From an uncultured Spirochaetales bacterium (lineage in GTDB: Bacteria > Spirochaetota > Spirochaetia > Sphaerochaetales > Sphaerochaetaceae), in assembly GCA_944392695.1 (NCBI GenBank), contig CALXXN010000018.1, positions 1 through 35,324 of the forward strand: a stretch of 35,324 nucleotides of DNA, given 5' to 3'. The number at the start of each line of letters is the position of its first letter. The stretch's first letter is position 1. The notes under the pieces were generated by a model. It saw only the letters and a list, made by a program, of their open reading frames with translations, ran no database searches and was not told where the DNA came from. A program made the position numbers and the translations under genes. Below, piece by piece: positions 1 to 35,324 of this stretch.

Positions 1-261
1 ATTGAGTGTGCCGATAGAGGAGATTCTTTGTTTGTGTCCCCGCCATCTGCATTGGACTGTCCTGTTCTTCTGACGGGGTCTGTCGAGGACCTGATGTGCC
101 GGAGCGACATGAAAGAGGAATATGGGGAGATGAAGAAGATGATGGGCAAAGCCTCGATCCATATGTTCCCACATGGAGGCCATCCTGCAATACTAAGCAA
201 TGCAGAGGAATTCGCTGAGATTGCAAAGGATTTCATCATGGAAAATGTCCGTCTCAATTGA
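1..261 (+). CDS. alpha/beta hydrolase, C-terminal fragment (cut by window edge)
   Basis: The frame is open from base 1, so the 5' part lies outside the window. The visible 86 codons look like the last third of an alpha/beta-hydrolase fold enzyme. A strand reading CPVLLTGSVEDLM carries the usual acidic residue of the catalytic triad (Asp or Glu near SVED), and the segment FPHGGHPAI carries the triad histidine. An amphipathic C-terminal helix follows (EFAEIAKDFI). The nucleophile elbow is not in the window, so substrate and subclass (esterase, lipase, peptidase) cannot be told. A short GC hairpin follows the stop. Reasonably sure of the fold, not of the function. Confidence 0.7.
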   Translation: MECADRGDSLFVSPPSALDCPVLLTGSVEDLMCRSDMKEEYGEMKKMMGKASIHMFPHGGHPAILSNAEEFAEIAKDFIMENVRLN

Positions 262-278
262 TGCCGTGATTCACCTGA

Positions 279-294
279 CCACCCTGGAGGGTGG
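279..294 (+). terminator. short GC hairpin after the hydrolase gene
   Basis: CCACCC-TGGA-GGGTGG forms a 6-bp perfect stem with a 4-base loop 18 bases after the hydrolase stop. No T-run follows, so it is a weak terminator or an mRNA-stabilising hairpin at best. Confidence 0.3.
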
Positions 295-560
295 CAGCTA
301 TCTCACGGGTTGTTGTATAATATCTTATCAATATTACCCTTTATACTAACGCAGGATATTGGATTCCTGGCCGAGCAAGCCCATATAGGATGGTTATCAG
401 TAATTTTGAGAAATGCCAAGCAAAATGCCTTGACTTCTCAAAAATTATTAGAAGTGGCATATAGCACTGGAGGATGTACAGCAATCCTGCCCTGCCTACT
501 ACAAGACAGGGCTGGATTCTTACTGGAAAACCTAAGGAGCATGACTGCAGCGTAGGCCTA
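295..560. other. AT-richer intergenic stretch with one imperfect hairpin
   Basis: I see no convincing gene here. A TATAAT at 316-321 has no matching -35 and no gene downstream on its strand. The arms 483-494 and 507-518 (AATCCTGCCCTG and CAGGGCTGGATT) pair with one T-T mismatch around a 12-base loop. The hairpin lies 43 bases past the udk stop on the minus strand but has no T-run, so it is only a possible 3' end for the udk transcript. Confidence 0.35.
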
Positions 561-1187
561 TTACTCTGCTTCGTTCAGTATGGCAAGACGCTGCACGTAG
601 TTGATCAGTACATCGAGGGCGTGTTCGTTGTAGCCACCCTCGGGGATGATCAGGTCAGCATAGGCCTTGCAGGGTTCGACGAAGCTCATATGCCCAGGAC
701 GCACGACATCGACATACTGCTTCACGACCGATTCGACAGTGCGGCCACGCTCGTTGATATCCCTCATCAGACGGCGGACGAAGCGGATGTCTGGTGGTGT
801 GTCTACATAGAGCTTGAGGTCCAGGAGCTCCCTTATGCGCTTGTCGTAGAGCACCATCAGGCCATCGACGATGATGATGCTCCGAGGCTCGACATGCAGT
901 CTCTCCTCCTTGCGGCGGTGGTGGACGAAGTCGTACTGGGGCATCTCGATCGCCCTGCCCTCCTTCAGGTCCATCAGGTTCTCCATCATCAGGTCCATGT
1001 CGAAGGCATCCGGATGGTCGAAGTTGTAGGCCGTGATGTTGTTGTTGCTGATGTACTCGGCGCTCTTGTAATAATTGTCCTGCTCGATACAGACGGAGTT
1101 CTCATGGGCCTGGGCGATGCGGCGCACGACAGTGCTCTTGCCAGAGCCAGAGCCTCCTGTGATTCCAATGAGACGTACCTTCATCAC
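561..1187 (-). CDS. udk: uridine kinase
   Basis: It phosphorylates uridine (and cytidine) to the monophosphate for pyrimidine salvage in the cytoplasm. The Walker A loop GGSGSGKST is at residues 11-19. It is followed by the family stretch EQDNYYK, then FDHPDAFD, and the YDFVHHRR region that binds the nucleoside. The length of about 208 residues is normal for the family. The gene starts at GTG 1187 or ATG 1184, with GAGGT just upstream, and overlaps the galM stop by a few bases. It is therefore the third gene of a GNAT-galM-udk unit. The last residues are ordinary, with no sign of truncation. No good terminator follows. Confidence 0.93.
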   Translation of the reverse strand: MMKVRLIGITGGSGSGKSTVVRRIAQAHENSVCIEQDNYYKSAEYISNNNITAYNFDHPDAFDMDLMMENLMDLKEGRAIEMPQYDFVHHRRKEERLHVEPRSIIIVDGLMVLYDKRIRELLDLKLYVDTPPDIRFVRRLMRDINERGRTVESVVKQYVDVVRPGHMSFVEPCKAYADLIIPEGGYNEHALDVLINYVQRLAILNEAE

Positions 1188-2176
1188 TCGACCTCTAGCG
1201 TATAGCGTGTCCAGGTCTTTAGGACCTCTCCCGCCTCGAGGACGACCGAGGGGAATTCAGGACGGTTGGCAGCATCCGGGTAGGCGCTGGTCTCAAGGGC
1301 AAGGGCGCAGAAGGGACCGGTCTGGGGCCAGGAGCTGGCACAAACTGGGTTGAACTCCCCTGTGTAGAGCTGCATTCCAGGCCTGTCGGTCTCGACAGAG
1401 AGCTTCAAACCCGCGGCCCGTACAACAGCGCGTCCAGGCTTTGATGAGAAGACGAAGCAGTGGTCATAGCGGCCATCCCTGCGCTCACCAACCAGGTGGG
1501 GGGCCTGGAAGTCGAAGTCTGTACCTGCGACAGCCATGACCTCGGTGGGGATCAGGTCAGCCCCTACCGCGACGACGCGGTCCGCATCGATACGGACCTC
1601 ATGATCGAAGATGGATGAGCCATCACCCTTGAGGTTGAAATAGCTGTGGTTCGTCGGATTGACGACACAACGCTTGTCAGAAGACAGCTGCCAGAGCAGG
1701 CTCAGCGTGCCTCCAGAGAGCGTGTACGTCAGGGTGACTCCGATGTTGCCAGGGAAGCCACCATCTCCATCCTTGTGGCCGGTGTTAAGCATGATTGAGT
1801 CATCGGTCTGGAAGACCAGGTCCCAGTTGACCTGTCCAAGGTTGGCGGAGCCGCTGTGGAGGTTGTTGGGTCCATTGTTGATGTCAAGCTGGTATGAGGA
1901 GCCATCAAGGCTGAAGTGCCCTGCCTTGATGCGGTTGGCATAGGGTGCGACACACTGGCCCTTGTAGGAGGAGTCGCCGATGTAGCCAGCCAAGTCAGGG
2001 GATGAGAAGACGATGTTCCTCAAACCGTCCTTGCAGGGTACGAGGAACTCCTGGATGATGGCTCCGTAGGAGAGTATGGAGACCGCGGTCCCATCCTCCT
2101 GGCGGATCGTGTACTTCCTGACCTCCTGTCCATCGGGGAGGTGGCCGAATGTGCTTGTCTCGATCATGAAGCCCAT
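1184..2176 (-). CDS. galM: aldose 1-epimerase (mutarotase)
   Basis: It interconverts the alpha and beta anomers of hexoses such as galactose and glucose. The family landmarks are all present: PYANRI, NNLHSG with the first catalytic histidine, NPTNHSYFNL with the second histidine, and LALETSAYPD with the catalytic glutamate. The start is uncertain. The frame is open to a TTG at 2212 that overlaps the GNAT stop (TTGA), with in-frame ATGs at 2176 and 2167. I prefer 2176 or 2167 because homology begins at IETSTFGHLPDG. None of the three has a strong ribosome site. It sits between the GNAT gene and udk with overlapping ends, so it is probably translated from a common mRNA. Confidence 0.9.
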   Translation of the reverse strand: MGFMIETSTFGHLPDGQEVRKYTIRQEDGTAVSILSYGAIIQEFLVPCKDGLRNIVFSSPDLAGYIGDSSYKGQCVAPYANRIKAGHFSLDGSSYQLDINNGPNNLHSGSANLGQVNWDLVFQTDDSIMLNTGHKDGDGGFPGNIGVTLTYTLSGGTLSLLWQLSSDKRCVVNPTNHSYFNLKGDGSSIFDHEVRIDADRVVAVGADLIPTEVMAVAGTDFDFQAPHLVGERRDGRYDHCFVFSSKPGRAVVRAAGLKLSVETDRPGMQLYTGEFNPVCASSWPQTGPFCALALETSAYPDAANRPEFPSVVLEAGEVLKTWTRYTLEVE

Positions 2177-2208
2177 TGTACTACGCTTTGCCGATGAAGT
2201 GGAGATGC

Positions 2209-2649
2209 TCAAAGACGCATGTACAACAGTGGATAGGGACCTCCCTGTTCATCCGTATCAGTCCGATTAAAGGTCTTGAAGCCCATGTGCTCGTAAAAGC
2301 CCACGGCACCAGGGTTCTGCTCATTCACCGCCACCCTGTCCACAGAGTATTCATTGATGGCAAGGCTGACCAGTCGGCGTCCAAGCCCACTGCCCCTCGC
2401 ACCAGGGCTGATGAAGAGCATGGACAGCTGCCCGTCATCCACGCCCATGAAGGCCATGGGTGCACCAGGGACCTCCTCTGCGATGAAGAGATGGGCTGTC
2501 GAGGCCAAGGCCTCTGGCACATAGGCACGAATCCTCAACACCTCGTCATCACTCAGGAAAAGGTGCGTCTGCCTTACCGATGCCTCCCAGACCCCGGTGA
2601 GTGCCCTGATGAGCTCAGGCGTACGTTCTGTGACTTCGATTATCCTCAT
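2209..2649 (-). CDS. GNAT-family acetyltransferase, YjaB-like
   Basis: A 146-residue GCN5-type N-acetyltransferase. The acetyl-CoA loop is seen in LFISPGARGSGLGRRLV (R/Q-x-x-G-x-G/A pattern). The C-terminal part NEQNPGAVGFYEHMGF followed by GGPYPLLYM closely matches the E. coli YjaB subgroup. The substrate is unknown; small amines or protein N-termini are typical of the superfamily. It is the first gene of the minus-strand unit with galM and udk. The start ATG at 2649 has only a weak purine-rich site upstream. A divergent gene for an acidic protein begins about 100 bp away, so the 2650-2750 gap must hold promoters for both, but no near-consensus pair stands out. Confidence 0.85.
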   Translation of the reverse strand: MRIIEVTERTPELIRALTGVWEASVRQTHLFLSDDEVLRIRAYVPEALASTAHLFIAEEVPGAPMAFMGVDDGQLSMLFISPGARGSGLGRRLVSLAINEYSVDRVAVNEQNPGAVGFYEHMGFKTFNRTDTDEQGGPYPLLYMRL

Positions 2650-2750
2650 ATGAGGAGCTTAGCACATGATGGCTGATGTTTTCCCTTGCCAGAGCCCTGA
2701 TAAGAAGCGAACATTAAAGCGGTGATGATGGAAGAGTGGCAGGAGGATGT

Positions 2751-2987
2751 ATGAGAGACGATTACGACGAGAAAGATGAGTTCCTGGAAGACGACTACGA
2801 TGAAGGTGACGAGCAGGAGAGCCTGATCGATGAGGACTACATGCGTCCTGACTACAGCGACTTCGGCTATGGGTCTGATGAGGACGACTCGGGCTGGATC
2901 GATGACGACGAGGAGGAAGAGGATTACGGGGAACTCGGTTTCGGAGTGGATGGAGAGGATGATGAATGGAGGGATGAAGACTCCTGA
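2751..2987 (+). CDS. small highly acidic Asp/Glu/Tyr-rich protein
   Basis: A 78-residue protein of no family I recognise. I count 24 Asp and 16 Glu (51 percent acidic) against four Arg/Lys, plus six Tyr and two Trp, giving a net charge near -36. It has no signal peptide, no membrane segment and no cysteine. Acidic runs such as DDDEEEED alternate with aromatic residues (DYSDFGYG). A perfect AGGAGG at 2741-2746, four bases before ATG 2751, supports real translation and fixes the start; the longer frame from GTG 2736 is unlikely. It is probably disordered. It could be a cation-binding or chaperone-like tail protein or a nucleic-acid mimic, but none of these is shown. Confidence 0.7.
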   Translation: MRDDYDEKDEFLEDDYDEGDEQESLIDEDYMRPDYSDFGYGSDEDDSGWIDDDEEEEDYGELGFGVDGEDDEWRDEDS

Positions 2988-3013
2988 GACCACAAGGTTT
3001 TGTTTCATCTTTT

Positions 3014-3029
3014 CTGCATATTCATGCAG
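3014..3029. repeat. palindrome CTGCAT-ATTC-ATGCAG, copy 1
   Basis: Six-base arms around ATTC. It lies 17 bp upstream of the -35 of the ABC-importer promoter, where an operator could sit. The identical 16-mer in reverse complement is at 35287-35302. It loosely resembles ArgR-type boxes, but I cannot assign a regulator. Confidence 0.4.
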
Positions 3030-3046
3030 TTTGATGCATAAGCTTC

Positions 3047-3075
3047 TTGCTCATATGAGGGCCCCTGTGTTATAA
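3047..3075 (+). promoter_or_regulatory. predicted promoter of the ABC importer operon
   Basis: -35 TTGCTC (3047-3052), a 17-base spacer and -10 TTATAA (3070-3075). An AAAGGAGGT ribosome site (about 3101-3109) then precedes the ATG at 3117. Confidence 0.6.
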
Positions 3076-3116
3076 GGAGACGGAATCATATTCCGCACAC
3101 AAAAGGAGGTCCCACG

Positions 3117-4121
3117 ATGACCAAACGCCTTATAACAACCGTCCTCGCGCTGATCTGCGCCGCAGGGCTTGTCTTCGCCGGCGGCGCTTCAGAAGCCGCT
3201 GACGACGGCGTCACGAAGATCGGCATCTCAAAGCTCATGTCCCACCCCGCCCTCGACTCTGTCGAACAGGGCGTGCAGGATTACCTGAATGAAGCCGGCC
3301 TTCCTGTCGAGTTCGAACTTCAGAATGCCAATGGGGACATCTCAACAGCAGCCTCCATCGCACAGCAGTTCCGCACCTCTGGTTGCGACATCGTGCTTGG
3401 CATCGCCACTGGTACGGCCCAGGCCCTTGCCAATATCTTCACCGACATCCCTGTCGTCTTCGCTGCAGTCACGGACCCGGTGGATGCAGGACTTGTCAGC
3501 TCCTGGGAAGGAAGCGCCGACACCAATGTCTGTGGCGTCTCCGATGCCAACCCTGTCGAGCAGCAGATCCAGCTGCTTGTTGACATCACAGGCGCACAGT
3601 CGATAGGCAACATCTACGCCTCTGGAGAGGCCAATGGCGTCAACCTGATGGAGCAGGCCAAGGCCGCCTGTGAGAAGATCGGCGTCGAATTCGTCGAGGT
3701 GGCTGTCTCCAATTCCTCAGAGGTCCGCCAGGCCGCCCAGTCGATCGTCAACCGTGTCGATGCCATCTACATCGCCACTGACAACGCTGTCATCTCCGCC
3801 CTCCCCGCCATCGACCAGGTCTGTTCAGATGCGGGCATCCCACTCTTCTCCAGCGACCCAAGTGGTGTCGATGGGCTTGAGTGCCTGATCAGCTGGGGCT
3901 TCGACTACTACAGCCTCGGTCTCAGGACAGGCCAGATGATCGAGGAGATCATCGGCGGTGCCAATCCAGGCCTGCTGGGATCCGTCGTCCTCGACGACCC
4001 CGCCGATTTCGAGCTCTGGTTCAACCTCGACACGGCAGCCAAGCTTGGTATCGAGATACCACAGGAATACCTCGACTCAGCCAGTGTCCTGATCCAGGAC
4101 GGACAGCAGGTGCGCCAGTAA
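3117..4121 (+). CDS. ABC transporter substrate-binding protein (TrpX-like, PF04392 family)
   Basis: A periplasmic solute-binding protein of 334 residues. The N-terminus is a signal peptide with a basic start, a hydrophobic core and the junction VFAGGASEA; there is no lipobox cysteine. The body is a two-lobe periplasmic-binding fold, with features such as DIVLGIATGTAQALAN, PVVFAAVTDPVDAGLV, AIYIATDNAVISALP and PLFSSDPSGVDGL that are typical of the ABC_sub_bind family. Characterised members bind tryptophan or other amino acids, and the ligand here cannot be read from sequence. It is the first gene of a three-gene operon with permease and ATPase, preceded by a strong AAAGGAGGT. Confidence 0.88.
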   Translation: MTKRLITTVLALICAAGLVFAGGASEAADDGVTKIGISKLMSHPALDSVEQGVQDYLNEAGLPVEFELQNANGDISTAASIAQQFRTSGCDIVLGIATGTAQALANIFTDIPVVFAAVTDPVDAGLVSSWEGSADTNVCGVSDANPVEQQIQLLVDITGAQSIGNIYASGEANGVNLMEQAKAACEKIGVEFVEVAVSNSSEVRQAAQSIVNRVDAIYIATDNAVISALPAIDQVCSDAGIPLFSSDPSGVDGLECLISWGFDYYSLGLRTGQMIEEIIGGANPGLLGSVVLDDPADFELWFNLDTAAKLGIEIPQEYLDSASVLIQDGQQVRQ

Positions 4122-4122
4122 G

Positions 4123-5055
4123 ATGATTGAAGGTATTTTCGTAGAAGGCCTTATATTCGCGGTGATGGCCATGGGCATCCTGATCAGCTACAGGATCCTG
4201 GACATCGCCGACCTTACCTGCGACGGCTCCCTGGCGACAGGGGCCGCTGTCGCAGCCATGTGCATCACTTCAGGCTGGGGTGTGCCGATGTCATTGATCA
4301 TGGCCTTCCTCGCAGGTGTGCTGTGTGGACTTGTCACAGCGGCGATCCACAACCACCTGCACCTGCCAGGCCTGCTGGCAGGCATCCTGACGATGACGAT
4401 GCTCTACTCAGTCAACCTCCGCATCCTGGGCAACAAGGCCAATGTGCCCCTGGTCAGGGTCGACACGATGTACACCTGGTTCCGTTCGACCTTCGACTTC
4501 ATGCCATCCGCAGTGGCATCACTTATGGGAACATTGGTGATCGTTGTCGTGCTGAAGGTGCTCTTCGACCTCTTCTTCCGCTGTGACCTTGGTGTCGCGA
4601 TCGGCGCCCTCGGTGGCAATGAACAGGTCGTCATATCCCTTGGGATGAACCCATCGGTGCTCAAATACATCGCCCTGGGGCTCTCAAATGGCCTAATCGC
4701 CCTCTCAGGAGGCATGCTGGCACAGTACCAGGGCTTCGCTGATGCCAACCTCGGACAGGGCATGGTCGTCCAGGGCCTGGCCGCAATCATGATCGGTGAG
4801 TTCCTCTTCCGGACGAACAGGATCTCATTGATCACACTGCGTGTCATCCTGGGTTCGATCATCTACAAGGCCTTGATGTTCCTTGGCCGCCGCTATGGCT
4901 ACCTGGTCGGCATCACTCCAAACGACTTCAAGCTCCTGACAGGCCTCCTGGTCATCATCTCGCTGATCGTCGCATCCACACGTACGAAGGCGGCGGAGAA
5001 CAGGGCCCGCAGGGAAGCGGTCAAGAAGGTCATGGGAGGTGTGGACAATGCTTGA
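4123..5055 (+). CDS. ABC transporter permease (TrpY-like, branched-chain amino-acid type)
   Basis: An inner-membrane permease of 310 residues with about eight hydrophobic segments. The cytoplasmic coupling region reads GALGGNEQVVISLGMN, the form of the EAA loop found in permeases of the TrpXYZ and branched-chain amino-acid class. The ATG lies one base after the stop of the binding protein, and the end overlaps the start of the ATPase gene by 8 bases, so the three genes are translationally linked. The C-terminus is a charged cytoplasmic tail (TRTKAAENRARRE). Substrate is set by the partner binding protein and is unknown. Confidence 0.88.
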   Translation: MIEGIFVEGLIFAVMAMGILISYRILDIADLTCDGSLATGAAVAAMCITSGWGVPMSLIMAFLAGVLCGLVTAAIHNHLHLPGLLAGILTMTMLYSVNLRILGNKANVPLVRVDTMYTWFRSTFDFMPSAVASLMGTLVIVVVLKVLFDLFFRCDLGVAIGALGGNEQVVISLGMNPSVLKYIALGLSNGLIALSGGMLAQYQGFADANLGQGMVVQGLAAIMIGEFLFRTNRISLITLRVILGSIIYKALMFLGRRYGYLVGITPNDFKLLTGLLVIISLIVASTRTKAAENRARREAVKKVMGGVDNA

Positions 5056-5842
5056 CATCCAACACGTCACAAAGGTCTTCTTCCCAGGGACCGTCAATGA
5101 GAAAATCGCCCTGAGTGATATCAACCTGCATATCAATGAAGGTGATGTCGTCTCAGTGATCGGCTCGAACGGATCTGGCAAATCCACACTCTTCAACATG
5201 ATCGCCGGCACCTTCCCCGTCACAGCCGGGACCATCATGCTTGATGGTGAGGACGTCACCCACAAGAGCGAGTACAAGAGGGCCTTCGGCATTGGGAGGA
5301 TCTTCCAAGACCCCACCAAGGGCACAAGCGCCAACATGTCGATCCAGGACAACATGCTCCTCTCCTTGAAGAAGGGTATGCGGGGGATCGGATTCTCACT
5401 GAACAATGAGAGGCGTGAGCTCTTCCGCAGCCTCCTCGAGCCTATCGGGCTCCAGGACAGGCTGGAGGACAATGTCGGACTCCTCTCTGGCGGCCAGCGC
5501 CAGGCCCTGACACTGATCATGGCCTGCATGTCGAAACCCAAGCTCCTGCTCTTGGACGAACATACGGCCGCACTGGACCCTGGCAACGCCAGGATAGTCA
5601 TGGACATGACAGAGAAGATCATCCAGGAGGAGCATTACACCGCCTTGATGATCACCCACAACATGCAGTTCGCAATTGAATTCGGCAACCGCCTCGTCAT
5701 GATGGATGAAGGGCGTATAATCCTGGAAGCCGAAGGCGATGAGAAACGCTCACTGACAGTCAGTGACCTGGTCCGCCGCTTCAAGGAGATCCGCAACAAG
5801 GACTTCGCCTCTGACGAAGAACTACTGACGGAAGGCGATTGA
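5048..5842 (+). CDS. ABC transporter ATP-binding protein (TrpZ-like)
   Basis: The 264-residue ATPase that drives the importer. Walker A is GSNGSGKST at residues 39-47, the signature is LLSGGQRQAL, and Walker B with its catalytic glutamate is LLLLDEHTAALDP. A switch histidine follows in MITHNMQFA. I chose the ATG at 5048, which has GGGAGGTG just upstream, over the GTG at 5039. The start lies inside the permease gene (8-base overlap). A rho-independent terminator lies about 35 bases past the stop. Confidence 0.92.
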   Translation: MLDIQHVTKVFFPGTVNEKIALSDINLHINEGDVVSVIGSNGSGKSTLFNMIAGTFPVTAGTIMLDGEDVTHKSEYKRAFGIGRIFQDPTKGTSANMSIQDNMLLSLKKGMRGIGFSLNNERRELFRSLLEPIGLQDRLEDNVGLLSGGQRQALTLIMACMSKPKLLLLDEHTAALDPGNARIVMDMTEKIIQEEHYTALMITHNMQFAIEFGNRLVMMDEGRIILEAEGDEKRSLTVSDLVRRFKEIRNKDFASDEELLTEGD

Positions 5843-5875
5843 GATAAGATGCGTGTGTAGGGAAAGCATCCAATT

Positions 5876-5910
5876 GAGGCAGGGCCTGCCAGCCCTGCCT
5901 CTCTTTTTTT
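5876..5910 (+). terminator. rho-independent terminator of the ABC importer operon
   Basis: A perfect 10-bp stem (5876-5885 with 5892-5901), loop CTGCCA, then TCTTTTTTT. The T-run touches the selD stop codon, so the convergent genes share this short gap. Confidence 0.93.
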
Positions 5911-6929
5911 CAGCGGAGTACGATGTGGCTGTCTTCCGCCTTGGAGAAGCGGCCTATGATGGCAGCAGGGGCTCCAAAGCGTGAAATGAAGGTGGAAGCC
6001 GCCTCCTCATCCATGGCCAGGAGCAAGGGCCCCGAGCTCTGGGGGTCGTAAAGCACGTCCACAAGTTCACGTGGCAGCCCTTCAGCGACAGTCACCCTGC
6101 CTTCCATGTAGGCGCGGTTGTTGTAGGCACCTTCGGGGATGAGTCCGAAGCGGGCAAGCTCCAGGGCCTCATCGAAAACAGGAACAGCAGCCGTATCAAC
6201 ATGGGCGCATAGTCCTGCTGAGCGTGCCATCTCATCAAGGTGGCCGAGCAGGGAGAAGCCTGTGACATCAGTCGCTGCATGGATGGCGAGGTCCTGGGCG
6301 CACTCATAGGCCCTCTTGTTCAGCGTCTTCATGCTTTCCAAGGCCTTCACAGCCGCTTCATCAGATGCCATGTCCGCCTTGATTGCAGTGTTGATGATCC
6401 CGACACCAAGGCGCTTTGTCAGGACAAGCACATCCCCTTCCCTGGCGGTGCTGTTCCTCCACAGCCTGTCCTTCGTCGTGAAACCAGTGACAGAGAGGCC
6501 GTACTTGATTGTCGAATCGGCGATCGTATGGCCACCAGCAATCACGGCACCAGCCTCCCTGACCTTGTCCTGGGCTCCAAGGAGGATCTCCTTCATCACG
6601 GAAAGCTCCATGCAGGATGGGAAACACATGACATTCATCGCGACAGCGGGCTGGGCCCCCATCGCGTAGAGGTCGGAGAGCGCATTGGCCGCAGCGATCT
6701 GGCCGAAGTCATAGGCTTCATCCGTGACAGGAGGGAAGAAGTCGACAGACTGGACCATGACACGGCCATCCCCCATGTCCCAGGCAAGCGCATCATCACT
6801 TGTCTCGAAACCGACAATGAGCCTGTCATCCTCCATCAATGGTATTGATGAAAGCACGGACTCAAGGTCGCCAACTGGCAGTTTGGCGGCACAGCCGCTG
6901 CTCTTCACGGTCTTAGTAAGGCGCACCAC
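5910..6929 (-). CDS. selD: selenide, water dikinase (selenophosphate synthetase)
   Basis: It makes selenophosphate from selenide and ATP. The N-terminal motif SSGCAAK carries the catalytic cysteine (Cys13) and lysine (Lys16). This is a cysteine form, not a selenocysteine form. AIR-synthase-type ATP motifs follow: SVDFFPPVTDEAYDFGQIAA, AGGHTIADSTIKYG, ATDVTGFSLLGH and YDPQSSGPLLLA. The length of 339 is normal. The start is GTG 6929 with AAGGAGGGT close upstream, inside the end of the DUF3343 gene (25-base overlap). It is the last gene of a yedE-carrier-DUF3343-selD operon. No selA, selB or selC is in the window, so it probably feeds the Mo-hydroxylase selenium pathway. Confidence 0.95.
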   Translation of the reverse strand: MVRLTKTVKSSGCAAKLPVGDLESVLSSIPLMEDDRLIVGFETSDDALAWDMGDGRVMVQSVDFFPPVTDEAYDFGQIAAANALSDLYAMGAQPAVAMNVMCFPSCMELSVMKEILLGAQDKVREAGAVIAGGHTIADSTIKYGLSVTGFTTKDRLWRNSTAREGDVLVLTKRLGVGIINTAIKADMASDEAAVKALESMKTLNKRAYECAQDLAIHAATDVTGFSLLGHLDEMARSAGLCAHVDTAAVPVFDEALELARFGLIPEGAYNNRAYMEGRVTVAEGLPRELVDVLYDPQSSGPLLLAMDEEAASTFISRFGAPAAIIGRFSKAEDSHIVLR

Positions 6930-7153
6930 GCACCCTCCTTGTATTCAAAGGCGCCTTCGATGTCATCAAGCAGTGCTGAAGCATCGAAGGACGCCCGATT
7001 TATCAGGAGGGCCGTACCGCAGCTTGATGACAGGCTGCGGGGCACAGGGACGAGCTGGCTGTCCACGCCCCTGGACTTGAACGCCCTCCTCTGCCGCAAG
7101 GCATCGTAATGGGAATGGAAGGTGATTGCTACCTTGTCAAGGTAAGCGTCCAC
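6905..7153 (-). CDS. DUF3343 protein, putative Se/S carrier
   Basis: An 82-residue protein of the DUF3343 family, often found beside selD and YedF-type genes and annotated as a putative selenium/sulfur carrier. The family signature is clear in the middle: LVPVPRSLSSSCGTALLI, with the conserved SSCG cysteine that would carry the chalcogen. The start is GTG 7153, with GGAAGG a few bases upstream and inside the end of the preceding carrier gene (25-base overlap). The same length of overlap occurs with selD downstream. The role in selenium handling is inferred from family and neighbours. Confidence 0.85.
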   Translation of the reverse strand: MDAYLDKVAITFHSHYDALRQRRAFKSRGVDSQLVPVPRSLSSSCGTALLINRASFDASALLDDIEGAFEYKEGAWCALLRP

Positions 7154-7329
7154 TTCGCACCTTCCGCCTTGGTCGTGACAGTGTAGCCGATGGCTTCAGC
7201 GTAGCGGGTCACGTTCTCACGGCTTGCGACGTTGTCGACAATGACAACGAAGTCCTTTGGACGGTCCTTGAGTGCTTTTTTCGTCATCAGAACCGGTTCT
7301 GGGCAGCTGTATCCGGATGTGTCAAGCAT
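7129..7329 (-). CDS. TusA/YedF-type sulfur or selenium carrier protein
   Basis: A 66-residue single-domain TusA/SirA fold protein. The active cysteine is in the family motif SGYSCPEPVLMTKKAL near the N-terminus. It corresponds to the N-terminal half of YedF proteins of selenium operons; the C-terminal DsrE-like half of full YedF is absent, and a DUF3343 gene follows instead. The start is ATG 7329, with AAGGAGGAAGCCA before it; an upstream in-frame extension is Arg-rich shadow sequence. It overlaps the yedE stop by 8 bases. It probably receives selenium and passes it on. Confidence 0.85.
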   Translation of the reverse strand: MLDTSGYSCPEPVLMTKKALKDRPKDFVVIVDNVASRENVTRYAEAIGYTVTTKAEGAKWTLTLTR

Positions 7330-8410
7330 TGGCTTCCTCCTTCTCCTCCTTGATCCGTGCAATGTAACAGGTGAACACCGCAAGCAGGGCCATCAAGACG
7401 AGTATGATGATCGTGGCGGCCTTGCCGCCTGTCGTCGGACCAGCAGTCGAGGATGCCAGGTTGAAGTTGTGCGCCATGGCACCACCAACGACGAGGCCAA
7501 GCACTGTGACCGCGCTATCGCTGTTGCCCTCGCCTGCCAGGATCAGCTGGCGCAGCGGGCAACCACCGAGGAGGACTGAACCAAAGCCCACGACGACCAT
7601 GCCGAGCGTGTTCCACAGCCAGGAGGTATGGGCGACGCTCTGGCCTTCGAAGCCAAACTTGAAGGTACCGCCGATCAGATTGGCGATGAGGGAGGTCAGG
7701 AAGACGGCGATGAAGCCTGTGATCAACGTCGTGTCACGGATCAGGAAGAGGTCGCGGAAACCACCAGCGAAACACATGCGGCTACGCTGGGCGGCAGCTC
7801 CAACAAGGAGGCCGAAGGCCAAGGACGCCACGACAGGAGCCCTCATGCTGCCAGGACCTTCCGTACTGAAGCGCAGCAGGAAGGGGGCTCCCGCCAGGAT
7901 GACCAGGAGGATCACGGAAAGGATGCTGAGCCCGGCCCCCTCAACTGTGCCTGCAGGTTTCGCAGGCCCTAATGAGAAGCCCTTTGACAGGGCGATACAG
8001 CCCAGTCCTATGCCAGCGACGAAGCCGACCAGGCCGAAGAGCGCGTTCATGTCACCAGCGCCAAGGCGGAGCACCATGCGCAGGGGGCAGCCGAGGAAGA
8101 CCAAGGCTCCAATCGAGACACCAACACCAAGCAGGAAGCGGATGAAGGGGGCAGACCCACTGCGTGGGCGGAACTCGCCCTTGAGCAGGGAGATCACGAA
8201 GGCGCCAAGTACGAGCCCCAGGATCTCCGGGCGCATGTACTGCACGTTGGCGGCACTGTGCAAACCCAGGCTGCCCGCCGCGTCGCGCAGGAAGCAGGCA
8301 ATGCAGAAACCCATGTTGCCAGGGTTGCCAAGCAAGACGAGCACGAAGGCCGAGAGGCCTACAACGAGCCCTGTGATGATCAGGGACTTCCTTTCCTTTG
8401 AGACTGTCAT
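7322..8410 (-). CDS. yedE: YedE-family selenium (sulfur) transporter
   Basis: An inner-membrane protein of 362 residues with roughly ten hydrophobic segments. It is an internal duplication of the YeeE/YedE (Sulf_transp) unit: MGFCIACFLRD pairs with RMCFAGGFRD, and LGCPLRMVLRLGAGD pairs with GGCPLRQLILAGEGN. The paired cysteines are those thought to relay sulfur or selenium across the membrane. YedE of selenium operons is considered the selenium-compound importer. The ATG at 8410 is preferred over the longer frame to 8446. It is first in the operon and divergent from the PLP-enzyme gene; a TAAGAT -10 ends 7 bases before this ATG. Confidence 0.88.
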   Translation of the reverse strand: MTVSKERKSLIITGLVVGLSAFVLVLLGNPGNMGFCIACFLRDAAGSLGLHSAANVQYMRPEILGLVLGAFVISLLKGEFRPRSGSAPFIRFLLGVGVSIGALVFLGCPLRMVLRLGAGDMNALFGLVGFVAGIGLGCIALSKGFSLGPAKPAGTVEGAGLSILSVILLVILAGAPFLLRFSTEGPGSMRAPVVASLAFGLLVGAAAQRSRMCFAGGFRDLFLIRDTTLITGFIAVFLTSLIANLIGGTFKFGFEGQSVAHTSWLWNTLGMVVVGFGSVLLGGCPLRQLILAGEGNSDSAVTVLGLVVGGAMAHNFNLASSTAGPTTGGKAATIIILVLMALLAVFTCYIARIKEEKEEANA

Positions 8411-8417
8411 GGCCCTT

Positions 8418-8463
8418 ATCTTACCATTCAACATCTCCACAAACAATGGGAAAGTGTTATCAT
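8418..8463. promoter_or_regulatory. overlapping divergent promoters, yedE and PLP enzyme
   Basis: Minus strand: -35 TTGTTT (8446-8441), 17-base spacer, -10 TAAGAT (8423-8418). Plus strand: -35 TCCACA (8436-8441), 16-base spacer, -10 TATCAT (8458-8463). In both directions the start codon comes 7 bases after the -10, which would give leaderless or nearly leaderless mRNAs. Read by eye. Confidence 0.4.
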
Positions 8464-8469
8464 GAACAC

Positions 8470-9597
8470 ATGGTACGACATTACTTCGACAACGCAGCTA
8501 CCTCATGGCCCAAGGCGCCAGGGCTTCCAGAGCGCGTGAAGTCCTATCTGGAGGAGGAGTGTGTCAACAGCTCGAGGACCTCAGGAGCTGCTGCAAGCGA
8601 GGAGGAGGACAGCATACTCGACCTGCGTGACGAGGTAAGCCATTTCTTCCACTCCCCCTCCTCGATGACTGTGTTCACCCCAGGCCTCACCGAGGCGCTC
8701 AACATACTCGTGGCAGGATTCCTCGAGCCTGGAGACCATGTGATCTGCACAACCTTCGAACATAATGCCCTGATGAGGCCCTTGCAACTCCATCGGATCC
8801 AGTACTCCTTGTTACCAGCAAGCAGGGATGGAGTCACAGAGTGGTCCACCTTTGAAAGCCTGGTCCAGGCAAACACGAAGGCCCTCTTCGTCAATGTGGC
8901 AAGTAATGTGACAGGCATCGTGTGTGATCTTGAGGCGGCTTCTGAATGTGCCAGGCACCACCACCTCCCCTTGTTCCTCGACAGCGCCCAGGCCGCTCCT
9001 TATGTGGATATCGACATGGATGCACTTGGTGTCACCGCCCTCGCCTTCACAGGTCACAAGCTCTTCCTCTCGATGGAGGGTCTTGGTGGCATAGTGGCCT
9101 CCCCAGGTTTCCTGGAGCGCCTCAGGCCACTGATCGCAGGAGGGACGGGGAGCAGGTCTTTGGACACAAACATGCCAGACTTCCTCCCTGACCGCTTCGA
9201 GGCAGGAAGCCCAAACGGCCCTGCCCTTGCCGCATTCCGCCATGCACTTGGCTGGTGCATGGAAGAGCGGGAGGCCATGACAACAAGGCTCAGCGCACTC
9301 ACCAATTCACTCAAGGAAGGACTTGAACGGACAGATGGAGTTGAAATCGTAGGTGGCACAAGAGGACCACACGCCCCGCTCTGGTCAATCACCTGTCCGG
9401 GACGGGACCTGGCTGAAGTCTCAATCGAACTGACAAGACGTGAAGGGATAGAGAGCCGTGTCGGTTACCACTGCGCCCCCTTTGCCCACAAGGTGCTTGG
9501 AGCAACAGAAGGTACATTACGCTTCTCACCAGGCCCCTTCACAGGAGATGATGAAGTGGACCTGCTGGTCCATACACTTGAGGAGGTTTTGAGATGA
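8470..9597 (+). CDS. class V aminotransferase / cysteine desulfurase-like, EF2568 type
   Basis: A 375-residue PLP enzyme of the NifS/Csd superfamily. It opens with RHYFDNAATSWPKAP, binds PLP through Lys197 in AFTGHKLFLSM, and has Cys335 in GYHCAPFAHKVLGATEG, with RFSPGPF near the end. These features match the EF2568-type family found with selenium-dependent molybdenum hydroxylase genes. The likely job is to release selenium or sulfur from (seleno)cysteine for SelD or for the Mo cofactor; this is inference. The ATG at 8470 starts at the first family residues. An in-frame ATG at 8446 would add eight residues. The gene overlaps the next one by ATGA. Confidence 0.88.
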   Translation: MVRHYFDNAATSWPKAPGLPERVKSYLEEECVNSSRTSGAAASEEEDSILDLRDEVSHFFHSPSSMTVFTPGLTEALNILVAGFLEPGDHVICTTFEHNALMRPLQLHRIQYSLLPASRDGVTEWSTFESLVQANTKALFVNVASNVTGIVCDLEAASECARHHHLPLFLDSAQAAPYVDIDMDALGVTALAFTGHKLFLSMEGLGGIVASPGFLERLRPLIAGGTGSRSLDTNMPDFLPDRFEAGSPNGPALAAFRHALGWCMEEREAMTTRLSALTNSLKEGLERTDGVEIVGGTRGPHAPLWSITCPGRDLAEVSIELTRREGIESRVGYHCAPFAHKVLGATEGTLRFSPGPFTGDDEVDLLVHTLEEVLR

Positions 9598-10490
9598 ACA
9601 TATCTTGGTCTGATACAGCCAAGGCCCTTGCCAAGGGACCTGTAACCATAAGCCTGGAGTACGACAGCAAGGGACATCCCTACGAGGTGCTTGGAAGCGG
9701 TGGGACAGATCCTTCAACCTTCTCCCTGCCTGTCTCGCTCGTCCTCTTCGGAGCAGGACATATCGCAAAGGAACTCTGCCTCCTTGCCCGCCGAGCTGGC
9801 ATGGAAGTGTATGTGCTTGATGACAGGGAAGCTGAACTTACAAAAGATGAGTTCAAGGAAGCCCATCGCATCCATTGCGACTTCAAATCTTTTCCAGATG
9901 ATAAGTTGTCAAAGGTAAGCAATGCTTACCAATGCATATTCACCCACGGCCACCAGTTCGACACCACCTGCCTTGCCTGGTGCGCGGCCCATCCTGGTGC
10001 CTACACGGGCATGATAGGATCCCGACGCAAGATCCAGGCCTGTTTCGACCAGCTCAGGGTGGCAGGTGTCAGTGATGCCTTCCTCTCAAAGGTCCACTCG
10101 CCAATCGGGCTTGGGATCAACGCTGTCACACCCTTTGAGATCGCCATCGCCATCATGGCTGAAATCATCTCGGTTTTCCGCGCTGACAGGTCCACTGTCG
10201 TGCTCTCACCGGACATGCTTGACCAGCTCACCAAGGCGGAGGACGCCACCATTGTCAGGGTGCTCTCGGCAGAAGGTTCGTCCCCGGCCCGCCAGGGCGC
10301 TATCATGATCGTACGACAGGACAGCATCATAGGCACGGTTGGAGGAGGAGCCTTGGAACAGCTTGCCATAAACGAAGCCAGGGCCTGCCAGAAGCCCATG
10401 GTCAAGGAATACAGGCTTGATGAGAAGGGTACGGGCATGGCCTGCGGGGGCTCGGCCCGCCTCCTCTTCACTCCTCCAGCATTATCTTGA
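9594..10490 (+). CDS. XdhC/CoxI-family molybdoenzyme maturation factor, domains in reversed order
   Basis: A 298-residue protein with a Rossmann-fold half first (LVLFGAGHIAKELCLLARRAG, then VYVLDDREAEL and IFTHGHQFD, residues about 47-180). The XdhC/CoxI domain comes second (EDATIVRVLSAEGSSPARQG, IIGTVGGGALEQLA and the closing GMACGGSARLLF, about 216-298). In ordinary XdhC the CoxI/XdhC domain comes first. XdhC proteins bind molybdenum cofactor and help sulfurate and insert it into xanthine dehydrogenases. It is coupled by ATGA to the PLP enzyme that could supply the S or Se. Its 3' end overlaps the convergent desulfidase gene by 23 bases. Confidence 0.85.
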   Translation: MNISWSDTAKALAKGPVTISLEYDSKGHPYEVLGSGGTDPSTFSLPVSLVLFGAGHIAKELCLLARRAGMEVYVLDDREAELTKDEFKEAHRIHCDFKSFPDDKLSKVSNAYQCIFTHGHQFDTTCLAWCAAHPGAYTGMIGSRRKIQACFDQLRVAGVSDAFLSKVHSPIGLGINAVTPFEIAIAIMAEIISVFRADRSTVVLSPDMLDQLTKAEDATIVRVLSAEGSSPARQGAIMIVRQDSIIGTVGGGALEQLAINEARACQKPMVKEYRLDEKGTGMACGGSARLLFTPPALS

Positions 10491-11751
10491 GAATCTCGAG
10501 GTCGGTCTCCTTCATGCCCTCGCGGCCCACACGGCCGAAGCTCTCGATTGTCTTCTCGATGTCGCCTCCGACCAGGCCCTCCCCCTTCTTGAAGCAGTTG
10601 CCTTCGGCAGTCATCTCAAGGGAGAGGATCGCCGCTTCGAGGGCTGATGAGATCTTCGCCGCACAGCTTGGCTTGGCACCATCACAGACCATGCCGCCGA
10701 CATTGGCAAGGACATCAGTGATTGTCTGACTGATTTCCTCATCGCTACCACCTGCCAGGAAGCAGATCCCCGCCGCCGCGCCGGTCGCCGCATTGACAGC
10801 ACCGCAGAAGGCGGACAGGGGGCCGAGGAAGCGTTTCTGGTGGATCGCTGTCAGGTTGGCAAGCGCGAGGGCCCTAAGCAGCTCCTCATGGCTTTTCTTC
10901 CACTCCTTCGCGTACTCGATCACAGGAAGTGAGACGGTAAGACCTTGGTTGCCAGAGCCTGAGTTGATCACGACAGGAAGCGGGCAGCCCGACATCCTGG
11001 CATCGGAGCCGGCCGCCGCCATGGCGCGGGCACGGATGCGCACATCGGATGCATCATAATGCGTGAGTAGCGTACGTCCGACGGAGACACCATACTTCTT
11101 CGACAACCCCTCCCGTGCGATCGCCGTGTTGTACTGGATCTGCCGTTCGAGAACAGCCTGCACTCGGGAGATGTCGACATTCTTCGCGAAGTCTATGATC
11201 CTGCACACAGAAAGCGAGGCCTTCTCCTTGGCAAGCGTGTCATTGACAGTACCACAGGTCGCCTTGCGGTCGACCAGGACCTGGCCATCGTGCTCAAGCC
11301 AGGTGATGTCGGTGTGGCCTCCAGAGACAGTGCAGGTCGCACTCTCCTCCCCTGCCCAGCCAGTAACCTCGATATAAAGGGAAGGCACACCGGGTACGAG
11401 CTCAACAGAGCACCAGGCAGGATCCGAGAGGAGTTCGCCTGCCTTGGTGATGTCGTCAGGACCAACCTTGCTCAACACTTCAAGCACCAGGTCACAGCGC
11501 CCACCAAGCACACCCAGTGTCGCCGCCGCCTCGATGCCCTTCATACCACCAGAATTCGGAACAGTGACAGCCTTCACGTTCTTGACGATGTTGCCACTGG
11601 CCTTGACGCGTATGCGCTCCGGCATCATGCCAAGCGTCTTCCTCATCGTACTTGAGGCATAGGCAATGGCTATGGGCTCTGTACAGCCCAGGGCTGGCTG
11701 GAGTTCCTCCTCCAAGATCCGGACAAAGTCATCGTAATAGGCTTCGATCAT
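10468..11751 (-). CDS. L-cysteine desulfidase-like protein (UPF0597/CyuA, serine dehydratase alpha family)
   Basis: A 427-residue protein of the YhaM/CyuA family, related to the alpha chain of Fe-S L-serine dehydratase. Characterised members break L-cysteine into sulfide, ammonia and pyruvate with a [4Fe-4S] cluster. Candidate cluster cysteines are in ALGCTEP (Cys23), RMSGCPLP and MVCDGAKPSCAAK. Other signatures are NSGGMKGIEAA, INSGSGNQGL and GPLSAFCGAVNA. The ATG at 11751 has GGGAGGAGC upstream; a TTG at 11754 is the alternative. The upstream region is rich in inverted repeats. Standing next to the selenium genes, it could supply sulfide or act on selenocysteine. That link is inference. Confidence 0.87.
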   Translation of the reverse strand: MIEAYYDDFVRILEEELQPALGCTEPIAIAYASSTMRKTLGMMPERIRVKASGNIVKNVKAVTVPNSGGMKGIEAAATLGVLGGRCDLVLEVLSKVGPDDITKAGELLSDPAWCSVELVPGVPSLYIEVTGWAGEESATCTVSGGHTDITWLEHDGQVLVDRKATCGTVNDTLAKEKASLSVCRIIDFAKNVDISRVQAVLERQIQYNTAIAREGLSKKYGVSVGRTLLTHYDASDVRIRARAMAAAGSDARMSGCPLPVVINSGSGNQGLTVSLPVIEYAKEWKKSHEELLRALALANLTAIHQKRFLGPLSAFCGAVNAATGAAAGICFLAGGSDEEISQTITDVLANVGGMVCDGAKPSCAAKISSALEAAILSLEMTAEGNCFKKGEGLVGGDIEKTIESFGRVGREGMKETDLEILKIMLEE

Positions 11752-11792
11752 CAAGCTCCTCCCTTCTGCCCTGATGATAGCACAAGAGAGGC

Positions 11793-11826
11793 ATCATGTT
11801 CCCGTCCATGGACAAAAGAACATGAT
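11793..11826. promoter_or_regulatory. inverted repeat ATCATGTTC/GAACATGAT upstream of the desulfidase gene
   Basis: Perfect 9-bp arms (11793-11801 and 11818-11826) around a spacer that itself holds the palindrome GTCCATGGAC (11804-11813). It lies 42-75 bases before the desulfidase start. One arm covers the candidate -10, so it may be an operator, or a hairpin if transcribed. Confidence 0.5.
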
Positions 11827-11849
11827 ACAACACACCAGCACCTTGTCCA
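11822..11849 (-). promoter_or_regulatory. candidate promoter of the desulfidase gene
   Basis: -35 TGGACA (11849-11844), 16-base spacer, -10 TATCAT (11827-11822), reading toward the desulfidase gene. The -10 lies inside one arm of the 11793-11826 inverted repeat. Confidence 0.4.
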
Positions 11850-11914
11850 TGGGGCAAGATATATCCCTCACTGGTTGCAATACGCCTGGCTTCATACAAG
11901 CAAACAAGCACTCA

Positions 11915-11978
11915 TCTGATATCTACTTGATAATATCAGACCTATAAAGGAACTTATTATCATACTAACAATATGATA
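11915..11978. repeat. two further inverted repeats in the desulfidase upstream region
   Basis: TCTGATAT/ATATCAGA (11915-11922 and 11933-11940, perfect 8 bp, 10-base spacer) and TATCATA/TATGATA (11958-11964 and 11972-11978, perfect 7 bp). The stretch is AT-rich. They may be operators or chance AT palindromes. Confidence 0.4.
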
Positions 11979-12232
11979 GTCAGGATTCAGCATCAGCCTA
12001 CCATGAAACTTGATGAGGACCTGGTAATCAGAAAAACGCCAATCAAATACGATGGCAGTCACGGTGAGAAGGAATCAGTGATATGAAAGAATCCGCTACT
12101 GCTCACTTCCGTGTTCAAACGAAACGTAGGAGCCTGTCATCCTCTCCTGTCAGAATAAGGAAACAATCTACAGGCGGATTCTTTTTCAGGCTTGCAAATA
12201 GGGAACAAGACAAGCAGGATATACCGCTATGA
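11973..12232 (+). other. possible pair of very short ORFs overlapping by ATGA
   Basis: ORF a, 11973-12086, is 37 codons (an internal ATG at 12003 would give 27). ORF b, 12083-12232, is 49 codons, begins MKESATAHFRV and overlaps ORF a by ATGA, with AGAAGGA upstream of its ATG. I recognise no family. ORF b overlaps a long-range stem (12086-12096 with 12174-12184, an 11-bp perfect match) ending in CTTTTT, so the stretch may instead be a transcribed RNA or decayed coding sequence. Low certainty. Confidence 0.2.
12086..12186 (+). terminator. long-loop stem with T-run (terminator or structured RNA candidate)
   Basis: AAAGAATCCGC (12086-12096) pairs perfectly with GCGGATTCTTT (12174-12184), and the T-run continues to 12186. 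The 77-base loop contains a CCTGTCA direct repeat. It is the only T-tailed stem on the plus strand in this gap. Confidence 0.3.
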
Positions 12233-12240
12233 CCTTGTGT

Positions 12241-12513
12241 TCAGACAAAGGAAATGGAAACCTTTTTCCCAAGTGCAGCAGCAATCCTTTCAATGGTCGC
12301 CATCGAAGGATTTCCAACTCCACGTTCAATCCTGCTTAGATTGGACTGGTTTATTCCAGTCTTCTTTGAAAGCTGTTCCTGTGTCATCCCTGCTTCAAGC
12401 CTCGCATCGAGCATTGCCCTCATCAGCTGGGTCTCTGTATCAAGGGCGTCCCATTCCTTCTTGAATTCAGGATCTTCCAAGTTCTTTCCAAGGTACTTAG
12501 TGAAATCATCCAT
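12241..12513 (-). CDS. XRE-family antitoxin (HigA/RelB-partner type)
   Basis: A 90-residue helix-turn-helix protein. The N-terminal segment LGKNLEDPEFKKEWDAL is the toxin-contacting part usual in this antitoxin family. The HTH is MTQEQLSKKTGINQSNLSRIERG, split across residues about 43-65, and the end NPSMATIERIAAALGKKVSISF is also typical. A clear AAGGAGG precedes the ATG at 12513. In such modules the toxin gene comes first, and here only the toxin's last 40 codons remain just upstream, overlapping this start. The antitoxin is intact and may now be an orphan DNA-binding regulator. Confidence 0.85.
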   Translation of the reverse strand: MDDFTKYLGKNLEDPEFKKEWDALDTETQLMRAMLDARLEAGMTQEQLSKKTGINQSNLSRIERGVGNPSMATIERIAAALGKKVSISFV

Positions 12514-12628
12514 TGTTGGTCCTCCTTACCAACCAGTCGCTCCTGTATCGCAATGCAGTTTCAATCTCATTCGACGGGGTCTTTTGCGTCTTCTTCACGA
12601 AGCCATTGGCCAATAGGCAATTCCTCAT
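12506..12628 (-). pseudogene. remnant of a HigB/RelE-like (Gp49 family) toxin, C-terminal part only
   Basis: Reading the minus strand from 12628 gives a 40-codon tail with NGFVKKTQKTPSNEIE and then ALRYRSDWL, the hallmark C-terminus of phage-Gp49/HigB-type mRNA interferases. A stop codon (TAG) lies 15 bases upstream of the first ATG, and no frame further upstream resembles the catalytic N-terminal half, so the toxin has been lost. The tail overlaps the antitoxin start by 8 bases, as in intact modules. Confidence 0.7.
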
Positions 12629-12649
12629 CCCGAGAAGAACCACCTATGG

Positions 12650-12681
12650 ATTATAAGCTATTGCATATAAGCATATCATCA
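12650..12681 (-). promoter_or_regulatory. possible promoter of the antitoxin remnant module
   Basis: A perfect TATAAT (12655-12650, minus strand) sits just upstream of the toxin remnant. The best -35 (TTGATG, 12681-12676) is 20 bases away, which is too long. The spacer holds a direct repeat of GCATAT (plus strand) where an HTH antitoxin could bind. Confidence 0.3.
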
Positions 12682-12892
12682 AATTCTCATTTTACAGATT
12701 GGCGTAAGGTCATGATCATCCAAAGTCAAGACACATCAGGTGCAGCATGGATCAACACAGGCTTGTCCAGCACCGTACTACCAATGGAAGTGTTTCCTAC
12801 ATCCGTCCTCCTTCACGCTGAATCAACACCAATATAGGTAACTGTGGAAGCGGTTGAAATCCAGAAGTCTTATGAGCAATGAAAGCAATCAC
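12682..12892. other. AT-rich intergenic stretch without a supported gene
   Basis: Between the toxin remnant and the ogt promoter I find no family-like coding frame, no terminator and no clear repeat. It may be decayed sequence left by loss of the toxin gene. Confidence 0.4.
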
Positions 12893-12921
12893 TTGTTCCA
12901 TCAAAGCATCAGGCTTATCCT
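12893..12921 (+). promoter_or_regulatory. predicted ogt promoter
   Basis: -35 TTGTTC (12893-12898), 17-base spacer, -10 TATCCT (12916-12921). The ATG is 7 bases after the -10, so the mRNA could be leaderless. That fits the lack of a ribosome site. Confidence 0.5.
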
Positions 12922-12927
12922 CAAGAT

Positions 12928-13422
12928 ATGGAAAGACACCTTGCCTACACATCTCCAATTGGACCTCTGCTGCTCTTGTCGGATGGTGAAGCCCTCTGCC
13001 GTCTCGATTTCATGGACGATGCTGGTTCCTATCCCAAGGACGCTGGAGACAACATCCTGGAGCAGTCTGTGAAGTGGCTTGATGACTACTTCAGCACAGG
13101 ACATTGGAATCCTGACCGTCCCCCGATGCGTCCTAAAGGGACTGTCTTCAGGGAGGCGGTCTGGCAGGAGCTGGCGATGCTTGGAGAAGGCAGGCTCACA
13201 AGCTATGGGGAGCTTGCACGCAAGGTCGAGGCAAGGCTTTCACACCACACGGCCGCCAGGGCTGTAGGCGGGGCCGTAGGTGCCAACCCCATCGCCATCA
13301 TGATCCCCTGTCACAGGGTGGTCGGCTCTGACAGGAGCCTCACAGGTTTCAGCGGGGGCTTATGGCGTAAGAAAGCCCTCCTGGAGTTGGAGGGCTTCGA
13401 CTTGTCCACGTTCAAGGACTGA
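12928..13422 (+). CDS. ogt: methylated-DNA--protein-cysteine methyltransferase
   Basis: It repairs O6-alkylguanine in DNA by moving the alkyl group to its own cysteine. The acceptor is Cys128 in IMIPCHRVVG. It is preceded by the DNA-binding helix region (FREAVWQELAML and GRLTSYGELARKVE) and the AARAVGGAVGANP stretch, and followed by LTGFSGGLWRKKALLELEG. The length of 164 residues is typical of the stand-alone Ogt type. The ATG at 12928 has no good ribosome site, but a promoter -10 ends 7 bases upstream. The stop abuts the xdhD stop with no gap. Confidence 0.93.
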   Translation: MERHLAYTSPIGPLLLLSDGEALCRLDFMDDAGSYPKDAGDNILEQSVKWLDDYFSTGHWNPDRPPMRPKGTVFREAVWQELAMLGEGRLTSYGELARKVEARLSHHTAARAVGGAVGANPIAIMIPCHRVVGSDRSLTGFSGGLWRKKALLELEGFDLSTFKD

Positions 13423-16296
13423 TCAGATTCTTCCAAGGGCCTTGAGGACCTTCTCAGGCGTGATCGGCCAGGAACGCACCCTTGCGCCAACCGCATCGTA
13501 GATCGCATTGGCGATCGCAGGGGCGGCACCGTTCGTCGCGATTTCAGAGATGCTCTTGGCTCCGAAGGGGCCGTAGGCATCGTTGACATCGATCAGGACA
13601 GCCTTGAAGTCCTCTGGGGCCTCACCAATCATCGGCACGCAGTAGTCAGTGAAGTTGTCTGTCAGGCAGCGTCCATCCTTGTCCAGGACCATGTCCTCGT
13701 AGAGGGTATGGCCGATGCTCTTCATCGCAGCGCCATACATCTGGCAGAGGGCCATCTCCGGATTGATCGGCGTACCTGCGTCCTGCAAGGCGTAGAACTT
13801 CATCACCTTGATTTCCCCAGTGCGCTTGTTGACAGCGACCTGGGCGAAGTGCGCACCGTAGGGTATGGCTGAATTGGCTGTGGCGAACGAGCCTGTACCG
13901 ACCAAGGCACCACGGCCATCACCTGCCTGGGCATCATGGCTGAGCTTTGCGTAGCTCAGGCGGCGTCCTGTGGACTTCGACACCACGAAACCAGGGGCTT
14001 CAAGCTCAAGGTCATCCTCTGGCAGGTCCATCTGCAGGGCTGCCTCGGCTATCATGCGGCGTTTGAGGTCCTTGACAGCGTTGAGCGAGGCGTTGCCCGA
14101 GAAGTAGGTGCCACTTGATGCGTAGGCGCCAGTATCGAAGAGGCAGCTGTCCGTATCACCAGAGACGACGGTGACCAGGGAGGGCCCGACCTTCATGATT
14201 TCACAGACGATCTTGGCCGAAATCGTATCAAGGCCGGTGCCGATGTCAGCACCACCTGAAAGCAGGATGAAGGTGCCATCACCAAGCAGCTTGCACTGGG
14301 CGTTCGACTGGTCGAGGCCAGGCAGGCCGGAACCTTGCTGGATCATCGCAAAGCCCTTGCCTATGGCCCAGTCAGGATCCGGGGAGGCCTCCCTCTGACC
14401 CCACTTGATCATCTCAGCACCCTTGCGCAGGGCTTCCTTGACGCCACAGGAGCCGACAGGCACGACAGTGCCCTCACGACCCTCGCCAAGACCACGCAGT
14501 ATCTCAAGCATGTAGCCCTCATCGACAACATTCTTGAGCGCCATGTCGAGTGAGTCCACTCCAAGCTTGTGGGCCAGCTCATCCATGCAGCTCATGATGG
14601 CGAAGTAACCCTTCGGAGCACCATAGCCTTGGTAGGCACCTGTTGGCGGGATGTTGGTGTAGTAGGTGTTCAGGTCGTAGTACATGTTGTCCACGGCGAA
14701 GAGCGGCAGCGTCTTGCTGCTCGCGTTCATCGGAACCGTGAGGCAGTGGTTGCCATAGGGCCCGGTGTTCGCCCTGACATCCATGTAGATGCCAGTGATC
14801 GTACCATCCTTCTTACCTGACATCTTCACCGTCAGCCTCATAGGGTGGCGGGTGGAGTTGGCGTAGAACTCCTCGGCGCGGGTATTGCGGTAGTAGATCG
14901 GCAGGCCTGTCAGCCAGGTCGCGTAACCACAGAGGTCCTCGACCAGGATGTCCTGCTTCGAACCATAACCACCACCAACACGCTCCTTGATCACATGGAC
15001 CTGGTTCTCATTGATGCCACAGACCTTGGCGACGATGCGCCTGACGTGGTATGGGACCTGGGTCGAACAATGGAGCACGAGGCGTCCGTTCTCCATCTTG
15101 GAGTAGCAGACATGAGGCTCGAGCGGCGTGCACTGGACCTGGCTGGTCTGGTAGGTCTCCTCGACAACGGCATCGGCTTCTGCAAAAGCCTTCTCGATGT
15201 CACCAATGCCACCATGGGCACCAGCTGCGACATTGTGCCTGATGTCACCATGGAGTGGGAACTGGTAGATGACCTCGCCATCCCTGGGGTCGGCATCCTT
15301 GTTGTACTCGTCAAGACCAGCGGGAGCGCCCGAGACGTACGACACCTTTCCATTGTGCACAAGCGGAGCACCGGGGGCCATGGCCTCCTCAACAGTGAAG
15401 ATGGGGTCGAGGGGCTCGTAGGTGACCTCAATCAGGCCCATGGCCTTATGTGCCGTCTCCCAGTCGCGTGCGACTACCGCTGCGACACGGTCGCCGACAT
15501 GGCGGACCTTGCCATTGAAGAGCCTCCTGTCGTATGGGCTGGGCTCAGGGTTGCCCTGGCCTGCCTGCATGTAGTAGACATCCGGGCAGTTGAGATGGGT
15601 GATCACCGCTTCGACTCCATCGAGGGCCTCTGCCCTGGATGTATCCATGCTTGTGATATAAGCCATGGCGTAAGGAGAGCGGAGCACGGCAAGCACATAG
15701 GCGCCGGGTTCGACCTTGTCTTCTGTGAAGACCTTCTCACCAGCTACGAGGGCGCGTCCATCGACCTTGTCCATCGGCTTGCCGATGTAGTCAAGGTTGT
15801 CACGGAAGGTCGGGGAGACAGGCGTCCTGTATTCCCCGAAGGCCCTCTTCTCCTTGACCAGTGCCAGGGCAAGGCGGAAGTGCTCGTAGCCAGCATCCCT
15901 GATGAAGACGGAGGAAAGCACATCCTTCAAGTCATCCCAGGAAGCATCGGGCTTCTTCTCAAGGAGCCAGGTGATCAGCAAGGCGACCGTCGGGGAGTTG
16001 TAAGCGCTCTGGACGACACCTGCGCGGATCATGGCCTCCTGCACATCGTTGATCCGGCCCCGGGTCAACAAGGATTCGGCGGTCCGGACAGTCCGTCCTT
16101 CGACCATGTAGAGCAAGGTGAGGTTCGAATGGCGTGGCTCATCGTCTATGATCACGATGTCGCTTCCTGTGAAGCCCTCGCCATCATCACTGTCACGTAC
16201 GCTGGTACAACCCAGCGAATAGAGGACAGGGCGCAACACCGAGTCCTCAGGCATTGCGCAGCTTGTCTTCTTTCCGTTGAGGATGAACTCTGTCAT
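13423..16296 (-). CDS. xdhD: XdhD-type molybdenum hydroxylase with degenerate 2Fe-2S domain
   Basis: A 957-residue fusion closely resembling E. coli XdhD, thought to act on hypoxanthine or another purine. The N-terminal 150 residues align with the 2Fe-2S subunit, but all cluster cysteines are replaced (SVRDSDDGEGFTGSD, VVQSAYNSPT, FIRDAGY). The rest is the molybdopterin-binding chain: VGGGYGSKQD, GAYQGYGAPKG where most relatives have FRGFG, GADIGTGLDT, and GPFGAKSISEI with the catalytic glutamate. E. coli XdhD shows the same cysteine loss. The start at 16296 has AAGGAGG upstream and overlaps the ygfM stop by ATGA. It is the last gene of the xdhACB-ygfM-xdhD unit. Confidence 0.92.
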   Translation of the reverse strand: MTEFILNGKKTSCAMPEDSVLRPVLYSLGCTSVRDSDDGEGFTGSDIVIIDDEPRHSNLTLLYMVEGRTVRTAESLLTRGRINDVQEAMIRAGVVQSAYNSPTVALLITWLLEKKPDASWDDLKDVLSSVFIRDAGYEHFRLALALVKEKRAFGEYRTPVSPTFRDNLDYIGKPMDKVDGRALVAGEKVFTEDKVEPGAYVLAVLRSPYAMAYITSMDTSRAEALDGVEAVITHLNCPDVYYMQAGQGNPEPSPYDRRLFNGKVRHVGDRVAAVVARDWETAHKAMGLIEVTYEPLDPIFTVEEAMAPGAPLVHNGKVSYVSGAPAGLDEYNKDADPRDGEVIYQFPLHGDIRHNVAAGAHGGIGDIEKAFAEADAVVEETYQTSQVQCTPLEPHVCYSKMENGRLVLHCSTQVPYHVRRIVAKVCGINENQVHVIKERVGGGYGSKQDILVEDLCGYATWLTGLPIYYRNTRAEEFYANSTRHPMRLTVKMSGKKDGTITGIYMDVRANTGPYGNHCLTVPMNASSKTLPLFAVDNMYYDLNTYYTNIPPTGAYQGYGAPKGYFAIMSCMDELAHKLGVDSLDMALKNVVDEGYMLEILRGLGEGREGTVVPVGSCGVKEALRKGAEMIKWGQREASPDPDWAIGKGFAMIQQGSGLPGLDQSNAQCKLLGDGTFILLSGGADIGTGLDTISAKIVCEIMKVGPSLVTVVSGDTDSCLFDTGAYASSGTYFSGNASLNAVKDLKRRMIAEAALQMDLPEDDLELEAPGFVVSKSTGRRLSYAKLSHDAQAGDGRGALVGTGSFATANSAIPYGAHFAQVAVNKRTGEIKVMKFYALQDAGTPINPEMALCQMYGAAMKSIGHTLYEDMVLDKDGRCLTDNFTDYCVPMIGEAPEDFKAVLIDVNDAYGPFGAKSISEIATNGAAPAIANAIYDAVGARVRSWPITPEKVLKALGRI

Positions 16297-16988
16297 CGGG
16301 CCACCTCCTTCAGGATTGAAAGGCACTCTGATGCGATGTAGCGCTTGTAGGCGGCGCTCCCCGTCAGGTCATCGACATAGCTGGCACTGGCGACCTCATC
16401 AGCAGTGACAAGGCCCGTACCATTGACGAGGGCGTAGTAGCCACAAGGCCCGTAGGCCGCATTGAGGGCGCTGTGGGTCGAAGAGGAGCGTGCGATGCGC
16501 TTGACGCGCACCACGGCATCAAGAGGGACGAGGATGCTTGTCACAAGCCTGTCGGCACGACGAGCATGGATGAAGTCCAGCAGGTCCACCTTGCCTTCGC
16601 CTTCGATCAGCAGCGAGGCACCAGCGGCCAGCAGGCCAGGCACCAGGTAGGCATCATCACGGAAGCTGCAGACATCCCCAGCCACCCTGGCCTGGCAACG
16701 TGTCGTGAAGTTGGCCATGTACATGGCGGCTTCCTTCAGCCAGGCAGGTGTGGAGGCAGAGGCCACGACGTCCTCGAAACTTGCAAGGGCGCCGATTGAA
16801 AGGCAGCCATCTTCCACACGGATGGTCCTGTCCAAAGCGGCGGAGAGGTCGATCAGTATGGCCTCAGGGCCTGCCGTGCCTCCCAACCTGAGGAGCTCAG
16901 TGCCTCCGGCGAGCCAGAAGGCACCTGGGTTTTCCTTCTTCAGCCTGACGGCTTCAGCCGCACTCGCGGCCCTCAAGATCTCACGCAT
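16293..16988 (-). CDS. ygfM: FAD-binding-type subunit of molybdenum hydroxylase, YgfM-like
   Basis: A 231-residue protein of the xanthine dehydrogenase FAD-subunit family, smaller than the usual 260-290. The first FAD loop is FWLAGGTELLRLGG. The second, normally ATIGGN followed by SP, is altered to ARVAGDVCSFRDD, as in the YgfM branch. The C-terminal CO-dehydrogenase-flavoprotein domain is present but short. The ATG at 16988 has AAGGAGG upstream. It is translationally coupled to xdhD (ATGA), as in E. coli where ygfM and xdhD are neighbours, so it is probably the flavin partner of XdhD. Confidence 0.83.
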   Translation of the reverse strand: MREILRAASAAEAVRLKKENPGAFWLAGGTELLRLGGTAGPEAILIDLSAALDRTIRVEDGCLSIGALASFEDVVASASTPAWLKEAAMYMANFTTRCQARVAGDVCSFRDDAYLVPGLLAAGASLLIEGEGKVDLLDFIHARRADRLVTSILVPLDAVVRVKRIARSSSTHSALNAAYGPCGYYALVNGTGLVTADEVASASYVDDLTGSAAYKRYIASECLSILKEVAR

Positions 16989-16998
16989 CAATCCTCCT

Positions 16999-17862
16999 TC
17001 ACTCGATCACCGGTCCCGGTGGCAGTGTGGCTACAGCACTGAGGAAGTGCTCCAAGGCCCTGGCTGTCGTACCGCGCCTGTACGCAGGCATGGCATGGGG
17101 GCTGATCGCCTTGTCCCAGCCCTCTGTGATGGCAGGGATGAGGCTTGGGACCTCATCGACAGCGTGGCCCTTCAACAGGTCTTCGACCTCGTGGCTTCGG
17201 ATCACCTTGGGACCAGCGGCGCCGGATGAGGCGCGGAAGTCCTTGATGATGCCGTCTTCTATCAAGACAAGGCTTGAAATCGAGAGCTTGCTGATCGCGT
17301 TGGCCCGCCTGGTGCCGACCTTGCGGTAGTAGGCGTAGCTGTATGGGACCTCAGTAATCCGTATGGCGGTGATCAGCTCATCTTCATGGAGGTCAGTCTT
17401 CTTGCTTCCACGGATGAAGTCATCAAGCAGGACCTCACGCACACTGTCGGCAGAACGCAGGACGACCACGGCATCCAGGAGGATCAGCGGCTGTGGCAGG
17501 TCACCCTTTGGGGACGCGTTGCCTATGTTGCCTCCGATCGTGGCCGTGTTGCGCAGTGCCACAGCACCCATGCGGGATGCCGCCTGCCTCACATGCCAGG
17601 GGACGAGGTCGGATGCTGCGATGGCGGACGGGGTCTCGAGGGCCCCGATCTCGATGCGTCCATCATCGAGCTTCCTTATGCCCTTGAGTTCCTCTATCCC
17701 AGAGATGACCATCACTGGCCAGGGGAAGACAGGTGTGATCCCTATCCCCTGCTTGTACTGGACCATCAGGTCGCTTCCACCCGCAAGTGGATGGGCGCCT
17801 GTCTCCTTGCGGATCCGGAGGGCCTCATCAAGGTCCTTTGTGACAAAGCAGCGCTCTACCAT
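16999..17862 (-). CDS. xdhB: xanthine dehydrogenase FAD-binding subunit
   Basis: A 287-residue flavin subunit of a three-subunit molybdenum hydroxylase. Canonical FAD motifs are present: HPLAGGSDLMVQ and RNTATIGGNIGNASPKGDLPQ. The C-terminal domain contains YYRKVGTRRANAISKLSISS. It passes electrons from the Fe-S subunit to NAD. The real start is ATG 17862, with AGGGGAGGGG upstream; the frame is open further but that part is a shadow of the Fe-S gene. It overlaps that gene by 7 bases. Unlike YgfM next door, its FAD loops are intact. Confidence 0.92.
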   Translation of the reverse strand: MVERCFVTKDLDEALRIRKETGAHPLAGGSDLMVQYKQGIGITPVFPWPVMVISGIEELKGIRKLDDGRIEIGALETPSAIAASDLVPWHVRQAASRMGAVALRNTATIGGNIGNASPKGDLPQPLILLDAVVVLRSADSVREVLLDDFIRGSKKTDLHEDELITAIRITEVPYSYAYYRKVGTRRANAISKLSISSLVLIEDGIIKDFRASSGAAGPKVIRSHEVEDLLKGHAVDEVPSLIPAITEGWDKAISPHAMPAYRRGTTARALEHFLSAVATLPPGPVIE

Positions 17863-18323
17863 AAGCCCCTCCCCTTCCTCGCTGCGAGGAGTATGGAATC
17901 GACAATGAGGTCGTAACCTGTGCAGCGGCAGATGTTGCCGCTGATCGCGAGGCGCACATCCTCCTCGCTTGGATCCGGATTGGTCAGCAGCAGGGCCTGG
18001 GCGGCCATGACCATGCCGGGGATGCAGAAGCCGCACTGGACAGCCCCGCCCTCGGCGAAGGACTCGATGATGCAGCGTCCCTGCTCTGTATCGCGCAGAC
18101 CCTCGATTGTGACGATTTCATCGCCATCGACAGCGCCGACAGGGATGATGCAGCTTGTCACCAGATGTCCGTTACGAAGCACGGAACAGGCTCCGCACTC
18201 ACCCTCACCGCAGCCTTCCTTAGTCCCTGTGAGGCCAAGGTCCTCGCGGATCACATCAATCAGGCGCGTCAGCGGATTGCCTTCAAAGCTGACTTGCCTT
18301 CCATTCAAGGTGAACTTGATCAT
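17856..18323 (-). CDS. xdhC: xanthine dehydrogenase 2Fe-2S subunit
   Basis: A 155-residue protein carrying two [2Fe-2S] clusters. The plant-ferredoxin-type cluster is bound by Cys38, Cys43, Cys46 and Cys58 (GTKEGCGEGECGACSV). The second cluster is bound by Cys97, Cys100, Cys132 and Cys134 (VQCGFCIPG and NICRCTGY). All eight ligands are intact. It links the Mo subunit to the FAD subunit. The start overlaps the xdhA stop by ATGA. Because XdhD further down the operon lacks its own clusters, this subunit might also serve XdhD; that is inference. Confidence 0.95.
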   Translation of the reverse strand: MIKFTLNGRQVSFEGNPLTRLIDVIREDLGLTGTKEGCGEGECGACSVLRNGHLVTSCIIPVGAVDGDEIVTIEGLRDTEQGRCIIESFAEGGAVQCGFCIPGMVMAAQALLLTNPDPSEEDVRLAISGNICRCTGYDLIVDSILLAARKGRGLW

Positions 18324-20452
18324 CCATCCCTCCTGACAGCCTCGATGTCTTCCACAGGCATCGGGATCTTGTGGACCTCTGTGTCCAAGGCCCTCTCAAG
18401 GGCATCGATATAAGCGGCATCGGCTCCATTGAAGACCAGTTCGCCCATGCCCTTGGCCCCGAAAGGCCCCCATTCGTAAGGGTTGTCGACAAGGCCCCAC
18501 TCCTGACGCGGGAAGTCCATGCTGGTCGGTACGACGTAGTCAGACATGCTCGACTGGCGGAAGTGTCCACCCTTGTTCTCCATCTTCTCCATCGAAGCGT
18601 AGCCAAGGGACTGTATGATGCCGCCATTGACCTGTCCATGTACGATCAGCTCATCGATCGCCTTGCCGATGTCATGGCTCGACCAGATGCCGAGCACATG
18701 CACCTCATTCGTGACTGGATCGACCTCGAGCTCGACACAGGCGGCGCCCCAGCCATAACCAAGATAGGCATCACCCTTGAACGTCGCCTGCTCCCAGGGG
18801 TGGCCATCTGGATGCTCGTACTCGGTCTCGACCTCGTAATGATCCTCACCAAGATGCTCCTTCATCTCGAGGGCGGCCTTCTCGGCAAGACGTCCGACGA
18901 TCATGGTCGAACGGCTGGCCGCGGTAGGTCCGGAGTCAGGCACCTTCGATGTATCCGGGTTGTCATAGGTGACATCATCCATGTCTACACCCAGGACGGC
19001 ACAGACGATCTTGCGCAGTGCGGTGCGGAAGCCCTGCCCCATCTCGGTCTGGCCGCAGAGGATCGTGTAGTGACCACCATCCTTCACCAGGCGCAGATGG
19101 GCCTTGATGATCGCCTGTTCACCGTTTCCAGTGAAGGCACCACCATGGTTGTAGAAGCTCATGCCTATGCCACGCCCGGATCCACGCTTGTACTCTGCCG
19201 CCTTGCGGAAGTAATCACTCTTCTGGGCGACCTGGGAGAGCATCTCCTCCAGGACGACCTTCTCCACGATGTGCCCCTGGGTGACGGTCTCATCCCCCTG
19301 CTTGAGGAAGTAGGACCTCTTGTACTCGACAGGGTCGACCCCAAGCGCGTGGGCGATATGATCGAGGTGGATTTCGACAGCGAAGAGCGTCTGGGGTGCG
19401 CCGAATCCGCGGAAGGCATCGGAGGGGAAGGTGTTGGTGGCCATGCCATAGCCATGGATCCTCGTGGCGGGGAAGTTGTAGACGCCATTGGCGTGGAAGA
19501 CACCACGCTGGAGGACGACGTATGACGAGGAGAGGTAGGCCCCGACGTTGTAATAGACGTTGATGTCACTGCCGAGTATGCGGCCATCCTTGTCGACACC
19601 TGTGCGGAAGGTGACCTTGGAGGGATGGCGCTTGACAGAGTAGAGCATGTCCTCCTCCCTGTCGAAGACCAGGCAGATGGGGACCTTCAGATAGCTCTCA
19701 GCAACCAGCAGCGGACCTGCCAGGACATCTGGAAAGTGTTCCTTGCCACCGAAGGCGCCACCTGTGGTCGTCTGCTTGACCACGATGTCCTCAGGCTTCA
19801 AGCCAAGCAGCCCTGCCACGCTCTTGCGTACATAGAAGGGGCATTGGGCGGATATGTAGAAGGTGTAGTGGCCATCCTCGAGAGTGCAGATCGCGGCATT
19901 GGTCTCCAGGTGCACATGTTCCTGGAAGCCGGTCTCGACCGTCTCCTCGAAGATCCGGGCAGCGCCTTCCAGGACACGTTCGATGTCCCCGCCCTTCTCG
20001 CTGACCAGCTGGCAGTGGATGTTGTCATCCCCAAGGATGGGTCCACCCTTCAGTGCCAGGGAGTCATCGATTGAGACGACAGGCTCCTGCTCATCATAGG
20101 TGATCTCGATCGACTCATCGAGTGTCTTCAACACAGCCCGGCTTGGCCCTGTGAGGATGCCTATCGTCTCACCGACATAACGCACATCGCCATCGGCGAA
20201 GCACCGCCAGTCCTTGGCGATCATCAGAAGGCTGTTCTGGCCTTCTGGTGGGATGTCCTTGGCTGAGAAGAAGGAATAACCCTCAGGCAGCTCAGGCAGC
20301 TTTATGTCGACGATCCGGGCACGTGGGACGCTGGAACGCACCAGACGCGCATAAATCATGCCAGGCAGCCGCATGTCGCACAGGTAGACGGCCTCGCCCC
20401 TCGCCTTCTCGAGTGCGTCGACCCTCCTGACCTTGTCATCAATCCTGGTCAC
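18320..20452 (-). CDS. xdhA: xanthine dehydrogenase molybdenum-binding subunit
   Basis: A 710-residue catalytic subunit of the xanthine/aldehyde oxidoreductase family. Motifs in order: QTTTGGAFGGKE, DAFRGFGAPQ with the substrate-side arginine, GQTEMGQG, and GPFGAKGMGEL with the catalytic glutamate. It hydroxylates purines or related N-heterocycles with water as oxygen source; the exact substrate is not decidable. The start is GTG 20452, with GGAGGT five bases upstream and a strong promoter at 20539-20567. It is the first gene of the xdhA-xdhC-xdhB-ygfM-xdhD operon. The full length and intact motifs suggest an active enzyme. Confidence 0.92.
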   Translation of the reverse strand: MTRIDDKVRRVDALEKARGEAVYLCDMRLPGMIYARLVRSSVPRARIVDIKLPELPEGYSFFSAKDIPPEGQNSLLMIAKDWRCFADGDVRYVGETIGILTGPSRAVLKTLDESIEITYDEQEPVVSIDDSLALKGGPILGDDNIHCQLVSEKGGDIERVLEGAARIFEETVETGFQEHVHLETNAAICTLEDGHYTFYISAQCPFYVRKSVAGLLGLKPEDIVVKQTTTGGAFGGKEHFPDVLAGPLLVAESYLKVPICLVFDREEDMLYSVKRHPSKVTFRTGVDKDGRILGSDINVYYNVGAYLSSSYVVLQRGVFHANGVYNFPATRIHGYGMATNTFPSDAFRGFGAPQTLFAVEIHLDHIAHALGVDPVEYKRSYFLKQGDETVTQGHIVEKVVLEEMLSQVAQKSDYFRKAAEYKRGSGRGIGMSFYNHGGAFTGNGEQAIIKAHLRLVKDGGHYTILCGQTEMGQGFRTALRKIVCAVLGVDMDDVTYDNPDTSKVPDSGPTAASRSTMIVGRLAEKAALEMKEHLGEDHYEVETEYEHPDGHPWEQATFKGDAYLGYGWGAACVELEVDPVTNEVHVLGIWSSHDIGKAIDELIVHGQVNGGIIQSLGYASMEKMENKGGHFRQSSMSDYVVPTSMDFPRQEWGLVDNPYEWGPFGAKGMGELVFNGADAAYIDALERALDTEVHKIPMPVEDIEAVRRDG

Positions 20453-20538
20453 CAGATACCTCCAAACGGGTGTTAGTCATTGTCCATTTGCTTTCATAAT
20501 GGGGATTTGCCGCCATATGAAGGAATGTCCTACTTCGG

Positions 20539-20567
20539 ATTATAAGCCTAAGGCCCACTCTTGCCAA
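20539..20567 (-). promoter_or_regulatory. strong predicted promoter of the xdhACB-ygfM-xdhD operon
   Basis: -35 TTGGCA (20567-20562), 17-base spacer, -10 TATAAT (20544-20539), reading toward xdhA and followed by an 86-base leader. Confidence 0.8.
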
Positions 20568-20577
20568 ATGGATTGTT

Positions 20578-20624
20578 GGGAAAAAGGACAGGGCACCATG
20601 CGCTGTCCACACAGGGTGCCCTGT
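20578..20624 (-). terminator. rho-independent terminator after ygeY
   Basis: On the minus strand ACAGGGCACC and GGTGCCCTGT form a perfect 10-bp stem around a 17-base loop, followed by CCTTTTTCCC. It starts 18 bases past the ygeY stop and separates the ygfK-ssnA-ygeY unit from xdhA. Confidence 0.85.
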
Positions 20625-20642
20625 TTCCCATCCTCAGCCTCC

Positions 20643-21869
20643 TCAGGCCTCGATCCTGCCCTCCAGGGCATAGGGGAGGAGGGTGTAGAAGGCCGAGCAG
20701 ATCACCAGGTCTTCGACGCGGTTGATCTCGTTCGGGGCATGGGCCTGGGCCTCGTCACCAGGTCCGAAGCCGATGGCTGGAATCTTGTGGCGTCCGGTCG
20801 TCGCGACCAAGTTGGTCGAGAAGGTCCACTTGTCGACGACAGGCTCCTTGGCGAAGAGGGCCTCGTAGTCGGCCACGGCAGCCTTGACGAGCGGGTGGTC
20901 GGCATCGATCTTCCAGGTCGGGAAGTAGAGCTCCTGGGAGTACTCCTTGTTGGTCCAACCTGTCTTACCGTAGTCGGGCATCTCGACGATGATGTCCTCT
21001 GGCTTGTCACCTGTGGCCTTGGACACATACTCCCGCACCTGGGCGATCGCCAGGTCGGCATCCTCGCCCCAGGTCAGCCTCCTGTCAAGGTAGAGCATGG
21101 CGTAGTCGGCCACGGCGCACTGGCTGGGTCCCTTCACGTCCATCTGGCTGACGGTGATCGTGCCCTTGCCGAGGAAGCGCTCCTCATCCGGCTGGAGGTC
21201 CTTGTTCAGCTGCTCAATCGCCAGGGCGGCGCGGGCGGCCTTGTAAGCGGCGCTGACACCACGCTCAGGGGCCGATCCATGGCAGGAGATGCCGCGGAGG
21301 ATCACACGGATCTCCATGCGTCCACGGTGTCCACGGTAGATGCGGCAGCTGGTGGGCTCTGTCGAGACGATCAGGTCAGGCTTGAAGCCCTCCTCCTCGA
21401 TCAGGTACTTCCAACACATACCATCGCAGTCCTCCTCCATGACGGTGAAGGTGAACCAGATAGTGTACTCACCATCATAGCCAAGCTCCTTCAGCATGCG
21501 GCCTGCGGTGATCATCGCGGCGGCACCACCCTTCTGGTCAGAAGCACCCCGGCCTTTGACAAGACCATCCACGATCTCACCTGAGAAGGGGTCGAAGTCC
21601 CAGTTGGCCATGTTGCCGACCTCTACCGTGTCGATATGTGCATCAAAGGCCAGGCTCTTCGGACCATGACCCACACGGGCGATCACCGAGCCGAGCCCAT
21701 CGATCCTGACCTCGTCGAAACCTGCGTCCTCGCAGATCGAGGCGATCAGGCGGCAGACATCCTCCTCCTTGGAGGAATAGCTCTTGGTCTGGACGAGACG
21801 GCTGAGGCACTCAGCGGTCTTCTGCCTGTTCTCTTCCGCCAGCTGGCGGATCCTGTCCTGGATCTTCAT
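20643..21869 (-). CDS. ygeY: YgeY-type M20 family hydrolase (selenium/purine cluster)
   Basis: A 408-residue metal-dependent M20/ArgE-DapE family hydrolase, best matching YgeY, a protein of selenium and anaerobic purine clusters. Metal ligands are visible: His78 in AFDAHIDTVE, Asp111 in GRGASDQKGG, and the Glu pair at 145-146 in VMEEDCDG. A dimerisation domain follows (ISCHGSAPERGVSAAYKAA), and a late histidine in AQAHAPNE. Members may deacylate or decarbamoylate ureide-type intermediates; the substrate is not established here. The ATG at 21869 has AAGGAG upstream, 32 bases after ssnA. Confidence 0.9.
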   Translation of the reverse strand: MKIQDRIRQLAEENRQKTAECLSRLVQTKSYSSKEEDVCRLIASICEDAGFDEVRIDGLGSVIARVGHGPKSLAFDAHIDTVEVGNMANWDFDPFSGEIVDGLVKGRGASDQKGGAAAMITAGRMLKELGYDGEYTIWFTFTVMEEDCDGMCWKYLIEEEGFKPDLIVSTEPTSCRIYRGHRGRMEIRVILRGISCHGSAPERGVSAAYKAARAALAIEQLNKDLQPDEERFLGKGTITVSQMDVKGPSQCAVADYAMLYLDRRLTWGEDADLAIAQVREYVSKATGDKPEDIIVEMPDYGKTGWTNKEYSQELYFPTWKIDADHPLVKAAVADYEALFAKEPVVDKWTFSTNLVATTGRHKIPAIGFGPGDEAQAHAPNEINRVEDLVICSAFYTLLPYALEGRIEA

Positions 21870-21901
21870 CTGAAAAACTCCTTGTCATCCAAACCAGCCA
21901 C

Positions 21902-23239
21902 TCAGCTGGGTATCTGGTCTACGTTCTCCCAGACGCGTCTTGCGACCTGGGCAGCCTTGCGGAAGACCTCCTCGACATCAATGCCTGGGAAGGCCCCCTC
22001 CTCCATCACGATACGGCCATCCACGATGACCGTCCTGACGTTCCGTGCGCTCATGCCCCATACGAAGTGGGTCGCGGCGTTCGCAGCAACCAAGGGCGTC
22101 GGAGCCTGGTAGTCCAGGAGGACGAGGTCTGCGGTATAGCCCTCCTCGACCCTGCCCCAGCGGCGTCCATCATTGAAACAGGTCTCGACAAGCCTGGCAC
22201 CGCGGTTCAGGGCGGTGACGAAATCGGCAGGCCACCAAGGCCCACCCGAGTCCTTGTGCTTGAAGAAGCCCAGCTTCAACTCCTCGAACATGTCACCACC
22301 ACAGCCATCCGTGCCGATGACGAGCTTTTCCACCTTGCCTATCCTGTCCAGATAGCCGACATGGTTGTTCATGTTGCTCCTGGGGTTGTGCGCGAGGAAG
22401 GCACCCCGCTCATTGATCAAGGCGATCTCATCATCGCTGAGATGCAAGCCATGGACCAGGAGTGTCTTGCCATCAACCAGGCCATAGCGGTCCAGGCGGC
22501 GTACGATGTCCTCACCATGTTGGTGGTGTGACCAGAGCACATCATAGCGGTCCTCGGCGACATGGAGGTGCATGCCACGTCCACTGGAGCGTACGGCGTC
22601 AGCCATCAGGTCCAGCCCTTCCTCAGGGATGGTGAAGGGCGCATGGCCTCCGATCATCGCTTCGACCAGCACCTTGCCATCCTTCTTGCGCTTGTCGACC
22701 TCGCGGGCGAAGCGCAGGTTCTCCTCCACGCCTTCCCTGACCTCGTCCATGCCACGGTTGCGGTCCGTGACCTCATAACAAGTCACGCCGCGGAGCCCCA
22801 CCTCCTCGATGCCACGGGCGATCGCCGAAAGCGAACCGTCGATATAGGAAGGAGAGGCATGATGGTCGATCACAGTGGTCGTACCAGCGGCTATTGCCTC
22901 GATTGAACAAATCAGGGATGAGTAGAGGCAGGCCTCCTCATCAAGCGCCCTGTCGAGGCGCCACCACCACTCTTTCAAGACCTGGATGAAGTCGGTCTGG
23001 GGACCTGCCTTCACCAGCATGCCCCTGCTGAGCCCTGAATAGTAGTGGTGATGGGAGCAGATGTTGCCAGGCATCAGCGTACGTCCACGCCCATCAATGA
23101 CCTTGTCCGCCTTGGCATCAAGGCCCTTGCCTATGGCCTTGATGATGCCATTACAGACCAGGACATCCCTGTCCTCCTCCACCTCGAAGGGTGGAGCCGT
23201 CTGCATTATCCGGACACCCCGGATAAGGATGTCAGCCAT
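21902..23239 (-). CDS. ssnA: SsnA, putative aminohydrolase of selenium/purine metabolism
   Basis: A 445-residue amidohydrolase-superfamily enzyme of the SsnA family. The metal-binding start of the barrel is ICSHHHYYSGLSRG (His63-His65), followed by DHHASPS, HLHVAED and IGTDGCGGDM, the later metal-ligand positions, and a C-terminal beta-sandwich segment (ADLVLLDY and VIVDGRIVMEEG). SsnA is encoded beside ygfK in many anaerobes and is implicated in anaerobic purine breakdown; deamination or ring opening is plausible. The ATG at 23239 has AGGAGGAGCG directly upstream and lies 8 bases after the ygfK stop. Confidence 0.92.
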   Translation of the reverse strand: MADILIRGVRIMQTAPPFEVEEDRDVLVCNGIIKAIGKGLDAKADKVIDGRGRTLMPGNICSHHHYYSGLSRGMLVKAGPQTDFIQVLKEWWWRLDRALDEEACLYSSLICSIEAIAAGTTTVIDHHASPSYIDGSLSAIARGIEEVGLRGVTCYEVTDRNRGMDEVREGVEENLRFAREVDKRKKDGKVLVEAMIGGHAPFTIPEEGLDLMADAVRSSGRGMHLHVAEDRYDVLWSHHQHGEDIVRRLDRYGLVDGKTLLVHGLHLSDDEIALINERGAFLAHNPRSNMNNHVGYLDRIGKVEKLVIGTDGCGGDMFEELKLGFFKHKDSGGPWWPADFVTALNRGARLVETCFNDGRRWGRVEEGYTADLVLLDYQAPTPLVAANAATHFVWGMSARNVRTVIVDGRIVMEEGAFPGIDVEEVFRKAAQVARRVWENVDQIPS

Positions 23240-23247
23240 CGCTCCTC

Positions 23248-26200
23248 CTAGTCTCTGTCCACCTGTGTAAGCAGGTAGGGGTAGGAAATGAAGACCTCGC
23301 TGATCAAGGAGAGTGCCTCCTCGTCAAGATCGATCTCGAGGTCACGTTCCTCGTCGATGCGCCCGCTCACGATGCGTCCACCGCGACGCACTGTGACCGT
23401 GTCGCCTTCGACCAGGAAGCCTTCGTTCTCACTGTCGAGGAAGTCCTCCTTCGATGAGAAGAGGGTGAACTTCTTCTTGTATGGTCCTCCGCTGTAGGGG
23501 CAGAAGGTCTCGCAGTTGCCACATTCGTTGCAGTAGGCATCGATGTGGAGGATCTGGAAGGGATCTTCAAAGAGGCCGCTGTCCCTTAGGTCGATCGCCA
23601 CATTAGCCCTGTTCGGACAGACATCGACGCACTTGTTGCAAAGGTAGGAACACTCGAGGCAGCGGGAAGCCTCCTTGGCAAGGAAATCCTTCCAATCAGC
23701 GCCACAATCGGAGATGTCGATTGAGGCCTTCTTGTCGATGATCGATGCGAAGTAGGCATCCTCCTTCTGGCGGTACTCCTCATCATCGAGCTCATCATCT
23801 TCATCCTCGTCATCATGGTGGTGATGGCCACAGCCGTACTCCCCGTCATCGTCATGATGGTGGCCACAGCCACACTCATCATGCTCATGATCATGACCGC
23901 AGGAGCACCCGTCGTCATCGCACTCATCATCGTCACCAGCCTCACCCAGCTCATCAAGGACGCGGTCGATGCAGTCATCGACAGCGGCACGGGCGCTGGC
24001 CATGGCCCTGACGACGGTGGAAGGTCCGCTGACGGCATCTCCGACCACATAGACATCTGCATCGCTGAGGAAGCCCTCATCAGCCTCGAGGGACAGGCCT
24101 TCCAGGAGGCCAAGGTCGGCACTCTCACCAACAGCGCTGATCAGGATGTCGGCATCGAGCACGACGCTTTCCCCACTCTCGACAGGACGGCGGCGTCCAG
24201 AGGCATCGGCCTCTCCAAGGACCATCCTGGCGGCAGTCAGGCGGCCATCCGTGAAGTCCTTGGGGTTGGTAAGGAAGAGGAAGTCCACACCATCGGCGAT
24301 GGCGGCTTCGTACTCCTCCCTGTCAGCGGGCATCTCGGCACGGCTGCGCCTGTAAGCGACTGTGACATCCCAGCCAAGGGAGCGTGCCGCACGGGCCGCA
24401 TCCATGGCCGTGTTGCCACCACCCATGACAACAGCTTTCCTGACTCCAGGAGGGACCTGTCCCTTCTTGTAGGCCTGGAGGAAGCTGACAGCGCTGAGCA
24501 TTGTACCATTGCCCTTCACACCTGGGTCCCTGGCCTTCTCTGCACCTATGGCATAGAAAAGCCAGTCGAAGCCCTCAGCCCTCAATGCATCCGGTTCCAT
24601 GGAGGCGGGATCCACTGAGAAGTGGGCCTTGACACCATTGGAGAGGATGAAGTCCACATCAGCCTTGACTACTTCGGCAGGGATGCGGAACTCAGGAATC
24701 GCACTACTGACGACACCACCAGCATCAGGAGCCTTGTCGAAGAGGCTGACATCGAAGCCGGCCCTGGCGAGGAAGAAGGCAGTGGCGAGGCCGGCAGGAC
24801 CCGCACCTACGACAGCCGCCTTCACATCAGCTGGCTCTCCTGGATGCGTCCAGATTTCATCAAGGTATTCCTCACGCCCTTCCTTGGCCGCGATCTTCTT
24901 GACCTCCCTGATCGCGATCGGACCTTCCATGTCCATGCGGCTGCAATGGCGCTGGCACTGGTGGTCGCAGATCCAGCCCGTGATGTTGGGAAGCGCGTTC
25001 TTGTCGAGTATGACGGCAAGGGCCTCGGCGTAGCGCCCCTCGCCCATCAAGGCGACGTACTCGGGGATGTCCTGATGAATCGGGCAGGCCTCGACACAGG
25101 GGGCCACGTAGCAGTCGAGGAGCGGGAGCGGACGTCCCAGTTTGACACTGTCCACCCCCCTGGCATCCTTACGGCAAGGCCCCTCTGGCGCTGTGACCTT
25201 GTCATAGAAGGCCTGGAGCGCCGGGACATCGACAACAGTGGAATCCCAGCCACTGCATTCCCCGGTGAGGCTGGCGAGCTGGCCAAGTTTCAGGTAGCCA
25301 CCTGGCTGCAGGAGGCCTGTTGCCAGGGTGATGGGCTTGATGCCTGTCGCACACAGCTCCTTGATGACAGGAGCACCGACACCACCAGAGAAGGAGATCG
25401 GCAGGCGGCCGGAGAAGTGGCGGCTGATCTTCAGCGCGACTCCTGTGGAGATTGGCAGCAACGCACGGCCGGACATGTACATCTCAGCCTCGCTCGCTGG
25501 GAGCACACCCTGGTTGTTGATGCTGCTGAGGGTGTTCGTCAGCTTGACGCCAAAGCCATGGCCACACTGTGCTGCATAGGCCTCCAGGCGCTCAAGCATC
25601 GGGGCGGCGTCCTTCCACTGCAGGTCGGCTTCGAAGGAAGCTGGCTTGAGTGCCAGGTAATCATAACCCAGGCTGTCCAGGATCCTCCTGACCTCATCAT
25701 AACCAAGCAAGGTCGGATTGAGCTTCACAAAGACATCGAAGCCCTTGGCGCCTATCAGATGGCGGCATACGGCCTCGATCTCCCCTGGAGGACAGCCATG
25801 CATCGTCGAGACGGTGAGCGAGCTTGCGATCCTCTTGCCAATCAGAGGCAGCTTGCCGCGGACCTCCCCTTCACGCCCCTCGTAAGGCGTGCCCTCGAAG
25901 AGTCCCTTCTTGAGCGCCTCATCCAATATGGCGATGTAGCCATCGAAACGCCCATCGACGTCAGCATCAGCCAGGCTGTCCAGGTAGTGGTCCATCTTGG
26001 CACCCTGGATGCCCGCAAGCGTGTAGCCGACAGAGGCGTTGAAGATGAAGTGAGGCTCCTTCCAATCCTCATGGAAGAGGATGTCGAAGACATGCGTGAC
26101 GATCCAGGCCTTGAGGTACTCGTCATAAGCCTTCGGCAGGCTGTACTCGGAGGACCATTCGACGTTGTAGCCCTCATCGCGTGCATCGATGCAGGGCTTC

Positions 26201-26478
26201 TTGACGACGAGGTCGTCCTTGTCCTGGACGGTCTTGAGCTCGATGAAGCGGCCTCCCGCCAGGTAACTTGTGATGATGTTCTGTGCCAGCTGGCTGTGTG
26301 GTCCGGCGGCGGGTCCTACGAGGCCCTCCGCCTCCTGGGAGAAGACGCGCACGCGGCCCCCCGGCGCTTTATGGAAATGGGAAGAAGGGATGGAGAAGAC
26401 GCTGCCATGCAGCCTCAGCTCCCCGAAGACTCTCTCAAGCAAGGCCCCGAAGGGTACACTCCTCATCTTGTCACCCAT
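23248..26478 (-). CDS. ygfK: YgfK, putative selenate reductase/purine-pathway flavo-Fe-S oxidoreductase, with metal-binding insertion
   Basis: A 1076-residue multidomain oxidoreductase. First comes an FMN TIM-barrel related to dihydropyrimidine/dihydroorotate dehydrogenases (FDVFVKLNPTLLGYDEV). A GltD-like Fe-S segment follows (CVAPCVEACPIHQDIPEY, ICDHQCQRHCSR). Next is an FAD/NAD pair (VVGAGPAGLATAFFLARAG and VVMGGGNTAMDAARAA), and last a ferredoxin domain (CLECSYLCNKCVDVCPNRA, CNECGNCETFCPYSGGP). Just before the ferredoxin domain sits a 53-residue insertion with 6 Cys, 10 His, 18 Asp and 9 Glu (nt 23776-23934). E. coli YgfK is about 1030 residues. The ATG at 26478 has AAGGAG upstream. It is the first gene of the ygfK-ssnA-ygeY unit. 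Confidence 0.92.
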   Translation of the reverse strand: MGDKMRSVPFGALLERVFGELRLHGSVFSIPSSHFHKAPGGRVRVFSQEAEGLVGPAAGPHSQLAQNIITSYLAGGRFIELKTVQDKDDLVVKKPCIDARDEGYNVEWSSEYSLPKAYDEYLKAWIVTHVFDILFHEDWKEPHFIFNASVGYTLAGIQGAKMDHYLDSLADADVDGRFDGYIAILDEALKKGLFEGTPYEGREGEVRGKLPLIGKRIASSLTVSTMHGCPPGEIEAVCRHLIGAKGFDVFVKLNPTLLGYDEVRRILDSLGYDYLALKPASFEADLQWKDAAPMLERLEAYAAQCGHGFGVKLTNTLSSINNQGVLPASEAEMYMSGRALLPISTGVALKISRHFSGRLPISFSGGVGAPVIKELCATGIKPITLATGLLQPGGYLKLGQLASLTGECSGWDSTVVDVPALQAFYDKVTAPEGPCRKDARGVDSVKLGRPLPLLDCYVAPCVEACPIHQDIPEYVALMGEGRYAEALAVILDKNALPNITGWICDHQCQRHCSRMDMEGPIAIREVKKIAAKEGREEYLDEIWTHPGEPADVKAAVVGAGPAGLATAFFLARAGFDVSLFDKAPDAGGVVSSAIPEFRIPAEVVKADVDFILSNGVKAHFSVDPASMEPDALRAEGFDWLFYAIGAEKARDPGVKGNGTMLSAVSFLQAYKKGQVPPGVRKAVVMGGGNTAMDAARAARSLGWDVTVAYRRSRAEMPADREEYEAAIADGVDFLFLTNPKDFTDGRLTAARMVLGEADASGRRRPVESGESVVLDADILISAVGESADLGLLEGLSLEADEGFLSDADVYVVGDAVSGPSTVVRAMASARAAVDDCIDRVLDELGEAGDDDECDDDGCSCGHDHEHDECGCGHHHDDDGEYGCGHHHHDDEDEDDELDDEEYRQKEDAYFASIIDKKASIDISDCGADWKDFLAKEASRCLECSYLCNKCVDVCPNRANVAIDLRDSGLFEDPFQILHIDAYCNECGNCETFCPYSGGPYKKKFTLFSSKEDFLDSENEGFLVEGDTVTVRRGGRIVSGRIDEERDLEIDLDEEALSLISEVFISYPYLLTQVDRD

Positions 26479-26505
26479 GTTGACTCCTTTGGATGGTCTG
26501 TTTGA

Positions 26506-26533
26506 ATTGTAACCCACCTACGTATGAAGTCAA
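26506..26533 (-). promoter_or_regulatory. predicted ygfK promoter
   Basis: -35 TTGACT (26533-26528), 16-base spacer, -10 TACAAT (26511-26506), upstream of the AAAGGAG ribosome site and the ATG at 26478. Confidence 0.7.
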
Positions 26534-26558
26534 CAATAAACGCAACAAGCTGCAACAA
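26531..26558. repeat. three CAACAA repeats at the ygfK promoter
   Basis: CAACAA at 26531-26536, 26543-26548 and 26553-26558; the last two lie in GCAACAA units exactly 10 bp apart. The first touches the -35 of the ygfK promoter. The helical spacing suits an activator binding upstream. Confidence 0.4.
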
Positions 26559-26591
26559 ACTTGACCTCATCGAAGATCAAGACGGAAAGCT

Positions 26592-26620
26592 TTGAGCATC
26601 CCCCAAGTCCTTGGTTTAAA
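26592..26620 (+). promoter_or_regulatory. predicted promoter of the C-N hydrolase gene
   Basis: -35 TTGAGC (26592-26597), 17-base spacer, -10 TTTAAA (26615-26620), followed by a GGCAGGAGG ribosome site and the ATG at 26660. It is divergent from the ygfK promoter. Confidence 0.5.
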
Positions 26621-26659
26621 GCGGAAGATGGATTATCAATAGGTAGGCAGGAGGATACG

Positions 26660-27541
26660 ATGGGCAAACTCACAGTGGCATTTCTGCAGCTCACACCAAC
26701 AGGAAGCCTGGACGGCAACCAGGCAAAGGGCCTCGAGGCCTGCCGGGAGGCGGCCCGCCAGGGTGCGGACATCGCCCTCTTCCCTGAGATGTGGAGTAAT
26801 GGCTATGACATCTACCGACGTCCTGTCAGCGCATGGGTGGCCGATGCCATCACGGGTGATGGTCCTTTCATCACAGCCTTCCAGGAGGCGGCAAGGGAAC
26901 TGGGGATGGCGATCTGCCTGACCTACCTCGAACAGCATGAGGGCGGCCCCAGGAACTCGCTGGTCCTCTTCGACCGCAGAGGGCAGCGTGTCCTCGATTA
27001 CGCGAAGGTCCACACCTGCGACTTCGATGTCGAGAGGAACCTGACTCCAGGAGATGGATTCAGGACAGCCTCCCTCGACACCGCCTCAGGTCCGGTACAG
27101 GTCGGCGCGATGATCTGCTACGACAGGGAGGCTCCAGAGAGCGCCAGGATCCTGATGCTCCAAGGCTCGGAGCTGGTCCTCGTACCCAATGCCTGCCCGA
27201 TGGAGGTCAACAGGCTCTCCCAGCTCCGTGCGAGGGCATACGAGAACATGTTCGCCATAGCCACCTGCAACTACCCCTCGGCAGTCCCTGACTGCAATGG
27301 ACACTCGACGCTCTTCGATGGCGTGGCCTACCTGCCAGATGACGGGGCATCAAGGGACATGTGCCTTTTTGAAGCGGATGAAAAGGAAGGCGTACACCTC
27401 TGCACGTTCGACCTGGAACTGCTGCGTGGCTACCGCAGGAGCGAATGCCAGGGCAACACCTACCGCCATCCAAGGAAGTATGGCCTGCTCACTGAGGAAG
27501 TGGTCCGGGAGCCCTTCATCCGCCCTGATTACAGACCCTGA
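26660..27541 (+). CDS. carbon-nitrogen hydrolase (nitrilase superfamily)
   Basis: A 293-residue cytoplasmic amidase of the nitrilase superfamily. The catalytic triad is complete: Glu43 in LFPEMWSNGYD, Lys116 in YAKVHTCDF, and Cys153 in MICYDREAPESARI. Relatives hydrolyse N-carbamoyl compounds, omega-amides or other C-N bonds, and the exact substrate is open. The ATG at 26660 has AGGAGG nearby; the longer frame from 26561 runs through the promoter. It diverges from ygfK, so a role in breaking carbamoyl or ureide products of purine degradation is attractive but unproven. It ends one base before the convergent oxidoreductase gene. Confidence 0.9.
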   Translation: MGKLTVAFLQLTPTGSLDGNQAKGLEACREAARQGADIALFPEMWSNGYDIYRRPVSAWVADAITGDGPFITAFQEAARELGMAICLTYLEQHEGGPRNSLVLFDRRGQRVLDYAKVHTCDFDVERNLTPGDGFRTASLDTASGPVQVGAMICYDREAPESARILMLQGSELVLVPNACPMEVNRLSQLRARAYENMFAIATCNYPSAVPDCNGHSTLFDGVAYLPDDGASRDMCLFEADEKEGVHLCTFDLELLRGYRRSECQGNTYRHPRKYGLLTEEVVREPFIRPDYRP

Positions 27542-27542
27542 C

Positions 27543-28799
27543 CTAGCCCCAGACGGGCTTCAAGGCACCACCAGAGTGACGCGACTCCTCACAGGCGAAG
27601 CAGATCAGGTGGGACTCGATCGAGGCATCCAAGGTGGATGGCAGGCTACCCTGCCCCCTGAGTGCCTTGATGAAGTCGGTCATTATCTGCTCATCCCCAC
27701 CTCCATGTCCTGAGTGGGTAGGAGCGATCGGGATGAGTTCCTCATCACTGTCGAAGCGTTTGAGATGGAGATTGGCATCCATGGTGTCCCCATAGAGCTC
27801 ACCCTCCGTACCGAAGAGCCTGATCGTCCTGTGGTTCTCCTTCGAGAAACCTGTCATCGTGAAGGTCGCATTGATTCCACCCGCGAAATTGAGCGTGCAG
27901 ACCTGGTGGTCCACGACATCATTGTCGCAGTGGAAGACACAGCACCCATAGGGCCCATCCTCCAGCGCCTGCCTTATGGCCTGTGGTGATGTGTCATCGC
28001 TCACTGTGTCTGAAGGCCAGGTGCCAGGATGGTGCAAGGCCCCTGTCGACTCGTTTGTCAGGTAGATCTTCTCACAATCAAAGGGACAGCCGTCCTTGAC
28101 AGGACAGGGTGCGAGGCAGCGCCCTGCCGCACCCTCAGGGGCCATCTCCTCCTTGAAGAAGGAGAGCGTACCTGTCGATGAGACACTTTCACAGGGATGG
28201 CCGACGATGAAGCGGAGGATGTCCATGTCGTGGCAGGACTTCTGCAAGAGCATGGGGCTTGTCAAATCCTCCCGCCTCCAGTTGCCACGCACAAAGGAGT
28301 GGGCCATATGGAAGTAGCCCACCCCTTCGACCGCGTCGATGTTCATCAGGCGTCCTATGGCACCCCTGTCCACAAGTTCCTTGATCGTGCGGTAGAAGGG
28401 TGTGTAGCGCAGCACATGGCAGACCGCCACAGTGGAGCCACTTCCCTTGGCGGCTTCAAGGAGCCTAAGGCACTCATCCTTGTCAGGAGAGACTGGTTTC
28501 TCAAGAAGTATGTCATAGCCAAGCTCAAGCGCCTTCAAGGCGTAGGTGACATGGGTCCTGTCCTGCGTGGCTATGATGATGGCATCGGAAAGCCGTGGGC
28601 GGGCGAGCAGCTCCTCGGCAGAGCCGAACACAGCACCAGGATCAAGACCAAATTGCGCGGCGGCCTTCTGCCTGCGGGCAGGGACCAGGTCCGCAACTGC
28701 CACTATGCGCATCTGGTCCGGATGCGCTGTGGCATAAGGGGCATAGGCACCAAGGCCACGTGAGCCAAGACCGATTACAGAGAATGTCACAGGATTCAT
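27543..28799 (-). CDS. Gfo/Idh/MocA-family oxidoreductase
   Basis: A 418-residue NAD(P)-dependent dehydrogenase-type protein. The N-terminal Rossmann fold begins FSVIGLGSRGLGAYAPYA, and the EKPVS motif follows with the conserved lysine. The C-terminal half is the alpha/beta substrate domain, with SCHDMDILRF holding the usual catalytic-region Asp/His pair. A cysteine-rich segment reads CLAPCPVKDGCPFDCEKIYL and recurs in this subgroup; it may bind metal. Typical substrates are sugars, sugar acids or cyclitols. It follows the glycosidase-like gene directly (ATG 28799, stop at 28801), so the two are likely coupled and act on the same glycan-derived compound. Confidence 0.88.
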   Translation of the reverse strand: MNPVTFSVIGLGSRGLGAYAPYATAHPDQMRIVAVADLVPARRQKAAAQFGLDPGAVFGSAEELLARPRLSDAIIIATQDRTHVTYALKALELGYDILLEKPVSPDKDECLRLLEAAKGSGSTVAVCHVLRYTPFYRTIKELVDRGAIGRLMNIDAVEGVGYFHMAHSFVRGNWRREDLTSPMLLQKSCHDMDILRFIVGHPCESVSSTGTLSFFKEEMAPEGAAGRCLAPCPVKDGCPFDCEKIYLTNESTGALHHPGTWPSDTVSDDTSPQAIRQALEDGPYGCCVFHCDNDVVDHQVCTLNFAGGINATFTMTGFSKENHRTIRLFGTEGELYGDTMDANLHLKRFDSDEELIPIAPTHSGHGGGDEQIMTDFIKALRGQGSLPSTLDASIESHLICFACEESRHSGGALKPVWG

Positions 28800-28800
28800 T

Positions 28801-30297
28801 TCATACACCTTCAAGCCAATCATAGAGGGAGGAGAAATCCATCACGCCTTTGAAACGCTGCTCCCTCTGCCAAAGTCCGTCTATGAAGCGCCCCGCCAGG
28901 GAGAGGACCTCGAGCCGGGTCCCATTACGCTTCAAGTCCTCGATCCCATACACGGAGACCGCGGCATCAAGCGAGAAAACGAGCCTGTCCCTCAAGACCC
29001 CTTCACCAAGGTGGCCCTTGAGATAGAGGCGTCCATCATCAGCAGCCCTGGAAGCTTCATCGAAGGAGCCTGCCGCGGCAAGTGATGAGACTGATTCCAA
29101 TATCCTGCCAACCTCAGGCCCTTCGTCTCCGAAGAGCTGGACAAGATAGTCATCGACGACCTGGTCGAATGAGAGGTCCTCCCAGAGGGTGCGCGAGAGG
29201 ACATGGGCACCAAGCCCTATGCCCATGAAGGAGCGTATGTCATTGTGTGAGAGCACGCCAGCCGCCCCCTGCTCCTTGGCTCTGGAGACGGCCTCATGGA
29301 CCGCCTTCGCTGTCGTGTACTCAGCAAAGTCAGGAAGCCTGCCTGGGGCGTAGTCGTCGATGAAGAGGAGCCCACCCTCAACTGCGTCGTGGGCTATTGG
29401 GATGAAACGTCCACTTGGGACGCTGCTGCCGCGAGGTGGTTTCACAGCGACCTCGACATCGAGATGGGCGGCAGAGAGCGCCTTGTCAAGCTGGGACAGC
29501 AACAAGCCAAGCCCGGCATCATCCCCCACTCCTTCTGGAAGCCAGACATGGACAAGTCCGAGCCCGGGATGGGTCATCGCATAACCAACCACGTTTGAGA
29601 CGAAGGATGACCTGGTGGCTTCATCAGCCCAGGACAAGGCGATGTCAGGCTTGTCTTTCACCTGGGGCCAGTCCTCTGACGACCAGCCAAGGCCGCGCTC
29701 CTCGAAACCACGGCCACCACCGGCCAGCCCAAGGCCGGTCTCCATGCAATAGGAGGGCAGCACCTGGTCTGAGAATTCATAGACCGCCTGCCTCGTGGGA
29801 AGGTCATGGCCATCTCCCTTCAACATCGGGTTGTCGCAATGGCTGTACCAGCGCATGAAGCTGCCATATGGCCTGATATGGGAAAGAGAGAGGGCGTTGA
29901 AGCCATGCTTGTGGGCCCAGTCGGCGAAGGCGATGTAGGAAGCGAAAGAGGAAGGACCATCTGCGGCGAGGACCCTCCAATCAAGGGCGGCCTTGCCATC
30001 CAATGTGGCATCCGCAAGCTCAAAGGAAGGAGGACAGACCTCGACACCAGGGCAGGGAAAAGCGAAGCCGATGGACTCGAGATAGCGGTACATGCCGTAA
30101 GAAAGAGCTGATGAAGAACTTCCTATGACCTGGACCTGGCGGTCTGAGACCTCGACATGGAACATGTCACCCTGCCGGGGCAGGAAGGTCAGTGGATCGA
30201 CCACCATCGAGATCCTGATGGCGGCATCCCCTATGTAATCACGCAGCTCGTCCTCATACATGGATCCATAATCACACAAGCAGTGGATGCTGTCCAT
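28801..30297 (-). CDS. glycoside-hydrolase-like protein (GH20b-like N-domain/DUF4838-like)
   Basis: A 498-residue cytoplasmic protein without signal peptide. The N-terminal region ALSYGMYRYLESIGFAFPCP and then VEVCPPSFEL resembles the small alpha/beta domain found before the barrels of GH20, GH67 and DUF4838 proteins. It is followed by a probable TIM barrel (WAHKHGFNALSLSHIRPYG). I cannot point to certain catalytic acids, so hydrolase activity is inferred. The ATG at 30297 is 11 bases after the fic stop, and a longer open frame overlapping fic is a shadow. It is coupled to the downstream Gfo/Idh/MocA gene. The family call is moderate. Confidence 0.55.
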   Translation of the reverse strand: MDSIHCLCDYGSMYEDELRDYIGDAAIRISMVVDPLTFLPRQGDMFHVEVSDRQVQVIGSSSSALSYGMYRYLESIGFAFPCPGVEVCPPSFELADATLDGKAALDWRVLAADGPSSFASYIAFADWAHKHGFNALSLSHIRPYGSFMRWYSHCDNPMLKGDGHDLPTRQAVYEFSDQVLPSYCMETGLGLAGGGRGFEERGLGWSSEDWPQVKDKPDIALSWADEATRSSFVSNVVGYAMTHPGLGLVHVWLPEGVGDDAGLGLLLSQLDKALSAAHLDVEVAVKPPRGSSVPSGRFIPIAHDAVEGGLLFIDDYAPGRLPDFAEYTTAKAVHEAVSRAKEQGAAGVLSHNDIRSFMGIGLGAHVLSRTLWEDLSFDQVVDDYLVQLFGDEGPEVGRILESVSSLAAAGSFDEASRAADDGRLYLKGHLGEGVLRDRLVFSLDAAVSVYGIEDLKRNGTRLEVLSLAGRFIDGLWQREQRFKGVMDFSSLYDWLEGV

Positions 30298-30308
30298 AGA
30301 AGACCATC

Positions 30309-31106
30309 TCAGCGGCGGCTGATGATCTCCTGGAGCACGGAGCCAAGACCCTGGTAGTCGCCATCGACGGCAGCCATGCCGGCTTCGAGCATCCTGTCGC
30401 TGTCGGCGTTCTTCCAATCAAGGTGGTAGCCTGCATCCTCGGCGATCTTGTTGAAGAAGAAACGCTCGGCACGTCCATTGCCATCCTTGAAGGGATGCAG
30501 GGCCTCAGCCTCACCCATGTAGAAGGCGAGGTCGTTGACGAAGTCCTCGATGTCAGCGACATGGCGGAGGTAGTCATCCTTCTCAAGTCTTGAGAAAAGT
30601 TCCGAAGCATAGCCCTCGATATGTTCAGCGCGGCAGAAGTCATGCTTCTTGCTCGCTTGGCCTGTACGGACCTGCCCGGCGCTTGGATAGATGTCTCCAA
30701 AGAGGTGGGCGTGGACTTCCTTGAGATAATCGAAACCCATGCGGCCCTTGATGGGCTTGACGAAGAGTTCCGCGGTGCGGACGCTGACGATCAGGTTCTC
30801 GACCTGGCGCAGCCTGGAACGGTCCTTGATGTTGAAGTAGTTGACAAGGCACTTGGTCCCAGGGTAGTTCGACATCTCGTCATACCCCGTCTCATAACTC
30901 ACACCAAGGCCCTCTGAGTTGACATAGGCCGCTATGACCTCGTCAGCACTCCTCTCCTCCTCCAGCACGGAGCGTAACAGTGACTCGCTCTCATCGCTGA
31001 GCATCCCACCCTCAAGGTCAACCGTGAAGCTCATGTAATCAATGCATTCCTTCACTCGGTCATCTTTCAAAGTCTTCGTCCTCCAGTTTTCCTCAGATTG
31101 TGACAA
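30309..31106 (-). CDS. Fic-domain protein with N-terminal VbhA-like inhibitory segment
   Basis: A 265-residue protein. The Fic motif is complete and looks active: LHPFKDGNGRAERFFFNKIA, catalytic His204. Such enzymes transfer AMP or another nucleotide moiety to a target protein. The first 70 residues resemble the VbhA-type antitoxin that partners class I Fic toxins. They contain the inhibitory motif T-x3-E-G (Thr28 to Gly33, TVDLEG), followed by a helical stretch MLSDESESLLRSVLEEE. The Fic core begins around SNYPGTKCLVNYF. The start codon is TTG 31106 with a weak GGACAGGA site. It begins 26 bases after the hairpin terminator of the outer-membrane gene and leads the glycosidase-oxidoreductase operon. 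Confidence 0.88.
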   Translation of the reverse strand: MSQSEENWRTKTLKDDRVKECIDYMSFTVDLEGGMLSDESESLLRSVLEEERSADEVIAAYVNSEGLGVSYETGYDEMSNYPGTKCLVNYFNIKDRSRLRQVENLIVSVRTAELFVKPIKGRMGFDYLKEVHAHLFGDIYPSAGQVRTGQASKKHDFCRAEHIEGYASELFSRLEKDDYLRHVADIEDFVNDLAFYMGEAEALHPFKDGNGRAERFFFNKIAEDAGYHLDWKNADSDRMLEAGMAAVDGDYQGLGSVLQEIISRR

Positions 31107-31121
31107 GTCCTGTCCCTAAAT

Positions 31122-31151
31122 GCAAGAGAAAGGGCGGACCGGAGTCCGCCC
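31122..31151 (-). terminator. rho-independent terminator after the outer-membrane protein gene
   Basis: On the minus strand GGGCGGAC-TCCG-GTCCGCCC forms a perfect 8-bp stem followed by TTTCTCTT. It lies between the barrel-protein stop and fic. Confidence 0.85.
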
Positions 31152-31171
31152 CATCATAAGGTCATTCAGGA

Positions 31172-32197
31172 TCAGAACGCGAAGCCAAGGACCAGGCGTG
31201 GTGTGATCGAGTGGCCGATCGTATCGAAGGAGATGTCCTTGAAGTCGCCAAGGTCCATGACATACTGTCCTTCAATCGCGATGTTGAACCAGTCAGTGAA
31301 GTTGAAGCGCATGCCGACATTGGCCGTGGGCTGGACGAAGCCTGTGAACTCAGAGAATGAGAAGAGGCCTTCCTGGCCACTGCCCCAGTCGAGGCGGAGG
31401 CGGGCGCCAAGACCGAAGTAGAACTCGCTGATGCCTGCTTCGAAGCTGCCACCGGCGAGGAGGTCGGCATAGATTGACTTGTAGTATGTGTCAAGCTTGT
31501 AGAAGTTGTCGAAGCTGATGTCCTTGGAAGGATTGGCGATGGCACCGATGTTCAACTTGATGTCGAAGCCTTCGACGATGTCTTCAAAACCAAACTGCAC
31601 CTGGGCGTCGGCGGCAAGGTCGAGCGGGCCACCGATGTTGTCGAGGACGACGCCTCCGGCGAAGCCAAGGTTGAAGTGGAAGCTGGAAGGTTCATCGACA
31701 GGAACAGGGGTGACGACAGGAGCGGGTGCTGAAGAGGCCTCTTCCTCTATAGGAAGTGTCTCGACGACCTCAGGCTCTGTGACAGGAGCTGGCTCTTCGA
31801 CAACAGGAGCGGCGGGCTCTTCGACGACAGCTGGCTCAGCAGGAGGAACGACAGTCGTCTCGGTCACAATCTCACTGGCCACCGGTGGAGGGACGACTTC
31901 TGGAAGGGGCTCGGAGCTGACAGAGGAGCTTGAGGACCAATGGACACCGTCATAGGACTGCTGCAGGTAGAGCGTATAGCTCCTGCTTCCATCAAGACCA
32001 CTGCGGGTATAGCTCGTGACATTGGCAGGGACGACGATCCAGCTGTTTTCGTTCTGGGCGTCGACCTGATACCTGAAATACTGCACTGCGGGGTCGTTCT
32101 TGACCCACTGCCACTCCACACTGACCGTTGCGGCGAAGACCGGCACGGCGAGGAGGATGAGGAGCGCGGCGGCGATCAAAGCTCTCTTGTTCTTCAT
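31172..32197 (-). CDS. outer-membrane beta-barrel protein with N-terminal Fn3-like domain and Pro/Val/Glu linker
   Basis: A 341-residue secreted protein. The signal peptide ends VPVFAATV. Residues about 21-95 look like one fibronectin-III-like beta domain (SYTLYLQQSYDGVHWSSSS). Residues about 97-165 are a low-complexity linker rich in Pro, Val and Glu (for example EEPAAPVVEEPAP). The rest alternates aromatic and small residues as in an outer-membrane barrel and ends LVLGFAF, with the terminal phenylalanine used as an insertion signal. The ATG at 32197 has GAGAGGAAG upstream. It is monocistronic, with its own strong promoter and terminator. Such proteins are common in spirochaetes; function is unknown, with adhesion or structure possible. 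Confidence 0.75.
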   Translation of the reverse strand: MKNKRALIAAALLILLAVPVFAATVSVEWQWVKNDPAVQYFRYQVDAQNENSWIVVPANVTSYTRSGLDGSRSYTLYLQQSYDGVHWSSSSSVSSEPLPEVVPPPVASEIVTETTVVPPAEPAVVEEPAAPVVEEPAPVTEPEVVETLPIEEEASSAPAPVVTPVPVDEPSSFHFNLGFAGGVVLDNIGGPLDLAADAQVQFGFEDIVEGFDIKLNIGAIANPSKDISFDNFYKLDTYYKSIYADLLAGGSFEAGISEFYFGLGARLRLDWGSGQEGLFSFSEFTGFVQPTANVGMRFNFTDWFNIAIEGQYVMDLGDFKDISFDTIGHSITPRLVLGFAF

Positions 32198-32321
32198 GGC
32201 TTCCTCTCTTTTTCCGTCCCACAGGGGGACGTCAGACTCCTTATGTCTAGTGTTTCCACACCAGGGGCGTGGATAAAGCACAGCGCCGCAGCAGGGCTGC
32301 CACCCTATGCTTCATTCTCTA

Positions 32322-32350
32322 ATTATAGTTGAAGGATTGTCACTCAACAA
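32322..32350 (-). promoter_or_regulatory. strong predicted promoter of the outer-membrane protein gene
   Basis: -35 TTGTTG (32350-32345), 17-base spacer, -10 TATAAT (32327-32322), reading toward the barrel-protein gene with a long leader of about 120 bases. Confidence 0.75.
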
Positions 32351-32380
32351 GGCTAAAGAGGATGTTTCAAAAGCCTTGTT
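32346..32380. promoter_or_regulatory. inverted repeat AACAAGGCT/AGCCTTGTT between divergent genes
   Basis: Perfect 9-bp arms (32346-32354 and 32372-32380) with a 17-base spacer. One arm covers the -35 of the barrel-protein promoter; the other touches the extended -10 (TGTTAAAAT, 32377-32385) of the LOG gene. A candidate shared operator. Confidence 0.4.
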
Positions 32381-32400
32381 AAAATGATAACATCTGCCCC

Positions 32401-32979
32401 ATGAAACAGCTTGAATCAGTAGCAGTGTTCTGCGCCTCATCCATGCCGGCGGATGAGGCGTTCATCCCCCAGGCACAGGAACTTGGGCGCACGCTCGCAG
32501 CGCGTGGCATCACACTTGTCTATGGTGGTGGCTCACGCGGCATCATGGGCGCACTGGCGGAAGCCTGCCACGACGCAGGCGGCACGGTGCTTGGAGTGCT
32601 CCCTGAAATCTTCAATACGGCCAAGGTCCTCAAGAAGGACGTACACAGCCAACTCATCATCACCCGTGACATGCATGAGCGCAAGGCGCTGATGTATGAG
32701 AAGGCGGATGCCTTCATCATACTCCCCGGCGGCATCGGCACGATGGATGAGTTCTTCGAAGCCTACACCTGGCGCCAGATCGGCTATCATGCGAAGAACA
32801 TCGGACTGCTGGACATCAATGGCTTCTTCGACAAGCTGCTCTCCTTCCTCGACCACATGGTCGATGAGGGGCTGCTGTCAAAAGAGGCCAGGTCCAGCCT
32901 GATTGTCGAAGCCGATATCGACAGGCTGCTTGAAAGGCTGGCGCTTGAGGAAGTGGTGCTTCCAGGGAAGGTGGACTGA
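32401..32979 (+). CDS. LOG-family protein (nucleotide 5'-monophosphate phosphoribohydrolase-like)
   Basis: A 192-residue Rossmann-fold protein of the LOG family, once called lysine decarboxylase-like. Members cleave the N-glycosidic bond of (modified) adenosine monophosphates to free the base. The signature PGGIGTMDEFFE is complete, as are YGGGSRGIMGALA and the arginine of MHERKALM. The start ATG 32401 has no evident ribosome site; an extended -10 (TGTTAAAAT) ends 15 bases upstream, so the leader is very short. The stop overlaps the YitT start (TGATG). Confidence 0.9.
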   Translation: MKQLESVAVFCASSMPADEAFIPQAQELGRTLAARGITLVYGGGSRGIMGALAEACHDAGGTVLGVLPEIFNTAKVLKKDVHSQLIITRDMHERKALMYEKADAFIILPGGIGTMDEFFEAYTWRQIGYHAKNIGLLDINGFFDKLLSFLDHMVDEGLLSKEARSSLIVEADIDRLLERLALEEVVLPGKVD

Positions 32980-33893
32980 TGGACAAGAAACGCAGGCAGA
33001 CCATCATAGACTACTTCTACATGACAGCAGGATCTGCAATCACAGCGCTTGGCATCGCACTGTTCACGAACCCCGCTCAAATCGCACCCGGTGGCGTCAG
33101 CGGTATCGGCACCCTGCTCTACCACCTCTTCGGAATAGACGTCGGCCTCTCGATCTTCGTGCTCTCGCTGCCGATCTTCATCATTGGGATAAGGCTCTTT
33201 GGCAAGATGTACGGGGTGAAGTCTCTTTATGGGACGCTGGCGCTCTCCCTCTTCACCTCGTTTTGGTGCCTGGTCTTCGGCTACGAAGGCATACTCGACT
33301 ACTCCAAGGACATGTCCTATTGGTTGAGCTGTCTTTACGGCGGTGTGCTCACAGGTGTAGGCATAGGCCTTGTCATGAAGGCGGGTAGCAACACAGGTGG
33401 TACGGACATCATCGCGTTGATCATCGCGCGCTACACACATCTGTCTGCAGGAACCAGCCTCCTCCTGGTCGATGCGGTGATCATCGCAGCCAGCGCCTTC
33501 ATCTTCTCACTTGAGAGCGCCCTTTATGCGATCGTCGTCGTCTTCATCACCTCGATCATGATCGACAAGGTCGTCCTCTCCATGGGCACGGACTACGCCA
33601 AGACTTTTTATATCATCAGCAACAACCTTGACCAGATCGGACGCTTCATCACAGATGAGCTCGACCGAAGTGGCACTGTGATCTCAGCCAAAGGGCTCTA
33701 CACAGGAGAGGAGCGCCCCATGCTCATGGTCGTCGTCCCGAACCAGAGTGTATCAAGGCTGACAAGGGCTGTGCACGAAGCTGATAAGAACGCCTTCCTG
33801 ATCATCCAGGACACACACCATGTGCTGGGAGAAGGCTTCACACCAATAGAGAAGGTCGTCGCCGAAGGCCGTAACGACGTCACTCAGTCCTGA
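32979..33893 (+). CDS. YitT-family membrane protein (DUF161 + DUF2179)
   Basis: A 304-residue inner-membrane protein with about five to six hydrophobic segments (FTNPAQIAPGGVSGIGTLLY and GSNTGGTDIIALIIAR are family signatures). A cytoplasmic DUF2179 domain at the C-terminus (TFYIISNNLDQIGRFI and LMVVVPNQSVSRL) resembles small-molecule-binding domains. The family is widespread in anaerobes and its transported or sensed compound is not known. It overlaps the LOG gene by one base, so the pair is an operon. It overlaps the convergent NusG-like gene by 10 bases. Confidence 0.88.
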   Translation: MDKKRRQTIIDYFYMTAGSAITALGIALFTNPAQIAPGGVSGIGTLLYHLFGIDVGLSIFVLSLPIFIIGIRLFGKMYGVKSLYGTLALSLFTSFWCLVFGYEGILDYSKDMSYWLSCLYGGVLTGVGIGLVMKAGSNTGGTDIIALIIARYTHLSAGTSLLLVDAVIIAASAFIFSLESALYAIVVVFITSIMIDKVVLSMGTDYAKTFYIISNNLDQIGRFITDELDRSGTVISAKGLYTGEERPMLMVVVPNQSVSRLTRAVHEADKNAFLIIQDTHHVLGEGFTPIEKVVAEGRNDVTQS

Positions 33894-34474
33894 TCCTGGA
33901 CATTGAAAAGGGGACCTTCTGGAAGAGGGTCCTCTTTCACCACCTCAACAACTTCTATGGGGAGCGTCAGCTTCCTGACCTCTCCGAGGAAGACGACCTC
34001 TACTGACACGCGGGTGTTCTTGTAAATCGAAGTCACCCTGCCCTCCAGTTCCTTCATGGGACCAGAGAGCACACGGATCCTGTCGTTGGGATTGAGTTCC
34101 TTCTTGTCGATGATGACCTTTGAAGGTCTGAAATAACCCTTGTTCTCCTCAATCCAGGCGGCGAACTGCCTGTCAGAACCCTTCAGCTCATAGCTTCCAT
34201 CAGGATTGCGCAGGAAGCCATGGCTCGATGATGACATGGAGAGGATCTCCTTCTTGATCCTCCACAGCTCAGTGTCACTGACAGCGATGATGTAACCAGG
34301 CAGCATGGGCCTCACCTGCATCGTCCAGGTCTTGGCGCAGAACTCCTTGCTCTCCCTCACAGGAGACCAGGCATCGAAATAAGAACCCGGGAGGAGGCGT
34401 CTGACCGTCTTCTTGAGCAGGCCTATATTGTGGTCTTCCCGACCTGTGTCACAAGCTAGAACGTAATAATCCAT
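33884..34474 (-). CDS. NusG-family transcription factor (LoaP/RfaH-like paralogue)
   Basis: A 196-residue protein with an NGN domain (MDYYVLACDTGREDHNIGLL, then MLPGYIIAV) and a C-terminal KOW domain (RIRVLSGPMKELEGRVTSIY, continuing VSVEVVFLGEVRKLTL). It is not the housekeeping NusG, because it stands alone with no secE or ribosomal genes. The divergent NGN sequence and the acidic tail fit specialised antitermination paralogues such as LoaP. It follows tRNA-Arg by 24 bases on the same strand and may be co-transcribed with it. There is no long biosynthetic operon beside it, so its target operon is elsewhere or is itself. The ribosome site is weak. Confidence 0.85.
   Translation of the reverse strand: MDYYVLACDTGREDHNIGLLKKTVRRLLPGSYFDAWSPVRESKEFCAKTWTMQVRPMLPGYIIAVSDTELWRIKKEILSMSSSSHGFLRNPDGSYELKGSDRQFAAWIEENKGYFRPSKVIIDKKELNPNDRIRVLSGPMKELEGRVTSIYKNTRVSVEVVFLGEVRKLTLPIEVVEVVKEDPLPEGPLFNVQDQD
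33907..33937 (+). terminator. hairpin after YitT, inside the NusG-like gene end
   Basis: AAAGGGGACC and GGTCCTCTTT pair with one G-U, with an 11-base loop and A/T-flanked ends. It lies 13 bases past the YitT stop. It is plausible as the plus-strand terminator although it lies in coding sequence of the convergent gene. Confidence 0.4.
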
Positions 34475-34498
34475 GCTGAATCCAAGAAGACAATTTGA

Positions 34499-34572
34499 TG
34501 GCCCCAGCGCGATTCGAACGCGCGACCCCTTCCTTAGGAGGGAAGTGCTCTATCCAGCTGAGCTATGGGACC
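34499..34572 (-). tRNA. tRNA-Arg (anticodon CCT)
   Basis: A full cloverleaf can be read on the minus strand: acceptor GGTCCCA/TGGGGCC (with one G-T), D arm with AGCTCAGCTGGATAGAGC, anticodon stem CTTCC/GGAAG around the loop CTCCTAA (anticodon CCT), and TTCGAAT in the T loop. The 3' CCA is not encoded. Its promoter is at 34617-34645. Confidence 0.96.
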
Positions 34573-34616
34573 AATCAAAGGGAAGTGGAAAACCCACAAC
34601 CAAAAGACGTAATGGG

Positions 34617-34645
34617 AGGATAGCCAGACTTGGGGATTAAGTCAA
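34617..34645 (-). promoter_or_regulatory. predicted tRNA-Arg promoter
   Basis: -35 TTGACT (34645-34640), 17-base spacer, -10 TATCCT (34622-34617), reading toward the tRNA and the NusG-like gene. Confidence 0.65.
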
Positions 34646-34714
34646 TTACCCCACAAAACACACCTACCCTGCAATATCACACCATATTACGATTGATACA
34701 TCCTAACCGAGCAA

Positions 34715-34888
34715 ATGAACACTGATATGGAAGACCTGACAAAATCCAATGCTGCCGATTATCTCGATACAGAAGAACTCCAAGCGCTCTATCTTGCAGA
34801 AGTGTCAAAAGAAGATTACACAGCAAGCCTCACCAAAGCCCTAGACACTGTATCCAGAGCCAGGGGGATATCTCAAACTTCCGTTTAA
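34715..34888 (+). pseudogene. truncated addiction-module antidote (HI1420/HigA-2-type) remnant
   Basis: A 57-codon frame whose middle reads ADYLDTEELQALYLAE and ends LDTVSRARGISQTSV before a stop. The start of the HI1420-type antidote family looks like this (DYLDTEE, an acidic helix, then VARARG), but intact members go on through a helix-turn-helix of about 35 further residues. No other frame downstream restores it, and no toxin gene lies just upstream. I take it as a broken antitoxin rather than a working short protein. Confidence 0.6.
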
Positions 34889-35286
34889 GCATCCTCCACA
34901 ACATCAATAACAGCCAACCAACAAGGAATCACCATCCCCTTCCCAAGCACACATTACTTCTGAATCCATCCAACACAAGACCTTTGTTCACAGTTTCATC
35001 AAAGCAACTCTGGAGTCAACGACCTTCAGGACAAGCCCAATGCCATTAAGTTAATTAGCATTAAGAGGAATTGTCCACGGTAGTTGATCGAAGTTTTAAC
35101 ATCTCTGACTCAAATTAAGAAAAGAAAGAAGTATATGAGGCTTGATTCAGACAAAGAATCCCTTTCCCCTTAGAGCAAGTATTTCAAAGGGAAATATAAA
35201 AGTGTAGACTTATGACAAGTCAGGCTACTCTGTAGATAAAGGGAATAAAGAGAGCTTTTTTCAAAACTCAGGTCTACAATGAAAAG
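34889..35286. other. AT-rich region with no supported gene
   Basis: Both strands are full of stops. I see only a few codons in any frame, a direct repeat of CATTAAG near 35045, and no terminator or RNA gene. It may be a decayed accessory segment next to the tRNA. Confidence 0.45.
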
Positions 35287-35302
35287 CTGCATGAATATGC
35301 AG
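35287..35302. repeat. palindrome CTGCAT-GAAT-ATGCAG, copy 2
   Basis: Exact reverse complement of the 16-mer at 3014-3029, with AA after it matching as well (18 bases in all). It lies at the window edge in non-coding sequence, so any gene it controls may be outside. Confidence 0.4.
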
Positions 35303-35324
35303 AATGCGGGTCTTTGAGGCCTCG

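Follow-up and report, generated by a model that had tools for sequence, protein, structure and literature searches.

The window, which is the whole stretch of DNA analysed here (35,324 nucleotides from an uncultured member of the Sphaerochaetaceae), carries the ygfK gene on the reverse strand at positions 23248..26478, stop codon included. The encoded protein comprises 1076 amino acids when read from the methionine start MGDKMRSVPF at 26478; the listed GTG open reading frame begins 13 codons earlier, and an M-x-D-x-M start is conserved in relatives. With a score of 1145 bits against TIGR03315 (Se_ygfK), for which the curated cut-off is 835.3, the protein belongs to this family. Directly downstream lies ssnA (21902..23239, reverse strand), encoding an amidohydrolase (TIGR03314, 520 bits; Amidohydro_1). 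In the relatives searched, ssnA adjoins ygfK whether or not the insert described below is present, and its adjacency was therefore set aside as an uninformative discriminator. No Rfam riboswitch or palindrome was found upstream of ygfK, so this region gives no regulatory hint of zinc. Genes for SelD, a YedE-type selenium transporter and a molybdopterin oxidoreductase are all located within the window. The YgfK of E. coli acts in the urate pathway as yanthine reductase; no product could be detected with this enzyme by itself, whereas a mixture that also contained SsnA, NAD(P)H and 1 mM ZnCl2 yielded it (PMC12507026).

The domain order of YgfK was established from Pfam matches, invariant cysteines, an AlphaFold2 model and PDB matches. 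An N-terminal barrel, visible as secondary structure in the AlphaFold2 model only, is followed by Fer4_20, the DPD/GltD-type N-terminal 4Fe-4S helical domain (24871..25119, reverse strand; PF14691, P0001 residues 467-549), and by the FAD/NAD(P) module (23992..24819, reverse strand; PF07992, P0001 residues 567-842), which structurally matches NfnB, GltD and dihydropyrimidine dehydrogenase (DPD). Numbered from the methionine, the Pfam match of this module stops at residue 829. The C-terminal 2[4Fe-4S] ferredoxin-like domain, beginning with C940 (23494..23661, reverse strand), was recognised by a weak Fer4_7 match and by invariant cysteine columns in the alignment. The model, built from an alignment of 25 sequences with a method that does not model metals, has a mean pLDDT of 82, and its Foldseek matches (NfnABC, GltD and dihydropyrimidine dehydrogenase) are those expected for a DPD-like reductase.

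A Cys/His-rich acidic insert in YgfK

After its FAD/NAD module and ahead of its C-terminal Fe-S domain, YgfK contains a Cys/His/acid-rich insert that is predicted to be disordered and is kept in relatives (residues 849-901; 23776..23934, reverse strand). Its translation, DDDECDDDGCSCGHDHEHDECGCGHHHDDDGEYGCGHHHHDDEDEDDELDDEE, comprises 53 residues with 6 Cys, 10 His, 18 Asp and 9 Glu, exactly the composition counted in the initial annotation, whose placement of the segment also agrees with the Pfam matches and the model. The stretch separating the GDxxxGP motif from the first Fe-S cysteine measures 127 residues in this YgfK but 74 in that of E. coli, in keeping with the short linker that the initial annotation ascribed to E. 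coli YgfK. A predicted helix (residues 822-846; 23941..24015, reverse strand) runs into the insert in the AlphaFold2 model, where residues 846-895, flanked by two helices and lying ahead of the Fe-S domain, have pLDDT values below 50, falling to about 26-30 across most of the insert. Its distance from the C-terminal Fe-S cysteines is about 40 residues.

The richest 53-residue segment of YgfK holds 17 Cys plus His; over 2000 whole-protein shuffles the corresponding figure averaged 7.4 and never exceeded 13. Three units can be distinguished in the insert, all on the reverse strand: CSCGHDHEH (residues 858-866; 23881..23907), CGCGHHH (residues 869-875; 23854..23874) and CGHHHH (residues 883-888; 23815..23832), the last with a degenerate CxC in which Tyr occupies the first Cys position. 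Codons differ synonymously between units of one and the same insert, and weak tandem repeats are present in the DNA. A 267-amino-acid open reading frame lies antisense to ygfK (23815-24618, forward strand); its start region is rich in Met, Val and Ile, mirroring GAY and CAY codons, and it is probably a by-product of the codons of the insert.

Searched in isolation, the insert produced no match among PDB sequences, NCBIfam or Pfam (E up to 10, 1 and 10, respectively), a test limited by low complexity; the same limit applies to the absence of any profile match to metallothionein or another described metal-binding domain. Neither a G3E GTPase domain nor the GCxCC motif was detected in it by Pfam and NCBIfam. 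No description of the YgfK insert was found in the literature searched.

Distribution and evolution of the insert

Full-length YgfKs were recovered from relatives within the genus, within the family and outside it. Most of the Sphaerochaetaceae YgfKs examined carry a Cys/His insert, which was found in 60 distinct YgfK sequences, including those of the named strain Bullifex porci (L039) and of a one-contig genome (L018, G017). According to the initial annotation, absence from the assemblies of all close relatives would have pointed to an assembly error; the occurrence of the insert in many independent assemblies, together with purifying selection, rules out both an assembly error and a frame artefact. 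The inserts of relatives consist of repeated CxCGHHH, CxCGHDH or CxCHDH units in an Asp/Glu-rich setting. Their length changes by whole units, the number of which is very variable, and the linkers range from 2 to 19 Cys and from 0 to 14 His. The two inserts with 19 Cys each (L020 and L033) have a metallothionein-like cysteine density, and their genomes (G022 and G026) yielded no COG0523 match. Three other inserts (L047, L049 and L053) lack His and have their four Cys arranged as two CxC pairs, as in ECNCEGECTCG, and possibly represent a Cys-only form of the module; COG0523 was found in two of these three genomes. The inserts of G024 and G033 are nearly Cys-only.

No insert was found in the YgfKs of E. 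coli, Salmonella, Enterococcus and Collinsella, the Bacillota being sampled by one Enterococcus plasmid copy and the Actinomycetota by one Collinsella copy, nor in distant spirochaete YgfKs, among them those of f39 and f34. The insert is also missing from the clade G004/G007/G014, which belongs to the same genus as the window's genome. As a correction to the initial annotation, the insertion is not peculiar to this genome. A tree of the first 74 sequences, computed without the linker, requires a single gain, plus a single loss within the genus. Family members added later include further cases in which the insert is minimal or missing (G016 and G018, which have 2-3 His but lack Cys, and G021, G023 and G027), so that the true number of losses must exceed one. 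The best reading of these sequences is that the insert arose in the YgfK of Sphaerochaetaceae and near relatives and would since have expanded, shrunk and in places been lost.

Retention of putative metal ligands

In close pairs where it could be estimated, the dN/dS of the insert is about 0-0.12, like that of the rest of YgfK, and the inserts of L071 and L082 differ by seven synonymous and no non-synonymous substitutions. At aligned positions in 60 close pairs, Cys was kept in 96% of cases and His in 90%, followed by Glu (76%), Gly (70%), Asp (68%), Ser (45%) and Thr (29%). Simulated neutral drift, run to 0.3 substitutions per site, retained Cys, His, Asp and Glu equally, at about half of each. 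The CxC pair is the commonest element and accounts for 312 of the 366 insert cysteines. Cys and His are thus selectively kept over the spacers, as would be expected of an HspA-like His/Cys-rich storage extension, and the pattern fits selection for what would be metal ligands separated by freely varying spacers. A metal-binding role of the insert is likely.

About half of the insert residues are Asp or Glu, its length changes by whole units and its DNA is weakly repetitive, as would be expected of a flexible acidic stretch that spaces the FAD and Fe-S modules or acts as a docking arm, in which Cys and His are incidental products of slippage drift in GAY/CAY codons. However, Cys and His are better kept than Asp and Glu, dN/dS is low, the units differ by synonymous codons and roughly half of the Cys and His disappear in the neutral simulation, which makes such a spacer improbable; low complexity produced by slippage alone is disfavoured by the retention, the codon differences and the simulation. 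The prevalence of CxC and the position of the insert beside an electron-transfer domain would suit a thiol redox switch, in which CxC disulfides gate electron flow to the C-terminal clusters. This reading appears still less probable, because it leaves unexplained the strong retention of His and the trade-off of His with COG0523 described below, and unit number is very variable.

A similar module occurs in a second protein of the same genome. A TPR protein encoded upstream of tsaE/tsaB (L151 1152-2684; G000:C2, about 59424-60683; also L118, L152 and L157-L176) ends in the Cys/His-rich tail CGCGCGHDHHHHDHDHE. It was the sole other in-frame module recovered with the patterns used, CxCxxHxH matches having been read in frame in part. 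The tails of relatives vary, with HECHCHDD repeats or poly-His. In G004 and G007, whose YgfKs have no insert, the TPR tail is absent too, although this concerns one clade only. The His contents of insert and tail correlate in raw form (rho 0.63) but tree-aware pairs show nothing, and co-variation of the two was dropped. The same kind of tail on the TPR protein, and the lack of both in G004 and G007, argue for a lineage-wide habit of putative metal-binding tails rather than a need of YgfK catalysis.

The TPR protein also bears on the possibility that the insert is a metal shield, trapping toxic Cu, Zn, Cd or Co before they reach the enzyme's own [4Fe-4S] clusters and donating nothing. The roughly 40-residue distance to the C-terminal Fe-S cysteines, the status of Cys as the best-kept residue and the existence of Cys-only inserts (L047 and L049; nearly so in G024 and G033) are in its favour. 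Yet the TPR protein is not known to hold Fe-S clusters, other YgfKs possess the same clusters and no insert, and a trade-off with a zinc-chaperone-type GTPase would not be expected of a shield, which is possible but doubtful, although less so than the spacer.

Two further readings concern particular ligands. Binding of selenide or selenite, a possibility raised in the initial annotation, would be a task of the insert cysteines on behalf of the cluster's selenium-dependent hydroxylase and would accord with the presence of selD, the YedE-type transporter and the molybdopterin oxidoreductase in the same window. The distribution of selD, however, does not follow the insert: the gene is present in most insert-less relatives (G004, G016, G021, G023 and G027) and was not found in the insert-bearing G026 and G038, whose assemblies are incomplete. 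Retention of His would also be left unexplained, and a role in selenium handling is very unlikely. Three selD matches (G044:C83, G045:C28 and G059:C1) contain one in-frame TGA, consistent with a selenocysteine-containing SelD. The second reading is that the insert stores nickel for use by a nickel enzyme, by analogy with HypB, CooJ or HspA. The His/Cys-rich C-terminal extension of Helicobacter pylori HspA has been shown to bind nickel in vitro and to influence the storage of metal (PMC3856676). No HypB match was obtained in the window's genome or in most of the relatives with His-rich inserts searched, and the genomes that do have HypB carry mostly His-poor inserts; a nickel store for hydrogenase is therefore unlikely here, and nickel storage as a whole is just as improbable as selenium handling.

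Trade-off with COG0523 GTPases and a possible zinc pool

Unlike the other genes followed (HypB and selD), COG0523 does track the insert, and does so inversely. A CobW-domain GTPase (PF02492/COG0523) was not matched in the window's genome or in most relatives with His-rich inserts. Among 77 genomes, the 22 with any PF02492 match have a median of 2 insert His and the 55 without have a median of 8. The matches fall into two types, a division made after the sequences had been seen and with four gene families tried in all: proteins of about 400-460 amino acids with NGCICC, and proteins of about 310-390 amino acids without CxCC. The CxCC type mostly has a very His-rich loop, with up to 24 His plus Cys in 40 residues; the loop is missing in G021 and in the truncated protein of G014, while the genomes of L047 and L049 were assigned to this type by E-value and model match alone. 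The 12 genomes of the CxCC type have 0, 0, 0, 0, 0, 0, 0, 1, 1, 2, 3 and 10 insert His (median 0).

At least four insert His were found in 1 of 12 genomes with a His-rich CxCC COG0523 and in 55 of 65 without (Fisher test, 5e-7). Phylogenetic regression (PGLS) of insert His on CxCC COG0523 gave p 6e-7, against 0.07 for the Asp+Glu control. Greedy edge-disjoint pairs yielded five informative contrasts, all inverse, plus one tie (sign test, 0.06), and the independent-pair test on all PF02492 types gave 0.125; the association rests on few independent changes. The clear exception is G011, which combines a His-rich COG0523 with 10 insert His, and the Cys content of the insert is weakly linked to COG0523. 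The inverse distribution is a strong lead, not proof, and it suggests that the insert and COG0523 share a role. His-rich-loop CxCC proteins are encoded at loci L238-L242, L249, L250, L253 and L257, and the YgfK inserts of those relatives are mostly His-poor. The COG0523 protein of G036 (L257/L141), a relative without YgfK or SsnA, carries the motif CSCGHCHEH.

The best use that can be proposed for the insert, for which we infer metal binding, zinc as the metal and its donation, is that of a tethered zinc (soft-metal) pool for buffering or donation, to which a probability of roughly 0.5 may be assigned. The CxC pairs, together with the His and carboxylate groups next to them, would serve as ligands for zinc or for other soft metals of the cytosol, and the acidic flanks would keep the insert soluble and open. 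A small zinc pool fixed to YgfK would partly stand in for the His-rich COG0523 chaperone, which is missing from most of these genomes. The metal store envisaged at the outset is supported indirectly by the retention of Cys and His, purifying selection, predicted disorder, the TPR tail and the COG0523 trade-off.

The likeliest beneficiary of such a pool would be SsnA, the amidohydrolase encoded beside ygfK and functionally coupled to it, the alternative being a general cytosolic buffer. Delivery of zinc from the insert to SsnA is a tentative proposal. It counts against it that ssnA is the neighbour of ygfK in insert-less genomes as well, that the YgfK of E. coli functions with no such insert, and that the tailed TPR protein has no known link to SsnA. 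Equally speculative is the fuller version, in which the disordered insert would act as YgfK's own zinc metallochaperone, loading its obligate partner SsnA and replacing a His-rich COG0523 protein lost or gained several times in the lineage. The insert bears on the routing of zinc to client enzymes where a dedicated chaperone is absent. A single enzyme whose inserts hold between 0 and 14 His, in inverse relation to the presence of a candidate zinc chaperone, provides a natural test series in which a shift of metal delivery from GTPase to enzyme becomes directly testable, in a urate-degrading gut pathway of current interest.

Several known systems resemble the one proposed here. The YgfK of E. 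coli shares the family (TIGR03315), the domain order and the neighbouring ssnA, but its linker is 53 residues shorter and lacks the Cys/His units. The GroES protein HspA of H. pylori is likewise a core-function protein with a lineage-specific His/Cys-rich appendage; in YgfK the appendage is internal, Asp/Glu-rich and part of a redox enzyme, and it is a putative binder for which nickel is unlikely as HypB is lacking. The COG0523 proteins, which include a zinc-linked subgroup, have a conserved CxCC and commonly His stretches (PMC2770081), and the His-rich stretch is shared with the insert. The insert, however, lacks both the GTPase domain and the CxCC motif of these enzymes; in the relatives, CxCC is confined to the separate COG0523 proteins. 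A precedent for such compensation is UreG, in which His stretches occur where the separate metallochaperone UreE is missing (PMC2770081). The logic is the same, a His stretch being placed on one protein in the absence of another, but there the metal is nickel, the client is urease and the stretch is carried by the GTPase itself.
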